Shown: one piece after another, positions 1 to 64,000 of the stretch
Position numbering within the stretch: the stretch's first letter is position 1
How the letters are laid out: every line of letters starts with the position of its first letter
From: Novosphingobium decolorationis
GTDB lineage: Bacteria; Pseudomonadota; Alphaproteobacteria; Sphingomonadales; Sphingomonadaceae
Length of the DNA stretch: 64,000 bases
Assembly (NCBI RefSeq): GCF_018417475.1
Contig: NZ_CP054856.1
Coordinates: forward strand, 4,371,001-4,435,000
Direction of reading: 5' to 3'
Program-made: the position numbers and the translations under genes
The notes under the pieces: model-generated
What the model saw: only the letters and a program-made list of their open reading frames with translations
Database searches by the model: none
Told to the model about the DNA's origin: nothing

Positions 1-602
1 TGGGTGAAGGCGGCGATACAACCGGTATCGATGTGCAGTTCCTCGCCGGGGTGAAGCTCGCGCTCGACCACGGTGCCCCCCATCTGGACAAAGACCCAGC
101 CATCGCCGTCGAGGCGCTGCATGATGAAGCCTTCGCCGCCGAACAGGCCGGTCATGATCTTGCGCTGGAAATGAATGCCGATCTCGACCCCGCGGGCCGC
201 ACAGAGGAAGGCGTCTTTCTGGCAGATCAGGCGCCCGCCCACTTCGTCGAGCTTGATCGGGAGGATGGCGCCCGGGACCGGGGCGGCAAAGGCCACGCGG
301 GCCTTGCCTCGCCCGTGGTGGGTAAAGACGGTCGTGAAAAGGCTTTCGCCGGTGACGAGGCGTTTGCCTGCGCCCAGCAGCTTGTCCATGAAGCCGCTGC
401 CTTGGCCGCCCGAGCCGTCGCCGAAGACGGTCGACATCTCGATCGGGGCGTCCTTCCAGACCATCGCGCCCGCTTCCGCGACGGCGCTTTCCCCGGGGTC
501 GAGTTCAATCTCGACAAACTGGAGTTCCTGGCCCTTGATCTCGAAGTCGATGTCGTCCGACACGGTGGACGAGCGGGTGTGGCTCCAGGGGCTGTTGGCC
601 AT
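1..602 (-). CDS. TIGR00266/AIM24 family protein (3' end outside window)
   Basis: A minus-strand frame opens with ATG at 602 (MANSPWSHTRSS) and stays open to the window edge, so about 200 N-terminal residues are visible and the C-terminus is missing. The motif EAGAMVWKDAPIEMST near residue 35, and the repeated glycine-rich beta-strand pattern (GLFGGEGFIMQRLDGDG), are typical of the AIM24/TIGR00266 family, a beta-rich fold of unknown biochemical role in bacteria. There is no signal peptide or membrane segment, so it is probably cytosolic. It is divergent from the next gene across about 190 bases. Confidence 0.8.
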   Translation of the reverse strand, partial: MANSPWSHTRSSTVSDDIDFEIKGQELQFVEIELDPGESAVAEAGAMVWKDAPIEMSTVFGDGSGGQGSGFMDKLLGAGKRLVTGESLFTTVFTHHGRGKARVAFAAPVPGAILPIKLDEVGGRLICQKDAFLCAARGVEIGIHFQRKIMTGLFGGEGFIMQRLDGDGWVFVQMGGTVVERELHPGEELHIDTGCIAAFT

Positions 603-794
603 GTGAAACTCCAGATTTAAGTGGTGGCAAACCGGCGACTTGCGTGTGCCTAAGATGTGAGTTTCGACTGCTCTCTTGTCAAACCGCGTTCATCGGATAT
701 TCTGGCCACTTAAACGAACGGTTCCTTACTCGAAAAATACAGGCGCACGAAAAGAGCGCCGGGAAGGGACTGTTCCGGGAGAAGGATTGCCGCC

Positions 795-1574
795 TTGCAC
801 GCCACGAATCCGTTTTCAGGCCGTTTGTCCGCCAATGCGACCCGCCGTCGTATCGCCGCAGCAGGGTTCGCCCTGGCTCTTGGCGTTGCGGGCCTGTCAT
901 CCAGCGCCGGGGCCGAGGAAGCGGGTTTCGTGGAAGGGCTGCACAGGTCCGGACCGACGGCGCTCGTGGTGGCACCGCTGGCCGCGCCCGACCTCAAGAC
1001 CGACCTCAAGAAGGGCTTTGCCATGCTGCGCAAGGGCGAGGATGAGAAGGCGGTATCCTATTTCGACCGGGTGATCGCGGCCGCCGACAGTTGGCTGGCG
1101 GGTGATTCGCGTCCGCGCTTGTGCATCGATGCGAAAGTCTCGTCCACGCCCTCTGCGGGCCACGCGCCGATCGACGATGCGCTGTGCGATGCGCACTTCG
1201 GGCGCGGCTATGCGCTGATCGACATGGGCCGCGGCGATCTGGCCGAAGCGGACCTGCGCGCGGCAACCCGGATGGCTCCGGAAAATGCGCATTTTGCCAA
1301 CGAGTACGCCGAACTCTTCAAGTCGCGTCGCGAATGGCAGACCGCGTTCGTCGAATTCGAGCGCGCCTGGGAAATGGCTGACAAGGCCATGGGAGGTCCC
1401 GATGCGGATCTTGCCGCGCGGGCCTTGCGCGGCATGGGCTATGCCAAGGAAAAGCTGGGAGACCTGAATGAGGCGCACGCCCTCATCTCGCGGTCGCTCG
1501 AGTTCGAGCCCGACAGCGAGGCCGGGAAGGTCCAGCTTGCCCATGTGGAGCGGATGCGCACGATCGGCTCGTGA
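795..1574 (+). CDS. Exported TPR-repeat protein
   Basis: The 259-residue protein has an N-terminal signal peptide: an RRR cluster, then a hydrophobic stretch ending near SSSAGA at about residue 40. Helical TPR-like repeats fill the rest (FAMLRKGEDEKAVSYFDRVIAAAD, GRGYALIDMGRGDLAEADLRAATRMAPEN, and a final repeat around residues 215-245). It is probably a periplasmic protein-interaction scaffold, with no enzymatic motif. The best start is TTG at 795, which has a good AAGGA ribosome site eight bases upstream (782-786). It converges on glmU. Confidence 0.72.
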   Translation: MHATNPFSGRLSANATRRRIAAAGFALALGVAGLSSSAGAEEAGFVEGLHRSGPTALVVAPLAAPDLKTDLKKGFAMLRKGEDEKAVSYFDRVIAAADSWLAGDSRPRLCIDAKVSSTPSAGHAPIDDALCDAHFGRGYALIDMGRGDLAEADLRAATRMAPENAHFANEYAELFKSRREWQTAFVEFERAWEMADKAMGGPDADLAARALRGMGYAKEKLGDLNEAHALISRSLEFEPDSEAGKVQLAHVERMRTIGS

Positions 1575-1610
1575 GCCTCTAGAGACCCTCGAACCCAGGA
1601 GGAGGGCGGA

Positions 1611-2996
1611 TCAGCCCCCCTTCTGGGCTTTCTTCTTCTGCTTCATGGTGTCGTGGAAGCGGTCGGCCCAGCCGGGCTTGATCAGCTGTTCGCCGCGCAC
1701 GAGGCGCAGTTCCCCATCCCCCACATCGCGCGTCACCGCGCTTCCGGCGGCCACGATGGCGTCCGCCCCGATCCTGACCGGCGCCACCAGGGCCGAGTTT
1801 GAGCCGATGAAGGCACGTGCGCCGATCACCGTCTTGTGCTTGAAATAGCCATCGTAATTGCAGGTTATCGTGCCTGCGCCGATGTTGGCGCCGGCCCCGA
1901 TCTCGGCATCGCCAAGGTAGGAGAGGTGGTTGGCCTTGGCGCCTTCGCCCAGGACCGCCTTCTTCATCTCGACGAAGTTGCCGACCTTGGAATTGGCCTT
2001 GAGCACGGCGCCGGGGCGCAGGCGTGCATAAGGGCCGATGGCGACCCCGCTTTCCAGGGTCGCGCCTTCCAGGTGCGAGAAGGCGTGGATGGTGACATCG
2101 TCCGCCACTGTCACGCCGGGTCCGAAGACGACGTTGGGCTCGATCGTCACGTCCTGCCCTATCACCGTGTCCCAGGCAAAGAAGACGGTCTCGGGCGCGA
2201 CCAGCGTGGCGCCGTCGGCCATGGCGCGTTCGCGGCGGCGGGACTGCCAGCGCGCTTCGGCGGCGGCGAGTTCGGCGCGGCTGTTGATGCCGCCGACCTC
2301 GTCGGGATCGTCGGTGACGATGACCGCGCAGGGGCGCTCTTCCAGCGAAGCCACGTTGACGATGTCGGTCAGGTAATATTCGCCCGCCGCGTTGTCGTTC
2401 TCGACCTTGGCGAGGAGGGCGAAGAGATCCTGCGATTTTACCGCCATGAGGCCGGAGTTGCACAAGGTGCAGGCCCGCTGCTCCTCGGTCGCGTCCTTGT
2501 ATTCGACCATCATTGCGATGCGCCCGTCATCGTGCGCGAGGATGCGGCCATAGCGCAGCGGGTCCTCCGGCTCGAAGCCCAGGACGACGACTGCGGGCGT
2601 GTCCTCGCCGTGCAGGCGTGCGATCATGGCGCGCATGGTCTCGGGGCGCACGAAGGGAACATCGCCGTAAAGGATCAGCACGTCGCCTTCGAACCCGGCA
2701 AGGGCTTCCTCGGCCTGCTGGACGGCGTGGCCGGTGCCGAGCTGGGGTTCCTGCACCGCAATGGCCGCGCGCGAGCCGAGCTGGGCTTCGAGCTGGTCGC
2801 GCCCGTGTCCGGCGACGACAACGCTGCGCTCGGGCGCGAGCTGCGCCGCGCTCGCCAGCAGGTGTTCCAGCATGGGTTGCCCGGCAACCGGGTGCAGCAC
2901 CTTGTGGCGCGCACTCTTCATGCGGGTGCCCTTGCCTGCGGCAAGGACGATGATGGCGAGCGCAGATGCGGCGGGCGGTGGTGCGGTGTCGGTCAT
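1611..2996 (-). CDS. glmU: Bifunctional GlmU: GlcN-1-P acetyltransferase / UDP-GlcNAc pyrophosphorylase
   Basis: GlmU makes UDP-N-acetylglucosamine for peptidoglycan and lipid A by acetylating glucosamine-1-phosphate and then uridylylating it. The N-terminal nucleotidyltransferase domain carries the signature LAAGKGTRMKS at about residues 18-28. The C-terminal half is a left-handed beta-helix of hexapeptide repeats (IGPYARLRPGAVL, GAGANIGAGTITCNYDG). From ATG 2996 (MTDTAPPPAAS) the length is 461 residues, normal for the family (about 450-460). The frame remains open upstream, but those residues look non-coding. It is divergent from gph across 62 bases. Confidence 0.95.
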   Translation of the reverse strand: MTDTAPPPAASALAIIVLAAGKGTRMKSARHKVLHPVAGQPMLEHLLASAAQLAPERSVVVAGHGRDQLEAQLGSRAAIAVQEPQLGTGHAVQQAEEALAGFEGDVLILYGDVPFVRPETMRAMIARLHGEDTPAVVVLGFEPEDPLRYGRILAHDDGRIAMMVEYKDATEEQRACTLCNSGLMAVKSQDLFALLAKVENDNAAGEYYLTDIVNVASLEERPCAVIVTDDPDEVGGINSRAELAAAEARWQSRRRERAMADGATLVAPETVFFAWDTVIGQDVTIEPNVVFGPGVTVADDVTIHAFSHLEGATLESGVAIGPYARLRPGAVLKANSKVGNFVEMKKAVLGEGAKANHLSYLGDAEIGAGANIGAGTITCNYDGYFKHKTVIGARAFIGSNSALVAPVRIGADAIVAAGSAVTRDVGDGELRLVRGEQLIKPGWADRFHDTMKQKKKAQKGG

Positions 2997-3058
2997 GGTT
3001 CGAACCATCTGCCAGCAATTCATTGCAGTTTCCACCTGAACTCGCCACGTAGTGGGCG

Positions 3059-3736
3059 ATGACGGATTTTCCCTACGACATTGTCGGCTTCGACCTCGAC
3101 GGCACCCTTCTCGATACCCATGGAGACCTCGGTCATGCGGTGAACCACGCACTGGCGCTGGCAGGGCGCGAGCCCGTGGGCAAGGAGACGGTGCGCACGC
3201 TTGTCGGAGGGGGCGCACGCAAGATGCTTGCCCGAGCACTCGAGGTTACGGGAGGCCCTGTTGCGGAGGACCGCTTCGAGGAGCTTCACGCGCAGCTCAT
3301 GGCCTACTACACGGCGAACATTGCGTGCGACACGCACCTGTTTCCGGGCGGCGAGACCATGCTCGACGGACTGGCCGCGCGCGGGGTCAAGATCGCGGTG
3401 GTGACCAACAAGCTGGAACATCTGGCCGTGCGCCTGTTCGAGGAACTGGGCCTTGCCAAGCGCTTCGTGACGGTCATCGGCGGCGATACGCTGGGACCGG
3501 GCCGTGCCAAGCCCAAGCCGGATCTTCTTCACCTGATGCTGGAGCGGGCCGGTGGGGGCCGGGCGGCCTATGTCGGGGATACGAGCTACGACACCGGCGG
3601 GGCGGCGGCGGCAGGTCTGCCGTGCGTGGTCGTCAGCTTCGGTTTCAACGATGCGGAGCCCGAGACGCTGGGCGGCAGCGCGGTGATCGACCATTTCGAC
3701 GAGCTGATCCCGACGCTGGAGCGCCTGGGCGCCTGA
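3059..3736 (+). CDS. gph: HAD-family phosphoglycolate phosphatase
   Basis: A 225-residue HAD hydrolase. Motif I is DLDGTLLDT at residues 12-20, with the nucleophile and acid Asp residues. Motif II is VVTNK, motif III is the lysine in RAKPKPDL, and motif IV is VGDTSYD. The helical cap between motifs I and II matches phosphoglycolate phosphatases, which dephosphorylate 2-phosphoglycolate from DNA repair or photorespiration-like chemistry. Other small phosphosugars are possible substrates. It is a stand-alone gene, divergent from glmU and convergent with the M16 protease. Confidence 0.85.
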   Translation: MTDFPYDIVGFDLDGTLLDTHGDLGHAVNHALALAGREPVGKETVRTLVGGGARKMLARALEVTGGPVAEDRFEELHAQLMAYYTANIACDTHLFPGGETMLDGLAARGVKIAVVTNKLEHLAVRLFEELGLAKRFVTVIGGDTLGPGRAKPKPDLLHLMLERAGGGRAAYVGDTSYDTGGAAAAGLPCVVVSFGFNDAEPETLGGSAVIDHFDELIPTLERLGA

Positions 3737-3751
3737 TACAGCGACAAAGGC

Positions 3752-6619
3752 TCAGCCTACCGGCGCGTCGTCCTTCGGAAGTACCGTTATGTCGACCGCG
3801 TCCGCAGGGGCCAGATAGCGCTGCGCCATTTCCTGGACATCGGCACCGGTGAGCGCGGCGAGGCGGTCTCGGGCCTTGAGGTAGCGCTCGATCCGTTCGG
3901 CCTCGCTCTGCGCGTGGTCGACCAGCGCCATCCATCCCGTGTTGGTCTTGAGCGCGTTGTCGAGCCCTTCGAGCATCGGCTGGCGCGCGCGCTGGATGAT
4001 ATCCGCGCGCACGGGTTTGGCACGCAGCTTCTCAAGCACCTTGCGGATGGCCGCGCGCGTCGCCGCGACATCCTTTACATCGACCGAGGCGCTGATCGCG
4101 AAGGTGCCATAGCCCTTCCAGTAGCGCGAAAGCGTGCTCGAGGCGCCGGGGGAATAGGTCTTGCCCAGTTCCTCGCGCAGGGTGTCGGTCAGCTCGACGC
4201 GCACGACCTTTTCCAGCAGTTCCATGCGCTGGACGTCAACCGGGTCACTATCATCGCGTGTCGGCCAGGTCAGGCGCAGCAGCGCCTGGTCGGCAGGGCC
4301 GTCGTGGTGGATGACGCGTGGGGTTCGGTCCGCCGTGAAGGGGCGCAGGGGTTTGCCGGCATACGTCCCGAACGCCTCTTCCCGCGCCGGCAACGCGCCA
4401 AACGTGCGCGCGACGAGCGCGATGGCTGTGTCTTCGTCGAAGTCACCGACCAGCGCGATCTCGATGGCTCCGTGCGCGAGCCGGTCTTCAATCGCGGTCT
4501 TGAGCCTGGCGTAGGAGAGCTGGCTGTAGCGGGCAGGGGGCTGCAGGCTGAAACGCGGGTCGCCGCCCGAGAGAATACGGCCCAGGTCCGCCTGTAGCGC
4601 AGAGGCCGGGGTCGCGCGCAGCTGCGCGAAATAGGTGGCAATCGCCTGACGGTACTGCACTTCGCCTTCGGGACGATACCCGGGATCGGTCACGAGCGCG
4701 GCGATCAGTTCGAGCTGGACTTCGAGATCGGCCGGGGTCGTCTGCGCACGCGAGACGAAGGCATTGCCGGTATTGCGCAGCTCGAAGCTCAAGGTCTTGC
4801 CCGCGAGGATCGTGTCGAGGTCATCGCGGCTGTGCGCGCCCAGACCACCCCAGGGCACGTAGGAGACGAGCTCGGTGGCAAGCGGATCGTCCCGCGTGTC
4901 GAGGCGGGTGCCGCCATCGATGGAAACCTGGACCCGTACCTTGTCCTTTTCAAGGTCAGAGCGGTGCAGGTTGAGCATCACGCCGTTGGCAAAGCGCAGC
5001 TCGCGGATGCCCAGCTGCGCTTCGCGCCGGTCCTCCGCCACGCGGCCCGGCGTCCCGAAATCGGTATAGGCAAAGCGCTCGGTCTTTGCGTTGCGGGCGT
5101 CCGCAATGGGGGCGCTGAGGGCCGCTTCGAAGGCATCGCGCAGGGCGCTCTCGCCGCCTTCGGGGGCCTTTCGGCCTTCGAAGCGGATCAGGGGATCGAC
5201 CAGGGGCGCGGCCTCGTGCCGGATCGCGGCCAGCGCGGCTTCGGGCGTGATGCGCGGTTCGAAGGCGGCAAAGCGTTCAAGTGCGGATTGCGGGGTGGAG
5301 GGGACCGTTTCTTCGGTCACCAGGTTGAGCGCGGCAGAGGCAAGGGCCTTGTTGCTGCGTGTCCCGGCGCTGCGCGCGCCCTGGGTCAGCGCGGCGCGGA
5401 TGTCGGCCACCTGTTCGGCCACTTCGGCCGCGCTGAAGCCCTGTTCGAGCGCGCGCCGGTACTCGGCGACGGCGGCGGCGAGTCCCGTGCGCCAGCCTCC
5501 ATCGACGGTGTCGACGATCAGACGCGTGGTTCGGGCCGCCTTGAAGGCATCGCCTGTGCCGAAGCCTGCGCCGCGAAAGGGCGGCTCGGCCTGACGGGCA
5601 AGACGCTGAAGGCGGCGGTTGACGATGTTGTAGCCGACAAGGCGCAGGAGATTGGCCTGGCGCTGGGCGATGGAATCGGGCTCCTCGTGCCAGGGCCGAT
5701 TGCGGGCCACGGTCACGCGCTCGGACAGCGAGGGATCGAGGTGGATGTCGGTGCGGCCACTGTCTTCGGGCGCGACCGGTCCCGCGTCGGGCTGCGGGAC
5801 GGGCGCGGGACCTGACCAGTTGTTGAAATGCCGGATTACCGCGGCTTCAAGCGCCTCGATGTCGAAGTCGCCGACGATGACCAGGGTCGTGTTGGCAGGC
5901 ACATAAGTGCGTTCATAAAGGCCACGCAGGCGCTGTGCGGTGGCCGCCTCGATGGTCTCGCGCGTGCCGATGGCAAAGCGCTGCGTGAAGCGCGCCTCGG
6001 GGTAGAGGAAATCGAGACTGTCCAGCGTGTTGCGGAACTCATAGGTGTTGCGGTCACGCATTTCCGACAGGATCACGCCGCGCTCGCGTTCGACGGCGGC
6101 GGGCGCGATGGTGAGCTCGCTCGCGGTCTCGCGCATGAGCATGAGCGCGGTGTCGAGCAGCGTCATGTCATTGCGGGGAAGGTCAAGCTTGTAGGTCGTG
6201 CGCTCGAAACTGGTCGAGGCATTGGTATCGGCGCCGAAGGCGAGGCCGCTCCGTTCGAGCAGGGGGACCATCTGCCCTTCGGGGACCCGGCGCGAGCCGT
6301 TGAAGGCCATGTGTTCGAGGAAATGCGCCAGGCCGCGTTCTTCGGGCGCTTCATCCAGCGATCCCGCTTCGATGTCGAGCCGCACGACGCCGGTTCCGGC
6401 TGGGGTTGCGTTGTGACGCAGGATGTAGCGCATGCCATTGGCGAGGCGGCCGAAGCGGAAGTCCGGATCGACCGGGATGTCGCTTGTCGCGAAGGCCCAG
6501 GCGGGGCCGGAGTCGTCCGCGGTTGCCTCTTGGCCTGCATTGCCGGGTTCCGGAGCCTGCGCGAGGACAGGCAGGGGGAGGGCGAAAAGGAGGCAGACCA
6601 GCAGCTTGGGATAACGCAT
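3752..6619 (-). CDS. M16 family zinc metallopeptidase (pitrilysin/insulinase type), exported
   Basis: A 955-residue protein with a signal peptide (residues 1-20, cleavage after PVLA). The inverted zinc motif HFLEH lies at residues 99-103 and the third ligand is probably Glu179 in VERERGVILSE. A second, inactive M16 domain fills the C-terminal half, as expected for a single-chain M16 protease in which two halves form a clamshell around short peptides. It is probably periplasmic. It lies downstream of purC on the same strand, separated by purC's terminator, so it likely has its own promoter. Confidence 0.93.
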   Translation of the reverse strand: MRYPKLLVCLLFALPLPVLAQAPEPGNAGQEATADDSGPAWAFATSDIPVDPDFRFGRLANGMRYILRHNATPAGTGVVRLDIEAGSLDEAPEERGLAHFLEHMAFNGSRRVPEGQMVPLLERSGLAFGADTNASTSFERTTYKLDLPRNDMTLLDTALMLMRETASELTIAPAAVERERGVILSEMRDRNTYEFRNTLDSLDFLYPEARFTQRFAIGTRETIEAATAQRLRGLYERTYVPANTTLVIVGDFDIEALEAAVIRHFNNWSGPAPVPQPDAGPVAPEDSGRTDIHLDPSLSERVTVARNRPWHEEPDSIAQRQANLLRLVGYNIVNRRLQRLARQAEPPFRGAGFGTGDAFKAARTTRLIVDTVDGGWRTGLAAAVAEYRRALEQGFSAAEVAEQVADIRAALTQGARSAGTRSNKALASAALNLVTEETVPSTPQSALERFAAFEPRITPEAALAAIRHEAAPLVDPLIRFEGRKAPEGGESALRDAFEAALSAPIADARNAKTERFAYTDFGTPGRVAEDRREAQLGIRELRFANGVMLNLHRSDLEKDKVRVQVSIDGGTRLDTRDDPLATELVSYVPWGGLGAHSRDDLDTILAGKTLSFELRNTGNAFVSRAQTTPADLEVQLELIAALVTDPGYRPEGEVQYRQAIATYFAQLRATPASALQADLGRILSGGDPRFSLQPPARYSQLSYARLKTAIEDRLAHGAIEIALVGDFDEDTAIALVARTFGALPAREEAFGTYAGKPLRPFTADRTPRVIHHDGPADQALLRLTWPTRDDSDPVDVQRMELLEKVVRVELTDTLREELGKTYSPGASSTLSRYWKGYGTFAISASVDVKDVAATRAAIRKVLEKLRAKPVRADIIQRARQPMLEGLDNALKTNTGWMALVDHAQSEAERIERYLKARDRLAALTGADVQEMAQRYLAPADAVDITVLPKDDAPVG

Positions 6620-6666
6620 TGCCCTCTAGTGCCCGAGCGGACCGGGCTTGCCAAGGCGGGCCCATG

Positions 6667-6704
6667 CAAAAGGCCCCCGGTCATGCGTGGATGACCGGGG
6701 GCCT
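6667..6704 (-). terminator. Rho-independent terminator of purC
   Basis: A perfect 14-bp inverted repeat (6671-6684 with 6691-6704) has a six-base loop. On the minus strand it is followed at once by TTTT (6667-6670 complement). It sits about 30 bases past the purC stop codon, the classic position and form of an intrinsic terminator. Confidence 0.92.
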
Positions 6705-6736
6705 CTAAATTCGTATCAGCCGGGCGGCTGTGAAGC

Positions 6737-7519
6737 TTACTTGCCGCGCAGCTTGCGGTGCTGCGAGAGGTCGAGGACTTCGCTCGGGCCGCTGTCGTCC
6801 TGGAGCAGGCCGAGACGGCGGGCGACTTCCTGGTAGGCTTCTTCCTCACCGCCGAGGTCGCGGCGGAAGCGGTCCTTGTCGAGCTTTTCGCCCGAGACCA
6901 TGTCCCACAGGCGGCAGCCGTCGGGGCTGATCTCGTCGGCGAGGATCACGCGGCTGAAGTCGCCGTCCCAGATGCGGCCGAACTCGAGCTTGAAGTCGAC
7001 AAGGCGGATGTTGATGGCCGCGAACATGCCGGCCATGAAGTCGTTGACGCGGATCGCCATCGCGGCGATGTCCTGCATCTCCTCGTTGTTGGCCCAGCCA
7101 AAGCACGCGATGTGCTCTTCAGCGACGAGGGGGTCGCCCAGCGCATCGTCCTTGTAGCAGTACTCGATCAGCGTGTGCGGCAGCATCTCGCCCTCGGGAA
7201 TGCCCAGGCGCTTGGAGATGGAGCCGGCCGCGACGTTGCGCACGACGACTTCGATGGGGATGATCTCGACCTGGCGGACCAGCTGTTCGCGCATGTTGAG
7301 GCGGCGAATGAAGTGGTTGGGCACACCGATGTGGTTGAGGCGCGAGAAGACGTACTCGCTGATGCGGTTGTTGATGACGCCCTTGCCCTGGATCGTGCCC
7401 TTCTTCTGGGCGTTGAAGGCGGTCGCATCGTCCTTGAAGTACTGGATCAGGGTACCGGGCTCGGGGCCCTCGTAGAGGATCTTGGCCTTGCCTTCGTAGA
7501 TCTGGCGGCGACGGGTCAT
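6737..7519 (-). CDS. purC: Phosphoribosylaminoimidazole-succinocarboxamide (SAICAR) synthase
   Basis: PurC joins CAIR and aspartate using ATP in the eighth step of purine synthesis. The 260-residue product starts at ATG 7519 ([18 protein letters not shown]). It has the family ATP-binding N-terminus, the signature [20 protein letters not shown] at about residues 88-107 and LVDFKLEFG near residue 180. The upstream frame to 7813 is not part of the gene. It is transcribed alone, from a candidate sigma-70-like promoter about 100 bases upstream and through a structured leader, and ends at the 6667-6704 hairpin. Confidence 0.96.
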
Positions 7520-7565
7520 TCGGGTGATCCTTGCAACGTGAAATTGAGCAACTGAAAAAGAGCAA

Positions 7566-7608
7566 ACCCCGGCTGCGGCGTCGCTTTGGCGACCTGTGGG
7601 CCCGGGGT
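7566..7608 (-). promoter_or_regulatory. Hairpin followed by U-rich tract in the purC leader (possible attenuator)
   Basis: On the minus strand a 7-bp stem (7602-7608 with 7566-7572) encloses a smaller GTCGC/GCGAC hairpin. It is followed by a T-rich stretch (complement of 7554-7566). It lies between the candidate purC promoter and the purC start, so it has the form of a leader terminator. Regulation by attenuation is inference only. Confidence 0.35.
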
Positions 7609-7620
7609 CGTTCAGCGCCG

Positions 7621-7648
7621 CATATAAAGCAACCGGGGCCAAAATCAA
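7621..7648 (-). promoter_or_regulatory. Candidate sigma-70-type promoter for purC
   Basis: On the minus strand, TTGATT (complement of 7643-7648) and TATATG (complement of 7621-7626) are separated by 16 bases, about 100 bases upstream of the purC start codon. It lies in an unusually A/T-rich patch between two divergent genes. Confidence 0.45.
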
Positions 7649-7739
7649 ACGGCGCGATTGGGACGGGGACTTGCGCGGGGGGAGCGGGATGCGCCAGGCT
7701 CGCGGCAAGGGTTTGGGCGTGAGGAAGAAAGAGGCCGGA

Positions 7740-8327
7740 ATGGACGTGGCGATACGGGCACTGGAAGGCGCCGAGGTGCGGGCCATGGCCGGGCAGCTGG
7801 CGCAGCTGCGCATGGAGGTCTTCGCGGCCTGGCCCTATCTCTATGATGGCGATGCCGCCTACGAGGAAGCCTATCTGCGCGAGTTCATCGAGGCAAAGGG
7901 CAGTGTCCTCATCGCGGCCCTTGCCGGGGATCGGCTGGTCGGCGCGGCGACGGCCTCGCCGATGCACGCGCAGAAGGCGGAATTTCGCGCGCCCTTCGAG
8001 GCGCGGGGGATCGCGACGCCGGAGCTCTTCTATTTCGGCGAGTCGGTTCTCCTCTCGGACTACCGCGGGCAGGGCATCGGCCATGCCTTCTTCGACGCCC
8101 GTGAGGCGGCTGCCCGCGAATACGGGGCGCACGCGGCGACCTTTGCAGCCGTGGTGCGATCCGAGGATCACCCGGATCGTCCTTCCGACTACCGCCCGCT
8201 CGACCCTTTCTGGCGCGCGCGCGGCTATGCGCCGGTCGAAGGGCTGGTCACCGAACTTGCCTGGAAGGACCACCGCGAGGCGCAGGAAAGCGCCAAGCCC
8301 ATGCAGTACTGGCTGCGCCGCTTCTGA
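7740..8327 (+). CDS. GNAT-family N-acetyltransferase
   Basis: A 195-residue protein. The acetyl-CoA binding motif [21 protein letters not shown] (about residues 105-125) follows the strand FYFGESVLL, as in GNAT enzymes, and the C-terminal [10 protein letters not shown] is the usual last strand-helix pair. The substrate cannot be told. The start ATG at 7740 has GAGG five bases upstream (7731-7734). An open frame further upstream lacks coding character. It is divergent from purC and convergent with the tyrosine phosphatase. Confidence 0.8.
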
Positions 8328-8331
8328 AGGC

Positions 8332-8826
8332 TCAGTCCTGTCCGGCAAGCTCGCGCACGAGGGTGTCGGCGGCGCGGCGGACTTGATCCCAGGTGATGGC
8401 AAAGCCTTCCTCGCCCCCGAAGTAGGGATCCTCGACGTCCTCGCCTTCACGCCCGGGCACATGATCGAGCAGGAGCGAGAGCTGCCCATGTGCATCGGTG
8501 GGTGCCAGGGCCTCCAGGTCTGCGAGGTTCTGCGCGTCCATGGCGATGATCCGGTCGAAGCGCGCGAAGTCGGCCGGGGAAACCTGCCGGGCGCGGTAGT
8601 GCCCGATGTCGATGCCGTGGCGCCGGGCCTCGGCGCGCGAGCGCGGATCGGGCGCCTTGCCGATGTGCCAGGAGCCGGTTCCGGCCGAATCGATTTCAAG
8701 CGCGAGGCCCGCCTTCGTCGCGGCTTCGCGCAGGGCGGCTTCGGCCAGCGGCGAACGGCAGATGTTGCCAAGGCACACGAAGAGCACCGATGCGGCAGGT
8801 GCGGGCCGGCACGAGGAGGTCATCAT
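8332..8826 (-). CDS. Low-molecular-weight protein tyrosine phosphatase
   Basis: A 164-residue protein with the P-loop CLGNICRSP (Cys18 nucleophile, Arg24 in the CX5R pattern) near the N-terminus and the general-acid Asp in VEDPYFGG near residue 130. Length and layout are those of the LMW-PTP family, which removes phosphate from tyrosines and in bacteria often regulates polysaccharide synthesis. No tyrosine kinase gene is adjacent. It starts at tandem ATG codons (8826, 8823). A 54-codon frame lies just upstream on the same strand. Confidence 0.92.
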   Translation of the reverse strand: MMTSSCRPAPAASVLFVCLGNICRSPLAEAALREAATKAGLALEIDSAGTGSWHIGKAPDPRSRAEARRHGIDIGHYRARQVSPADFARFDRIIAMDAQNLADLEALAPTDAHGQLSLLLDHVPGREGEDVEDPYFGGEEGFAITWDQVRRAADTLVRELAGQD

Positions 8827-8883
8827 GCCGATCTAGGCCAGCTCGTGGTCTGCGTCACCCCCCGGCCCGCGCCCTGCACGGCG

Positions 8884-9048
8884 TTAAAGCGCGCGTAGGA
8901 AACGCAGGAGGCGCTCGCCCAGTTCGGTGATGAGGCCGGGCTCGTCCATCGGCTGGATGGGCCCGTGAATCTGGCGCCTGAGCATGGGGTCGAGCGGCGC
9001 GCGGAGCGTGGCGGTGCGGGACGAGGTTTCAAGGGCGGAGCGGGGCAT
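8884..9048 (-). CDS. Small hypothetical protein (54 residues)
   Basis: A short minus-strand frame runs from ATG 9048 to TAA at 8884. The product begins MPRSALETSSRTATLRAPLD and ends in an amphipathic segment, LITELGERLLRFLRAL. An AGGAT ribosome-site match lies six bases before the start codon. It is not recognised. It sits 57 bases upstream of the tyrosine phosphatase on the same strand and could be cotranscribed with it. It is supported by start context and lack of an alternative gene here, not by homology. Confidence 0.45.
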   Translation of the reverse strand: MPRSALETSSRTATLRAPLDPMLRRQIHGPIQPMDEPGLITELGERLLRFLRAL

Positions 9049-9202
9049 GGGCGTATCCTGACTAGTGGCGGCAGGCCGGGTCTGTCGGTCCCGGCGTGGC
9101 CACTGTGAAGGAGGACGGGTAACCCTTTTCCTTGCGCTTCTCCGTCAGGTTTGCCGGAGGGGCGTGGTAACCCGTGTTAACCCTTTTTTGGAGGCGCTCC
9201 CG

Positions 9203-11116
9203 CTACCCCGCGGTGTTGCGTATCTCGTGCGCGAGTTCGGCGATCACGGCATGGACCTCGCGCCCGAGGAAGGGCTTGGCGAGCATCGGGCGATGGCCGT
9301 GGTTCGCGGGAAGGTGCTGCCGGTCGTAGCCGCTCACGAAGGCGAAGGGCGTGTCCTGTGCCGCGAGGGCATCGGCCACCGGGTCGATCCGCTCTCCGTT
9401 GAGATTGCCGTCGAGAAGCGCAAGATCGGGATGGGCCTGTTCGATGATGCCGATGGCCTGCTCGCACGAGGAGGCAGGGCCGATCGCGATGCCACCGTTG
9501 TCCTCGATCTCCATGGCCAGTTCCATGGCCACGAGCGGTTCGTCCTCGACGATGAGGATGCGCAGATTGTCGAGCGAGGGCAGGGGAATGGCCTGGGCGG
9601 GTTCGCTTTGCGGTTCGGAAATAGGCAGCGGCTCTGGCGGCGCGGGGGCGAGCTCTTGCACGGGCGCGCACGCCTTGGTGTCGGATGCTGGCAGATCGGC
9701 AAGAGCCGCGGTTTCGGGTTCGTCGCACGCAGCGCACTCCGAGCCGGTGACGAGCGGAACCATGAGATCCCAGCGCACGCCTTCGGGAGCATAGTCGGCA
9801 TGGATCCGCGCGCCGTCCGACGCGAGACTGCCTTCGATCAGGCTGGAGCCGAAGCCGCGTCGTTCGGGCTTGACCACGGGCGGACCACCCGCTTCCTGCC
9901 AGCGTAGCGAAATCCATTCGCCCTCGCGGGTCCAGCTGAGGCTGACGGTGCCGGTCTCGTTGGAAAGGGCGCCGTACTTGTGCGCGTTGGTCGCCAGTTC
10001 GTGCAGGATCAGCGAGAAGCGCAGCGCCAGTTCGGGAGGCAGGTCGATGTCGGGTCCGGAAAGGCGCAGGCGATCCTCGCCGATGGCGCCGATGGCGACC
10101 TGGTCCGCGACGAGATGGCGCAGGCTGGCGCTGTCCCAGGTCGTCGCGCTCAGCAGCGAATGCGCGCGCGAGAGCGCCTGGATGCGTCCGGTGAAGGCTT
10201 CCTGGAAGTCCTGGGGCGAACGGGCGTGGCGAAAACCCTGTGAGGAGATGGCCTGTACGGTTGCAAGGGTGTTCTTCACCCGGTGGTTCAGCTCGCCGAT
10301 GAGCAGGCGCTGGGTGCGTTCGGCCCGGCGTCGTTCGGTGACGTCGATCATCGAGAGCATGATGCTGCCGTGCGAGCCGCTGCTGCGCGGCAGGGCGCTG
10401 GCGTACCATTCGCCCTCGCGACGGGCGCCATCGGCGCGCCGGAAACGGTGATCCTGGACGGCGCGGCGACCCTCGCTGTCGAGAAGCTCGCGGATCGCGT
10501 CCTGGACCGAGGCACGCTCCTCGTCGAGGAAGAAGGGCGCATCCTGCAGGCGCAGGCCGATCATGTCCTGGGCGTGGTAGCCGATGGTGCGCTCGGCGCC
10601 CTTGAACCAGTTGAGGATGCGCAGGTCCGCATCGACTTCCAGCGTGGCGAGCAGTGAATTGTCGCCATAGGCCCGCAGCCGCCCGAGTGCGGCGCCCAGT
10701 TCGTCGCGCTGGTTGGCGATCTCGCGGCGCTGGCGGGCCAGCTCGACGAAGACCGCGACCTTGGAATTGAGGATCGTGATATCGAGCGGCTTGAGCAGAT
10801 AGTCGACCGCGCCCGCCTCGAAGCCGCGGAACTTGCGGCGCTCGTCGGTGGCGACGGCGGTGAGGAAGATGATCGGGATGCCGCGTGTACGCTCGGTCCC
10901 GCGCATCAGCTCGGCGAGTTCGAAGCCGTCCATTCCGGGCATCTGCACGTCGAGGAGCGCCAGCGCGAAGTCGTCCTTGAGCAGGTACTCCAGAGCATCG
11001 AGCCCCGAGCTTGCCGTGACCAGCTCGACTCCGGGCTGGTCGAGTGCAGCCTCCAGCGCCACCAGGTTTTCCTGGATGTCGTCCACGGCCAGAATCTTGA
11101 TCGGCTCATTCGGCAT
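9203..11116 (-). CDS. REC-PAS-HWE histidine kinase with C-terminal receiver
   Basis: A 637-residue soluble kinase. It has an N-terminal receiver domain (about 5-125, phospho-acceptor Asp56 in LLDVQMPGMDG) and a PAS domain (about 150-265). The phospho-His motif GELNHRVKNTLATVQ follows (His278), then an HWE-type ATPase with HELATNAHKYGAL and the family WxE in RWQE. After a proline-rich linker comes a second receiver (Asp569 in LALLDGNLNG). HWE kinases often feed light, stress or chemosensory pathways in alphaproteobacteria. Its start (ATG 11116) overlaps the cheR stop by 11 bases, so the two genes are translationally coupled. Confidence 0.9.
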   Translation of the reverse strand: MPNEPIKILAVDDIQENLVALEAALDQPGVELVTASSGLDALEYLLKDDFALALLDVQMPGMDGFELAELMRGTERTRGIPIIFLTAVATDERRKFRGFEAGAVDYLLKPLDITILNSKVAVFVELARQRREIANQRDELGAALGRLRAYGDNSLLATLEVDADLRILNWFKGAERTIGYHAQDMIGLRLQDAPFFLDEERASVQDAIRELLDSEGRRAVQDHRFRRADGARREGEWYASALPRSSGSHGSIMLSMIDVTERRRAERTQRLLIGELNHRVKNTLATVQAISSQGFRHARSPQDFQEAFTGRIQALSRAHSLLSATTWDSASLRHLVADQVAIGAIGEDRLRLSGPDIDLPPELALRFSLILHELATNAHKYGALSNETGTVSLSWTREGEWISLRWQEAGGPPVVKPERRGFGSSLIEGSLASDGARIHADYAPEGVRWDLMVPLVTGSECAACDEPETAALADLPASDTKACAPVQELAPAPPEPLPISEPQSEPAQAIPLPSLDNLRILIVEDEPLVAMELAMEIEDNGGIAIGPASSCEQAIGIIEQAHPDLALLDGNLNGERIDPVADALAAQDTPFAFVSGYDRQHLPANHGHRPMLAKPFLGREVHAVIAELAHEIRNTAG

Positions 11117-11972
11117 AAACGGCCTCCTGACTGGAATGGGCACGGCGCCGCCACACCTTTTCATCGGGTGCGAAGTCGGCAAAATTCTCGCGCTCGGGGG
11201 AGAAAAGTACGGTTTCCTTGGATCCCAGGCCGAGGAAGCCGCCAGGCGGGAGCGAGCGGGCGAACAGGCCGAGCGCGCGGTCCTGGAGAGCCCGGTCGAA
11301 GTAGATCAGGACATTGCGGCTCGACACGAAATGGACCTCCGAGAAGACCGCGTCACTGGCCAGGTTGTGGTCGGCAAAGACCACCCGGCTGCGCAAGGTG
11401 GGGGCGAAGCGGGCAACGCCGTAGTTGGCGGTGTAGTAGTCCGAGAGCGAGCCCTTGCCGCCCGCCTCGCGGTAGTTGCGCGAGAAGCCGGGCAGGCGGT
11501 CGATCTCGAAGATCCCGGCCTTGGCCCGTTCCAGCGCGGCGGTGTTGATGTCGGTGCAGTAGAACAAGGTGCGGTCTTCCAGCCCCTCTTCGCGAAAGAG
11601 GATCGCGAGCGAGTAGAACTCCTCACCATTCGCGCAGCCTGCGATCCACACCTTGATCGAGGGCCAGGTGCGCAGGTGGGGCACCACCTTCTCGCGGATC
11701 GTGCGGAAGTAGTCCGGGTCGCGGAACATGTCGCTGACCTGGATGGTCAGGAAGCCGATGAGTTCGGGCAGGCATTCAGGCTCGTGCAGGATCTGGTCGA
11801 GCAGGCCGGAGAGGTTGGCATGGCCGAAATGGGCCTGCGCGCGCTGGAGGCGGCGCAGCACCGAAGTGCGCGAATAATCGCGGAAATCATACTGGTAGCG
11901 GCGCCAGATCGCCTCGATCAGGAGATCGAGTTCGATGTCCTCCAGGGTGTCCTCGCTGCGCATGTTCATCAT
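11106..11972 (-). CDS. cheR: CheR-type protein-glutamate O-methyltransferase
   Basis: A 288-residue protein with an N-terminal helical CheR domain (residues 10-70) and a SAM-binding Rossmann domain. The latter has motif I variant VWIAGCANGEEFYSLAILF near residue 115 and the catalytic-domain marker NVLIYFDRALQ near residue 240. CheR methylates receptor glutamates in chemotaxis. No receptor, CheA or CheB lies nearby, so here it probably serves the two flanking kinases. It begins eight bases after the upstream hybrid kinase's stop, and three in-frame ATGs (11972, 11969, 11963) are possible. Confidence 0.88.
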   Translation of the reverse strand: MMNMRSEDTLEDIELDLLIEAIWRRYQYDFRDYSRTSVLRRLQRAQAHFGHANLSGLLDQILHEPECLPELIGFLTIQVSDMFRDPDYFRTIREKVVPHLRTWPSIKVWIAGCANGEEFYSLAILFREEGLEDRTLFYCTDINTAALERAKAGIFEIDRLPGFSRNYREAGGKGSLSDYYTANYGVARFAPTLRSRVVFADHNLASDAVFSEVHFVSSRNVLIYFDRALQDRALGLFARSLPPGGFLGLGSKETVLFSPERENFADFAPDEKVWRRRAHSSQEAVYAE

Positions 11973-11980
11973 CGCCCCGA

Positions 11981-14900
11981 TTACCTGCGCGGCATCCACA
12001 CGCGCACGAGGCTGAGCAGCTTGTCGATGTCGAGCGGTTTGGGCAGGTAATCGTTGGCGCCCGCTTCCAGGCACTCGCGGTGGTCGCGTTCCATCGCCTT
12101 GGCGGTGAGAGCAATGATCGGCAGGTTGGTCCATTCGCCCTGCTTGCGGATTTCGCGCATGCAGGTGAGGCCGTCCATTTCGGGCATCATGATGTCCATG
12201 AGGACGAGGTCGACCGGCGCACCGTCGCTGTCCGCCGCGCGGGCCAGCTCGGAGAGCGCTTCCAGGCCATTGCGCGCGATGCGTACGTTGACACCATGCG
12301 GTTCAAGCACCGAGGTCAGCGCGTAGACGTTGCGGATGTCATCCTCCACGACGAGGATCTGGCGGCCCTCCAGTGCGGCATCGCGGCCCAGCGAGCGGGC
12401 AAGCAGCTGCTGCTTTTCATCCGGAAGGTCGGAGACGACCTGGTGGAGGAAGAGCGTGACCTCGTCGAGCAGGCGTTCCGGGCTCTTGGCCCCCTTGATG
12501 ATGATCGACTTGGAATAGCGGCGCAGGCGCATCTCCTCCTCGGAGGAGAGATCGCGGCCGGTGTAGACAATGACGGGCGGGAACGAGACGCTCTCGTCGT
12601 GGGAGAGGCGGTCGAGCAGGTCGAGGCCGGTCATGTCGGGCAGGTTGAGGTCAAGCACCATGCAGTCGAAGGTGTCGCTGGCGAGGCGCTCCAGGCATCC
12701 CGCCGCGCTCTGGACAGTGACCGTCTCGACATCGCGGCTGGCAAGCAACTGGTGGATGGCGTCGGCCTGGGTGGAATCGTCTTCCACCACCAGAACGCGG
12801 CGCAGGCGCTGGGCCATGCGCGCTTCGAGACCTTCGAGCATGGTCACCAGCGTTTCGCGCGCGACCGGCTTGAAGAGGTAGCCGACGGCCCCGCTCGCGA
12901 GGGCGTCGTGGTCATCGTGGTCTGCTGAGACGATATGCACCGGGATATGGCGCGTACGGGTATCGCGCTTGATACGGTCGAGCACCGAGAGGCCGGTGTG
13001 GTCGGGCAGATGCATGTCGAGGATGACCGCCTGGGGCAGGTACTGGCGCGCCAGCAGCGCGCCTTCGTCGGCGGTTCCTGCGACCAGGCACTGGAAGCCG
13101 GTCTCGTGCGCGATGTCGAGGAGGATGCGGGCAAATGCGGGATCGTCCTCGACGATGAGGATCGTGCGCGAATCGCCGGTGAGGTTCTCCCGGTCGTCGG
13201 GGACGAATGGCGTGGTGGACGCGGCAGGAAGGTGGGGTGCGCTCCCGATTGATCCACTGCGCGCGCTGCGCTCTTCGGACGTGCTCGAAGCGGGCCTGGA
13301 CGCTGGGCCGGTCTCGCTGGGCTGGAAAGTCCGGGGCACGGTGAGAGTGAAGGCGCTGCCTTCGCCCTGCGTGCTTTCCAGCGTGATCGCGCCGCCGAGC
13401 AGGCTGGCGAGTTCGCGCGAGATCGAAAGGCCAAGGCCGGTTCCGCCGTACTTGCGGGCAATCCCGCCATCCGCCTGGCGGAACGCTTCGAAGATCGCCT
13501 CACGCTGGTCCTCGGGGATGCCGGGCCCGGTGTCGCGCACGGTGAAGGCCAGGGCATCACCCGGCGCCTTGGTGACTTCGAGCGCGACTTCGCCCTTCTC
13601 GGTGAACTTGATCGCGTTCGAGAGGAAGTTCTTGATGATCTGCTCGAAGCGCAGGGGATCGGTCTCGAAATTGCGCGGGGCGTCATCGCTCTGGGTGATG
13701 CGCAGGGCAAGGCGCTTGTCGGCCGCGGCGCTCGCGAAGCTGTCGCGCAGCTTGGCGAGGAGAACCTCGACGGGCAGTTCGCGCGCTTCGAGGTCGATGC
13801 GTCCGGCCTCGATCTTGGAGATGTCGAGAACGTCGTTGATGAGGGTGAGCAGGTCGTTGCCCGAAGTCTCGATCGTCTGCGCGTAGCGGACCTGTTCCTC
13901 GTTGAGATTGCCGCCGCGATTGTCGGCAAGGAGGCGCGCCATGATGAGCAGCGAATTGAGCGGCGTGCGCAGCTCATGGCTCATGTTGGCGAGGAATTCG
14001 GACTTGTAGCGGCTGGCCTGCTCCAGTTCCTCGGCCTGGGCGCGCATGCGGGTCTGGGCGCGGGTCAGTTCGTCGCGCTGGGCTTCCAGCGAGGCAGTCT
14101 GTTCCTCAAGCTGGGCGTTGGAGCGTTCCAGGTCCGCCTGCTGCGCTTCAAGCTGCTCCTGCGAGGACTGGAGCAGCTTGGTCTGCGCTTCCAGTTCGTC
14201 GTTGGTGGCGCGCAGCTCCTCGCTCTGGTTCTGCATTTCCTCGGCCTGCTGCTGGGTCTCGGAAAGCAGGTGCTCTAGCCGGGCGCGGTACTTGGCGGCG
14301 CGCAGCGCCACACCCAAGATGCCGGAAATACGTTCGAGGAAGTCGGGCACTTCATGGGCCAGGGTGCCGGGTTCGTCGAGGAAGGCGACTTCGATAAGGC
14401 CGTTGACCCGTCCATCGATGGTCGAGGCACCGATCACGAGGCGATCCGGGCGGGCCTGGCCCAGCGCCGAACCGAACGCGATGTAGCCCTCGGGGATACG
14501 GGTGATGGCGCGCGCTTTCCCGTGGTTGATCGTCTCGCCTAGCAGGCCGTCGCCGCGTTCGATGACGGCGGGGACCGCCGCATTCTCGGGTACCGCATAG
14601 CTGGCCGTACGGCGGTAGATGCCGTCGTCGTTGACGTAGAGCAGGCCCGCTGTGGCCCCGAAGGTGTTGCCCAGGAAGTTGAGAACCCGCGTGCCCAGAT
14701 CCTCCAGCGAGAGGTTGCCCTGCAGCGCGCGGGCGAGGTCGGTCTCAGCCTGGCGCAAATGCTGTTCGAAGCGGGTGGCGTTGCGCATCGCGATGAAGGC
14801 GACGCCCATTCCGCCGATCAGCAGGTTGGTGATGCAGGCAAGCGTGCGGTTGACCAGCGCAAAGTCGTCCGAGCTGTTCTCGGGGGCCAGCACGAAGCCG

Positions 14901-15109
14901 ACGACGATCAGGACGCAGGCCAGCACCGCAACCACGGCCGGGACGATCCGGTGCGGCGACAGGAAGGCCAGGGTGGTCGGAATGAGGTAGATGACCCAGA
15001 ACGCCATGCCGAGCGGAAACGTGCTGTCGACGATCGCGGTGAGGAGCAGAAGGGCAGCCAGCAGCGTGTAGAGAAGAGGACGGGAATCGAGGGCGCGCGC
15101 AAAAGCCAT
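11981..15109 (-). CDS. Membrane hybrid histidine kinase with GAF domain and three receivers
   Basis: About 1042 residues. Several N-terminal transmembrane helices (roughly 11-107) are followed by a GAF-like domain (125-270) and a long Glu/Gln-rich coiled coil (275-370). The HisKA motif FLANMSHELRTPLNS (His378) and the HATPase (DTGPGIPEDQ, GGTGLGLSISREL) come next. Three receivers follow: LILDMHLPDHTG-type, MVLDLNLPDMTG and VLMDIMMPEMDG. An in-frame GTG exists at 15208, but its extra 33 residues look non-coding. It is the first gene of a kinase-cheR-kinase operon. The signal sensed is unknown. Confidence 0.9.
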   Translation of the reverse strand: MAFARALDSRPLLYTLLAALLLLTAIVDSTFPLGMAFWVIYLIPTTLAFLSPHRIVPAVVAVLACVLIVVGFVLAPENSSDDFALVNRTLACITNLLIGGMGVAFIAMRNATRFEQHLRQAETDLARALQGNLSLEDLGTRVLNFLGNTFGATAGLLYVNDDGIYRRTASYAVPENAAVPAVIERGDGLLGETINHGKARAITRIPEGYIAFGSALGQARPDRLVIGASTIDGRVNGLIEVAFLDEPGTLAHEVPDFLERISGILGVALRAAKYRARLEHLLSETQQQAEEMQNQSEELRATNDELEAQTKLLQSSQEQLEAQQADLERSNAQLEEQTASLEAQRDELTRAQTRMRAQAEELEQASRYKSEFLANMSHELRTPLNSLLIMARLLADNRGGNLNEEQVRYAQTIETSGNDLLTLINDVLDISKIEAGRIDLEARELPVEVLLAKLRDSFASAAADKRLALRITQSDDAPRNFETDPLRFEQIIKNFLSNAIKFTEKGEVALEVTKAPGDALAFTVRDTGPGIPEDQREAIFEAFRQADGGIARKYGGTGLGLSISRELASLLGGAITLESTQGEGSAFTLTVPRTFQPSETGPASRPASSTSEERSARSGSIGSAPHLPAASTTPFVPDDRENLTGDSRTILIVEDDPAFARILLDIAHETGFQCLVAGTADEGALLARQYLPQAVILDMHLPDHTGLSVLDRIKRDTRTRHIPVHIVSADHDDHDALASGAVGYLFKPVARETLVTMLEGLEARMAQRLRRVLVVEDDSTQADAIHQLLASRDVETVTVQSAAGCLERLASDTFDCMVLDLNLPDMTGLDLLDRLSHDESVSFPPVIVYTGRDLSSEEEMRLRRYSKSIIIKGAKSPERLLDEVTLFLHQVVSDLPDEKQQLLARSLGRDAALEGRQILVVEDDIRNVYALTSVLEPHGVNVRIARNGLEALSELARAADSDGAPVDLVLMDIMMPEMDGLTCMREIRKQGEWTNLPIIALTAKAMERDHRECLEAGANDYLPKPLDIDKLLSLVRVWMPRR

Positions 15110-15392
15110 GGTGTCTTTCTGGTAAGCAGGGGCGAGGGCCGGATCGCCTGCTGGAAACGGAATAGATCGAGCGAGGAAACGCAAGTGGTTGTAAAAGGTT
15201 CCGCGCACCTCGGCATTTTTGCGCAGGGCCTTGCCGAGGAGCGGCTTCGAAAGTGCGGCAAGGGGCGGGGGAATTTGCTCCGGTCACCTGCGATGCTGGC
15301 GATTGCCCGGATATTGCGCTGGCCTTGCACGCTTTTGCTGGCGTTTGCGCCGCGTCAAAGTTACCGTGCAGACGCTCGTCTAGGAGCGAGCC

Positions 15393-15950
15393 ATGACATC
15401 CAGGAGCAACGCGCTGACCGGACAGGTTTCCATCGCCCACGACCTTCGCGGTGTCGGCAGCGACAGTGCCGCTGTGCGCCTGCTGCGCGACATGATGCTG
15501 TGCGCGGGCGGGACGATCCTGGGCGCTAAGGCGGATGGACGCCTAGCTTACTATACAATGCAGTCGATCTGCTCGGGCGATGGCTTCAACCTGCTGGCGA
15601 GCGTCTCGGTCCATCTGCGGATCCTGCCTGCCACCAGCGCGCTGATGATCCTGGTTGCGATTGCCTGCCAGTGGCCGGGCCGCGCGGCGCAAGGTTCGCG
15701 TCCCGCGTTCAGCCCGCGCGAACGGCTCGGGCGCTGGAGTGCCTTTGCGCTTCGCACCGGCCTTTTCTTCCTGGCGATGATGCTGGCTATGAGCGTGATG
15801 CAGCCGGTGGCCTTGTGGGTGCTGCCGCCTTCGCCGTCCTCGGCGGTGCTGGCCTCGGTCGTGGGCATGTTGCTGCTGGCGCTTGGTGCGGCGGCGCTGC
15901 GCCCGCTGGCGCTGCGGGTGCCGTTCCTTGTTCCGCTCTGCTGCCGCTAG
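15393..15950 (+). CDS. Hypothetical membrane protein
   Basis: A 185-residue protein not recognised by family. A polar N-terminal part (about 1-70) is followed by three hydrophobic segments near residues 72-90, 117-140 and 147-180, so it is probably an inner-membrane protein. GGAG lies a few bases before ATG 15393. It is divergent from the hybrid kinase and convergent with pncA, so it is a single-gene unit. Confidence 0.55.
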   Translation: MTSRSNALTGQVSIAHDLRGVGSDSAAVRLLRDMMLCAGGTILGAKADGRLAYYTMQSICSGDGFNLLASVSVHLRILPATSALMILVAIACQWPGRAAQGSRPAFSPRERLGRWSAFALRTGLFFLAMMLAMSVMQPVALWVLPPSPSSAVLASVVGMLLLALGAAALRPLALRVPFLVPLCCR

Positions 15951-15965
15951 CGGGGGCGGGGCGTC

Positions 15966-16565
15966 TCAGGCCTTCTCAAGATGGACGGGCTTTCCGGCAA
16001 GATCGCTGACGAGCACTTCGTCGATCTGGCGGTCTATGCCCTTGGTCAGCGCTTGCGGTACATGGACGGTAAAACCACGTTCGAGCAGCCCCTGGACAGC
16101 CCATAGCACGCAGTAGTCGGCCGCAACGCCGATGACGTTCACATCGCGAACCCCGCGCCTGGCCAGGTCTGCAAAGAACGCATCGCGTGCGATGGGCTGT
16201 GTGGGCCTGGCGTCGCTGCGCGCGCTGGTGAGCGTGAGACCAGCTTCGTTCCACATGTCGAAGACGCCTTTTTCCAGTTTCCAGGCCGGGATTTGCGCAG
16301 GAATCCGGTCGGGATCGAGCATGTTTGCCCAGCCTGCGCTTTCGCGCACGCAGTGAAGGGGAAAAGCCTCGGCCTCGGGCGATCCAGGATAGATCGCCGG
16401 GTCGTGAGTGTCGAAGGTGAAGAGAACGCCCTCGGTCGTCTCAGGATCGAGCGCCTCGAGCCAGGCCTGCATCGGCGCGACGAGTTCGTCCGCACCCGCC
16501 ACGCTGAGCGCACCATCGGGCGCCATGAAATCTCGCTGCGTATCCACGACAATCACGAACGGCAT
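15966..16565 (-). CDS. pncA: Nicotinamidase (isochorismatase fold)
   Basis: A 199-residue enzyme deamidating nicotinamide to nicotinate in NAD salvage. The catalytic triad is visible: Asp9 in VVDTQRDF, Lys in WKLEKGVFDMW (about residue 97) and Cys in GVAADYCVLWA (about residue 155). The metal-binding region FDTHDPAIYPGS lies near residue 52. An AAGGAG site lies nine bases upstream of ATG 16565. It is divergently transcribed from nrtR across a 25-bp palindrome, and nicotinate made here feeds PncB encoded at 17474. Confidence 0.93.
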   Translation of the reverse strand: MPFVIVVDTQRDFMAPDGALSVAGADELVAPMQAWLEALDPETTEGVLFTFDTHDPAIYPGSPEAEAFPLHCVRESAGWANMLDPDRIPAQIPAWKLEKGVFDMWNEAGLTLTSARSDARPTQPIARDAFFADLARRGVRDVNVIGVAADYCVLWAVQGLLERGFTVHVPQALTKGIDRQIDEVLVSDLAGKPVHLEKA

Positions 16566-16596
16566 CGGACATGTCTCCTTGGAGTGTTGTGCCTTG

Positions 16597-16621
16597 ACTT
16601 ATATTTGTCTCGAAAATAAGT
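16597..16621. promoter_or_regulatory. Candidate NrtR operator between pncA and nrtR
   Basis: An A/T-rich imperfect palindrome, ACTTATATTT-N5-GAAAATAAGT (one base difference per arm), lies midway between the two divergent starts. It overlaps a TTGACT element (16594-16599) that could serve as a -35 box. NrtR regulators typically bind such palindromes in promoters of NAD salvage genes. Binding here is inferred. Confidence 0.6.
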
Positions 16622-16649
16622 AAAGCGCAACTTGCATATAAGGTGCGCT

Positions 16650-17372
16650 TTGGCGGATGACGACATTTTGGCGGGAGAGGATCCAGACGCCTACGCGCGC
16701 CTGTCCGTCTGCGTGGATATCGTGCTCATGGGCGTGCGCAAGGGCGCCCCATGCGCCTTGCTGCTACGGCGCGATGCAGCGCCCTTTGCAGGGCACGCTG
16801 CTCTTCCGGGCGGTTTTGTGGGCGCGCAGGAGGCGCTCGAGGACGCAGCCCGGCGTGTGCTTTGCAACAAGGCCGGGCTCCTCGATGTGCAGTGCGAGCA
16901 GCTCTATACTTTTGGCGAGGTCGCGCGCGATCCGCGACGGCGCATCGTGACTGTGGCCTGGCTGGCGCTTCTGGCTCCCGCGGCTCTTGAAGCCGCACTG
17001 GAGGCCAATCCTGAACTGCTCTGCGCCACGCTGGCCGTGCCGGATGGTGATGGTTCGGACGACATCGCCGTGCTGGACCCTACCGGAGCGCGGCTCCTTC
17101 TTGCGTTCGATCACGAGCAGATCCTGGCCCTTGCGCTGGAGCGTCTGCGCGGCAAGCTCGATTATACCGCCGTCGGCTTCGATCTCCTGCCTTCGTTCTT
17201 CACCCTGCGCCAGCTTCAGGACGTGCACGAGGCGATCCGGGGAACCACGCTCAACAAGCCCGCATTCCGGCGGCGCATGATCGACAAGGGTTGGATTGCG
17301 CCGACCGGCACGCGCGAAACCGGTACGTCCCATCGTCCCGCCGAGCTCTATCGTTTCCGGGGGCTGAGCTGA
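16650..17372 (+). CDS. nrtR: NrtR-type NAD-metabolism regulator (Nudix-like domain plus winged helix)
   Basis: A 240-residue protein. An N-terminal Nudix-fold domain is followed by a C-terminal winged helix ([29 protein letters not shown]). NrtR binds ADP-ribose and represses NAD salvage genes. The Nudix box is degenerate: the REUxEE core reads RRVLCNK, so hydrolysis is not expected, fitting a sensor role. The preferred start is TTG at 16650 with AAGG (16640-16643) six bases upstream. A TTG at 16632 is also in frame. Gene order pncA-nrtR-pncB supports the call. Confidence 0.88.
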
Positions 17373-17473
17373 GCGATGGGCGCGCGCTGGCCGCACCTGA
17401 TGTTGCAATGCCTGCGCGCACGCGGGGCCGGCATTGTGTTTCTTCCCTCCCGCAATCGGCTAAGGAGCCTGGC

Positions 17474-18778
17474 ATGACCGTAACCGACATTGCACGGCGC
17501 AGCTACGACCACGGCTTCCGGCTCGACCCCATCGTGCGCAGCCTGCTCGACACCGACTTCTACAAGTTGCTGATGCTGCAGATGATCCATCATATCCACG
17601 GCGATGTCGATGCGACGTTTTCGCTGATCAACCGCACGAAATCGGTGCGGCTGGCCGAGATCATCGATGAGGACGAACTGCGCGCCCAGCTCGACTATGC
17701 GCGCTCGGTGCGCTTTGCCAAGAAGGAGCTGATCTGGCTCGCGGGCAACAGCTTCTACGGCAAGCAGCAGATGTTCAAGCCGGACTTCCTGGCCTGGCTC
17801 GCGGACTTCCAGCTTCCCGAGTATGATCTGCGCAAGGTCGACGGGCAGTATGAACTGCGCTTCGAAGGCCCCTGGACGCACACCACCATGTGGGAGATCC
17901 CCGCGCTCGCCATCGTCAACGAACTGCGTTCGCGCGCGGCGCTTGCCGGGCGGGGCAAGTTCGCGCTCGATGTCGTCTACGCGCGCGCCAAGGCGCGGCT
18001 GTGGGACAAGGTGGAGCGCCTGCGGCAATTGCCTGACCTTGCCATCTCCGACTTCGGCACGCGGCGGCGGCACGGCTTTTTGTGGCAACGCTGGTGCGTC
18101 GAGGCCCTGAAGGAGGGGCTGGGGGACCGCTTCATCGGCACTTCCAACGTGCTTCTTGCGATGGATGCCGACCTCGAGGCGATCGGCACCAACGCGCACG
18201 AGTTGCCGATGGTGGCCGGTGCGCTGGCGACGAGTGACGCCGCGCTCGCCCACGCCCCCTACCAGGTGCTGGAAGACTGGCAGCAGCACTACAACGGCAA
18301 TCTCCTGATCGCGCTGCCCGACGCCTTCGGCTCGACCGCGTTCCTGCGCAACGCGCCCGACTGGCTGGCGCGCTGGACAGGCTTTCGCCCGGACAGCGCG
18401 CCGCCCATCGAGGGGGGCGAGCAGATCATCCGCTGGTGGGAGGAACGCGGCGTCGATCCGCGCACCAAGCTCATCATCTTTTCCGATGGCATGGACATCG
18501 ACACCATCGAGGAAACCTACCATCACTTCCACGGCCGGGTGCGGATGAGCTTTGGCTGGGGCACCAACCTCACCAACGACTTTCGCGATTGCGACCCGGA
18601 AGGGCAGGCCGGGCTCGAGCCGATCTCGCTGGTCTGCAAGGTGACGCAGGCCAACGGGCGACCGGCGGTCAAGCTGTCCGACAATCCGGCCAAGTCGACC
18701 GGCGATCCAGAGGAAGTTGCGCGTTATCTGCGCGTCTTCGGGGGGCAGGACCGCGTCGCCAGCGCGGTCGAGGTGTAG
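17474..18778 (+). CDS. pncB: Nicotinate phosphoribosyltransferase
   Basis: A 434-residue enzyme converting nicotinate and PRPP to nicotinate mononucleotide. Typical features are [11 protein letters not shown] near the N-terminus, [33 protein letters not shown], and the phospho-acceptor His in [10 protein letters not shown]. The C-terminal PRPP site is SDGMDI. The start ATG 17474 has a perfect AAGGAG six bases upstream (17462-17467), which settles it against the longer open frame. It lies 101 bases downstream of nrtR, same strand, probably regulated with it. Confidence 0.95.
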
Positions 18779-18855
18779 CGCAAGCGTCGCCAAACCGTCA
18801 TGGAGCGCGGCTAGGGCGCACGGCTACCGTATCTCTGCACGGAAAAAACCGCGAC

Positions 18856-19416
18856 GTGCCTCGACCCGATGCCCTCCAGATTGCCCGTGACGGCGATAGT
18901 CCCGGGACCGACTGGACCATGGTCCAATCCCGGCTCATCGGCTATCTGCGCGCCCGTGGGGCACGCGCGGATTTGGCCGAGGACATTGCGCAGGAAACCG
19001 TGCTGCGTCTGATCGCGATCAGTCGGACAAAGGAAATCGGGAGCGTCTTCGCGCTGGGGTTTCGCATTGCCGACAATCTCCTCGTCGATCAGCACCGCGC
19101 CGAGAGCCGCTACGCCGATGCGGGGGAGGGGGGCGAAGGCGAGGAAGGCCAGTGGCAGACCACGGCGCCCTCGCTGGACAGGGTGCTCGATTCCCGGCGC
19201 GCGATCGAAGTCTTCCAGCGCTGTCTCAACCGCATGCCGGCGCTGCGCCGCGAAGTGCTGGTGCGCCGCCGCTTGCGCAACGAGAGCTGCCGGGCCATTG
19301 GCGAGGACCTCGCGCTCAGCGGCAAGGCGGTCGAAAAGCACATAACCCGCGGCCTGGTGGACCTGCGCCGCGCGATGGAAAAGGCCGGGATCGATCCGGC
19401 GGGATGGCACGAATGA
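18856..19416 (+). CDS. FecI-like ECF RNA polymerase sigma factor
   Basis: A 186-residue ECF sigma factor with region 2 (ADLAEDIAQETVLRLIAIS, residues about 40-60) and region 4 helix-turn-helix (CRAIGEDLALSGKAVEKHITRGLVDLRRAM). It is directly followed by fecR and a TonB receptor, the standard iron-starvation-type surface signalling order. The start is uncertain: GTG 18856 keeps the conserved N-terminal tryptophan (DWTMVQSRL), while ATG 18919 would drop it. The stop overlaps the fecR start in an ATGA arrangement. Confidence 0.85.
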   Translation: MPRPDALQIARDGDSPGTDWTMVQSRLIGYLRARGARADLAEDIAQETVLRLIAISRTKEIGSVFALGFRIADNLLVDQHRAESRYADAGEGGEGEEGQWQTTAPSLDRVLDSRRAIEVFQRCLNRMPALRREVLVRRRLRNESCRAIGEDLALSGKAVEKHITRGLVDLRRAMEKAGIDPAGWHE

Positions 19417-20378
19417 TGGCGAGCGAACGCGCCGAGATCGAAAGCGCGGCGGCGCTCTGGCTCGAACGTATGCGCGGCCCCGTTCAGGACAGCGCCGTTG
19501 CGGCGCGCTTCGATGCCTGGATCGCCGAAGACCCGCGTCACGTGGAGAGCTACGCCCGAATGGCTTCGCTGTGGCAGTCCGAAGGCTTGGCGCTCGCTGC
19601 GTGTGCAACCCGCGCAGGCAATGACAATGGTGGGGAGCACGAAGACGCCGAGGGCGGGCCGCGCGCGCGCGCATATCGCCGCTGGTTCGGACTGGTGGCG
19701 GGGCTTGCGTCACTCGCGGCTGCCGTGCCGCTCGCGCAGGGACTGTTCGCACCGACCCATACCTACGAAGCGCCCTGGGGGACAACGCGCGAGATCGCGC
19801 TTTCGGACGGTTCCCACATTCAGCTGAGTGGCGGTTCGCGTCTCTCGGTTCGGCTGACCCCCTGGTCGCGCGAAGCGGACCTGGAGAAGGGCGAGGCCTT
19901 CTTCGACGTGGCGCACGAAGCGCTGCGCGGTTTCGCGGTCGAGGCCGAGGGCGCACGCGTCGAAGTCCTGGGGACGGCCTTCGACATCGATGTGCTCGCA
20001 GGCGGGCGCCGCGAGGTGCGGGTCTATCGCGGGCTGGTGGAAGTCGCCGGCGCGAGCGGCACGTGGCGCCTGCCCGCAGGTACCGGGCTCATTCTTGATG
20101 GCGCCCATGTGCGCAGCCTTGAGGGTATCGGCGGAGATCGTCCGGGCTGGCTGGATGGCTGGTTTGATGCGCAGGACACGCGGCTGGACCGGCTCGTCGA
20201 GCGGCTCAACCGGACTTCGCGCATTCCCGTCGTACTTGACGATCCGCAGCTGGGAGAGCTGCGCGTCACGGGGCGCTTCGAAATGGATAGTCCCCAGGAA
20301 ATCGTCGAGACGCTGGCGGCCATCCACGACCTGTCCTGGTCGCGCGAAGAGGGCCGTTACCGGATTGGCCGTCCGTAG
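19413..20378 (+). CDS. FecR-family transmembrane anti-sigma/regulator
   Basis: A 321-residue protein. It has an N-terminal cytoplasmic domain with the AALWLERMRGP and FDAWIAEDPRHVESYARMASLW segments (the family's DUF4880), a transmembrane helix near residues 90-108, and a periplasmic FecR domain (YEAPWGTTREIALSDGSHIQLSGGSRL, DLEKGEAFFDVAHE). A short C-terminal domain follows that would contact the receptor's STN domain. It relays receptor occupancy to the sigma factor. ATG 19413 overlaps the sigma stop by four bases. Confidence 0.9.
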   Translation: MMASERAEIESAAALWLERMRGPVQDSAVAARFDAWIAEDPRHVESYARMASLWQSEGLALAACATRAGNDNGGEHEDAEGGPRARAYRRWFGLVAGLASLAAAVPLAQGLFAPTHTYEAPWGTTREIALSDGSHIQLSGGSRLSVRLTPWSREADLEKGEAFFDVAHEALRGFAVEAEGARVEVLGTAFDIDVLAGGRREVRVYRGLVEVAGASGTWRLPAGTGLILDGAHVRSLEGIGGDRPGWLDGWFDAQDTRLDRLVERLNRTSRIPVVLDDPQLGELRVTGRFEMDSPQEIVETLAAIHDLSWSREEGRYRIGRP

Positions 20379-20504
20379 CTGCGGGAACATTTATGTCTTT
20401 AAATTGGCATAGTAATTTAATAAAAGTGCCATAAAATTATTTTGTCGGGTTTTTAATTTCCAGAACGTCTTCCCCGCGTACTTGGTTACCATACAGGGGA
20501 TTTC
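20379..20504 (+). promoter_or_regulatory. AT-rich leader of the STN receptor gene, candidate ECF promoter
   Basis: The 126 bases between fecR and the receptor are strongly A/T-rich against a GC-rich background, which suggests an internal promoter. A GGAAC element at 20384-20388 resembles the -35 core of many ECF sigma factors. I cannot define a convincing -10. Autoregulation by the adjacent sigma factor is inferred. Confidence 0.35.
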
Positions 20505-23500
20505 ATGTTTCGCTCAGGATCCAGCCGCGCCGGTGTTTCGGCGCTGGCCCTTTCGCTTGCCTGCGTTTCGTTCACCGCCACACTCGCACCGGCCCATGCG
20601 GCAGGCGTACAGAGCTTTGCCTTTGCTATCCCTGCGCAGGACCTGGGGAGTGCGCTGCGCCAGTATTCGCGCGTGACGGGTCTGCAGGTTGCAGCCTCGG
20701 CCGATGTCGTGCGCGGGCGACGCAGTTCGGCCGTTTCAGGCTCGCTTTCGTCCGAGGCCGCCCTGACCCGTCTGGTGGCTGGTGCGGGCGTCGAGACCCG
20801 CCGCCAGGGGCGCACCATCATCGTGCGTCTGGCCGCCCCGAAGGCCGCCGCCAAGGTGGCCGTGGCGGCCGCGCCAGCGCGCACATCGGCTGCGGCCAGC
20901 AGCGTGGCCCTGGCTCCTGCCCCGGCTGACGATGAGATCGTGGTCACCGGCTACTTCGAGGCGGTGCAGGAATCGCTCGACAAGAAGCGCAACACGGATG
21001 TCGTCTCGGACACGGTGAGCGCCGACGACATGGGCAAGCTGCCCGCCAACAACGTGTCCGAAGCGCTCGCGCGCATGCCCGGCGTCAATGCGGTGCGCAG
21101 CGCGACCACGGGTGAGGGCGATCGTATTACCGTGCGCGGCCTCTCCACCGAGCTCAACAACTACTCGATCAACGGTGTGCGCCTGGGCGGCGCGGGCTCG
21201 CGCGATGATGTCTTCTACCGCGGCGTGCGTCTCTCGGTTCTGCCGCCCGACGGCATCAAGGAAATCACCGTCTACAAGACGCTGACGCCCGACCGCGATG
21301 GCGACGCGCTGGGTGGTTCGGTCGATATCTCCACCCCGACCGCCTTCGACCAGGACCCGACCTACTTCCGCTTCTCCGCCGAGGGGGGGATGCTGGACAA
21401 GTTCGACCACAGGAAGTCCGCGCAGGTCTCCACCGCCGCCTCGCGCCAGTTCTCCGATAACTTCGGTGTCTTCGTCTCGGGCAGCTGGAGCCGCCGCAAG
21501 TCGCAGTTCGAGCAGAACGGCGTCGATGGCGATAACCAGCCCGACACGTGGTACGCGGACAGCGAAACGCTGGGCTGGGACCCCAATCGCTTTGTCCTTC
21601 GCGGCATGAACCTGGGCTTTGGCGAGACCGAAGTGGAGCGCTGGGGCGTCAATTCGAGCGTCGACTTCCGCTCGGACAACCACGACTTCCACCTTCGCGG
21701 GCAGTACAACAAGTACCGCAAGAAGGAATTCCTCAACCGCCTGAACTTCCGCAACGACACCTCGCGCAATTCCACCCGGCTTTCTCAGGTCGACCGTTCG
21801 CGCGCCGATCTTGCCCAGCCTGAGGACGCCATCACCGGCTTCGACGAGGAACTGGGCCGCATCTACGGCTATACGCCCGGCGAAATCATCGACCGCGATG
21901 GCGACGGCATCATCACCGATGCGGACCGTTCGGCGCGCTCGACCTACAGCCTGGTCGGCAACTCGGGTGCCTGGGACCCTGCGGGCTTCCGCCTGCGCCG
22001 CTTCTGGGAGGGTTCGGCCGAGACGGGCAACCTGGCTTCGGCCAACTTTGGCGGTGTCTCGCGCTTCGGGGCGCTGACGCTCGATTATGACGTCTCCTAT
22101 TCGCAGTCCGAGGACAACCTCGACGATGGCTACGAGCTGGAGTTCCGCAGCGACAAGTACGGCTGGCTGGGCAACCGCGGCGTGCTCTTCTCGGCGGCCG
22201 AGGACTCGCGCTTTCCCAAGTGGCTGCTGAACCCGGCAGGGCTTGCCGGAGTGCAGGATCCCAATGAATACGACTTCAACGGTCTTGAGGGCGAAGTGGG
22301 CGGTTCGAGCGAGAAGCTCTGGCAGGCGCAGTTCAACGCGCGTTGGGACGTGGATGGGCCGTTCCTGAAGTCGATCAAGACGGGCGGCAAATTCTACAAC
22401 TCGCGCCGCCGCACCTATGAAGGCTCGTTCCTCGATCTCAATTCCGACGGCACGCTGGCCGATTTTGCCGGGCTCTACGGCAAGGAAATCACCAGCCTGT
22501 TCAGCGGCGCCTATTCCGGCGACTATCGCCTGGGCACCGTTCTCGACAACGAGGCGATGCTGTCTGAGCTGCAGCGTGCACAAGCGGGCGAGAGCAGCTA
22601 CTTCGATGGCTTCGCGGTCGATCCCTCGCAGGCCGAGATCTCGGACGAGGACAGCTTCGAGTTCGAGGAGCGCGTCCTGTCCGCCTACCTCATGGGCACC
22701 GCGCAGATCGGCAAGGCGAAGATCATCGCGGGCGTGCGCATGGAAAACACGCGCAACACCATCGATGCCTGGAACATGGACCCGGTTCTGGGCGAGCGCT
22801 ACACGCGCGACCGCACCAGCTTCACCAACTGGCTGCCCTCGATCCACGTCAACTACGACTTTGACGACAAGACCAAGCTGCGCGGCGCAATCTGGACCAG
22901 CTTTGCCCGTCCCGACATCGCCCGCATGAGCTCGGCGCGCGAATACGCCTACGACCGCGATCCCGATGGCGATGGCGTCCTCAACCCGACCTCGGACTGG
23001 ATCCTGACCGGGATCGAGATGGGCAACCCGGACCTCAAGCCGCTGCGCTCGACCAACTTCGACATGTCGCTCGAACACTATGCAGGCCGCACCGGGGCCT
23101 ACTCGGTCGCCCTGTTCTACAAGCAGATCGACAACTTCCTGTTCCGCTCGTCCTCCTCGAACATCCGCAACGGCACCGCCGGGGTGAACGTCAATCCCGA
23201 AGGCGTGGCGGTGACGATGCCCAACAACGGCAAGTGGGCGGACGTCTACGGCATGGAGATCAGCGCGCAGCAGCTCCTGCACTGGCTGCCGGGCGTGCTC
23301 GGTTCGCTGGGCGTGAGTGGCAACCTGACATTGCAGCGCTCGAAGGCCGAAACGGGCCTGTCCTGGCATCCCGATGGCTACACCCTGCCGCTGATGGAGA
23401 CGCCCGAGACCATCGCCAACCTCCAGCTTTTCTGGGAGCGCGACGGCTGGGAGGTCTATGGTGCATGGAACTACCAGTCTAAGTTCATGGCCGGGATCAA

Positions 23501-23714
23501 CGACTTCGGCAACGACCCTTACGAGCAGGCGTACAGCTTCGTCGACCTGACCTTCCGCAAGACCTTCCTCGAGAAGTCCTCGGTCCAGCTCCAGGTGCAG
23601 AACCTCTTCGATTCGCACACCTACTGGCAGACCGTTTCCTCGGGCGACGGGGCAAGCCGCGCCTACATCAAGAACGGGCGCTCGATCTCGCTCGGCTTCA
23701 ACATGATCTTCTGA
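20505..23714 (+). CDS. TonB-dependent receptor with N-terminal STN signalling domain
   Basis: A 1069-residue outer-membrane receptor. It has a signal peptide (about 1-32), an STN domain (about 35-110, FAIPAQDLGSALRQYSRVTGLQV), an Ala-rich linker and a TonB-box-like DEIVVTGYFE near residue 140. The plug (LPANNVSEALARMPGVNAVR, ITVRGLSTELNNYSING) and a 22-strand-type barrel ending in the aromatic terminus GRSISLGFNMIF follow. The STN domain and the upstream sigma/FecR pair mark it as a transducer that reports its ligand. The next gene is a phosphatase, hinting at an organophosphate ligand. Confidence 0.93.
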   Translation: MFRSGSSRAGVSALALSLACVSFTATLAPAHAAGVQSFAFAIPAQDLGSALRQYSRVTGLQVAASADVVRGRRSSAVSGSLSSEAALTRLVAGAGVETRRQGRTIIVRLAAPKAAAKVAVAAAPARTSAAASSVALAPAPADDEIVVTGYFEAVQESLDKKRNTDVVSDTVSADDMGKLPANNVSEALARMPGVNAVRSATTGEGDRITVRGLSTELNNYSINGVRLGGAGSRDDVFYRGVRLSVLPPDGIKEITVYKTLTPDRDGDALGGSVDISTPTAFDQDPTYFRFSAEGGMLDKFDHRKSAQVSTAASRQFSDNFGVFVSGSWSRRKSQFEQNGVDGDNQPDTWYADSETLGWDPNRFVLRGMNLGFGETEVERWGVNSSVDFRSDNHDFHLRGQYNKYRKKEFLNRLNFRNDTSRNSTRLSQVDRSRADLAQPEDAITGFDEELGRIYGYTPGEIIDRDGDGIITDADRSARSTYSLVGNSGAWDPAGFRLRRFWEGSAETGNLASANFGGVSRFGALTLDYDVSYSQSEDNLDDGYELEFRSDKYGWLGNRGVLFSAAEDSRFPKWLLNPAGLAGVQDPNEYDFNGLEGEVGGSSEKLWQAQFNARWDVDGPFLKSIKTGGKFYNSRRRTYEGSFLDLNSDGTLADFAGLYGKEITSLFSGAYSGDYRLGTVLDNEAMLSELQRAQAGESSYFDGFAVDPSQAEISDEDSFEFEERVLSAYLMGTAQIGKAKIIAGVRMENTRNTIDAWNMDPVLGERYTRDRTSFTNWLPSIHVNYDFDDKTKLRGAIWTSFARPDIARMSSAREYAYDRDPDGDGVLNPTSDWILTGIEMGNPDLKPLRSTNFDMSLEHYAGRTGAYSVALFYKQIDNFLFRSSSSNIRNGTAGVNVNPEGVAVTMPNNGKWADVYGMEISAQQLLHWLPGVLGSLGVSGNLTLQRSKAETGLSWHPDGYTLPLMETPETIANLQLFWERDGWEVYGAWNYQSKFMAGINDFGNDPYEQAYSFVDLTFRKTFLEKSSVQLQVQNLFDSHTYWQTVSSGDGASRAYIKNGRSISLGFNMIF

Positions 23715-24997
23715 TGCAAAAGAGACCTGCCATGACGATGCTTGCCAAGACCTTCCTGGCCGCTCTCCTTGCCGGTTCCTGTGTCGCCCCCGTGGCGGCG
23801 CAGGAGCAGGTGGCCGTGCTTGCTCCGGCAACCGCGGCGCCCGAGCGGATCATTCTCAACCTCACCGCCGACACCGCGCACGAGATGGCGGTGACCTGGC
23901 GCACGGCGCCGGGCCTTCCCGGTCGCGTCGAATATGCGGTGGCAACGCCCGGGCCGGACTTCGTGAAGACCCCGATGTCCCTGACGGCGATCACCGAAGA
24001 GGCGACCGTCGCGACCGAGGAGGACCCGGCTTTCCGGGCCGCCTACCATTCCGCCGTGATGAAGGACCTGAAGGCCGATACCGTTTATGCCTACCGCGTG
24101 GGGGATGGCACGCTCTGGTCGGAGTGGTTCCAGTTCCGCACGGCGGCGCAGGAGGCCAAGCCGTTCCGCTTCCTGTACATGGGCGACATGCAGAACCAGG
24201 TGCTTTCGCAGGCCTCGCGTACGCTGCGCATGGGCTTCCGCACGGCGGGCGATGTCGCCTTCACGATCCATGCGGGCGATCTCATCAACCACCACAATTC
24301 CGACCGGGAGTGGGGCGAGTGGTTTGCGGCCGGGGGCTTCCTCTACGCCCAGACCCCGCAGATGCCGACGCCGGGCAACCACGAATATGGCAAGGACGGG
24401 GCGGCCCGTGCAGGGTCTTCGGTCACGGGTCAGTGGCGCCACCAGTTCACGCTCCCCGAGAATGGCCCCAAGGGCGTTCCCGAGGCACGCGAGACACATT
24501 GGTACACCGACTACCAGGGGCTGCGGCTGATCTCGATCGATTCCCCGCAGCTTGATCGCAACGAAGCGGCGCGGGCGCAGACCATCGCCTGGCTGGACGA
24601 CCTGCTGGCGAAGAACCCGAACCACTGGACCGTGATCTTCCTTCACTTCCCGCTGTTCTCCAGCGATCCCGACCGGGACAATCCCAAGGTGCGTTCGGCG
24701 CTGAAGCCGCTCATCGACAAATACGGGGTCGACCTGGTTCTGCAGGGCCATGACCATGGCTATGCGCGCGGGGCCATCGCTGCCTCCGGCCCGGTGCCGG
24801 ACGGGCAGGGGGCTACCTACGTGGTCTCCGTCGCCGGCCCCAAGATGTACGACGTCGCCGAACTCGACTGGGCGCGCAAGTCGGCCGCGCGTACGCAGGC
24901 TTATCAGGTGATCGATGTGGACGGCGCAGACCTTGTCTACACTGCCTATACCGCCAATGGCGACGTCCTCGACACGATGAAGGTGCACAAGCCCTGA
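23714..24997 (+). CDS. Exported purple-acid-type metallophosphoesterase
   Basis: A 427-residue protein with a signal peptide (ending near SCVAPVAAQ). It has an N-terminal fibronectin-like domain as in purple acid phosphatases (about 40-145) and a calcineurin-type catalytic domain. The metal-binding motifs are MGDMQNQ, HAGDLINHH, PGNHEYG, FLHFPLF and QGHDHGY. It should remove phosphate from an imported or surface-bound phosphoester. ATG 23714 overlaps the receptor's stop (TGATG). ATG 23732, with AAGAG upstream, is an alternative. It is co-operonic with the receptor. Confidence 0.9.
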   Translation: MQKRPAMTMLAKTFLAALLAGSCVAPVAAQEQVAVLAPATAAPERIILNLTADTAHEMAVTWRTAPGLPGRVEYAVATPGPDFVKTPMSLTAITEEATVATEEDPAFRAAYHSAVMKDLKADTVYAYRVGDGTLWSEWFQFRTAAQEAKPFRFLYMGDMQNQVLSQASRTLRMGFRTAGDVAFTIHAGDLINHHNSDREWGEWFAAGGFLYAQTPQMPTPGNHEYGKDGAARAGSSVTGQWRHQFTLPENGPKGVPEARETHWYTDYQGLRLISIDSPQLDRNEAARAQTIAWLDDLLAKNPNHWTVIFLHFPLFSSDPDRDNPKVRSALKPLIDKYGVDLVLQGHDHGYARGAIAASGPVPDGQGATYVVSVAGPKMYDVAELDWARKSAARTQAYQVIDVDGADLVYTAYTANGDVLDTMKVHKP

Positions 24998-25009
24998 TGC
25001 ACTTGCGCG

Positions 25010-25041
25010 GACCGGAGAGCGAGCGATCCGGCTCTCCGGTC
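25010..25041 (+). terminator. Perfect 11-bp hairpin after the phosphatase gene
   Basis: Bases 25010-25020 pair perfectly with 25031-25041 around a 10-base loop, starting 13 bases after the phosphatase stop codon. There is no T-run, so it may be a weak terminator or an mRNA 3' end stabiliser closing the sigma-fecR-receptor-phosphatase operon. Confidence 0.4.
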
Positions 25042-25114
25042 TGCCATCCCGGACAACGGCGCGTGCGCGATGGCTGGTTGCTCTCGGGCGCGAAACGGCT
25101 TAGCGGCGCGGTTC

Positions 25115-26002
25115 ATGAAGCTCAGGCACATCGAGGTCTTTCACGCCGTCTACACGACCGGTTCGGTCAGCAAGGCGGCGCGCCAGCTCAACGTCTCGCA
25201 GCCCGCGGCGACCAATCTCCTGCGCCACGCCGAGGATCTCCTGGGGTTCCCCCTGTTCGACCGCGTGCGCGGGCGGCTGGTGCCCACGGCGGACGCGCAT
25301 GAGCTGATCGCCCAGGCCGACGAGATTCAGGCCCAGGTCCATCATTTCCGCGAGATCGCCCAGAACCTTCGGCGCGGGCGGGGCCAGGTATTGCGAATTG
25401 CCACGCTTCCCGCGCTCGGCGTCGACTTCCTGCCGCGTGCCGTCGCCGAGTACGTGCGCGAGCATCCGGGCGTCGTCATTGATCTGAGCACCTCGCACCA
25501 CGATGAGATGGCGGCCAAGCTCTACAAGCGCGAGACCGATCTCGTCATCTGCTATTCGCTTCCCCGCGGAACCCCGGTGGCGAGCGTCCCGCTCGGCGAG
25601 GCCGAGATGGTTGCGCTGTTTCGCGAGGAGGATTTTCCCGACGCGCCCGATCCCCTTCCGCTGGAGGCCCTGGAGGGACTTTCCTATGTCTCCACTTCGG
25701 ACAGCGGGCCGCAGGCGCGCCTCGTTGCAAACGAATTGGCCGCGCGCGGTATCGAGCTGGAGCCGGTTGCGTCCTCGCGCTCCTATGCCATGGCGGCCGC
25801 GATGGTTCGGGCAGGAATGGGGGCGACTATCGTCGACCAACATACGGCCCTGGGCGCACTGCGTCCCGGCCTGACGATCCGTCCACTGGAGCCGCGCCAG
25901 CCCTACATGATCCAGGCTGCGCACTTGGAGGGGCGCCCACCTTCGCGCCTTGCGCTCGATTTCCTCGATCACGTACGTGCGCGCCTTGGGGCCGGAGGCT
26001 GA
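25115..26002 (+). CDS. dgcR: LysR-family regulator beside the D-glutamate genes
   Basis: A 295-residue protein with the LysR helix-turn-helix at residues 1-60 (VFHAVYTTGSVSKAARQLNVSQPAATNLLRHAEDLLG) and a two-lobed effector domain behind it. The two following genes are dgcN and dgcA, and a LysR regulator named DgcR is known for D-glutamate catabolism, so this is its probable counterpart. The gene symbol rests on context. ATG 25115 aligns with the usual LysR start, and the frame upstream to 25070 is extra. The control region lies between 26003 and 26144. Confidence 0.8.
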   Translation: MKLRHIEVFHAVYTTGSVSKAARQLNVSQPAATNLLRHAEDLLGFPLFDRVRGRLVPTADAHELIAQADEIQAQVHHFREIAQNLRRGRGQVLRIATLPALGVDFLPRAVAEYVREHPGVVIDLSTSHHDEMAAKLYKRETDLVICYSLPRGTPVASVPLGEAEMVALFREEDFPDAPDPLPLEALEGLSYVSTSDSGPQARLVANELAARGIELEPVASSRSYAMAAAMVRAGMGATIVDQHTALGALRPGLTIRPLEPRQPYMIQAAHLEGRPPSRLALDFLDHVRARLGAGG

Positions 26003-26033
26003 TCGGCTCGCCCACCCCGACCGGCTAGGTTGT

Positions 26034-26050
26034 TATAAGCTTCTGCTATA
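26034..26050. promoter_or_regulatory. Candidate LysR-type binding site upstream of dgcN
   Basis: The sequence TATAAGCTTCTGCTATA is an imperfect dyad with arms TATAAGC and GC-TATA, A/T-rich in a GC-rich region. It lies about 95 bases before the dgcN start and just after the LysR gene, where such a regulator would be expected to bind. Confidence 0.4.
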
Positions 26051-26144
26051 GGCGGTGCACGTCTCCTAATGACAGGAATGGCACGGTTTGTGATATTCCG
26101 GCGTGATGACCCGAGAACAGACCGCGCGCCGAAAGGATGATGGC

Positions 26145-27152
26145 ATGCAGGCAATTGCAGGCCCGTTTCTCTTGTACCTTGGCGACAAGACCAATCCGCT
26201 CGACATCAAGACCTCGCGCGGACTGGCGCTGTTTCGTCCCGGCGAATGCGTGGGGGAACTGAGCCTGGGGGGCGGCCTCTCGCTCGGCCTTCCGCAGATG
26301 GATCCGACGCAGGCCGTCGCGGCCGGGGCCCGCACACTGGTCCTGGGCATTGCGACCAGCGGCGGGCGGCTTGAGGAGACCATGATTGCGCCGATCCTGG
26401 CCGCTCTTGATGCAGGTCTCGATGTGGCCTCTGGCCTCCACCAGCACCTCGCCGACGATCCGCGTATCCGCGAACGGGCCGCGGCGACCGGCGGCCGCCT
26501 GATCGACATTCGCATCGCGGCGAAGGGCCTTGCCGTGGGCAACGGAACGCCGCGCGCGGGCAATCGCCTCCTGACCGTCGGTACCGACTGCGCGGTGGGC
26601 AAGATGTTCACCTCGCTCCATCTCACCCAGGCCCTGAACGCGAAGGGCATGTCCGCCCGATTTCGCGCGACCGGCCAGACCGGCGTGATGATCGCAGGCG
26701 AGGGCGTCGTCATCGACAGTGTCATCGCCGACTTCATCTCCGGCGCCGCCGAGGCTCTTTCTCCCGCGCGCGAGGACGAGGTCTGGGACGTGATCGAAGG
26801 GCAGGGCTCGCTCTTCAACCCGTCCTTTGCCGGCGTGTCGCTGGGTCTCCTGCACGGTGCGCAGCCGCGTGCGCTGGTGCTGTGCCATGATCCCTCGCGC
26901 CCGCACATGCGCGGGCTCCCGCACTTTCCTGTGCCCGACCTCAAGGCTTGCCTGGAGGAAAACCTGCGCTGTGCCCGGCTGACCAGCCCCGATGTCGCGG
27001 CGGTCGGCGTCTCGATCAACGGCTCGCAGATGGCGCCCGACGATGTGGCGAACCTGTGCGCGCGGATCGAGGATGAGCTGGGCCTGCCCTGTGTCGACCC
27101 GGTGATCACCGGCATGGAGCCGATCGTGGAGCGGATCGCCCAGCTGCCATGA
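26145..27152 (+). CDS. dgcN: DgcN-type D-glutamate N-acetyltransferase (DUF1611)
   Basis: A 335-residue protein of the DUF1611 family, in which DgcN N-acetylates D-glutamate to begin its catabolism. An N-terminal alpha/beta domain (residues 1-130) is followed by a P-loop-like segment TVGTDCAVGKMFTSLHL near residue 150, where acetyl-CoA or nucleotide would bind. A histidine-rich segment (CHDPSRPHMRGLPHFP) follows. ATG 26145 has AAAGGA seven bases upstream (26132-26137). GTG 26103 is less likely. The last four bases overlap the dgcA start (ATGA), the same order as in known dgc operons. Confidence 0.85.
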   Translation: MQAIAGPFLLYLGDKTNPLDIKTSRGLALFRPGECVGELSLGGGLSLGLPQMDPTQAVAAGARTLVLGIATSGGRLEETMIAPILAALDAGLDVASGLHQHLADDPRIRERAAATGGRLIDIRIAAKGLAVGNGTPRAGNRLLTVGTDCAVGKMFTSLHLTQALNAKGMSARFRATGQTGVMIAGEGVVIDSVIADFISGAAEALSPAREDEVWDVIEGQGSLFNPSFAGVSLGLLHGAQPRALVLCHDPSRPHMRGLPHFPVPDLKACLEENLRCARLTSPDVAAVGVSINGSQMAPDDVANLCARIEDELGLPCVDPVITGMEPIVERIAQLP

Positions 27153-28168
27153 GTGCACGGCGCGCCCTTCGCGCCGAGGAAGCCCGGTTCCCGCTGGCAA
27201 GGCCCTTCGCCATTGCCCGCGGCACCCGCGTTGCCATCGATCTCGTTACGGTCGAGATCGAGGAAGAGGGCCGTATCGGTCGCGGGGAGGGTGCACCTTC
27301 GGCCCGCTACGGGGAAAGTGCAAGGAGCGTCCTCGCGCAGATCGCGCCCATGCGCGAAGCCATCGAGAATGGCATGGGGCGTGAGGAACTGCGCGCGAGC
27401 ATGGTGCCTGGAGCCGCGCGCAACGCGCTCGACTGCGCGCTCTGGGATCTGGAGGCCAAGCTCAGCGGGGTTTCGGTAGCGGCGCGGACAGGGCCTGTGC
27501 CGGACGCGCTGGTGACCGCGGTCACCGTGGGGATCGACACGCCCGCCGCGATGGCGCAGCGGGCACGGGACGTTGTTGCGGACTGTGGCGAGGCAGGTCC
27601 CGCGCTGCTGCTCAAGATCAAGCTCGACCGCGAGGACGTGGTGGAGCGCGTCAAGGCCGTGCGCGCCGCCGCGCCGGGCGCGGTGCTGATCGCCGATGCC
27701 AACGAGAGCTGGGATATGGCTTTGCTTGGCCGTGTCATGGATGGACTGGCCGAGGCGGGCATTGCGCTGCTGGAGCAGCCGCTGCCCGCAGGCGGCGACG
27801 CAGCGCTGGAGGGCTTTGCATGTGCCATCCCCTTGGCTGCCGACGAATCCGCGCACGTCGCGGGCGATGTGGCGCACCTGGCCGGTCGCTATGACTACGT
27901 CACCATCAAGCTCGACAAGTCGGGAGGGCTGAGCGAGGCGCTGGCCCTCGCCGAGGCGGCGCGCGGGGTGGGGATGGGCGTGATGACGGGTTGCATGCTG
28001 TGTTCCTCGCTCTCGGTCGCGGCCGGCTGGCACATCGCGGCGCAAAGTCGCTTCGTGGACCTTGACGGTCCGCTCTGGCTTGCCCGTGATCGCGATGGCG
28101 GAGCGCTCTTTCGTGATGGAATGTTGCACGCGCCGGTTGGGCTGCGCTGGGGTTATGGTTTTCCATAA
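27149..28168 (+). CDS. dgcA: DgcA-type N-acetyl-D-glutamate racemase (enolase superfamily)
   Basis: A 339-residue enolase-superfamily enzyme of the dipeptide-epimerase subgroup. The KxK base motif is LLKIKLD (Lys156, Lys158) and the metal ligands are Asp183 (IADAN), Glu209 (LLEQP) and Asp232 (ADES). The second lysine base is in TIKLDK (Lys254/257). Coupled to DgcN it should convert N-acetyl-D-glutamate to the L form, which a deacetylase then opens to L-glutamate. Without the neighbour one would call it an Ala-Glu dipeptide epimerase, which remains the alternative. Confidence 0.87.
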   Translation: MSARRALRAEEARFPLARPFAIARGTRVAIDLVTVEIEEEGRIGRGEGAPSARYGESARSVLAQIAPMREAIENGMGREELRASMVPGAARNALDCALWDLEAKLSGVSVAARTGPVPDALVTAVTVGIDTPAAMAQRARDVVADCGEAGPALLLKIKLDREDVVERVKAVRAAAPGAVLIADANESWDMALLGRVMDGLAEAGIALLEQPLPAGGDAALEGFACAIPLAADESAHVAGDVAHLAGRYDYVTIKLDKSGGLSEALALAEAARGVGMGVMTGCMLCSSLSVAAGWHIAAQSRFVDLDGPLWLARDRDGGALFRDGMLHAPVGLRWGYGFP

Positions 28169-28403
28169 CTGTTGCTTATGGACGGGCAAAGTCTTCTGAT
28201 TGGGTGTCCCTCGCACCAATTGTTACAGGCCCGTGGCAACAAGAGATTAAAAAATTTCAGGGTCGCAGTCCTTCGAAACGGATGCATTGTTTGCCTCGGT
28301 CAACTGATCGGGGTGGTCGCGCATCTGTGTCTGGAGTGGGGGCGTCATCTCGCCGGGAGAGGTTCCAGTACCGCGATCGCGGCCACCAGGGGCGCGGTCC
28401 ACC

Positions 28404-31148
28404 ATGAGGGATCTCAAGATGAGTTCAGTTCGCGGCCGGCTCGCCGGCTCCGCCAGTTTCTTCGCTGCTGCCGTTTCGATGGCCGTGCCCGCCTTCGCCC
28501 AGGACGCGCAGTCCGGTGACGAGCAGGGCAACGTCATCATCGTCTCCAGCTCGCGCATCGACGCCGAGGGCTTCGATGCCCCGACCCCGACCGTGCACCT
28601 CGACCAGGGTGCGCTGAGCGTCGGTGGCCGCCCCAATGTGGCCGCCGCTCTCAACGACCTGCCGCAGTTCCGCGCGACCACCTCGCCGCAGACCACCGGC
28701 ACCAACACCAGCGCGGGCCAGGCTCCGGTCGATCTGCGCGGCCTTGGCAACAACCGCACGCTCGTCCTCATGGACGGCCGCCGCTTCTCGAGCGAGAACG
28801 ACCTCAACACCGTTCCCTCGATCATGATCAAGGGCCTCGACGTCGTGACCGGCGGTGCGTCGGCAGCCTGGGGTTCGGGCGCGGTTGCCGGTGTCGTCAA
28901 CATCCAGATCGACAACGAGTTCGAGGGCCTCGTCCTCGGCGGGTCGGCGGGTCTCTCGACGAGCTACGGCGATGACTTCGAGTACCGTTTCGAAGGCAAG
29001 TTCGGCACCTCGTTTGACGGTGGTCGCGGCCACTTCGTGATCGGCGGCGAATACTACGACAGCGACGGCGTGATCCCCAAGGTCGATCGTCCGCGCATCG
29101 GCCGCTGGGCGAACTTCAACGGCGCCGTCACCCCTGACGTGGGCTACGCCAACATGGCCTACGGCGGTCTCATCACTTCGGGCGTCCTGGCAGGCCAGGC
29201 GTTCAACGCCGACGGTTCGCTGCGTCCCTACGATTACGGCTATGCCCAGGGCGGCAACTTCTCGGCGGGCGGCGAAGGCCCCTCGAACGACGACTGGAGC
29301 CCGCTTGTCACTCCGCAGCGCCGTTATTCGGCCCTGGCTTCGCTGACCTACGAGATCACCCCCTCGATCCAGGTCACCGCGCAGGTGCGCCACTCGCGCA
29401 TGTACAACGACTACATCTGGTTCGGCGACAACATCCAGGGCGACGTCCTGGGCGCGAACCCGAACCCGGGCGAAGAGCGCGGCCAGTTCATCTCGGTCGA
29501 CAACGCGTTCCTGTCGCAGGGCATCCGCGACCAGCTGGTCGCCGCAGGCGAGGACGGCTTCTACATGGGCCGCGCGAACCGCGACCTGTCCTACTCGTCG
29601 ATCGATTTCGAGCGCAAGACCACGCAGGCGACGCTCGCTTTCGACGGCACCTTCTCGAACGGTTTCCGCTGGAGTGCATACTACAGCCACGGCGAGTACC
29701 AGAACAACATCGACACCCCCGGCTTCCTGCTGACCGAGAACTTCGCGAACGCGGTTGATGCGGTCCAGGACGGCAACGGCAACATCGTGTGCGCCTCGGG
29801 CGCTCCGGGCTGCGTGCCGGTCAACCTGTTTGGCTACGGCGCGCCCTCGGACGCTGCGATCGACTACGTCACGGGGACGCCTTCGATGCGCTCCAAGACC
29901 AAGCTCGACGTGGGCGGTGTCAGCCTTCGCGGTGAACCGATCTCGCTTCCCGCAGGCGATGTCTCGTTCTCGGTTGGTGGCGAGATCCGTCACGAATCGA
30001 TCAACCAGACGGTGGGCGATCTCGACGCGGCCAACGCCTTCACCACCTTCAGCTTCTCGGCTCTGTCGGGTGGCTACACCGTGAGCGAGGGCTTCGCCGA
30101 AGTCGCGGTTCCGCTGATCTACAACACCCCGCTGCTCCAGCAGCTGAACCTGAATGCGGCAGCGCGCTACTCGCACTACAGCACGACGGGCGGAATCTGG
30201 TCGTGGAAGATCGGTGCGACCAACGAGTTCTTCCCGGGCTTCGTGGGCCGCGTGACGCGTTCGCGTGACATCCGTTCGGCCAACCTGTCCGAGCTCTACA
30301 CGCAGCAGACGACCGGCTACAACACGATCCAGAACCCGTTCCGCACGGACCCCAACACGGGCCGTCCGCTCAGCGAATACGTGCTCTCGAACGGTGGCGG
30401 CAACCCGGACCTGGCACCCGAAAAGGCGAACACCTGGACGGTTGGTGCGACCTACACCCCGCCGGCAGTTCCGGGCCTCAACCTGTCGCTCGACTACTAC
30501 CACATCGACATCGACAACGTGATCGACACGATCGCCTCGCAGGATGTCGTGACGCGTTGCTTCAACGGCAACCAGGCGCTGTGTGACCGTATCGACTTCG
30601 GTGCGAACAACAGCATCCAGCGCACGGTCTCGACCTACGTCAACCTGGCGAACTACAAGACCGACGGCATCGACGGTCAGGTCGACTACAAGCTGCCGAT
30701 CTACAAGCTCGGTTTCGATGGCAACGGCCAGCTGCACTTCAACGTGAAGGGCACCTGGGTCAACAGCCTGACCATCGACGACGGCGAATCGACCATCGAG
30801 TACGTGCGCTCGCAGGGCTACGCCTTCGGTGACGGCGTTCCCAAGTGGCGCGTGAACGCGACCGTGGGTTACGAAAGCGAAGGTATCTCGGGTCTCGTCC
30901 GGGCACGTTACCTTTCGCCGGGCGACTACAACAGCTCGCTCAACATCTCGAACAACCACATCGGGTCGTACACGTACTTCGACGGTCAGCTGAGCTTCAA
31001 CGTGAAGAACGCCAGCGGTCCGGACATGGAAATGTACATCAACGCGAGCAACATCTTCAACAAGAAGCCTCCGTATGGCTCGCTCTACTCCCCGTACTAT
31101 GACGTGATCGGCCGCTTCGTTTCGGTCGGCGCACGCGTCAAGCTGTAA
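28404..31148 (+). CDS. TonB-dependent receptor, candidate peptide importer
   Basis: A 914-residue outer-membrane receptor. The signal peptide ends at AFAQ (about residue 33). The plug has RPNVAAALNDLPQFRATTS, VDLRGLGNNRTLVLMDGRR and the VTGGASAAWGSGAVAGVVNI motif. The long barrel closes with IGRFVSVGARVKL. There is no STN domain, so it is transport only. It stands 235 bases after dgcA and upstream of three exported hydrolases, which suggests it imports peptides. An in-frame ATG at 28419 is an alternative start. Confidence 0.92.
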   Translation: MRDLKMSSVRGRLAGSASFFAAAVSMAVPAFAQDAQSGDEQGNVIIVSSSRIDAEGFDAPTPTVHLDQGALSVGGRPNVAAALNDLPQFRATTSPQTTGTNTSAGQAPVDLRGLGNNRTLVLMDGRRFSSENDLNTVPSIMIKGLDVVTGGASAAWGSGAVAGVVNIQIDNEFEGLVLGGSAGLSTSYGDDFEYRFEGKFGTSFDGGRGHFVIGGEYYDSDGVIPKVDRPRIGRWANFNGAVTPDVGYANMAYGGLITSGVLAGQAFNADGSLRPYDYGYAQGGNFSAGGEGPSNDDWSPLVTPQRRYSALASLTYEITPSIQVTAQVRHSRMYNDYIWFGDNIQGDVLGANPNPGEERGQFISVDNAFLSQGIRDQLVAAGEDGFYMGRANRDLSYSSIDFERKTTQATLAFDGTFSNGFRWSAYYSHGEYQNNIDTPGFLLTENFANAVDAVQDGNGNIVCASGAPGCVPVNLFGYGAPSDAAIDYVTGTPSMRSKTKLDVGGVSLRGEPISLPAGDVSFSVGGEIRHESINQTVGDLDAANAFTTFSFSALSGGYTVSEGFAEVAVPLIYNTPLLQQLNLNAAARYSHYSTTGGIWSWKIGATNEFFPGFVGRVTRSRDIRSANLSELYTQQTTGYNTIQNPFRTDPNTGRPLSEYVLSNGGGNPDLAPEKANTWTVGATYTPPAVPGLNLSLDYYHIDIDNVIDTIASQDVVTRCFNGNQALCDRIDFGANNSIQRTVSTYVNLANYKTDGIDGQVDYKLPIYKLGFDGNGQLHFNVKGTWVNSLTIDDGESTIEYVRSQGYAFGDGVPKWRVNATVGYESEGISGLVRARYLSPGDYNSSLNISNNHIGSYTYFDGQLSFNVKNASGPDMEMYINASNIFNKKPPYGSLYSPYYDVIGRFVSVGARVKL

Positions 31149-31180
31149 TCCCCCACGGGGTCGCATCGCGGCTGTCCGGC

Positions 31181-31208
31181 CCGGCTCTCGCACTTGTGCG
31201 CGAGCCGG
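31181..31208 (+). terminator. Strong hairpin between receptor and S9 peptidase genes
   Basis: CCGGCTC (31181-31187) pairs with GAGCCGG (31202-31208), extended inward by CGCA/TGCG with a CTTG tetraloop and one mismatch. There is no T-run. Its position 30 bases after the receptor stop suggests partial termination or mRNA stabilisation that raises receptor expression above the downstream genes. Confidence 0.4.
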
Positions 31209-31325
31209 AGCCCGGGCGGCCGCTTTGCTGCGTTCGCGCTTTGTGAATTTCCCCGTAAAACAGCTTACTACCTGTTCGAAATCCCCCCTCCCGATCCTCC
31301 CCCGAAACTTCCCGAGGAAGCCAAC

Positions 31326-33314
31326 ATGACCACCCGGTTCCTGCGCCGTCTCATTCCCTCCACCGTCAGCAGCCGCGCGCTGGCGATTGCCTTCGCCTCG
31401 TGCGCAGGTCTTGCTGCGCCGCTCGCCGCCGAGGCGGACAAGCCGGCCGCGATCATCACCAAGGACGTGCCTGCGGTGCCCGATGCCGTGGTCAAGGCGA
31501 CCCAGCCCTACCTCGAGGCGCGCCGCGCCGATTTCCTGGGCTGGAACACGGCCGACCATTCGATGCTGATCAAGACGCGCTTTGGCGCGACCAACCAGCT
31601 GCACACCGTGCGCGCCGCCGGTGCCAGCCGCGAACAGGTCAGCTTTGGCCAGGAGCCCGTCCTCACCGGCTCGCTCGCCCCCTCGGACGACAACCTCACG
31701 GTTGTCATGCGCGACACGGGCGGCGATGAATTCTACCAGCTCTACCGCCTTGAGGACGGCCAGCTTGAACTCGTCACCGATGGCAAGAGCCGCAACTGGA
31801 TCGGTGGCTGGAGCCAGGATGGCAAGTGGCTGGGCTACACCTCCTCGCGCCGCAACGGCGCCGACATGGACCTCTACATCGTGGACCCGCGCGACCCTTC
31901 GACCAGCCGCCTGGTTGCCGAGGTCAAGGGCGGCGGCTGGCAGTTCGTCGGCTTCACACCCGATGGCACGAAGGGCATTGCGGTGAACCGCCTCTCGATC
32001 AACGAGGCTATCGTCTACACCGTCGACCTCAAGACCGGCAAGAAGACCGCGCTGACCGATCCCAAGGCCAAGACCTCCTTCGTCGATCCCAAGGTCGCCG
32101 CCGATGGCACCGTCTGGGTGGTGAGCGATGCGGGCGGCAGCGATTTCCTGCAACTGGGCACGCTCGATGTGAAGACCGGCGCCTTCACCGCGAAGACGTC
32201 CGAGGACTGGGACGTCAGCGACTACGCTATCGCACCCGATGGCAACTTCATCGCCTACGCCACCAATGAGGCGGGCGTCAGCGTCATGCACGTCATGGAC
32301 CTGCCCTCGGGCAAGGTGCGCAAGGTGAGCCAGCTTCCGCAGGGCGTCATCCCCTGGGCGATTGGTCCTGCCATCCAGATCGCGCCCTGGGGTGAGATCG
32401 GCTTCTCGCTGTCCTCGGCCAAGGTGCCGGGCGATGCCTTCTCGATCAATCCCGAGACTCTGGACGTCACCCGCTGGACCAAGAGCGAGACCGGCGGACT
32501 TGATGCCAGCCAGAACGTCGAGCCCGAGCTCGTCACTATCAAGAGCTTCGATGGCGAGCCGATCACCGGCTTCCTCTACCGTCCCGATCCGGCCAAGTTC
32601 CCCGGCAAGCGCCCGCTGCTGTTCGACGTCCATGGCGGCCCCGAAGGCCAGTCGCGCCCGGGCTTCCTGGGCTCGGAAAACTATTACGTGAACGAACTGG
32701 GCATGGCGCTGTTCTTCCCGAACGTGCGCGGCTCGGACGGCTTCGGCAAGCGCTTCGTCAACCTCGACAACGGCCCCTGGAAGCGTGAGGACTCGGTCAA
32801 GGATATCGGTGCCTTCTTCGATCACTTCGCAGACGATGCGGCCATCGATGCCTCGCGCATCTCGCTCTACGGCATGAGCTACGGCGGCTATGTCTGCTAC
32901 GCTTCGGCGGTCCACTATTCGGACAAGCTGAAGAGCGCGAGCTGCTATGTCGGCATCACCAACTTCGTGACCTTCCTCGAGAACACGCAGGACTATCGCC
33001 GCGACCTGCGCCGTCCCGAGTACGGCAACGAGACGATCCCCGACCAGCGCAAGAAGCTGGAGGAAATCTCGCCGCTGAACCACCTCGACAAGATCTCGAT
33101 CCCGCTCTTCGTGGCGGTGGGCGGCAACGATCCGCGCGTGCCCGCATCCGAGGGTGAGCAGATCGTCGAGGCCATGGACAAGAGCGGCCAGCCCGCCTGG
33201 TTCCTCAACGCCACCAACGAAGGCCACGGCTTCCACAAGAAGGAGAACGAGGAATACTACTTCCAGACCTCGGTCGAATTCTGGAAGCAGACTCTTCTGG
33301 AAGAAGGCAAGTAA
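31326..33314 (+). CDS. Exported S9-family serine peptidase (prolyl oligopeptidase fold)
   Basis: A 662-residue protein with a signal peptide (about 1-35) and a beta-propeller domain (about 60-400). The C-terminal alpha/beta-hydrolase holds the triad: Ser in GMSYGGYV, Asp in VAVGGNDPRV and His in NEGHGF. S9 enzymes cut short peptides after proline or act as acyl aminopeptidases. The GAGGAAG site upstream of ATG 31326 supports the start; frame upstream to 31194 is leader. It is followed five bases later by the amidohydrolase, so they are cotranscribed. Confidence 0.93.
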   Translation: MTTRFLRRLIPSTVSSRALAIAFASCAGLAAPLAAEADKPAAIITKDVPAVPDAVVKATQPYLEARRADFLGWNTADHSMLIKTRFGATNQLHTVRAAGASREQVSFGQEPVLTGSLAPSDDNLTVVMRDTGGDEFYQLYRLEDGQLELVTDGKSRNWIGGWSQDGKWLGYTSSRRNGADMDLYIVDPRDPSTSRLVAEVKGGGWQFVGFTPDGTKGIAVNRLSINEAIVYTVDLKTGKKTALTDPKAKTSFVDPKVAADGTVWVVSDAGGSDFLQLGTLDVKTGAFTAKTSEDWDVSDYAIAPDGNFIAYATNEAGVSVMHVMDLPSGKVRKVSQLPQGVIPWAIGPAIQIAPWGEIGFSLSSAKVPGDAFSINPETLDVTRWTKSETGGLDASQNVEPELVTIKSFDGEPITGFLYRPDPAKFPGKRPLLFDVHGGPEGQSRPGFLGSENYYVNELGMALFFPNVRGSDGFGKRFVNLDNGPWKREDSVKDIGAFFDHFADDAAIDASRISLYGMSYGGYVCYASAVHYSDKLKSASCYVGITNFVTFLENTQDYRRDLRRPEYGNETIPDQRKKLEEISPLNHLDKISIPLFVAVGGNDPRVPASEGEQIVEAMDKSGQPAWFLNATNEGHGFHKKENEEYYFQTSVEFWKQTLLEEGK

Positions 33315-33318
33315 GACC

Positions 33319-34404
33319 ATGATCCTCGGGTCTTCCGCGCGCGCAGGGCTGCTGATTGCTTCGCTTTTCGTGACTGCAGGCACAGCTGCCGCCGAGACTG
33401 CGGGCGCACAGACCCGAACCCCCTCCACCGTGACGGCAGATGCTCCCCCGCACGCTGCCGTCACGGTGGACCACCATGCCCATGTCCATTCGCCCGCGAT
33501 CCTCGATTTCCTGCCCAAGTACTGCGGCAGCGAGGGGCGCATAGGACCGTGCCCCGAAGTCTTTACCCGGGCCTATTCGCCCGAGGACCTCATCGCGGAG
33601 ATGGACGCGGCGGGGATTGCGCGCAGTCTCATCATGTCGACCGGCTACCTTGCCGAAAGCCCGATGATGCAGCCCCCGCTTCCCGAGGCGCCCGCGATCC
33701 TGCGCGCGGCGAACGAGTGGTCGGCGGCCCTGGCGACCCGCTATCCGGGGCGCTTTGGCATCTACATCGGCATCAACCCGGTCTCTTCCAGCGCGCTTCC
33801 CGAAATGGCGCACTTCGCGCGCGATTCACGCGTGACCGGCATCAAGATCCACATCACCAATTCCGACGCGAACCTGCGCGATCCGCAGAATGTGGCGAAG
33901 CTGACGAGCGTTTTCGAGATGGCTCACCGGACGGGGCTGGCCGTGATGATCCACATGCGCACGCGCGCCGAGGACTATGGCGCGCGCGATGTGGAAACGT
34001 TCGTGCGCGATGTGTTGCCCCATGCGGGCGACACGCCCGTGCAGATCGCCCATGCGGCGGGGTGGGGCGGTATCGATGCGCCCACGCTCTCTGCGCTCGG
34101 AGCCTTTGCCGAGGCCATCGAAGCCGACCGGGACCGCTTCGCCAACGTTACATTCGACCTCGCCGCGGTCTGGGACGAGGACACGGCAGCCGAAGATCTG
34201 GAGGCTCTCGCCGCCCTGATCCGACGTATCGGCCCTGAGCATTTTGTCGCAGCCTCGGATTTCCCCTTTGGCGGGCACCTTGCCGACTACTATGCGAAGG
34301 TCTATCCGCGGCTCCCGCTGACCGATGCGGAGTGGACGACAATCCGTACCAACACGCCCGGTTACGATAGCGTTGACTACGCAAAGGAAAGGATCCGGCC
34401 CTGA
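33319..34404 (+). CDS. Exported amidohydrolase-family metal hydrolase
   Basis: A 361-residue TIM-barrel amidohydrolase with a signal peptide (about 1-25). Metal-site residues are visible as the HxH of VDHHAHVHSP (about residue 53), the strand histidines in VMIHMRT and IAHAAGWGG, and the Asp in AASDFPFGG. The subfamily resembles amidohydrolase 2 enzymes, which hydrolyse or decarboxylate small molecules, so the substrate is unclear. Its location between two exported peptidases suggests action on a modified amino acid or acyl cap. The stop overlaps the next gene's translation start region. Confidence 0.82.
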   Translation: MILGSSARAGLLIASLFVTAGTAAAETAGAQTRTPSTVTADAPPHAAVTVDHHAHVHSPAILDFLPKYCGSEGRIGPCPEVFTRAYSPEDLIAEMDAAGIARSLIMSTGYLAESPMMQPPLPEAPAILRAANEWSAALATRYPGRFGIYIGINPVSSSALPEMAHFARDSRVTGIKIHITNSDANLRDPQNVAKLTSVFEMAHRTGLAVMIHMRTRAEDYGARDVETFVRDVLPHAGDTPVQIAHAAGWGGIDAPTLSALGAFAEAIEADRDRFANVTFDLAAVWDEDTAAEDLEALAALIRRIGPEHFVAASDFPFGGHLADYYAKVYPRLPLTDAEWTTIRTNTPGYDSVDYAKERIRP

Positions 34405-34433
34405 TTTCCTATTCGGCACGTGCGCTCATCGCC

Positions 34434-35570
34434 TTGGCGAGCGTTGGGGCAGCCCTTGGCGCTGCGATCTCGGCGCCGGGCCGTGCCGGAGAGGGGGCGC
34501 AGGATGTGCGCGGAGCGGGCGTGCCGATTGGTATCCTGCCCGCAGGGCCGCGCGATGCGATCACTGATGTCGCCGGCGTGTGCGTGGGGCATGTGACCCT
34601 CGAGCAGGGGCGCGACATTCACACCGGCGTAACGGCAATCCTCCCGCACGGTGGTAACCTGTGGCAGGACAAGGTGCCCGCCGGTTTCTTCGTCGCCAAT
34701 GGCTTTGGCAAGTTTGCAGGCTCGACCCAGATCGAGGAACTGGGCGAGATCGAGACGCCCATTCTCCTCACCAATACCCTCTCCGTGCCTGAGGCCATGG
34801 CGGCCAGCGTGGAATGGACGCTGGACCAGCCCGGCAATGAGGAGGTTCGCACCGTCAACGCGGTCGTGGGCGAGACCAACGATGGTTTCCTCAATGATAT
34901 TCGTGGCCGCCATGTCACCATTGCCGATGCCCGCCGTGCTATCGAGACCGCGGGGGAGGGGCCAGTTGCCGAAGGCGCGGTCGGAGCCGGCACGGGCACG
35001 GTGGCCTTTGGCTGGAAAGGCGGCATAGGCACCGCCTCGCGCGAGTTGCCCTTGAGTTTGGGAGGCTGGACGGTCGGCGTTCTGGTCCAGGTCAACTACG
35101 GCGGCGTGCTGAGCGTTGCCGGAACCCCGGTCGGCCAGGAACTTGGCCAGTATCTCTACAAGGACAAGCTGCCCGAGAAGAGCGCGGATGGCTCTGTCGT
35201 CATCGTGATCGCAACCGATGCACCGCTCTCGGATCGCAACTTGCGCCGCCTCGCGGAACGCGCTTTCGTGGGCGTCGCGCGGACAGGCTCGGCTTTCTCC
35301 AACGGATCGGGCGATTATGCCGTGGCGTTCTCCACGGCCATGGACGTGCGCCGTACCGCGCCGCGCCGAAAGGAGCAGGCGGTCTACTCCGAACTCTCGA
35401 ACGATCGCATGACCCCGCTTTTCCAGGCGGTCGCCGAAGCCAGCGAGGAAAGCGTCTACAACGCCCTGTTCGCGGCGCACGATGTTGCCGGCCATCGCGG
35501 AACGATCCGCGCACTGCCGGCGGCGCAAGTGCGCGGCCTCGTCCGGAAGCGCGCACGACTGCAGAACTGA
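34434..35570 (+). CDS. P1-family self-processing aminopeptidase (DmpA/BapA type)
   Basis: About 378 residues from TTG 34434. P1 enzymes cleave their own chain before a serine, then act as aminopeptidases on D-amino acid or beta-amino acid peptides. Here the Gly253-Ser254 site in ADGSVVIVIATDAPLSDRNL matches that position, and VGVARTG and GSGDYAVAFSTAMD follow as in DmpA. The real start may be upstream: the frame extends to CTG 34401/ATT 34404 with an AAGGAAAGG site at 34384-34392. That would add ISYSARALIAL, completing a signal peptide. There is no ATG or GTG in frame. Confidence 0.88.
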   Translation: MASVGAALGAAISAPGRAGEGAQDVRGAGVPIGILPAGPRDAITDVAGVCVGHVTLEQGRDIHTGVTAILPHGGNLWQDKVPAGFFVANGFGKFAGSTQIEELGEIETPILLTNTLSVPEAMAASVEWTLDQPGNEEVRTVNAVVGETNDGFLNDIRGRHVTIADARRAIETAGEGPVAEGAVGAGTGTVAFGWKGGIGTASRELPLSLGGWTVGVLVQVNYGGVLSVAGTPVGQELGQYLYKDKLPEKSADGSVVIVIATDAPLSDRNLRRLAERAFVGVARTGSAFSNGSGDYAVAFSTAMDVRRTAPRRKEQAVYSELSNDRMTPLFQAVAEASEESVYNALFAAHDVAGHRGTIRALPAAQVRGLVRKRARLQN

Positions 35571-35641
35571 CACGCCCTGCTTTGTGAAGGCAACAGATCG
35601 TTGGTGGCTTTTGGTCTTGCAGTACCCCAGATCGGGAGCGA

Positions 35642-37126
35642 GTGTTGTGGCCAATGGATGCAATCCTGGCTCTTGTGTGTTTTGGCCTCGTCGTGCTGGG
35701 CATGGTTCCGACAGCTGCGTCCTTTGCGCAGTACCTGCTCGTCGGTTTGCACGGCATCCGCAACCACTATGCGCGCGCGGGATCGGCTACGCCGCGGGTC
35801 GCCTTCCTGCTGCCAGCCTGGAATGAGGCCGATGTCCTGGGAACCAGCATCGACCAACTCATGGCGATCGATTATCCCGCCGGAGCCTGGCGCCTCTACA
35901 TCGTCGATGATGCCAGCACCGACCATACCCCCGAGGTGATGGCGGGCAAGATGGCGCAATATCCCGGCGCGGTGTTCCATCTGCGCCGCGAGAAGGGGGG
36001 GCAGGGCAAGGCCCATACGCTCAATCACGGGATTGCGCAGGTCCTCGCCGACGACTGGGCCGAGGCGGTCATGATCATGGACGCCGATGTCCTGTTCGAG
36101 GCGCAGACCTTGCGGCGGATGGTGCGCCACCTTGCCGATCCCGAGGTGGGCGGGGTCACCGCCTACGTGAAAGAGGGAAGCCAGCCCGGCGGCCTGCTCA
36201 CCCGCTTCATCGGCTTCGAATACGTGACCGCCCAAGCCGCGGCCCGGCGCGCGCAAAACGTCATGGGCGGCCTGGCCTGCATGGCCGGAGGCGCGCAGCT
36301 TCACAGCCGCGCGAACCTGGAAGCCATCGGCGCGGCGATCGACACTTCGACGCTGGCCGAGGACACCTTCACCACCTTCCGTACCGTGCTGGCCGGACGC
36401 CGCGTGCTGCTTGATCCCAACGCCGTGGTCTGGGCCGAGGAGCCCGACAGCGTGGCGGCGCTGTGGAAGCAGCGCCTGCGCTGGTGCCGGGGGAACCTCC
36501 AGATCATGCGCGCCTTTGCGCATATCTGGTTCCGTCCCTGGCGCAACCATCTGCTGGGCGATTGGGCCTTCGGAGTGCTGTGGTTCAGCGTGGCGCTGAT
36601 GCCGGTATTCATGCTGGCCGGGTCGGTGGGGCTGGTCGGCCTGTTCGAACTCTGGCCGAGCTGGGTCCTCATTGCCTTCGAGAGCGTGTGGTTGCTCACG
36701 TTCGTCTCGTTCCTGTTCCAGACCCTGTTCTCCTTCGCAATCGATCCGGCCGAGGCGCGGCGTTCTTGGTTCGAGGGGCTTGCCTTTCCCGGATTGCTTG
36801 CGCTTGGGATCATGGCCATCGCGCTGGTCGCCCCTTTCGCCGACCTCTGCTGGCTCTCCGGCGCGAAGCCGACATTCTGGGGCAACATCCTTGCGCATGT
36901 GATCCTGGGCTGGTCCGCGATCTCGACCTTTGCGGCCTGGGGCATCTATCGATTGGACAAGGCCGGCGCGCCCAAGTGGCTGCGCAACCTGTTGCTGGTG
37001 CTGTTCGGCTATGGCCCGCTGTTGTGCGCGATCACCTTTGCCTCCATCGTGGCCGAACTGAGGAAGGCGGATGCCAAATGGGACAAGACGGTGAAGACGG
37101 GCAAGGTCAAGCTTCCACGGACGTGA
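35642..37126 (+). CDS. Processive-type family 2 glycosyltransferase, membrane bound
   Basis: About 494 residues. An N-terminal membrane helix is followed by a GT-A domain with IVDDAST (UDP-sugar binding), IMDADV (metal-binding DxD), STLAEDTF (catalytic Asp) and the QRLRW motif of processive synthases. Four to five C-terminal transmembrane helices (about 305-460) follow. Layout matches PgaC/YaiP-like synthases that make and translocate beta-linked polysaccharide. GTG 35642, TTG 35645 (best spaced to GGAG) or ATG 35654 may start it. A tiny membrane protein overlaps its stop. Confidence 0.88.
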   Translation: MLWPMDAILALVCFGLVVLGMVPTAASFAQYLLVGLHGIRNHYARAGSATPRVAFLLPAWNEADVLGTSIDQLMAIDYPAGAWRLYIVDDASTDHTPEVMAGKMAQYPGAVFHLRREKGGQGKAHTLNHGIAQVLADDWAEAVMIMDADVLFEAQTLRRMVRHLADPEVGGVTAYVKEGSQPGGLLTRFIGFEYVTAQAAARRAQNVMGGLACMAGGAQLHSRANLEAIGAAIDTSTLAEDTFTTFRTVLAGRRVLLDPNAVVWAEEPDSVAALWKQRLRWCRGNLQIMRAFAHIWFRPWRNHLLGDWAFGVLWFSVALMPVFMLAGSVGLVGLFELWPSWVLIAFESVWLLTFVSFLFQTLFSFAIDPAEARRSWFEGLAFPGLLALGIMAIALVAPFADLCWLSGAKPTFWGNILAHVILGWSAISTFAAWGIYRLDKAGAPKWLRNLLLVLFGYGPLLCAITFASIVAELRKADAKWDKTVKTGKVKLPRT

Positions 37127-37290
37127 CGGGCGACGCGCGGTACCGCGAACTGCTCCGGGGGGATCAGGCCAACGAGCGACGCATCCTTTACAGCGAGATC
37201 GCGATCCTGGCCTTCATCACCCTGCTGGTCGGAGGTTACATTCTCGCGCTCTGGTTCATGACCGACTTCTTTGCATCGCTTCACGTGTGA
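37123..37290 (+). CDS. Small single-span membrane protein coupled to the glycosyltransferase
   Basis: A 55-residue protein starting at GTG 37123, which overlaps the glycosyltransferase stop as GTGA. A charged N-terminal part (ARYRELLRGDQANERRILYSE) precedes one transmembrane helix (IAILAFITLLVGGYILALWF). Small partner proteins of synthases are known (PgaD with PgaC), and the coupling suggests such a role, but there is no clear sequence similarity. An ATG at 37078 would give 70 residues. Its 3' end overlaps the convergent histidine phosphatase gene by 35 bases. Confidence 0.65.
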   Translation: MTGDARYRELLRGDQANERRILYSEIAILAFITLLVGGYILALWFMTDFFASLHV

Positions 37291-37879
37291 GCGGCACGAC
37301 CGCACAGTTTGCAAGGGGCTGCGTGGTTTCATGTTCGCGGTAGGCGCGCATCCAGTCCGGGCTGACCGTAAAATCGGAGGCGAGAGCATGGAGGTAGCCG
37401 CGGAAGAACTGGCCATGGCCGACGACGAGCGCGAAACCGACGTCGAGGGCAAGGAGGCGGGCGTGAAAGTCCCTCAGCCGCTCCAGAAAGGCGCGGAAGC
37501 TTTCCGCATCCGGCCCGTCGCGATAGTCGGGATCGCAGCGCTCCCAATAGGCCGCCACGAGGGGGCGGCGCGTCTCGCCCGTCGTGCCGTGACAGCGGGC
37601 GGGGCTGAGGTAGGTCAGTTCGCCGATCGGCCAGGTTTCGCAAGGAACAGCGGGCCAACGCGCCCGGATCGGGGCGGCGGTTTCCTCGGCCCGGCGGAAG
37701 GGTGAGACAACGATGCGATCCGGAGCGCGCTCCACCCGCATGGCAAGCTCGCGCGCCTGGGCATGGCCGAGAGGCGTGAGCGGCACCTCGGCGTGCCCCT
37801 CGACCGGCTGTCCGGCATTGGACGCGCTCTGGCCATGGCGGATGAGCCAGGTCAGCTGCGGGGGCACAAGGCTTCCCAC
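37256..37879 (-). CDS. Histidine phosphatase superfamily protein
   Basis: A 207-residue protein with the phospho-His motif LIRHGQSASN (His15), the basic pocket in VVSPFRRAEETA (about residue 58) and the second catalytic His in VVGHGQFFRG (about residue 153). Members act on phosphosugars, phosphoproteins or small phosphates. It overlaps the upstream ATP-grasp gene by 28 bases, so the two are co-translated and probably in one pathway. It is the last gene of the minus-strand glycan cluster. Confidence 0.87.
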   Translation of the reverse strand: MGSLVPPQLTWLIRHGQSASNAGQPVEGHAEVPLTPLGHAQARELAMRVERAPDRIVVSPFRRAEETAAPIRARWPAVPCETWPIGELTYLSPARCHGTTGETRRPLVAAYWERCDPDYRDGPDAESFRAFLERLRDFHARLLALDVGFALVVGHGQFFRGYLHALASDFTVSPDWMRAYREHETTQPLANCAVVPLTREAMQRSRS

Positions 37880-38823
37880 TGCGCGGTGTCGAAGTACTCT
37901 TCGGTCCAGTAGCGCACGACCATCAGGTCCTGGAACGGCATGGGCCCTTCCGGCAGCTTCCCGCCTTCCAGCCCGGTGACCATAAGCTTTGGCATGTCAA
38001 CTCCCGCCGCAGCGGTCAGCGGCAGGGTCCCGGGATAGCGCGGGTTCACTTCGAGCAGCTTGTAGACGCCATCCTGCGCGCGCTTGAACTGGATGTTGGC
38101 CGTGCCGCGAATGCCGATCACTTCGGCCGTGCGCCGGACCGCCGCCAGCAGCGGCTCGTCGTGGATCGTGCGCGAGGCGACCGCGATACCGGAATCGATC
38201 TTCATGCGCACGCGCGCAACCGCTGCGATCACCCGGCCATCGGCGCGTACGTAGACATCGACCGAGACTTCCTCGCAGGGCAGATATTCCTGCAGCATGA
38301 CCGTCCCGTCCAGCGGCTGCGCGGCAAGATCCTCGGTGCCATCGATCCGCGCGATCCCGCGCGAGCCGGCACCCTCGCGCGGTTTGGCAAAGCGTGGAAA
38401 ATGTGTGGTAGCTGCCGCGATCTCGGGTGTCAGCGGGACGCTTGAGGGGCAGGGGACCTCGCCCTCGACCGCGTCCATCAGGGCCTGCTTGTCGCGGCAC
38501 AGGCGCAAGGTTTCCACAGGTGATATCGCCATCGTCGTGCCCACCTGCGCGAACCGGGTACGCTCGGCGGCGAGCGGAGCCAGTTCGACGTCAACGGTGG
38601 GCACGAGCAGCTCGATTGCGCGCGCACGGCACGCCTCGAGCAGGTCCGGCACCAGCGCGGGGGAATCGCCGCGCGCGATGATGAGGCGCCGCTCGGGCGG
38701 CACCAGATAGAGCCCCGCGGCCAGCGGATCGATGTCCGCCATGTAGAGTTCGTGATCGCCCCCAAGGCTCTTCCAGATACTGACGGCGGCCGCGCCTCCG
38801 GCTCCGGTGACAAGTATGCGCAT
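37852..38823 (-). CDS. ATP-grasp ligase (carbamoyl-phosphate-synthase-like)
   Basis: A 323-residue enzyme. An N-terminal pre-ATP-grasp Rossmann domain (MRILVTGAGGAAAVSIWKSL) is followed by an ATP-grasp core with FAKPREGAGSRGIARI (ATP lysine and Gly loop), the LQEYLPCEEVSVDVYV strand, and metal ligands in GTANIQFKRAQDGVYKLLEVNPRYPG. Such ligases form acyl-phosphate intermediates and join a carboxylate to an amine or similar. The substrate is unknown. Flanked by a deacetylase and a phosphatase, it may decorate a sugar with an amino acid. Confidence 0.85.
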   Translation of the reverse strand: MRILVTGAGGAAAVSIWKSLGGDHELYMADIDPLAAGLYLVPPERRLIIARGDSPALVPDLLEACRARAIELLVPTVDVELAPLAAERTRFAQVGTTMAISPVETLRLCRDKQALMDAVEGEVPCPSSVPLTPEIAAATTHFPRFAKPREGAGSRGIARIDGTEDLAAQPLDGTVMLQEYLPCEEVSVDVYVRADGRVIAAVARVRMKIDSGIAVASRTIHDEPLLAAVRRTAEVIGIRGTANIQFKRAQDGVYKLLEVNPRYPGTLPLTAAAGVDMPKLMVTGLEGGKLPEGPMPFQDLMVVRYWTEEYFDTAQWEALCPRS

Positions 38824-38829
38824 GTTCTC

Positions 38830-39936
38830 TCAGTTCCCCTCGATATCGCTTTGGGCGGCCAGTGCGTCATCGCGCAGCGGGTAGGTCGCCTGGACCATGT
38901 CGCGCTCACGCACGACCTGGAACGGCTCGGCCAGGACGTAGCCCGCGAAACGTCCCCAGTAGTGCGCCGAAGACAGAATCACGTCGGGCTGGATCGAGAC
39001 CATCCGGTCGATCTGGCTCTTGTAGGCGCCGATGAGCCCGATCTTCTTCTCGATGAAACTGGTGATGTCGACATAGCGCTGGGGCTCGAACCTGGTGGTC
39101 GAGGACGGGCTCTGGTAGCAGTAGACATTGGGTACCGCGCGCGCGGCGACGAGGCTGGCGGTATGGACGGCGCGGTGGTCCTGGTGGGTGTCCTCGATCG
39201 TGTGGGTGTAGACGTGGGTCGCGCCCATCTGGGCGATCGCATCCTGGATGATGGCGATGGTCTCCCCGCCCGGTTCGATCGCGGTGTCGGGCAGGTTCTC
39301 GATGCGCAGCCGCGCGCCGAGCATGGCGGCGGCATCGTGCGCTTCGGACAGGCGCAGGTTGGTGTCTCCTCCGGCCGCCCCGCGCGAAAGGGTGAGGATG
39401 CGGATGACGTCGTAGTCGGCAAAATGACGCGCGAGCGCGCCGCCGCAGCCGATCTCCACGTCATCGGGATGCGCCCCGATGGCGAGCACACGCTTTTGCT
39501 GGCGCTGGCGGCGGGCGTTGGCCTCGCGCGCCAAGAGCATGACTTCCTCGACGAAGGCCTCGGGGCCGGAGGGGCGCAGGATGAGGCCATCGACGTGGCA
39601 CCTCAGCGCCTCGCGCAGGAGGCGGGGCTTCTCGCTCTGCATGACGATCAGCGTGGCCGTCCAGCGGTAGTTGTACTTGATGTACTTGAGGAGGGCGAAC
39701 CCGCCGGGCGTGCGGTCCGGTTCGGCCGCGACGAGATCGTAGGGGCGCGTCGCGACAAGATGCATCGCCGCATCACTGTCGCGGGCAAGCTCAAGCGCGA
39801 CGTCGGGGAGGGGCTCGAAGGCGCGTCGGACCACCTCGGCAGTGTCAGGGAAGGGCGTGACGACAAGGATGTGCAAGCGCCTTGCAGGGACGTGCTGAAC
39901 GACACCCAGACGGCGATTTTGCGCGGCTTGTTGCAT
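38830..39936 (-). CDS. PIG-L family deacetylase fused to a degenerate receiver domain
   Basis: A 368-residue protein. The N-terminal part (about 20-130) has the receiver fold, but key residues are gone: Val-Val-Thr-Pro in place of the acidic pair, Glu72 at the phospho-acceptor and Arg121 for the lysine. The C-terminal part is a zinc LmbE/PIG-L deacetylase with IGAHPDDVEIGCGG (about 153-166) and DTHQDHRAVH, which removes N-acetyl groups from GlcNAc-type sugars. ATG 39936 has AAGGGGAG eight bases upstream. GTG 39978 overlaps the preceding stop and is the alternative. Confidence 0.85.
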   Translation of the reverse strand: MQQAAQNRRLGVVQHVPARRLHILVVTPFPDTAEVVRRAFEPLPDVALELARDSDAAMHLVATRPYDLVAAEPDRTPGGFALLKYIKYNYRWTATLIVMQSEKPRLLREALRCHVDGLILRPSGPEAFVEEVMLLAREANARRQRQQKRVLAIGAHPDDVEIGCGGALARHFADYDVIRILTLSRGAAGGDTNLRLSEAHDAAAMLGARLRIENLPDTAIEPGGETIAIIQDAIAQMGATHVYTHTIEDTHQDHRAVHTASLVAARAVPNVYCYQSPSSTTRFEPQRYVDITSFIEKKIGLIGAYKSQIDRMVSIQPDVILSSAHYWGRFAGYVLAEPFQVVRERDMVQATYPLRDDALAAQSDIEGN

Positions 39937-39974
39937 TGGCGTAGCTCTCCCCTTCTTCACCAGGCGCCCTTTTT

Positions 39975-41276
39975 TCACCAGGCCATGCGCAGGCCCGCTC
40001 TCAGGCTCTGCGCCGAACTGTACGAATTGTGGCTGGCGGCAAGACGCAGCGCCACGTGGCCCGAAATGGCCACCAGGGCACTGAGGTGCAGGTCGCGGTT
40101 GTCGATGGCCGGAGAGACGCCGACGCCGGCGCTCAGCACCAACTCGTGCGGCCCTGCATAGGTGATGTCGAGCGCGCCGCTCCAGAGGCTGCGGTAATCC
40201 TCGAAGGCCGCCTGCTGCGAGTTGTAGAGCGTTGCCGTCAGTTGCCAGCGCGGTGCGACGTCCACGCCCAGCCCCGTGCGCAGCAGGCGTCCGTCGTAGA
40301 GCGCATCGCCGAACGACTTGCGATAGCCCCCGCTCCAGCGCACCCGGTCGGTGAGGTAGATCGTCACGCTGCCATCGATCCAGTGCTCGGTCGGCAGCGC
40401 GCCGTGTCCGCGGTAGTCATAGACCACCGAAATCGCATAGCCGAGCGGGACGAGGCGCTGGTAGCCCAGCGTGACATCGTCGCGCGGGAATATGGTGAGG
40501 CCGTTGGCCGACACGGTCGCGATATCCGCGCTGGCATGGCTCCATCCCAGTTCGAGTGTGTCGAAGGCGCCCAGCGCCGCGGTCCCGTGCAGCTGCACAC
40601 CGTGCGATGAGGTTTCGGGGGTGGAGGCGATGATGCCGCCCATTTCCAGTGTATAGTGATGGACATCGCCGATCATGGCGAGACCGGCCCGGGCCTCGGC
40701 GTTGCCGGGCTCGGTGCGCAGGACCTCTTCGAAGCCTTGCTGCGCGCGGCGCGGGCGATGGCGGGCGAGAGCCAGCCAGGACAGCCCGTTGCGGGCGTCG
40801 ATGTCGGCAGGGTCCTGCTCCAGCAGCTGCCGGTAAAGCGTTTCGGCCTCGTGCAGATGGTTTTGCCGACGGGCGACCCGGGCCAGTCCGAGGCGGGCGG
40901 GCCGCAGCGCCGGCTCACGCGCGAGGAGGTTCGTGTAGATAGCGCGCGCCTCGTCGGGATGTGCAGCTTCCAGCGTAACGCCAAGTTCGAGCGCGGGATT
41001 GGTTTCGGCCGGGGCCATCTGCACTGCCCGGCGCAGATGGGCGATGGCTGTATCCTGTTCGCCGTCCTCACGGGCAAGGACGCCCAGAAAAAGAGAGACG
41101 CGGTAGTCGGTTGCGCCCGTGGCCTCGCACGTGTGGAGGGACTTTCGGAGCTTCGACAGCGGACGCGGGGTCATGCCGAACATCCGCTGGATTTCCTCGA
41201 TATCGCATGCCCCGTCCTGCGCGGCCGCAGGGGGCGGCAAGAGAATCAGGGTCACTGCCATGAAGACCCCCGGCAT
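39975..41276 (-). CDS. YaiO-like outer-membrane protein: TPR domain plus beta-barrel
   Basis: A 433-residue protein with a signal peptide (MPGVFMAVTLILLPPPAAAQ). A periplasmic TPR region (about 50-215: FLGVLAREDGEQDTAIAHLRRAV, YRQLLEQDPADIDARNGL) is followed by a C-terminal barrel of alternating aromatic strands ending in SLRAGLRMAW. This two-part plan matches YaiO and PgaA-type exporters that guide polysaccharide across the outer membrane. The frame opens at TTG 41369, but ATG 41276 makes a proper signal peptide. It heads the minus-strand operon, with TGA overlapping a possible GTG of the deacetylase. Confidence 0.82.
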   Translation of the reverse strand: MPGVFMAVTLILLPPPAAAQDGACDIEEIQRMFGMTPRPLSKLRKSLHTCEATGATDYRVSLFLGVLAREDGEQDTAIAHLRRAVQMAPAETNPALELGVTLEAAHPDEARAIYTNLLAREPALRPARLGLARVARRQNHLHEAETLYRQLLEQDPADIDARNGLSWLALARHRPRRAQQGFEEVLRTEPGNAEARAGLAMIGDVHHYTLEMGGIIASTPETSSHGVQLHGTAALGAFDTLELGWSHASADIATVSANGLTIFPRDDVTLGYQRLVPLGYAISVVYDYRGHGALPTEHWIDGSVTIYLTDRVRWSGGYRKSFGDALYDGRLLRTGLGVDVAPRWQLTATLYNSQQAAFEDYRSLWSGALDITYAGPHELVLSAGVGVSPAIDNRDLHLSALVAISGHVALRLAASHNSYSSAQSLRAGLRMAW

Positions 41277-41379
41277 GGATGGATACAGCAGTGCCCGGTT
41301 TCGCGCTCGCAAGGGCCGCACCTTACGTCGATCCCGTAATGCATTCAGGAATATCCATTGTGCCACCAAGGCTTGGGGG

Positions 41380-41637
41380 CGGCAATGAACTCCTTGGTTG
41401 GTTTATGTAAACGAGGAAAGTGTTTGTCTTTATTGGAATTTTTCGAAATAATATGCGAAATATCTGTTCGATATATATTTTTTGTTATTCATTAAATTTG
41501 TGAAATATTGAGAGCCGAGCCTGGTGATTGTCAATTTGTGTCGTGCGCTTCGACATGTTTGTGTTACGTCACTTGAACGGGAAACAATCGTTTTGATTGA
41601 ATGCCATCGCATGTTGCAGCGGCCCTGGGAGGGATCG
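41380..41637. promoter_or_regulatory. AT-rich divergent control region
   Basis: About 260 bases between the divergent YaiO-like operon and the exported protein at 41638 hold no gene. Bases 41429-41515 are markedly A/T-rich, with repeated TTCGAAATA / GCGAAATAT / TTCGATATAT elements. This suggests promoters for both directions and binding of a nucleoid protein or AT-preferring repressor such as MucR. No single -10/-35 pair is certain. Confidence 0.5.
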
Positions 41638-42378
41638 ATGACGGCAAAATCATATACATCTTTGTGCTGGGCGCTGCCCCTTCTGCTGGTGGCTCCGGCC
41701 GCTCTTGCGCAGGACACGCCACGCGAATTGCGCGATCTCGTGGGCGCGCGGGCGGCAGGAGGTGAGCGGCAGCTTGAAGATCGTGGCTTTGTCTGGATAT
41801 CGACCCAGACCGGCAGCGACCGTAAGTGGAGCTACTGGTGGCGCCAGTCCGATGCGCTGTGCATCACGGTCCAGACCTACGATGGGCGCTACGCCTCGGT
41901 CGTGGATTCGCCAGCCGTCGATTGCGAGCGCGCTCAGGGGGGCGATCACGAGACCAGCGCACAGATCGACGAGGTCATCAATCTCATCTGCTACGGCGAA
42001 GGCAGCCGCCTCTCCAACCGCGTCAGCACGGGCTACGAATGGGACTGGAGGGAACATCGCTACCATCGCTCGACCCGCTCGGAGTTGACCCAGCAGCAGT
42101 TCGACGAGGCGATCACCTTGCAGTTCCATGGCTCCGACGGGCGCATCCGCCTTGCCGGTAAACTGGTTCCACCGATCCATTCGGGGGGCACCAACGGATG
42201 GTGGACACTGACCGACGTTGCGATCACCCACGACAAGATCAAGGGCCGCTATCGCCTCAACGGCCTCAACAAGCCCAAGCTGGAGATCGATCGGCTGACC
42301 GGCCACATCAAGGTCGAGGGCATGAACAGCTTCAGCGGCACGTGCGACAGCATCGACAGCGGGAAGCGGCGGTTCTGA
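41638..42378 (+). CDS. Exported protein of unknown function
   Basis: A 246-residue protein with a clear signal peptide (residues 1-24, cleavage after AALAQ). The N-terminal mature part has a compact Trp/Tyr/Cys-rich module (RQLEDRGFVWISTQTGSDRKWSYWWRQSDALCITVQTYDGRYASVVD, about residues 44-90), with Cys residues likely forming a disulfide. A second, beta-rich part contains GWWTLTDVAI and RLTGHIKVEGMNSFSGTC. The family is not recognised. GGGAGGG lies a few bases upstream of ATG 41638. Its stop overlaps the next start by one base (TGATG). Confidence 0.7.
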   Translation: MTAKSYTSLCWALPLLLVAPAALAQDTPRELRDLVGARAAGGERQLEDRGFVWISTQTGSDRKWSYWWRQSDALCITVQTYDGRYASVVDSPAVDCERAQGGDHETSAQIDEVINLICYGEGSRLSNRVSTGYEWDWREHRYHRSTRSELTQQQFDEAITLQFHGSDGRIRLAGKLVPPIHSGGTNGWWTLTDVAITHDKIKGRYRLNGLNKPKLEIDRLTGHIKVEGMNSFSGTCDSIDSGKRRF

Positions 42379-43133
42379 TGCCGGGGCGGACCGGCACACG
42401 GACAGCGCGCGCCATGACGGTGGCCGGCGGACTTCTGGCGCTGGCGTTCCTGTCCGCCTGTTCCGGGGATGCGGTCCAGGACGAGGCCACGCAGGACGCG
42501 GTGGAACAGCCCACACTTGCGCCTGAGACGGAGCCGCTTGCCGACGGCGCCCCAGCAGCCTTCGCCTGGCCAGCTTCGCTCAAGGTCATGGGCACAGGCT
42601 ATCCGGAAGAAGGTGATGCCTGCCGCCGCCTTGGCGAGAGCGCGGCCGTGGTCGATTATCTCGACGACAGCGCCATGCTTGTCGGTTGTCCGGGAGAGGC
42701 CAGCTCGGGAGCCGCGCAAGCGCTCGTCTCCGCGAGTTCGGCCCAGTCGGTCGGGCATATTGACGGCGTCAGCCTGTTCTCGGTTCCCGCCACCCCGGTT
42801 GCCGCTCCAAGTACGGCACCGGTGCGACCGGGAACCCAATTCAAGGGCCGACTGACCGGAAACGACATCGCCCGGCACGACTTTTCAGCGCGCGAGGGCC
42901 AGACGATCAACGTCACGCTCAAGGGCTCGGGCTCGATGTATTTCAACGTGCTGCCACCCGGAGGTCAGCCGGGCGATGCAATCTACGTGGGGTCGCGCGT
43001 CATCGAGCGGGCCAATTTCTGGTCCGGCGTCGCGCCGGCCACCGGAACCTACACCGTAATCGTCTACCTCATGGGAAATGACAGGGATGGCGGTGCGAGC
43101 CGCAGCTACGAACTCGAGGCAATCGCCGAATAA
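42378..43133 (+). CDS. Predicted lipoprotein with C-terminal beta domain
   Basis: A 251-residue protein with a lipobox, LAFLSACSGD (Cys about residue 28), so it is lipid-anchored. A cysteine-containing middle portion is followed by a C-terminal domain (about 145-250) with GTQFKGRLTGNDIARHDFSAREGQTINVTLKGSGSMYFNV and NFWSGVAPATGTYTVIVYLM. That is reminiscent of pre-peptidase C-terminal (PPC-like) beta-sandwich modules. Function is unknown. ATG 42378 is coupled to the preceding gene's stop, so the two are expressed together. Confidence 0.7.
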   Translation: MPGRTGTRTARAMTVAGGLLALAFLSACSGDAVQDEATQDAVEQPTLAPETEPLADGAPAAFAWPASLKVMGTGYPEEGDACRRLGESAAVVDYLDDSAMLVGCPGEASSGAAQALVSASSAQSVGHIDGVSLFSVPATPVAAPSTAPVRPGTQFKGRLTGNDIARHDFSAREGQTINVTLKGSGSMYFNVLPPGGQPGDAIYVGSRVIERANFWSGVAPATGTYTVIVYLMGNDRDGGASRSYELEAIAE

Positions 43134-43203
43134 CGCGGTTTCCAAAGCAGCGCGGGACCATCTGCGCGACGATATCGAGTGACATGAAACGAAAGTGGCA
43201 ACG

Positions 43204-43548
43204 ATGATTCTCAAAGCCGTTTTCAGGAGTACACTGGCTCTGGCCGTGATTTCCATGGGGGCTGCGTCCCTGCCAGCCTCGGCTGAACTGACCCGCGAAC
43301 AGGAAACGCGCCTCAAGGCGGCCGTCGCCGGGATCGTCATCGCCAATGCCATCCGCAAGGCCAAGAAGAAGCGCGACCGCGAGCGCGAATGGGAGCGGTA
43401 CGAACGCGATGGCCGCACCTACTACAACTACGACTGGGGCCGCAGCTTCAGCCCGCACAAGGACGTGGTCTGCTACCAGCGGACGCGGCAGTGCTTCAAG
43501 GATCGGCGCTATTCGTCGAAGTGGACCGCACGCGCGTTCGGGTATTGA
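43204..43548 (+). CDS. Small exported basic protein of unknown function
   Basis: A 114-residue protein with a signal peptide (ending ASLPASA). Next comes a hydrophobic, alanine-rich helix (RLKAAVAGIVIANAIRKAKKKRDRERE) that runs into a charged stretch. The C-terminal part is rich in Tyr and Arg (YYNYDWGRSFSPHKDVVCYQRTRQCFKDRRYSSKW) with two cysteines. The family is not recognised. GTG 43195 is an upstream alternative start. It lies in a run of exported proteins. Confidence 0.62.
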   Translation: MILKAVFRSTLALAVISMGAASLPASAELTREQETRLKAAVAGIVIANAIRKAKKKRDREREWERYERDGRTYYNYDWGRSFSPHKDVVCYQRTRQCFKDRRYSSKWTARAFGY

Positions 43549-43562
43549 GGGAGGAAAGCCGC

Positions 43563-44123
43563 ATGAAACGCCACATTTCGCCCGTCCGGACCACCGCTGT
43601 GGCCGCTCTTCTCACCCTTGTTGCCGCCTGCAGCGGAGATAGCGCGCCCGGTGAAGGTACGCCGACGCAACCGGCCGGCACCAACGAGGTCGACGTCAAG
43701 ACGCAGATGCAACTGTCCACCGCCGAAGCCTTGCAGGGCGCGATGGAGGACACCTTCACGCCCGACCAGGTCGGTATTCTCGTCAATCTGGCCCACCAGA
43801 AGGTCGTGGCCGAATCGTGTGACGGGTTCGAGGTGGACAACGGCAAATTCGCGGCCGCACTGGCGCCAATCGTCACGGCGAAGAAGTCGGATACCGACGG
43901 CAAGCTCATTCACGACCAGCTCCTCACCGGGCTGGGCATGGCCACAGGCGCGGAATTCGCAATCGCAGCCTACGACCAGCAGGCCTACTGCGATGGCGCC
44001 CGGGCGGACCGCGACGACACCGCGGCAAGCAATCCCTACGACATCTACGCGACGCCCGGGGCCAGCCCGTTCGGCACGCAAACGCCCGCTGCTGTGGATG
44101 AGGTCGCACGCGCGCCAAGCTAA
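43563..44123 (+). CDS. Predicted lipoprotein of unknown function
   Basis: A 186-residue protein with lipobox TLVAACSGDS (Cys about residue 23), a short low-complexity linker, then a mainly helical domain with two cysteines (AESCDGF and QAYCDGA) and a low-complexity C-terminus. GGAGGAA lies just before ATG 43563. The family is not recognised. It follows the small basic protein by 14 bases, so they are probably cotranscribed. Confidence 0.65.
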   Translation: MKRHISPVRTTAVAALLTLVAACSGDSAPGEGTPTQPAGTNEVDVKTQMQLSTAEALQGAMEDTFTPDQVGILVNLAHQKVVAESCDGFEVDNGKFAAALAPIVTAKKSDTDGKLIHDQLLTGLGMATGAEFAIAAYDQQAYCDGARADRDDTAASNPYDIYATPGASPFGTQTPAAVDEVARAPS

Positions 44124-44198
44124 GTCCGTGCCTGTGGTGACCCGCGCGTCGCCACCGGATCGTGCACAAGAGGAGGTCGGAAGAAGAGGAGAAGTGGC

Positions 44199-44990
44199 AT
44201 GAACGGGCGTCTCGTGCAGAGCCTTGGGGTCTATGTCCTGTGGATCGTCATTACCTTGCTGGGAGCGACATGGCTGCTTGGCGGCGAAGAAGCCGCGCTT
44301 GAAGAGCTGGTGAAGAACGGGATCGGATGGCAGTTCGTCGGCGCCAGCGCGCTTCTGCTCGGCGCCATCGTGGTCTTTGGTTGGCGCGACTTGAAATTCG
44401 GGGCGCCCCACGCGCTCGTCAAGGTGATGTCGGTCCCCGTGTTGCTCCTGCTTGTCATTGCATCCCTGACCGTGGTGACAGGGCTTCCGGACCGCACGAC
44501 CACGTCCTATGTCCTGTTCAACACGTTCCTCGTGGGCTTTTCGGAGGAAGTCATGTTTCGCGGGGTCCTCTTCCGGGCACTCCTCGAAAATCTGAGGATC
44601 TGGCCCGCGATCATCGTTACCAGCGTCCTGTTCGGCGCCGTCCATAGCCTCAATGGGTTCAATACCGGCGATTGGAGTGGTGCCCTTCTGCAGTCGGTCG
44701 CGGCGGCGATGAGCGGCATGATCTTCATCGCCATCGTCGTGCGCACCGGATCGATCTGGCCAGCCATTATCTATCACTGGCTCTGGGACGGCGTGCTGTT
44801 CCTGATGGGGGTGGCGAGCGCACTTGACGAGGAGCACGCAGCCGCCTCCGAGGTCGCGGTTTCCGGTCTGGGGGCCGTCGTGTTCCCACTGATGATCGCG
44901 CTGCCCAATTTCCTGTGGGCCCTGTGGCTGCTGCGCAAGGTGCGCGACGCAAGCTATCGCGAGGAGGAGGGCGCGAGTTTCACCGGCTGA
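44199..44990 (+). CDS. CPBP-family intramembrane metalloprotease
   Basis: A 263-residue protein with about seven transmembrane helices. The conserved CPBP (Abi/CAAX protease) motifs are all present: SEEVMFRGVLFRAL (EExxxR, about residues 113-126), LFGAVHSLNG (FxxxH) and IYHWLWD (HxxxN-like with Asp). Members include intramembrane proteases, some tied to bacteriocin immunity and envelope regulation. The substrate is unknown. It is encoded between lipoproteins and an M13 peptidase. Confidence 0.88.
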   Translation: MNGRLVQSLGVYVLWIVITLLGATWLLGGEEAALEELVKNGIGWQFVGASALLLGAIVVFGWRDLKFGAPHALVKVMSVPVLLLLVIASLTVVTGLPDRTTTSYVLFNTFLVGFSEEVMFRGVLFRALLENLRIWPAIIVTSVLFGAVHSLNGFNTGDWSGALLQSVAAAMSGMIFIAIVVRTGSIWPAIIYHWLWDGVLFLMGVASALDEEHAAASEVAVSGLGAVVFPLMIALPNFLWALWLLRKVRDASYREEEGASFTG

Positions 44991-45047
44991 CACGAAGGCG
45001 AACGGGCCTTGTTCCAGCCGCCCGGTTTCGAGCGAGGGAGGACAGAA

Positions 45048-47165
45048 ATGAGCATTCCGCAGGAAAAATCGGCCGCGAGATCGCGGCTCTCCCGGCCCCG
45101 TTCCGCAGCCGCGCTGTGCGCTCTGACCATTCTGGGAACGCTCGCAGGGGGGCTTGAGGCGGGGGCGGATGCGCCCGCCAGCGCCGGAGCCGACGAACTC
45201 GCCTTCTCCGTGGAGAATATGGATCCCGGCGTAAGTCCGCGTGAAGACTTCTATCGCTTTGCCGCGGGCGGTTGGCTCACCCGTGTGCCGCGCCCCGAGG
45301 ATCGCGCTTCCTACAGCTTTCCGGTAATTCAAGGGAAGATCATAAACGACCAGCTGCAGACCTTGGTCGATAGTGCGGTAAATTCGGCAGTGAGTGCCCC
45401 GAGAGGCAGTTCGCGCCAGTTGGTGGGGGACTTCTACAAGGCATACATGAACCTCGAGCATCGCCGCGCGCAGGGCATGGCGCCGCTTGTACAGGAGTTT
45501 GCAAGGATCGATGGCCTCTCCTCCAAGGAGGACCTGACCGGATTCCTCGTCGATGAAGCGAAAACGAACGGTCTCAGCCTGCTCGTCGGCTTCGGCCCAT
45601 CGCCGGACCTGTCGGACAGTTCGCGTTACGCCATCTTCGGCGCCACCGGGTCGACGGCGCTCAAGGAGGAGCGCGATGTCTACCGGGCCGAAGACAGCGC
45701 TCCGCGGCGGCTTGCCTACCGCGCCTATGTCCATGACCTGCTGCAGGTTGCCGGATATGAGGAGAGCGAAGCCGCGCGGGTGACAGCGCTGGTGCTCGAT
45801 CTCGAAACCGAACTCGACAAGGCCAAGTTGACGCGCGCGCAAGCCCGGGACTTCAATCGTCTCAATAATCGGATGACGCTGGCACAGGCGCAAGCTCTGA
45901 TCCCCCGGGTCGACATCGCCGCCTACCTGGCCGCTATGGGTATTCCCGCGCCGGAGGAGATCATCGTCACCGAACCGGCCTATTTCAGGGCCGTTTCCGC
46001 GATCATCGACAGCCGGCCGTTGGGGGATTTCAAGGACTATACGAAGTTTCGCGTGATCGAGCAGTTCAGCGGCCTTCTTTCCCCTGCATTCGATGAACCC
46101 AAGCGGGCGCTGAATCAGGCTTTCACCGGGGTGGCGACCTTGCGTCCCATTGACGAGCGCGCGATCGCTGAAATTCAAGGATCGCTGGGGCAGCCATTCA
46201 GCCAACTCTATGTCGAGACCTATTATGACGAGGACACGCGTCGCCGAACCCTGGAACTGATATCCTACATCATGGCTGCGATGGAACGGCGCATTCCAAC
46301 GCGTACCTGGCTCTCGCCCGAGACCAAGGCTGAAGCGATGGCCAAGCTCAAGGCCTTCGAAAACAAGGTCGGGTATCCCGAGCAGTGGATCGACTATTCG
46401 GGAGTGACGATCGTTCCCGATGATCCCGTTGCCAATGCAAGGGCGATCATGGCCTTCGCCCTGGAACGCGAGCTTTCCAAATTGGGCGGGCCCGTCCGCA
46501 ACGATGACTTCAACCAGAAGAGCACGCTGCCAATTGCGATGAACGCGGCCTATGCCTTCTTCGACAATGGCTTCCAGATCACGGCTGCGATCTCGCAGGC
46601 GCCGGCCTTCGAGCCGAACGCGGACCCGGCGGTGCGTTTCTGTCGTTTCGGGGCCATCATCGGCCATGAGACGACCCACGGCTTCGACAGCATCGGACGG
46701 CAATTCGATGCGAAGGGCAACCTGCGCGACTGGTGGACGAAGGCCGATGCAGCGGCCTTCACAACCGAGGCGCAAAAGCTGATCGACCAGACGTCCAGCA
46801 CCCCGCTGGCTCCCGGACATGCCAATGACGGCACCTTGTGGGTCGGTGAGAACATGGCCGATGTCGGAGGAATCAAGCTCGCCTACACGGCGCTGATGGA
46901 TTACCTCAAGGCTCATCCCGACGAGGACCGCAAGATCGACGGCTACTCGCAAGCCCAGCGTTGTTTCATCGCCTGGACCCAGATGTGGGCGGAAAACGCC
47001 ACCACCGAGTACCTGATCAACATCGCCGAGAGCGGAGACCATCCTCCCAGCCTGTACCGCACGGTTGCGCCCTTGCAGCATTTTGACGCCTGGTACGCCG
47101 CATTCGGCATTCGCGAAGGTGATCCAATGTGGCTCGCCCCTGAAAAGAGGGTGAATACATGGTGA
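45048..47165 (+). CDS. M13 (neprilysin-type) zinc metallopeptidase, exported
   Basis: A 705-residue protein with an N-terminal signal or anchor helix (AAALCALTILGTLAGGLEAGA). The catalytic HExxH is GHETTHGFDS (His540, Glu541, His544), with third ligand Glu in VGENMADVGGIKLAY. NAAYAFFDN matches the substrate-binding NAxY region, and the N-terminal M13 lobe begins at NMDPGVSPREDFYRFAAGGW. It cleaves small peptides in the periplasm or at the surface. ATG 45048 has a GAGGACAG site. Upstream frame to 45009 is excluded. Confidence 0.93.
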   Translation: MSIPQEKSAARSRLSRPRSAAALCALTILGTLAGGLEAGADAPASAGADELAFSVENMDPGVSPREDFYRFAAGGWLTRVPRPEDRASYSFPVIQGKIINDQLQTLVDSAVNSAVSAPRGSSRQLVGDFYKAYMNLEHRRAQGMAPLVQEFARIDGLSSKEDLTGFLVDEAKTNGLSLLVGFGPSPDLSDSSRYAIFGATGSTALKEERDVYRAEDSAPRRLAYRAYVHDLLQVAGYEESEAARVTALVLDLETELDKAKLTRAQARDFNRLNNRMTLAQAQALIPRVDIAAYLAAMGIPAPEEIIVTEPAYFRAVSAIIDSRPLGDFKDYTKFRVIEQFSGLLSPAFDEPKRALNQAFTGVATLRPIDERAIAEIQGSLGQPFSQLYVETYYDEDTRRRTLELISYIMAAMERRIPTRTWLSPETKAEAMAKLKAFENKVGYPEQWIDYSGVTIVPDDPVANARAIMAFALERELSKLGGPVRNDDFNQKSTLPIAMNAAYAFFDNGFQITAAISQAPAFEPNADPAVRFCRFGAIIGHETTHGFDSIGRQFDAKGNLRDWWTKADAAAFTTEAQKLIDQTSSTPLAPGHANDGTLWVGENMADVGGIKLAYTALMDYLKAHPDEDRKIDGYSQAQRCFIAWTQMWAENATTEYLINIAESGDHPPSLYRTVAPLQHFDAWYAAFGIREGDPMWLAPEKRVNTW

Positions 47166-47406
47166 GTTCGGGCCATCAATGAAGGCAGGACACCCGCCAT
47201 GTAGAGCCGCTAACTTTATCCGTGGATGGGGAAACAAAGCGGTCCGCGCATAGCCGGCCAGGCCATCGTCGGGACCAAGGTGCCTGCCTCGTTCCGGGAC
47301 GGCCAGCGCTCTTGACCCTTTGAAGCGCCAGCCTGCCACCTCCCACGATAGGGGATGAGCCAGCGCATCGAACATTTTGGTAAGATTCATGGCTTATAGG
47401 GTAGCC

Positions 47407-49125
47407 ATGGGACGAAAACGTTTACATTTCAGGTTAAGGGGGGCTTCCGCGACATTGCCTATCCTCGCGGGACTGATCTCCGCGGGTCTTACGTATGTTC
47501 TCTTGCAAGCTGCCCACAGCCATTCGTTTCCGTTCGAACCTCTTCTCGTTCTTCTTCACGGAGGCCTGGGTGTCGTGCTGGCCGGCCGGATCCTGCGCCT
47601 GAAGGACCTGGTCGGCCGGTTGCGCGAAATGCTCGGCTATCTCAACGAGAATGTGACCGGCGTCATCGATGCTCCGTCGATCGGTACGCAAGCACCTGAA
47701 ATGGAAGGGGCGATGAAGGCTCTGGCCAGCCAGATGCACCGCCATGTCGAGGACTTGCGCGAGGCTGCCTGCCGTGACGGCCTGACCGGTCTGCTCAACC
47801 GGGTCGAAATGCAGAAGAAGGTGGAGCGCATCGTCGGCGGGGCCTCCGACGATCTGCAATGCGCACTTTTCTTCATCGACATGGACGGCTTCAAGGCGGT
47901 CAACGATACGCTTGGCCATCACATCGGTGACAGGCTTCTGCAGAATGCGGCCGATCGCCTGCGCATGGCGACCCAGCTGGACGCGCAGAGCGATGCTTCG
48001 CCCCCTGATACCGCGCAGCCGCTGACCTGCATCGCGCGTTTCGGGGGCGATGAGTTCGTCTGCTTCACGGCGCAGCCCGGGTGTGCGCAGCAGGCCAGCC
48101 GGATCGCTTCGCGTATCGTGAAGGTCCTGTCCGAACCCTTTGAAATTGGTCCCCACACCATCAACGTGAGCGCCAGTGTGGGCGTTGCCCTGCGTCCCGA
48201 TAACGGGATGGATTACGCCACGCTGATCCGGTCGGCTGATACGGCCATGTACTGTGCCAAGGGATCGGGCCGGGGCTGCTACGAATTCTACGATCCGGTG
48301 ATGGACATCAAGGCGCGCGAAGAGGCCGAAGCGGAACAGGAACTGCGTGAGGCACTGGTTCGTGGAAATCTCGAGCTGTTCTACCAGCCTCTCTACAATG
48401 TGCATTCGCGCCGATTGCTGGGCGCCGAGGCGCTGATCCGCTGGCGGCATCCCCGCAAGGGCCTCATGCTGCCCCAACAGTTCCTGCACCTCGCCAATCG
48501 CGCCAATCTCGACATCCAGATTGGCGAGTGGGTCATTCAGGAATCCGTCAAGCGCATCGCCGAGTTCGAGCGCACCGGCTCGCCTGTGCAGATCTCGATC
48601 AACATCTCCCCGTCGCACCTGGAGCGCGGGGATTTCATCGCCACCGTGAAGGCCGCGATCGCGCGCTGGAAAATCCGGCCCGAACTGCTTCAGATCGAAC
48701 TGACCGAGGAAAGCGCGTTGCGTGATCCGGAACTTGCTGCCGACCGCCTGCGGCAACTGGCGGACATCGGCGTGACCCTTGCTGTCGACGATTTCGGAAC
48801 CGGCTACTCGAACCTGGCGAGCCTGATCACTCTGCCGATCAGCAAGCTCAAGATCGACAAGTCGCTCCTCAAGGACATCACCATCCGGCCCGATGCCCGG
48901 GTCCTGGTGCAGACCATCATCAGCATGGCGAACAGCCTGGGTCTCCATTCCGTCGCCGAAGGCGTGGAAACGAAGGCGCAGCTGGAACTGCTCTCGGCGA
49001 TGGGATGCGATGTTGTCCAGGGCTTCCTGTTCTCACGCCCCGTCGAACTCAGCGCGTTTCGCAAGCTTCAGAAGCAGGGCGATTACATGGATGCGGACTT
49101 CGGCATTCTTAATACGGCTGCGTAA
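47407..49125 (+). CDS. GGDEF-EAL cyclic-di-GMP enzyme, membrane bound
   Basis: About 572 residues: two N-terminal transmembrane helices (about 15-60), a GGDEF domain with intact RFGGDEF and DMDGFKAVNDTLGH, and an EAL domain. The EAL residues EALIRW, NISPSHLE, ELTEES, DDFGTGYSNL, KLKIDKS and AEGVE are all present. It could make or break cyclic di-GMP. The RxxD inhibitory site before GGDEF is missing. ATG 47407 has AGGG five bases upstream; ATG 47389 is possible. It begins a signalling locus with a receptor, YfiR and a kinase. Confidence 0.9.
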   Translation: MGRKRLHFRLRGASATLPILAGLISAGLTYVLLQAAHSHSFPFEPLLVLLHGGLGVVLAGRILRLKDLVGRLREMLGYLNENVTGVIDAPSIGTQAPEMEGAMKALASQMHRHVEDLREAACRDGLTGLLNRVEMQKKVERIVGGASDDLQCALFFIDMDGFKAVNDTLGHHIGDRLLQNAADRLRMATQLDAQSDASPPDTAQPLTCIARFGGDEFVCFTAQPGCAQQASRIASRIVKVLSEPFEIGPHTINVSASVGVALRPDNGMDYATLIRSADTAMYCAKGSGRGCYEFYDPVMDIKAREEAEAEQELREALVRGNLELFYQPLYNVHSRRLLGAEALIRWRHPRKGLMLPQQFLHLANRANLDIQIGEWVIQESVKRIAEFERTGSPVQISINISPSHLERGDFIATVKAAIARWKIRPELLQIELTEESALRDPELAADRLRQLADIGVTLAVDDFGTGYSNLASLITLPISKLKIDKSLLKDITIRPDARVLVQTIISMANSLGLHSVAEGVETKAQLELLSAMGCDVVQGFLFSRPVELSAFRKLQKQGDYMDADFGILNTAA

Positions 49126-49135
49126 AAACAAGCAC

Positions 49136-51226
49136 ATGAAATCTAGCCTGTCCCGAACGAGCGCCCTCGTGGCCATCAGCCTTGCCGCCGTGAGCTTGCC
49201 TCTTGGGAGCAAGGGCTACGCGCAGTCCGTCACCGATCCCTTGAACGGCCCGCAGGACGCGCCGTCTGACGATCTGCTTGATGTCTCGCTGGAAGACCTG
49301 CTGACGCTGGAATCGACTTCGGTGGCCAAGAAGCGGCAGCGTGTCGTGGATTCCGCCAGCGCCGTCTACGTGATCACGCAAGAGGATATCCAGCGCTCGG
49401 CGGCGAGCACGATCCCCGAACTGCTGCGCGGTGTTCCCGGCGTGGAAGTCGGCAGGCAGACCAACGGTGGCTATGCCGTCACGATCCGGGGGTTCAACAG
49501 CCGGCTGGCCAATGCGCTGCTGGTCATGGTCGATGGCCGCTCGCAGTTCGTCTCGACGCTTTCGGGCGTGTTCTGGGACCAATTGATGGTGCCGATTGGC
49601 GACATCGAACGCATCGAGATCGTGCGTGGTCCCGGTGCCAGCCTGTGGGGCGCCAATTCCTCGAACGGTGTCATCAACATCATCACCAAGCACAGCGCCG
49701 ATACCGGGGGCGTGTCGTTCGATGCTCGCGCCGGCTCACGCTTCCAGCAGGGCAGCCTGTCCTATGGCGGGAGGATGTCCGATGCACTGAACTATCGTGT
49801 CTATGGCACGGTGCGCCACGACAACGGTCTGGTCGATGTCAACGGCGATGATGTCGGGCGGCGATGGCAGGGCGGGGCTGCCGGAACGCGTCTCGACTGG
49901 CAGCCCGACTCGCAGAACGCCGCCACCGTTCAACTGGACTATGCCAGGGGGAGTTACGACAATCCGCTGCTCCAGGTGAACGCGGACCTGACCAATCCCG
50001 GCTATTCGACTATTCGCTCGCGCGACGAATTCGAGTCCTTCAGCGTTCTGGGACGCTGGACGCAGCGCACGAGCGAGAACTTCGACTGGTCCCTGCAGGC
50101 CCAGTACAACGACATCAATCGCTGCGAACTGGGCAATGCCTGCTTCGACTGGCAGCTTGCCGATCTTGACCTCGGGTTCCACTGGCGGGCCAACGATGTC
50201 CATGACGTCAATTTTGGCCTCGGCGCGCGTGTCCTGCTCGATGAACTCGAGGGACCGTACAATGTCAGGTTCACCGATTCGGCGGATACCGACTACTGGC
50301 TGAGCGGTTATATCCAGGACGATATCTCGCTGATACCCGATACCCTGCGGCTGACACTGGGCACCAAGCTGGAGTACAACAACTTCACAGGTGTCGAAGT
50401 CCAGCCCACGGCAAGGATCTTCTACAAGCCGGTGCCCGAGGTCTCGCTGTGGAGCTCTGTCACGCGCGCGGTTCGCACACCGTCCCGCATGGAACGCGCG
50501 GCGCAGTTCAACTTCACCGTCGAGCTGCCCAATTCCGCCACCAATCCCTTTCCCTTGCCGGTCTATCCGGTGCTGCTCGGTGATGCCGACCGCGGATCCG
50601 AACATCTCCTCGCCTACGAGGCCGGTGCGCGGTTCGATCTCGGCGGGAGCTGGTCGCTCGATCTTGCCGGCTACTACAACGATTATCGCAAGATCACCGT
50701 TACCGTCCCGGGAGAGGCGTTTCCCCTGTTCCAGGACCCTGTACCCTATCCCCTCGGGCTGGGCCTCGCGCTCGACGTCAAGGGTATCGGCCGTGCGAAG
50801 ACATGGGGAGGCGAGGCGTCGCTTTCCGGGCGCATCATGCCATGGTGGAAGGTTCGCCTGAACTATTCCCACTTCGACTTTCACGTGCCGACGGACCCGC
50901 AGAGCGGCAGCCCATACCTGATGATTTTCCCGCTCGAGGGCTCACCGCGCCATCAGGTTTCGCTGTCCAACAGCGTCGACATCGGCAGCTTCTTCTCGGT
51001 CGACAGCCAGCTGCGCCATGTCTCGCGCCTGGCGCAGGGGCCGGTGCCAGCCTATACCGCGCTTGACTTGAAAGCGACCTATCGCCTGCCCAACGGGGCG
51101 GAGCTCTCGCTGATCGGCAACGACCTGCTGCAGGCGCGGCACGTCGAGTTCACGCAGCCGTTCTATCCCGCGCCGATGATGTACGTTGCGCGGACGATTT
51201 CCGCGCAGCTGCGCTTCCGGTTTTGA
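49136..51226 (+). CDS. TonB-dependent receptor of the YfiR-linked type
   Basis: A 696-residue outer-membrane protein. The signal peptide is followed by the segment DLLDVSLEDLLTLESTSVAKKRQRV typical of receptors found beside yfiR/kinase genes. The plug (STIPELLRGVPGVEVGRQ, VTIRGFNSRLANALLVMVDGR, IEIVRGPGASLWGANSSNGVINI) and the barrel, with C-terminal aromatic ISAQLRFRF, come after. There is no STN domain. It lies between a c-di-GMP enzyme and YfiR, so it may sense a ligand rather than simply import it. Start ATG 49136 is ten bases after the previous stop. Confidence 0.9.
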   Translation: MKSSLSRTSALVAISLAAVSLPLGSKGYAQSVTDPLNGPQDAPSDDLLDVSLEDLLTLESTSVAKKRQRVVDSASAVYVITQEDIQRSAASTIPELLRGVPGVEVGRQTNGGYAVTIRGFNSRLANALLVMVDGRSQFVSTLSGVFWDQLMVPIGDIERIEIVRGPGASLWGANSSNGVINIITKHSADTGGVSFDARAGSRFQQGSLSYGGRMSDALNYRVYGTVRHDNGLVDVNGDDVGRRWQGGAAGTRLDWQPDSQNAATVQLDYARGSYDNPLLQVNADLTNPGYSTIRSRDEFESFSVLGRWTQRTSENFDWSLQAQYNDINRCELGNACFDWQLADLDLGFHWRANDVHDVNFGLGARVLLDELEGPYNVRFTDSADTDYWLSGYIQDDISLIPDTLRLTLGTKLEYNNFTGVEVQPTARIFYKPVPEVSLWSSVTRAVRTPSRMERAAQFNFTVELPNSATNPFPLPVYPVLLGDADRGSEHLLAYEAGARFDLGGSWSLDLAGYYNDYRKITVTVPGEAFPLFQDPVPYPLGLGLALDVKGIGRAKTWGGEASLSGRIMPWWKVRLNYSHFDFHVPTDPQSGSPYLMIFPLEGSPRHQVSLSNSVDIGSFFSVDSQLRHVSRLAQGPVPAYTALDLKATYRLPNGAELSLIGNDLLQARHVEFTQPFYPAPMMYVARTISAQLRFRF

Positions 51227-51237
51227 CAGGGGTAGCC

Positions 51238-51744
51238 ATGCGCAAACTGCTTCTCCTGCACGTTCTGGGCTCGGTTCTGCTAGCTGCCGGACCGGTGCGC
51301 GCGGCGCCGGTGGATCCGAACGCGCTGAAAGCGGCGATCACGCTCAATCTGATCCGCTACATCGAGATCCCGGACGAGCGCGGCGACGGCACGATCAGGC
51401 TCTGTGTCCGGCGTGATCTTTCCGCCGCTTCCCAGATGGCCAGATTGAACGGTCGGCGCCTGGAAAAGAGAACCATCGCCTACAGGTCCATCGATGATGG
51501 AGCTGCGACCGGCTGCGATGTGGTCATGCTCGGCGAGGTCGGACGCAGCGAGGTCCAACGCTATCGCCAGAAGGGTAGGGTCATCATCGGCGAAGGGGCG
51601 GGCATCCTGGACACAGGGGCTACGATCGGTCTGTTGCGTACCGGGAACCAGGTCCGTTTCGAGATCAACCTCAAGGCGGCCCGCGAGGCCGGGGTGACGA
51701 TCAGTTCGAAGATCCTGCGCCTGGCCGCGCGGGTGCAGCAATGA
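51238..51744 (+). CDS. YfiR-family periplasmic regulator
   Basis: A 168-residue protein with a signal peptide (ending VRAAP). The mature part fits the YfiR/DUF4154 family: KAAITLNLIRYIEIPD, LCVRRDL, GCDVVMLGE, IGEGAGILDTGATIGLL and FEINLKAAREAGVTISSKILRLA. In Pseudomonas, YfiR holds the CHASE8-containing YfiN diguanylate cyclase off. Here a CHASE8-like hybrid kinase follows and may take YfiN's place. ATG 51238 has AGGGG five bases upstream. Confidence 0.88.
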   Translation: MRKLLLLHVLGSVLLAAGPVRAAPVDPNALKAAITLNLIRYIEIPDERGDGTIRLCVRRDLSAASQMARLNGRRLEKRTIAYRSIDDGAATGCDVVMLGEVGRSEVQRYRQKGRVIIGEGAGILDTGATIGLLRTGNQVRFEINLKAAREAGVTISSKILRLAARVQQ

Positions 51745-51766
51745 CGCCAGCTCTGACGTCAGGACC

Positions 51767-52366
51767 ATGCGAGTTGCGCGCATGATCATCGCCTTTCGCA
51801 AGAAACTGAAATTGCTGACGGGCCTCGCTGTCGCTTCGGCGCTGACGGTATCGGCCATGGGGCTGATCGGCCTGCAGTGGAAGACCGACAGGGAGCAGGC
51901 GGAGCAGCGCTTCGTCCAGGCGGCCTCGATCATCTCGTCGAACATTGCGCCGGCCATCCTGTTCGAGGATCCGGCAGTGGCGGGCGAGAACCTGGAATCG
52001 ATCCAGGGCCTCGACGGCATTGGCTGGGTCGAGGCCGTGCTGCCCGGCGGCCAGGTCTTTGCAAGCTATGATGCCGCGCCCGGTGCGCGGGCGGACCAGC
52101 TGGCCTGGGAAGCCGTGGTGGAGCGCCCCATCCGCGTCGATGGACGTCAGATCGCCACATTGCGCGTGGGGGTTCACTACCGGTCTTTGTCCGACATCCT
52201 GTTCGACAACCTGGGCGCCGCGGCGCTGATCACCATGGTCGCTTTCGCGATCGCGGTCCTGCTCAGCCACTGGATGGACAGGATCGCCCACAAGCCGATC
52301 GATACGCTCATGCGGGCAATGAGGAAGATCAGCGCATCGGGAGACTCAAGCGTCCGGCTCGAGTAG
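51767..52366 (+). CDS. CHASE8-like sensor N-terminal part of a split hybrid kinase
   Basis: The 199-residue frame has a transmembrane helix (about 15-37), a periplasmic CHASE8-like sensor (FVQAASIISSNIAPAILFEDPAVAGENLESIQGLDGIGWV) and a second helix (about 145-165). It enters a HAMP domain at HKPIDTLMRAMRKISASGDSSVRLE, then stops at TAG 52364-52366. The next frame continues in the same register with the rest of HAMP and the kinase, so this is the sensor half of one protein. It is either a disrupted gene, a sequencing error, or a stop that is read through. Confidence 0.75.
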   Translation: MRVARMIIAFRKKLKLLTGLAVASALTVSAMGLIGLQWKTDREQAEQRFVQAASIISSNIAPAILFEDPAVAGENLESIQGLDGIGWVEAVLPGGQVFASYDAAPGARADQLAWEAVVERPIRVDGRQIATLRVGVHYRSLSDILFDNLGAAALITMVAFAIAVLLSHWMDRIAHKPIDTLMRAMRKISASGDSSVRLE

Positions 52367-52411
52367 AGCCCCGATCCGGACCTGGCTGCCATCATCACCA
52401 GTTTCAACGCG

Positions 52412-54004
52412 ATGCTCGAACGGCTGGAGCAGGGCAACGTGGCTCTTTCGCAAAGCGCGCAGGCTCTTCGCGAGGCACGCGACGCGGCTGAGGAAGCCAA
52501 TGTCGCCAAGTCCCAGTTCCTTGCCAACATGAGCCACGAACTGCGGACGCCGCTCAATGCCATTATCGGCTATGCAGAAGTTCTTCGCGAGGAACTCGAC
52601 ATCCTCGAACTCAAGCGCTCGCTCGAGGATGTCGAGTGGATACACACCTCGGCACACCAGCTGCTCGGGCTCATAAACTCGATCCTCGACCTCTCGAAGA
52701 TCGAAGCCGGTCGGATGGGGATCGACCTGCATGAATTCTCCCCCTTGAGCGTCATGCAGGAAATCGAAGGAATGCTGGCGCCCATCGCGGCGCAGCGCAA
52801 CAACACCCTTCAGATCGTCACGGATCCTGACATCGGCGAGGCCTACTCGGACGCGACGAAGCTCAGGCAATGCCTTCTGAACCTCGGGGCAAATGCCTGC
52901 AAGTTCACCGAAAACGGGCAGATCTTCATCCTGGCACGGGCCGACGGGGAAGACCTTGTCTTTTCTGTGTCGGACACAGGCATCGGTATGACCGCCAGCC
53001 AGATGAACCGGCTCTTCCAGCCTTTCGTACAGGCGGACGCGAGTACGACACGCCGCTATGGCGGGACAGGCCTCGGCCTCACCATCACCTGGCGGTTTGC
53101 GCATATGCTGGGCGGCACTGTCGAGGTCGACAGCGTCGAGGGAGCCGGTACGACGTTCACGCTTCGCATAAGGGCGAATCTTCGCGAATATGGCGCGGGC
53201 GAGGACGATATCCCCAATGCCGTCCAGACCGAGGCTGTCCTGGATAATCGCTTGCGCTCCACGGCCAAGCCACTTGCCCTGATCATTGAGGATCAGCCCA
53301 GTGCCCTGCAACTGATGACCCGGTTGGCACAGCGCGCGAATTTTGAAACGATCTGCGCCGAGGAGGGGGAAACCGGCTTGCAGTTGGCCTACCAGCATCG
53401 GCCCGACATGATCCTGCTGGATCTGACCCTGCCGCGCGTGAATGGCTGGCAAGTGCTTGAAGCTCTTCAGGCGGATCCGGAACTGCGATCCATTCCAACC
53501 GTGGTTGTCACGGTCGACGATGATCGCAGTCGGACGATCGAAGCTGGCGCAGCAGACCACCTGGTCAAGCCCATTGATCATGGCGAACTGAACGATATTT
53601 TCGTTCAGTATTCGCAGAAGCACGATGGTGCGATCCTGATTGTCGAAGACGATCCCGGCACAGCCAACCTTTACGCCCGCGGGCTGAACCAGATGGGCTA
53701 TACGACCCAGGTCGCGTCGGGTGGCGGCGAGGCCATGAGGCTTCTGCAGCAAGGCACGTTCGCCCTGATTATTACCGATCTGCGAATGCCGGACGGTGAT
53801 GGCTTTTCCCTGATCGACAGGGTCGCCGAAATGCCCGAAGAGCAGCGCCCGAAGATCATGGTCGTCACCGGCAAGGTCCTGAATGAGGAAGACGGGAAGG
53901 CACTGACCGGCAAAGTGGTCAGGCTCATTCCGAAGAATGGCCTGTCTCCGCGCAAGTTGGGCCGGAACGTGCAAAATCTGGAAGCTCACGGCAATGCCGC
54001 ATGA
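52412..54004 (+). CDS. Kinase part of the split hybrid sensor kinase (HisKA, HATPase, two receivers)
   Basis: The 530-residue frame opens inside HAMP (SFNAMLERLEQGN) without a clear ribosome site. It carries HisKA FLANMSHELRTPLNAIIGY (His about residue 50), HATPase (SDTGIGMTASQM, GGTGLGLTI) and two receivers (MILLDLTLPRVNGW and LIITDLRMPDGDGF). It is in the same frame as the upstream CHASE8 half, with only a TAG between them, and lacks its own sensor. In an intact protein it would phosphorylate the response regulator encoded next. It may be non-functional if the stop is real. Confidence 0.8.
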   Translation: MLERLEQGNVALSQSAQALREARDAAEEANVAKSQFLANMSHELRTPLNAIIGYAEVLREELDILELKRSLEDVEWIHTSAHQLLGLINSILDLSKIEAGRMGIDLHEFSPLSVMQEIEGMLAPIAAQRNNTLQIVTDPDIGEAYSDATKLRQCLLNLGANACKFTENGQIFILARADGEDLVFSVSDTGIGMTASQMNRLFQPFVQADASTTRRYGGTGLGLTITWRFAHMLGGTVEVDSVEGAGTTFTLRIRANLREYGAGEDDIPNAVQTEAVLDNRLRSTAKPLALIIEDQPSALQLMTRLAQRANFETICAEEGETGLQLAYQHRPDMILLDLTLPRVNGWQVLEALQADPELRSIPTVVVTVDDDRSRTIEAGAADHLVKPIDHGELNDIFVQYSQKHDGAILIVEDDPGTANLYARGLNQMGYTTQVASGGGEAMRLLQQGTFALIITDLRMPDGDGFSLIDRVAEMPEEQRPKIMVVTGKVLNEEDGKALTGKVVRLIPKNGLSPRKLGRNVQNLEAHGNAA

Positions 54005-54017
54005 TGGATGGTAGTTT

Positions 54018-54725
54018 ATGCCTGGTACCACGAACATAAGCGATATTCTGGTTGTCGATGACATGGAGGCCAACCAGGCCGTCATTCGCCGACGGCTGGA
54101 GCCCTATGGCTACCGGATACGATGCGTTGAAAGCGGTGCTGCGGCGCTGAAGGCGATTGCCGAACGTCTGCCCGACATCGTGTTGCTGGACTACATGATG
54201 CCGCACATGAACGGCATCGAAGTCTTGCGGATCCTGCGACAGGACCAGACGACACGGGAGCTCCCTATCATCATGGTGACGGCACGTGCGGAAAGTGAGG
54301 CTACCATAGAAGCACTGGAAGCGGGCGCGGACGATTACGTCACGAAGCCGATCGATTTCCAGGTCCTGCAGGCCCGCATTGCAACGCACGTGTCCAAGCG
54401 CAGCAACGCCCACAACCTGATGCGCACGAATGCGGTGCTTGATGAACGCGTGGTCCGCCGTTCCATGGAAATTGCGGATCTCGAGGACGAACTCAAACAG
54501 CAGGTCCTGCTTAGGCGCGAACTCGAAGCGCAGATCAAGCTTTCGCCCGAGAAGATTCAGGTGACGGGAGAAGGTGGCGACCTCGCGGAACTAAAAACAA
54601 AACTGACGAACGTTCAAGAGAAGTTCGAAGTGTTGTTTGTCAGCGCTCTTTCAGGAAAGAGCGTGAACATGGCGCAAATGGCGGAAGTCCGTCTCTTGCT
54701 GGCCAATTTGTGTGACGAGATGTAG
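54018..54725 (+). CDS. Response regulator with C-terminal coiled coil
   Basis: A 235-residue protein. The N-terminal receiver (about 8-125) has LVVDDMEANQ, acceptor Asp in VLLDYMMPHMNG (about residue 58), TAR and ADDYVTKPIDF. No DNA-binding or enzymatic domain follows; instead there is a charged coiled coil (ADLEDELKQQVLLRRELEAQ) and a short Met-rich tail. It may act by protein contact, for example on the nearby kinase or c-di-GMP enzyme. It starts 13 bases after the kinase stop, so same transcript. Confidence 0.88.
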   Translation: MPGTTNISDILVVDDMEANQAVIRRRLEPYGYRIRCVESGAAALKAIAERLPDIVLLDYMMPHMNGIEVLRILRQDQTTRELPIIMVTARAESEATIEALEAGADDYVTKPIDFQVLQARIATHVSKRSNAHNLMRTNAVLDERVVRRSMEIADLEDELKQQVLLRRELEAQIKLSPEKIQVTGEGGDLAELKTKLTNVQEKFEVLFVSALSGKSVNMAQMAEVRLLLANLCDEM

Positions 54726-54864
54726 CTGCTTTGACCGGTTGACTTGTGCCCGCGGCCCTGATCTGCGCACTGCGCGATTGTTGCCTTCAAGGGACAATGG
54801 CTACTCTGTGGCCGATTTGCGCAACAATGCCGAGCGAAGCGGCCGTGGAGCAAAGTGAGATTGT

Positions 54865-54887
54865 GCAAGCCGGTTGGAAACCGGCTT
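54865..54887 (-). terminator. Perfect hairpin downstream of the tRNA pair
   Basis: A perfect 10-bp stem (54865-54874 with 54878-54887) with a three-base loop starts about 30 bases past the 3' end of tRNA-Pro(TGG) on the minus strand. There is no long T-run, so it is a probable rather than certain terminator or processing signal. Confidence 0.45.
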
Positions 54888-54917
54888 GGAAAGGGCATTG
54901 CTGAGCGCTTGAGAGAT

Positions 54918-54994
<77 letters not shown>

Positions 54995-55046
54995 ACCTAT
55001 CGGGTGCCGATGTTGGGCCACGTGCTGTCGCCCGTGAAGGCGAGGG

Positions 55047-55122
55047 TGGTGGGCCCGGCAGGATTCGAACCCGCGACCTAGCCGTTATGAGCGGCCAGCT
55101 CTAACCGCTGAGCTACAGGCCC
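55047..55122 (-). tRNA. tRNA with CAT anticodon (probably tRNA-Ile2, otherwise tRNA-Met)
   Basis: A full cloverleaf on the minus strand with acceptor GGGCCTG/CGGGCCC, anticodon loop CTCATAA, variable loop AGGTCG, GGTTCGAATCC and encoded CCA. The loop and variable region resemble E. coli tRNA-Ile2 (lysidine-modified CAT) more than elongator tRNA-Met, but automatic tools may report Met. It is not the initiator, whose stem has three G-C pairs next to the loop. Confidence 0.88.
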
Positions 55123-55165
55123 CAACCGTGCCGCCCGGCGCTATCGGCGTGGCCGGGCGAGAGAC

Positions 55166-55194
55166 GCGTTAGCTTGGCTGTCGCAGCTAGGCAA
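55166..55194 (-). promoter_or_regulatory. Candidate promoter of the tRNA pair
   Basis: On the minus strand TTGCCT (complement of 55189-55194) and TAACGC (complement of 55166-55171) are 17 bases apart, with the start point expected about 35 bases before the CAT tRNA. The -10 match is only moderate. Confidence 0.35.
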
Positions 55195-55233
55195 GCGTTG
55201 GCGCGCTTAAAATCGTGCTTTGTCCGCAAGTGC

Positions 55234-56241
55234 TCAGGGCAGCTCTACGCAGCGCATGATGTCCTTGACGCTGGTGGAGGAAATGCCGCGGGTCGCAAGG
55301 TAGTCGAAGAGGGTTCGCCACCAGGCATAGAAGGCGTCGAGTTCGGCATCATCGCGCACGTAAGGGGTATAGCCCGGTGCGAGCGAGGGGCTGTGGAAGG
55401 AAAAGACAAGGACGGGCACACCGTCGTCGAGGGCTATGTCGACGCCGCGCATGGCCTCGTGCGCGGTGATCCCTTCGGGGGTGAGGGCGATGCGTTCAAG
55501 AAGCCCCAGCCGTGCCAGCATGCCGCGCAGGCGCGGTGCGCGCCAGAGCCGGGGATAGATCCAGTCACCAAGCTGGCGCAGTGGGCCCCAGTAGAGGCTT
55601 GTCAGCGGAAGTTCGAGAATACGCGGATCATCGGTGCCGACCCAGTAGGGGTGGCAGGGATGATGGCGATAGTTGGGACCACCTTCGCCGCTGTAGTCGA
55701 AGCGGGCCCGTACCGAACTGTCGATGGCGATCCCGTTGGCGCGCAGGATCGAGGCCGTATCCGCGCCCAGGCCATAGCGACCGGCGCGGTAGATCAAGGG
55801 GGTGGCGCCAAAAACCTCCTCGATCTTCGCTTTCAGCCGCTGCAGCTTGGCCTCTTCGAGTTCCCGCGGGAGGTTGCCGGCGAAGCTGTTGTGGGCGGTT
55901 ATCGCTTCCTCGAACGGAGGGTTGACCCAGGGGTGCAACTGGACGCCGATCTCGGCGCGTCCTTCGCGGACGGCCTCTCCGATGGCCTGAACGGCAAGGG
56001 GCGTGTTCACGATCGGGAAGTCGACGAGGTAGACCGGAGTTACGCCGTATCCCTCGCAGAATTCCTGAAATTTGCGCAAGGCTGGGACGCTGAGGAGAGT
56101 GTGACCTTCGCGGTCCAGAGGGCGGGACCAGTCGAACTCCTCCTCGGTATCGACCGTCACGAGAAAGCGTTGCCCGAAGTCGTCGTGGAAACGGGCCCGG
56201 CTTTCTGGCCTTGGACGCTGCAGCATGTTGGGTTCGGCCAC
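55234..56241 (-). CDS. Polysaccharide deacetylase family protein
   Basis: A 335-residue protein. FLVTVDTEEEFDWSRP (about residues 27-42) provides the paired Asp of motif 1 of the CE4/NodB-type fold. HPWVNPPFEEA (about 112) is the region of the metal histidines. IYRAGRYGLGADT and FSFHSPSLAPGYTPYV follow as later motifs. There is no signal peptide, so it works in the cytosol. Members remove N-acetyl groups from GlcNAc polymers or related molecules. Its substrate is unknown; it is about 14 kb from the glycan cluster. Confidence 0.82.
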   Translation of the reverse strand: MAEPNMLQRPRPESRARFHDDFGQRFLVTVDTEEEFDWSRPLDREGHTLLSVPALRKFQEFCEGYGVTPVYLVDFPIVNTPLAVQAIGEAVREGRAEIGVQLHPWVNPPFEEAITAHNSFAGNLPRELEEAKLQRLKAKIEEVFGATPLIYRAGRYGLGADTASILRANGIAIDSSVRARFDYSGEGGPNYRHHPCHPYWVGTDDPRILELPLTSLYWGPLRQLGDWIYPRLWRAPRLRGMLARLGLLERIALTPEGITAHEAMRGVDIALDDGVPVLVFSFHSPSLAPGYTPYVRDDAELDAFYAWWRTLFDYLATRGISSTSVKDIMRCVELP

Positions 56242-56293
56242 GACCGCCTCTATCCTTGTCTCCGGCGCCGCGCGGCCAGGTTGTCTGCCTCCT

Positions 56294-58336
56294 TCAGGAA
56301 GCGAGGTTCGCCATGTCAGGGCGTGCGTCTTTCACCCGGGCCAAGGGTAACGTAAGCACGAGTTCATTGGCAATGCGCTGCAGGCCGCCCCCGGCGCTGC
56401 GGGCTTCGGCTGAGGCAAGGCGCAAGGTGAAGCCGACCCCGAACACGCCTGCTGTCAGGGCCTGTCCGCGACCGATGTCGCCGATCGCAAACAGCGCGTC
56501 GCCTTCGCGCTCGGCGAGAGTCTTGGGCAGTTGCAGGCAGATGCGAAGGTCGCTGCCATTTTCGGCCCAGTGGAGCGCCAGACGCTCCTCGCTGGCCGAC
56601 GCGCCGGCGAGCGCGGCAAGCAGGCGCCAGACGAGGCGTTCGGCTTCGTCGTGTTCGAGGGCGATGGGCAGCTGCGCGTCGGCGAGGTCCGGGGAGGGCC
56701 GAAAACCGCTGTTGCGCGGGCCCGTCCAACTGCCCAGGCGCTGGATCGTGCGATGGGTGACAAGCGCGAAGTTGCAGAGCCCCGGGTCGAGTGACAGGGC
56801 GCCTGTTTCGAGTTTGACCAGTCGGTCGAGTTCCTCGAAACCGGCCAGGATATGCGCGCAATCGCCCGCGATGGAGGCCGCAAGCGCCCGGTACTCGTGA
56901 GGGGCAGGGCCGTAGAGTTGCTGCTGGATGATCTCGGCAGCAACCTGGATGGCGTTTGCCGGAGTGCGCAGTTCATGAAGAACCTGGCGCATCCGGTCCG
57001 CCTCGGCGCTGGCGCTGGCGTTCGCCGTATCCCGCACCGAAGGGTGGGGGCGGCGCAAGCGGCCGCTATGGCCGGTGAAGCGTCCCGTGCCTTGGTCGAA
57101 GCAGGCGGCGGCATCGACTTGCCATATGCCACTGATCGCGGCCGGGCCCGACAGCTGGATACGTGCTCCCCGGATCGGCTGCCCGTGCCGAACAGCGGTC
57201 GCTATCGTTTCCTGTTCGCTCTCGTGAAGAGGGAGAAGGAAGCCGGTGACCGCGCTGGCGAAGGGGCCGTCGGCCCAGGTAATCCGGCCAAGGGCATCGG
57301 TGGCGAAATCGAGGGTCGTGGGGCCCTGCGTGGCTTCACTGATGGCATCGCCCAGAGGCAGCCGGGGCGAATCGCCCTGGGGTTCCGTGGGCTGGGGCTT
57401 CTGGCGGCTTCGACGGAATTCCTCGATGCGGCGTACGATCGCGCCGATTCCCGGATCCCCGGGGCCGTCCGGTGCGAGTGGCGGCGGTGGCGGCGGGGTG
57501 AGGGGGCCCGACGCGCGCAGACGCGCCCATTCCCGCAGCGATGTGGGGATGGTGGAGGGCGCCTGTGTCGCGGCGCGCGTGCTCCCGCAAGGCGCGGGAT
57601 CATGCGGCGGCGCAAAGGTGCTCACGGGCGGGCCTTGGTCCGCTTCCGGGCGGTGTGCAGGGAATGGAGGGGCAGCGGGTGGTTCGTCGCCCAGTAATTG
57701 CGTGAGCACGAGTTCCTCGACTTCCGCTTCGTTCGAGGGAACTCGACCAGCGCCGAGTGTCCGGGCCTGAACTTCGGCGTTTGCCATATGCCCAGGCCGT
57801 TCCTCTGTCTGCTGAGGGGCTGGCGGTTCGAGGGCTTCGCCCGCAGATCGCTCTGCACTGGGGGCGAGCGTCTCGGTCGCGGCTGATGCGGCCGCGATGG
57901 GAGGAAGCGCCCGGTCGCCGATGCCCAGCCGTTCCAGCATGTCGTTCACGCGCGGGGGCAGGTCGCGGCGGTGGCGCAGGATGCCGCGGGCATGGACGGG
58001 AAGGGCCGGGATCAGGTCAAGCCAAGCCGCTTCGCTCAGTCGCGTCTTGGCAAGTGCGGCGCTGGCGACCTGGGGGCCAGCTTCGGCGAGCAGGGCAAGG
58101 AGGCGGGGATTGGTAAGGCGCACCAGGGACTGGCGAATCAGTTCGGCCTGATCGGTGTCGCGAATCGTTGCCCCCAGCGAATCAAGGCGGGCGTAACCCG
58201 CCTCGGTCAGGTCCGTGACGAGACCGGAAGGGGCCTGCGCCAGGATGTCGATCAGCTGTCTGTACTGGATGCGCGCAAGCGTTCCGCTGGTCGCGGAATG
58301 GCGCAAAACCGTGGAAAGGCGATCGTCGAAGTGCAT
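56294..58336 (-). CDS. HisKA-domain protein with helical N-terminus and proline-rich linker
   Basis: A 680-residue protein. An N-terminal all-helical region (about 1-145, LTDLTEAGYARLDSL, LALLAEAGPQVASAALAKTRLSE, LPPRVNDMLERLG) resembles DUF2336-type repeats. A low-complexity proline-rich stretch (150-330, with PPPPPP) follows. A PAS-like part (345-440) precedes a HisKA helix, RMRQVLHELRTPANAIQVAAEIIQQQLYG (His about residue 465). The ATPase region is degenerate, with no clear G-rich boxes apart from GVGFTLRLA. It is probably a sensor or adaptor kinase. Confidence 0.7.
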   Translation of the reverse strand: MHFDDRLSTVLRHSATSGTLARIQYRQLIDILAQAPSGLVTDLTEAGYARLDSLGATIRDTDQAELIRQSLVRLTNPRLLALLAEAGPQVASAALAKTRLSEAAWLDLIPALPVHARGILRHRRDLPPRVNDMLERLGIGDRALPPIAAASAATETLAPSAERSAGEALEPPAPQQTEERPGHMANAEVQARTLGAGRVPSNEAEVEELVLTQLLGDEPPAAPPFPAHRPEADQGPPVSTFAPPHDPAPCGSTRAATQAPSTIPTSLREWARLRASGPLTPPPPPPLAPDGPGDPGIGAIVRRIEEFRRSRQKPQPTEPQGDSPRLPLGDAISEATQGPTTLDFATDALGRITWADGPFASAVTGFLLPLHESEQETIATAVRHGQPIRGARIQLSGPAAISGIWQVDAAACFDQGTGRFTGHSGRLRRPHPSVRDTANASASAEADRMRQVLHELRTPANAIQVAAEIIQQQLYGPAPHEYRALAASIAGDCAHILAGFEELDRLVKLETGALSLDPGLCNFALVTHRTIQRLGSWTGPRNSGFRPSPDLADAQLPIALEHDEAERLVWRLLAALAGASASEERLALHWAENGSDLRICLQLPKTLAEREGDALFAIGDIGRGQALTAGVFGVGFTLRLASAEARSAGGGLQRIANELVLTLPLARVKDARPDMANLAS

Positions 58337-58594
58337 TCAAATCCAAGGGAGAGCCGGCGGGAGCGGGTCTCGTTACGGGCCAGTGCGGATCCCGTAGCAC
58401 GTCGCAAGGCGATTTGCGGGATCGTTTTCCCCTAGCAAACCAACCGTTTCGCAAAAGTGACCAAGGGAAAGCGTTGCAAAGCGGGACGATTACGCTAAGG
58501 GATAATATTATTTCAGGAAAGCGTCGTTTTGCGTGCGTTTTCGTCGACAATGTGGCCTGAAGCGAAGGCCTGGGGTGAATTTCGGGATTCGGAC

Positions 58595-59062
58595 ATGATC
58601 AATCTGGATGAAATCGATCGTCGGCTTCTGGCCGAGTTGCAGGATGAGGGGCGGATCACCAACGTCGAGTTGGCCCAGCGCGTCGGCCTGACCGCGCCGC
58701 CGTGTCTGCGCCGCGTGCGCAGCCTCGAGGAGGCCGGGATCATCCAGGGCTACCACGCCGATCTGGACCCTTCGAAACTCGGCTTCACGATCACGGTCTT
58801 CGCGCTCGTCAGCCTCAAGAGCCAGGCCGAGGAAGCGCTGCGTGCGTTCGAGGACCACATGAAGGGCCTTGCCGAAGTGCGTGAGTGCCACATGCTCAAC
58901 GGTGAAATCGACTTCATACTGAAGATCGTCAGCCGCGACCTCCAGAGCTTCCAGGAATTCCTGACCAGCAAGCTGACGCCCGCGCCCAACGTGGACAGCG
59001 TCAAGACCTCGCTCACGATCCGTACATCGAAGAGCATTCCGGGCGTTCCGCTCGAGGTCTGA
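58595..59062 (+). CDS. Lrp/AsnC-family transcriptional regulator
   Basis: A 155-residue protein with an N-terminal helix-turn-helix (LDEIDRRLLAELQDEGRITNVELAQRVGLTAPPCLRRVRSLEEAGII) and a C-terminal ligand-binding/dimer domain (FTITVFALVSLKSQAEEALRAFEDHM, CHMLNGEIDFILKIVSRD). It is a standard Lrp regulator of amino-acid metabolism; its targets are unknown. ATG 58595 is the consensus start, and the frame upstream to 58529 is excluded. Confidence 0.93.
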   Translation: MINLDEIDRRLLAELQDEGRITNVELAQRVGLTAPPCLRRVRSLEEAGIIQGYHADLDPSKLGFTITVFALVSLKSQAEEALRAFEDHMKGLAEVRECHMLNGEIDFILKIVSRDLQSFQEFLTSKLTPAPNVDSVKTSLTIRTSKSIPGVPLEV

Positions 59063-59071
59063 GCCTTTCGC

Positions 59072-59602
59072 ATGCCCAATTCCCGCAAGGTTCGCCGCGC
59101 CGCGCTGGTCGGTGTGGCGCTGCTTTTGATCGGCGCGAATGTCTGGTGGTTCACCCGCGGGGATTCCGCGCCGGTTGCGGACTTCGAGCTGGGTGTTCCG
59201 CTGGGGCAGGCCCGCATCACATTGCGCGACGACGAGGACCTTCCTCGATACGACTTGGATGGCGCGCTCTGGCGCGTGGGTGGGGGGCCTCTGTCCGACC
59301 TCGCAGGACGCATTCGACCACTTGCACCATCATCCACGACCTCGGGCGATGCGGATCGTTTTCTTGCCATAGCCATGGCGGCCAATGCCTCTCCCGATGA
59401 CATGCGGCGCACGTTGCTGGCGCTCGCTCGTGCGGGGATCTGCAATGTGGCGGTCGTGCAGGATGGCGATCAGAGCCTGACGGGCGATGAGGCTGCCGTT
59501 CCGGTGCACCATATCGTGGCGGTACGCGCCGACGATGGTGCGCGCGTGGCGTGCGTGCCACGCCCTCAGAGCGCGGCGGCGGCTTCCAGCGCCAGCAGGT
59601 AA
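59072..59602 (+). CDS. Hypothetical membrane-anchored protein
   Basis: A 176-residue protein with an N-terminal basic segment and one transmembrane helix (AALVGVALLLIGANVWWF, about 10-27), then a periplasmic domain. The part MAANASPDDMRRTLLALARAGICNVAVVQDG vaguely resembles the C-terminal domain of ExbD/TolR, but no partner genes are near. The family is unassigned. It starts ten bases after the Lrp gene, so may be cotranscribed. Its 3' end overlaps aroQ by 37 bases, convergently. Confidence 0.6.
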   Translation: MPNSRKVRRAALVGVALLLIGANVWWFTRGDSAPVADFELGVPLGQARITLRDDEDLPRYDLDGALWRVGGGPLSDLAGRIRPLAPSSTTSGDADRFLAIAMAANASPDDMRRTLLALARAGICNVAVVQDGDQSLTGDEAAVPVHHIVAVRADDGARVACVPRPQSAAAASSASR

Positions 59603-60003
59603 CTGTTCGCGCCAAATCCCGCGATGGTTCCCTTCGCGGCCTGTCCCACCCTGCTGACATGGCGGAATTCCTCGCGCGTGTGAGGATTGGACAGGTGCAC
59701 CTCGATGACGGGCGCGGAAATAGCCCGGATGCCGTCGAGAAGGGCAATCGAGGTGTGGGTGTAGGCACCCGCGTTCAGCAGGACCGCGTGCGCCCCTTTG
59801 TCTTCGGCCTCGTGCAGCCAGTCGACGAGCTGGCCCTCGTGATTCGACTGGCGCATCTCGATGGTGCAGCCCAGCGCTTCGGCGCGTTCCAGCAGGCTGG
59901 CGCCGATATCCTCCAGCGTCTGCGAACCGTAGATCCCGGGTTCGCGCTTGCCCAGTCGGTTGAGGTTGGGGCCGTTGAGGACATAGATGAGCTTGGGGAT
60001 CAT
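59566..60003 (-). CDS. aroQ: Type II 3-dehydroquinate dehydratase
   Basis: A 145-residue enzyme of the shikimate pathway, dehydrating 3-dehydroquinate to 3-dehydroshikimate. Signatures are NGPNLNRLGKREPGIYG (with the active Arg and Tyr), LNAGAYTHTSIALLDGI and EVHLSNPHTREEFRH (catalytic His). The start ATG 60003 (MIPKLIYVLNGPN) is the usual one; ORF upstream to 60030 adds nine residues. The upstream 485 bases contain no gene but strong RNA structure. Confidence 0.95.
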   Translation of the reverse strand: MIPKLIYVLNGPNLNRLGKREPGIYGSQTLEDIGASLLERAEALGCTIEMRQSNHEGQLVDWLHEAEDKGAHAVLLNAGAYTHTSIALLDGIRAISAPVIEVHLSNPHTREEFRHVSRVGQAAKGTIAGFGANSYLLALEAAAAL

Positions 60004-60159
60004 GTGGGCTGCACTTCCTTGAACTTGCACCGTTTGCCCGTGGACAGCGTTGGCGCGTGGTCTCTCTCATAGGCGGCAAGGTCGGCATCGCGCAATTGCG
60101 CGCTGGGCCTCTCGTCCCGGGCAGGGGGCAGGTCTTGGGTCAGGTGCCTGCGGGAAGGG

Positions 60160-60335
60160 GCGAATCGCTGTTCCGGGTGTCATCAGGCACCTCGCCGGTC
60201 TGGGGGCCCCGAGCCATGGGGAGGATTCGGCCTGCAACCCGTCCGCGTCGTCAATGTGATTCGATCTGCAACCGTCCGCTGGGACCGCCGAACGCCGGTC
60301 CGCGAACACCAGGCAGGGCCTCGCGCCCGGGCCTG
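60160..60335 (-). ncRNA. Candidate structured RNA, 6S-like
   Basis: The 485-base gap upstream of aroQ has no credible gene. The minus strand between about 60335 and 60160 contains CCTGGTGTTCGCGG (60313-60300), like the 5' edge of the 6S RNA bubble (GAUGUUCGC). Opposite is GCCTGATGACACC (60191-60179), like the 3' edge; CCTGGTG can pair with CACCCGG. An overlapping 9-bp AGGTGCCTG/CAGGCACCT stem lies at 60141-60196. The ends are rough, no promoter is clear, and 6S identity is a guess from pattern. Confidence 0.32.
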
Positions 60336-60430
60336 TGGCCGCATGACTGCCCCTTGGAGCCCGTCGTCGCGGCCCGGGAACGGGCGGAAAGCGGCGGAAA
60401 CCCTGGTGGCAACTTACGGGCCGCGCACAT

Positions 60431-60463
60431 ACGAAAACGGGCCGCTTTCGCGACCCGTTTCGT
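60431..60463 (-). terminator. Terminator of tRNA-Pro(GGG)
   Basis: On the minus strand ACGAAACGGG pairs with CCCGTTTTCGT around a short loop and includes a TTTT run, starting about 25 bases past the tRNA 3' end. This is a normal intrinsic terminator arrangement. Confidence 0.7.
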
Positions 60464-60488
60464 GTCATCCTGTGATGACTTGTAGAAT

Positions 60489-60565
60489 TGGTCGGGACGA
60501 GAGGATTCGAACCTCCGACCCCCACACCCCCAGTGTGATGCGCTACCAGGCTGCGCTACGTCCCG
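60489..60565 (-). tRNA. tRNA-Pro (anticodon GGG)
   Basis: A full cloverleaf on the minus strand: acceptor CGGGACG/CGTCCCG, anticodon stem CACAC/GTGTG with loop TGGGGGT, T-arm GGTTCGAATCC, and encoded CCA. The anticodon GGG reads CCC/CCU proline codons. It has its own promoter and terminator. Confidence 0.95.
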
Positions 60566-60577
60566 ACCGGAGGGCGC

Positions 60578-60606
60578 CCTATAGGCGGGCTTTTTCAGGA
60601 GCGCAA
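60578..60606 (-). promoter_or_regulatory. Promoter of tRNA-Pro(GGG)
   Basis: On the minus strand TTGCGC (complement of 60601-60606) and TATAGG (complement of 60578-60583) are separated by exactly 17 bases, about 13 bases before the tRNA 5' end. A GC-rich discriminator lies between, typical of stable RNA promoters. Confidence 0.6.
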
Positions 60607-60875
60607 CCCTCTATCGACATGATCGGCAAGGTTTCTTCGCAAACTCTTCAAACGGCCTTGGAACTGCGTGGTCGGCTGCCTACCTTTCGCGGCGGGTTGG
60701 GGTGAGAGTCGGCAGGTTCGTTGCCAGCTTGGCGCTTTGTTGCTAACCGCCCGCATCCGGTACAGCCCTTTAAGGGCAGTGCCTCGATGCCCGGTGCGCC
60801 GGGTCGGTCCTGCAAGACCGGCTTGCGAAGCGCGCGGGCGATCGGGGCGACGACATAGAAGGTTTCTTAGGTTCC
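60607..60875 (+). promoter_or_regulatory. Leader region upstream of yajC
   Basis: No gene is visible between the tRNA promoter and yajC. The stretch holds a palindrome GCCCTTTAAGGGC (60765-60777) and a hairpin CGGTC/GACCG (about 60814-60830). The yajC promoter is likely here, but no -10/-35 pair stands out. Confidence 0.4.
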
Positions 60876-61208
60876 ATGAACAGCTCGATTCTCAACCAGC
60901 TTGCCGCCGCATCGGGTGGGGCCGCCCCCGCCTGGCTGCAGTACCTGCCCTTTGTGGCGATGGCGCTCATCTTCTGGTTCCTGATCCTGCGCCCGCAGAT
61001 GAAGCAGCAGAAGGAGCACCGCTCCAAGCTGGAATCGATCAAGCGCGGCGACGAAGTTCTCACCGGCGGGGGCTTCGTGGGCAAGGTGGTCAAGGTCGAT
61101 GACAACTACGTCGAGGTCGAGCTCGCCAAGGGCATGGTCGTCAAGGCGGTGAAGTCCACCATCAGCGACGTCATCCCGCCCGCCGGCAAGACGCCCGCGA
61201 ACGACTGA
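60876..61208 (+). CDS. yajC: Preprotein translocase subunit YajC
   Basis: A 110-residue protein with one transmembrane helix (LQYLPFVAMALIFWFLILRPQ, about 21-41) and the conserved cytosolic part QKEHRSKLESIKRGDEVLTGGGFVGKVVKVDDNYVEVEL. YajC associates with SecDF to help protein export. It is the first gene of the usual yajC-secD-secF operon. Confidence 0.95.
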   Translation: MNSSILNQLAAASGGAAPAWLQYLPFVAMALIFWFLILRPQMKQQKEHRSKLESIKRGDEVLTGGGFVGKVVKVDDNYVEVELAKGMVVKAVKSTISDVIPPAGKTPAND

Positions 61209-61288
61209 TTTGTTCAGGCATGAGCCGGTCCTGCGTAGGGCCGGCCACGTCTGTCTAGCCTCGTCCTCCTGGAGTAAAGCACAAGGCA

Positions 61289-62896
61289 ATGCTCGATTTT
61301 CCCGTATGGAAGAAGGTCTGGTTCTGGGGAGTCGCGCTGATCTGCGCGGCCCTTGCCCTGCCTTCGCTGTTTTCCCTGGCGAACGCGCCGTGGCCCTCTG
61401 CGCTTCCCAATGCGCAGGTGAATCTGGGCCTCGACCTTGCCGGTGGCAGCCACATCCTCCTCGAGGCCGAGAAGGGCCAGGTCGCCCAGCAGCGCATCGA
61501 AAACATGGAAGAGAGCGTGCGCGCCCGCTTCCGCGCCGCCAGCCCGGGTATCGCCATCGGCGACATCTCGCGCACCAATGGCCGCCTCTCGTTCATGCTC
61601 AAGGATGCAAGCCAGGTTGACGCTGCGCGCGATGAACTGGTCAATCTCACCACGGGTGCAGGGCTCACCGGCCAGCGTGACTGGGATATCCGCGTCGAGG
61701 ACGGCAACCGCTTCATCCTCACGCCGACCCAGGAAGGGCTCGACCAGGCGACTTCGGACGCCATGGATTCGGCCATCGAGGTCGTGCGCAAGCGTATCGA
61801 CGCGCTCGGTACCCGTGAGCCCACGATCATTCGACAGGGTGATGCGCGCATCGTCGTGCAGGTCCCCGGGCTCGATGACCCCGATGCGCTCAAGCAGCTG
61901 ATCGGTCAGACCGCCAAGCTCGAATTCAAGATGGTCGACGAGAATGCGGCCCCCAACGACGTGGCGAACGGCATCGCGCCTCCGGGCGACGAGATCGTGC
62001 CCTATGCCGAAGGCAGCGAAGTGGGCGGCGTCTCGGCCATCGCGGTCAAGCGCCTGGGCGGCATCAAGGGTGACCAGCTGACCAACGCGCAGCAGTCCTT
62101 CGAGCAGCAGACCAACCGTCCGGTCGTCTCGATCACGTTCAACCAGCAGGGCGGGGCGAAGTTCGCCGAACTGACCCAGCAGAACGTGGGCAAGCGCTTC
62201 GCCATCATCCTGGACGGCAAGGTCCTGTCGGCCCCCAGCATCAATGAGCCGATCCTGGGCGGCAGCGCGCAGATTGCGGGCAGCTTCAGCGTCGAATCGG
62301 CGACTCAGCTCGCCATCGCCCTGCGCTCGGGCGCGCTTCCGGTCGACCTCACCGTGGTCGAGGAGCGCACCGTGGGTCCCGACCTTGGTGCCGACTCGAT
62401 CAAGAAGGGCCTCATCGCCATGGGCGTGGGCTCGCTGCTCGTGATCGCGCTGATGGTCGGTTCCTATGGCCGTTTCGGCATCTACGCGACCTTCGCGCTC
62501 ATCATCAACGTACTGATGATCCTGGGCATCATGGCGCAGATCGGTACCACGCTGACCTTGCCGGGTATTGCCGGTTTCGTGCTCACCATCGGCGCCGCGG
62601 TCGATGCCAACGTTCTGATCTACGAGCGTATCCGCGAGGAGCGCAAGCGTGGGCGGCGTGTCTTCACCTCGGTGGAGAACGGCTACAAGGAAGCCAGCCG
62701 CGCGATCTATGACGCGAACATCACCAACTTCATCGCCGGTGTTCTGCTCTTTGCGTTCGGCTCGGGTCCGGTGCGCGGCTTCGCGGTCGTTCTCATCATC
62801 GGCCTGTTCACCAGCGTCTTCACCGGCGTTGCCATGACGCGCATGTGGGTGGCCGGTTGGCTGCGCGCGAAGCGTCCCGCAGACCTGACCATCTGA
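61289..62896 (+). CDS. secD: Protein translocase subunit SecD
   Basis: A 535-residue inner-membrane protein of the RND-like export motor. The first helix (about 10-30) is followed by the conserved LNLGLDLAGGSHILLEAE, the large periplasmic domains, and five C-terminal helices with FVLTIGAAVDANVLIYERIREE. SecD and SecF use the proton gradient to pull secreted proteins through. The gene is complete and in the normal order between yajC and secF. Confidence 0.97.
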   Translation: MLDFPVWKKVWFWGVALICAALALPSLFSLANAPWPSALPNAQVNLGLDLAGGSHILLEAEKGQVAQQRIENMEESVRARFRAASPGIAIGDISRTNGRLSFMLKDASQVDAARDELVNLTTGAGLTGQRDWDIRVEDGNRFILTPTQEGLDQATSDAMDSAIEVVRKRIDALGTREPTIIRQGDARIVVQVPGLDDPDALKQLIGQTAKLEFKMVDENAAPNDVANGIAPPGDEIVPYAEGSEVGGVSAIAVKRLGGIKGDQLTNAQQSFEQQTNRPVVSITFNQQGGAKFAELTQQNVGKRFAIILDGKVLSAPSINEPILGGSAQIAGSFSVESATQLAIALRSGALPVDLTVVEERTVGPDLGADSIKKGLIAMGVGSLLVIALMVGSYGRFGIYATFALIINVLMILGIMAQIGTTLTLPGIAGFVLTIGAAVDANVLIYERIREERKRGRRVFTSVENGYKEASRAIYDANITNFIAGVLLFAFGSGPVRGFAVVLIIGLFTSVFTGVAMTRMWVAGWLRAKRPADLTI

Positions 62897-62907
62897 AGGC
62901 TGATCTC

Positions 62908-63894
62908 ATGCGCCTCATCAAACTTGTCCCCGACAACACGAACATTCACTTCCTGCGCTGGCGGGTGCCGTTCTACATCATCTCCTGCCTGCTGATTGCG
63001 GCGAGCTGGGGGTTGGTCTTTACCAAGGGCCTGAACTACGGCGTCGACTTTGCGGGCGGTCAGGAAATCCAGGCCACCTTCACCAAGCAGGAGGAGGCCC
63101 CGATCGCGAGCCTTCGCGAGCTGATCGGCGGGCTTGGCTATGGCGAGCCCGTGATCCAGCGCTTCGGCGAAGCGAACGAAGTCTCGATCCGCTCCAAGCT
63201 GCCCGAGGAAGCCGAAGGCAATCCGGGCGCGGCGGCGCAGATCTCCAAGCAGATCACCAGCGCCATTTCGACGGCCTATCCCGATGTGCGCATCGATGGT
63301 GTGAGCACCGTTTCGGGCAAGGTCTCGGGCGAGTTCCGCGAAATGGCGATCTGGGCGCTGGGCGCGGCAATGCTGGCGATCTCGCTCTATATCTGGGTGC
63401 GTTTCGAGTGGCAGTTCGGCGTGGGGGGGCTCTTTGCGCTGTTCCACGACGTCTCGCTGACGCTGGGCATGTTCGCGCTGTTCCAGATGGAGTTTTCGCT
63501 CCAGATCATCGCGGCGATCCTGGCGATCATCGGCTATTCGCTGAACGATACCATCGTCGTTTATGACCGCATCCGCGAGGACCTGAAGAAGTACCGCAAG
63601 ATGCCGCTGCCCGAACTGCTCGACATGTCGGTCAACGAGACGCTGGCGCGTACGGTGATGACCTCGGCCACGCTGTTGGTTGCTCTGATCCCGCTCCTGA
63701 TCTTTGGTCCGGAGAGCCTGTTCGGTCTCGTTGCGGCGATCACGGTGGGTATCTTCGTGGGCACCTACAGCTCGATCTACATGGCCGCGCCGATCCTGAT
63801 CTGGCTGGGTGTCTCGGGCGAAAGCTTCATTCCCAACGAATCGGACATCGACCGCCAGGAGCGCCTCGCGCGCGAGCGTGCGGCCAAGCCGTAA
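62908..63894 (+). CDS. secF: Protein translocase subunit SecF
   Basis: A 328-residue partner of SecD with six transmembrane helices and the conserved GLNYGVDFAGGQEIQATF and IIGYSLNDTIVVYDRIREDLKKYRK segments. ATG 62908 follows the secD stop by 11 bases; the frame upstream to 62845 is inside secD. The operon ends in a strong terminator 28 bases downstream. Confidence 0.97.
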   Translation: MRLIKLVPDNTNIHFLRWRVPFYIISCLLIAASWGLVFTKGLNYGVDFAGGQEIQATFTKQEEAPIASLRELIGGLGYGEPVIQRFGEANEVSIRSKLPEEAEGNPGAAAQISKQITSAISTAYPDVRIDGVSTVSGKVSGEFREMAIWALGAAMLAISLYIWVRFEWQFGVGGLFALFHDVSLTLGMFALFQMEFSLQIIAAILAIIGYSLNDTIVVYDRIREDLKKYRKMPLPELLDMSVNETLARTVMTSATLLVALIPLLIFGPESLFGLVAAITVGIFVGTYSSIYMAAPILIWLGVSGESFIPNESDIDRQERLARERAAKP

Positions 63895-63922
63895 AGGCTG
63901 CGGTCACGACAGATACGAAGAA

Positions 63923-63948
63923 GGGGCGTCTTCGGGCGCCCCTTTTTT
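63923..63948 (+). terminator. Terminator of the yajC-secD-secF operon
   Basis: A GGGGCGTC/GGCGCCCC stem capped by a stable C(TTCG)G tetraloop is followed by six Ts (63943-63948). It is an ideal intrinsic terminator. Confidence 0.95.
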
Positions 63949-64000
63949 GTGTGCCGGGCACGGCGTTGATGCAGGAGGTGTAAGTCCTTTGCAGGCCTGC

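What the first reader, a model, noticed from the sequence alone, without database searches (positions are those of the whole stretch)
35642..41276. YaiO/YaiP/YaiS-like cluster: candidate undescribed glycan or glycoconjugate export system
Seen in the sequence: a processive-type GT2 synthase and a 55-residue membrane partner on the plus strand converge on four minus-strand genes: TPR/beta-barrel OMP, PIG-L deacetylase, ATP-grasp enzyme and histidine phosphatase. Known: E. coli encodes YaiO (OMP), YaiP (GT2) and YaiS (PIG-L deacetylase) together without a clear function, and PgaABCD uses the same logic (barrel with TPR, deacetylase, synthase, tiny partner) for poly-GlcNAc. Inferred: this cluster makes, modifies and exports a GlcNAc-type polymer, with extra ATP-grasp and phosphatase steps not seen in pga.
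Basis: partly seen in the sequence, partly recalled or inferred. Interest (0 to 1): 0.85.

Follow-up and report, generated by a model that had tools for sequence, protein, structure and literature searches.

The report
Signal-linked surface glycan production cluster
Six neighbouring genes look like parts of a machine that builds, chemically modifies and exports a surface sugar; related sets occur in distant bacteria, where the sugar-trimming enzyme usually carries a receiver (signal-switch) domain.

Summary
The six genes are real, and related sets occur in alpha-, beta- and gammaproteobacteria and in Actinobacteria. In 199 genomes of one actinobacterial family, the GT2 synthase, ATP-grasp enzyme and a phosphatase are found in the same 17 genomes. 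(1) The PIG-L deacetylase carries an N-terminal receiver domain; where that is intact, a histidine kinase match is near (31 of 32 loci; 1 of 7 where degenerate). In the window all five key receiver residues are changed. (2) The phosphatase is a histidine phosphatase in Proteobacteria but a non-homologous PHP enzyme elsewhere; never both in 42 loci. (3) A small membrane protein recurs directly after the synthase gene (37 of 51 distinct) and seems fused to it in two Legionella loci. The predicted TPR-barrel protein resembles the exporters BcsC and PelB; the GT2 model aligns over its length with hyaluronan and cellulose synthases. The barrel is not YaiO-like by sequence. The glycan's chemistry is unknown; an amino-sugar glycan with a group amide-linked to freed amines is my inference.

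The parts
35642..37126 (+). GT2 synthase, membrane-embedded; PgaC/HAS/BcsA-like fold, motifs VDDAS, MDADV, AEDT, QRLRW
37123..37290 (+). 55-residue protein with one hydrophobic segment, probable synthase partner; start codon overlaps the GT2 stop
37256..37879 (-). histidine phosphatase (branch 1; solved relatives include a phosphoglycerate mutase, CobC and glucosyl-3-phosphoglycerate phosphatase); RHG and GHGQF motifs
37852..38823 (-). ATP-grasp ligase (ATPgrasp_Ter, PylC-like N-domain); K147, E258 and N260, which I take for nucleotide- and metal-binding residues, invariant in 21 sequences, the window's included
38830..39936 (-). receiver-PIG-L de-N-acetylase without signal peptide; residues about 37-146 of the 382-codon ORF are a degenerate receiver, about 163-358 PIG-L with AHPDD and HQDH motifs (start taken at the ATG at 39936; the ORF opens at 39978)
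39975..41276 (-). outer-membrane exporter: signal peptide by inspection, TPR superhelix (11 helices), then a barrel of 16 strands as listed by DSSP, two of them short

Best explanation
A conserved surface-glycan synthesis, modification and export system. GT2 plus its one-helix partner build and translocate a glycan across the inner membrane (predicted fold and partner conservation shown; processivity inferred). A cytosolic PIG-L enzyme removes N-acetyl groups from the precursor or nascent chain (family shown; location and substrate inferred), the ATP-grasp enzyme joins a carboxylate such as an amino acid to the freed amine (inferred), and a phosphatase removes a phosphate from a pathway intermediate (inferred from replacement by an unrelated phosphatase). 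In Gram-negatives the TPR-barrel protein carries the product through the outer membrane (architecture shown by prediction, transport inferred). In most relatives the deacetylase looks like a working response regulator beside a kinase gene, so a signal would switch the modification step directly; in this genome the receiver is a relic that can no longer take phosphate in the normal way.
Confidence: 0.55

Rival explanations
1. The product is not a polymer but a small glycoside or glycolipid made by mycothiol-like logic: a glycosyltransferase adds HexNAc to a phosphorylated acceptor, the phosphatase removes the phosphate, PIG-L frees the amine and the ATP-grasp enzyme ligates an amino acid.
For: The enzyme set matches that logic step for step (mycothiol pathway recalled). 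PIG-L matches BshB1, Mca and MshB models, all below cut-off. A HAD phosphatase, PIG-L and ATP-grasp also lie together in L052, where no GT2 relative was found in the held locus (only 164 bases are held left of PIG-L), and with GT2 and a UDP-GlcNAc 2-epimerase in L047. Top GT2 fold match is PcManGT.
Against: GT2 is membrane-embedded with a recurrent one-helix neighbour and aligns over its membrane part with hyaluronan and cellulose synthases; a TPR-barrel resembling BcsC and PelB accompanies it in Gram-negatives.
Confidence: 0.22
2. A plain PNAG-type exopolysaccharide system: the ATP-grasp and phosphatase are side enzymes for precursor supply and the deacetylase simply makes the polymer cationic.
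For: PgaC_IcaA is the best NCBIfam model for GT2 (125 bits); profile match to PgaC 27% over 237 columns.
Against: Far below the PgaC cut-off of 422 bits. ATP-grasp and phosphatase are as tied to the set as GT2: same 17 of 199 genomes. Deacetylase is PIG-L and predicted cytosolic.
Confidence: 0.13
3. Two loosely joined modules: a signalling enzyme (kinase plus REC-PIG-L) with its own target, and a separate glycan module (GT2, small protein, ATP-grasp, phosphatase, barrel) that often sits beside it.
For: 14 genomes with both REC and PIG-L parts, plus G550 with receiver matches only, lack the other three genes; L043 and L045 show REC-PIG-L, receiver genes (by eye) and a kinase without the synthase set.
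Against: All 17 genomes with the glycan genes also have REC-PIG-L; in the 3 genomes where GT2 is displaced, PIG-L, ATP-grasp and PHP stay together.
Confidence: 0.08
4. A chance neighbourhood without functional link.
For: None beyond the flanking genes tested being peptidases and a TonB receptor.
Against: Co-location across phyla against a control set and matching profiles.
Confidence: 0.02

Closest known systems
PgaABCD (poly-GlcNAc export, E. coli)
   Same: GT2 synthase, small membrane partner, deacetylase, TPR plus barrel protein
   Different: PIG-L cytosolic-type deacetylase instead of PgaB; no sequence match of the barrel to PgaA; added ATP-grasp and phosphatase; receiver domain on the deacetylase
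YaiO/YaiP/YaiS (E. coli)
   Same: GT2 and PIG-L relatives: YaiP 25%, YaiS 34% identity
   Different: YaiO unrelated by sequence; the annotated stretch of 14 kb around them names no ATP-grasp or histidine phosphatase gene
BcsC / PelB exopolysaccharide exporters
   Same: TPR superhelix followed by a barrel; best and fourth Foldseek matches
   Different: 433 residues with few TPR; 12% and 15% identity
PcManGT, hyaluronan synthase, cellulose synthase BcsA
   Same: Fold over 340-379 residues including the membrane part
   Different: 14-22% identity; donor and linkage here unknown
Response regulators with enzymatic output, such as REC fused to a BcsA-like glycosyltransferase in Methanobacteriaceae (PMC5847659, section 14 read)
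   Same: A receiver joined directly to a glycan enzyme
   Different: Output here is a PIG-L de-N-acetylase; found in several phyla, while that fusion is reported from one family
Mycothiol / bacillithiol synthesis (recalled)
   Same: Glycosyltransferase, phosphatase, PIG-L deacetylase, amino-acid ligase as a set
   Different: Membrane synthase with partner and exporter; ATP-grasp ligase

Membership tests
PgaABCD | synthase passes the PgaC/IcaA equivalog model | tested here: not met
   125.4 bits against cut-off 422.3
PgaABCD | deacetylase is PgaB-type (CE4, recalled) | tested here: not met
   PIG-L is the only enzyme family above cut-off; no polysaccharide deacetylase match listed
PgaABCD | exporter homologous to PgaA | tested here: inconclusive
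   profile comparison 7.7% probability, TPR part only; PgaA not among the shown fold rows
PgaABCD | small membrane partner of the synthase | tested here: inconclusive
   a small TM ORF recurs after GT2, but it is 55 residues with one segment in the window, against 137 codons for PgaD; no homology test made
YaiO/YaiP/YaiS | barrel homologous to YaiO | tested here: not met
   no meaningful BLASTP match, hhalign probability 0.3%
YaiO/YaiP/YaiS | PIG-L and GT2 relatives in one cluster | tested here: met
Synthase-dependent exopolysaccharide export (Bcs/Pel/Pga type) | TPR plus barrel outer-membrane protein | tested here: met
   model and Foldseek BcsC, PelB
Synthase-dependent exopolysaccharide export (Bcs/Pel/Pga type) | processive channel synthase | tested here: inconclusive
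   QxxRW motif and fold agree, best fold match PcManGT
Synthase-dependent exopolysaccharide export (Bcs/Pel/Pga type) | secreted polymer | not testable with these tools
   needs chemistry
Response regulator (window protein) | acidic pair, phospho-acceptor Asp, Thr/Ser, Lys | tested here: not met
   window has T, P, E, M, R at the five aligned positions
Response regulator (relatives) | same five residues | tested here: met
   intact in 33 of 42 loci
PIG-L deacetylase | AHPDD and HxDH-type motifs (role recalled) | tested here: met
   invariant in 24 sequences

The most novel reading that the evidence does not exclude
A response regulator whose output is a glycan de-N-acetylase directly switches, at enzyme level, a cross-phylum pathway that exposes amines on a sugar and then amide-links a carboxylate to them with an ATP-grasp ligase, giving an aminoacylated surface glycan not yet described; in the window's lineage the switch has decayed and the enzyme has become constitutive.
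Probability: 0.25. Interest if true: 0.85.

Novelty: new variant of a known kind. Interest (0 to 1): 0.7.

Why it matters
It joins orphan annotations (PIG-L, ATP-grasp, histidine or PHP phosphatase, GT2, small TM protein, TPR-barrel) into one system found in both Gram-negative and Gram-positive bacteria, with a natural comparison set (unrelated phosphatases in one role, intact and decayed receivers, presence or absence of an exporter). It predicts a new surface glycan chemistry and a two-component switch that acts on a biosynthetic enzyme instead of on transcription, both directly testable in culturable environmental actinobacteria.

Tried and rejected
YaiO kinship of the barrel: tested and dropped. 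Plasmid-borne spread: the REC-PIG-L search of plasmids gave two records, both matching the PIG-L part only. Co-occurrence in the window's own class: no use, REC-PIG-L at E 1e-35 was found only in the window's genome among 289; among 61 relatives, own genome included, no other has a match covering the receiver. An all-against-all comparison of open frames in 45 loci (the 40 largest groups printed) showed the cluster families, kinase, PHP and an open frame over a single receiver in 11 loci; the other groups looked like antisense frames, synteny of near relatives or common families. Glutamate at the phospho-acceptor site as a phosphomimetic: considered, but the passages I saw in PMC12632262 tie this, as a possibility, to the conserved Thr and Lys, both lost here.

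Literature: ten searches, of which I saw listings with titles and abstract starts. None of those showed a PIG-L/LmbE output domain or this cluster. 0 papers held at least four of PIG-L, ATP-grasp, glycosyltransferase, histidine phosphatase and exopolysaccharide (11), PIG-L with response regulator and ATP-grasp (27), LmbE with ATP-grasp (46), or PIG-L with kinase, glycosyltransferase and response regulator (75). Two papers hold LmbE, response regulator and receiver domain (26; PMC9487997, PMC5660220); I did not open them. One search matched 262 papers, 20 listed, all 20 with no PIG-L. Opened: PMC12419801, PMC1183210, PMC12632262 (find passages only), PMC5847659 (find, and section 14). Most subscription papers are not held, so absence from print is not shown.

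A mistake mended: searches took the second and third residue of the DDD stretch as the acidic pair; one search uses the first and second (as in CheY, recalled). The count changed from 30 of 31 and 2 of 8 to 31 of 32 and 1 of 7; L011 moved from degenerate to intact.

The 42 'core' loci were chosen by hand: matches reaching into the receiver or above about 40% identity; the rule is not mechanical (L084, with a match from residue 93 at 27%, stayed in the control set). Misses (L020, L039, L043, L045, L046 and contig-end loci) were kept in the counts. The chance figure ignores relatedness and is not used. No matched control was made for kinase nearness; the kinase probes hit 4 of the 38 control loci at any distance.
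Full report
What is there. Pfam gives GT2 (103 bits), His_Phos_1 (89), ATPgrasp_Ter (98), PIG-L (72) and TPR repeats; the 55-codon ORF has no family above cut-off. The flanking genes tested are a TonB-dependent receptor, S9, S58 and M13 peptidases and a CAAX-type protease, besides three ORFs without a Pfam match.

It is a conserved set. I treated 42 as REC-PIG-L relatives and 38 as other PIG-L loci. At fixed score limits the 42 have ATP-grasp in 37, GT2 in 32, histidine phosphatase in 7, PHP in 27 and the barrel protein in 9; the 38 have ATP-grasp in 3 and none of the others, with weaker GT2 matches in L047, L050 and L073. Of the 10 loci without a full GT2, L010 holds a cut piece; L008, L012, L019 and L020 have a GT2 elsewhere in the genome; L028, L039, L043, L045 and L046 have none at E 1e-40. 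The order differs between lineages: co-directional in L007 and L009, rearranged in the betaproteobacterial L011 and L063, and in the window the four-gene block points against GT2 and the small ORF. In L015 (Microbacterium) the order is REC-PIG-L, ATP-grasp, PHP, GT2, small ORF, a single receiver (by eye), kinase.

A test that does not start from the deacetylase. In 199 genomes of the family of G352 (the genome of L015, titled Microbacterium oxydans) GT2 is found in 17, ATP-grasp in 17 and PHP in 17, and these are the same handles. REC-PIG-L is found in 32, including all 17; one of the other 15, G550, matches only in the receiver. By coordinates, 14 of the 17 have all four genes together; in G414, G484 and G537 GT2 lies elsewhere while the other three stay adjacent, and there GT2 has no small TM ORF behind it. 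Close relatives were not down-weighted.

Phosphatase replacement. No locus of the 42 has both phosphatases: 7 have the histidine phosphatase, 27 PHP and 8 neither. Of the 8: L013 is Legionella rowbothamii, whose genome carries a histidine phosphatase on another contig, 56% identical to that in the L. drozanskii cluster. L014 (Marinicella) and L012 have no relative of either in their genomes by these searches; L012 and L028 are MAG contigs that end within the cluster, and L028's genome has no PHP match (histidine phosphatase not searched). L039, L043, L045 and L046 lack the GT2 of this clade too. Characteristic motifs of both phosphatases are conserved (8 and 14 sequences). In two more distant sets, L047 and L052, a HAD-type phosphatase gene lies with PIG-L and ATP-grasp. 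Unrelated phosphatases in one place point to a real phosphorylated intermediate; which one is unknown, and Marinicella speaks against a strict need.

Small partner. An ORF of 38-95 codons with a transmembrane-grade segment starts at or near the GT2 stop in 40 of 58 rows, which is 37 of 51 distinct GT2 genes. Controls on distinct genes: after ATP-grasp 0 of 53, after PIG-L 0 of 56, after PHP 2 of 38, after the histidine phosphatase 0 of 6. The 14 without it include L013 and L017, whose GT2 carries a C-terminal tail that by eye resembles the small protein, and the GT2 genes lying apart from the cluster (L102-L105).

Receiver and kinase. With the acidic pair placed as in CheY, the five canonical positions are intact in 33 of 42 loci. 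A kinase match lies within 6.5 kb in 31 of 32 intact and 1 of 7 degenerate loci; three loci (L008, L010, L028) had too little flank; Fisher p 1.5e-5, not corrected for relatedness (which mends; the older placing gave 30 of 31 and 2 of 8). Most intact loci are actinobacterial, so part of this is one phylum. L014 has an HNOB (haem-NO-binding) gene and a hybrid kinase beside its intact REC-PIG-L. The window protein has T, P, E, M and R at these positions, and the kinase matches found in the window are at about 13.3-14.0 kb and 52.5-53.2 kb. So in this genome phosphorylation control is probably lost.

Mechanism. Shown: the gene set, its co-inheritance, family membership, conserved motifs, predicted folds. 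Inferred: cytosolic action of PIG-L, ATP-grasp and phosphatase (no signal peptide or membrane segment by hydropathy and inspection); amide formation by ATP-grasp (PylC-like N-domain; solved relatives include carbamoyl-phosphate synthase, D-Ala ligases, L-amino acid ligase and PylC but also carboxylases); an amino sugar such as GlcNAc as the unit; export by the barrel. The logic recalls mycothiol synthesis on the modification side and Bcs/Pga/Pel on the export side.

Distribution near home. Among 61 related genomes only the window's own has the full protein, and among 289 genomes of the class again only its own at E 1e-35, while the large protein collection lists many relatives (55-72% identity among the 119 listed besides the window's own cluster). 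The set is therefore patchy, perhaps passed between lineages; base composition does not stand out (66.6% GC against 64.7% in the window).

Verdict. I file it as a new variant of synthase-dependent glycan export. E. coli YaiP/YaiS may be distant cousins, at 25% and 34% identity.

Noticed in passing
L017:995-3145: A GH81 family gene directly upstream of the cluster's GT2 in Legionella drozanskii; hints at a beta-1,3-linked glucan there.
   Followed up: no
L014:12-2224: HNOB (haem-NO-binding) gene and hybrid kinase divergent from REC-PIG-L in Marinicella, a possible nitric-oxide input.
   Followed up: no
L047:9998-16527, L050:9998-14841, L052:117-2560: Plain PIG-L with GT2, ATP-grasp, UDP-GlcNAc 2-epimerase and HAD phosphatase (L047), without the HAD gene in the part held of L050; PIG-L, HAD and ATP-grasp in a haloarchaeal contig (L052): a related, wider enzyme set.
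   Followed up: partly
L043:5777-9360, L045:9920-13538: REC-PIG-L with receiver genes (by eye) and a kinase but no synthase genes: the deacetylase may have another target.
   Followed up: partly
window 28404-31148, 31302-33314, 34434-35570, 45009-47165: TonB receptor, S9, S58 and M13 peptidases flank the cluster, as if it was set into a peptide-use region.
   Followed up: no
window 41524-43548: Three ORFs without any Pfam match at E 0.001 next to the cluster.
   Followed up: no
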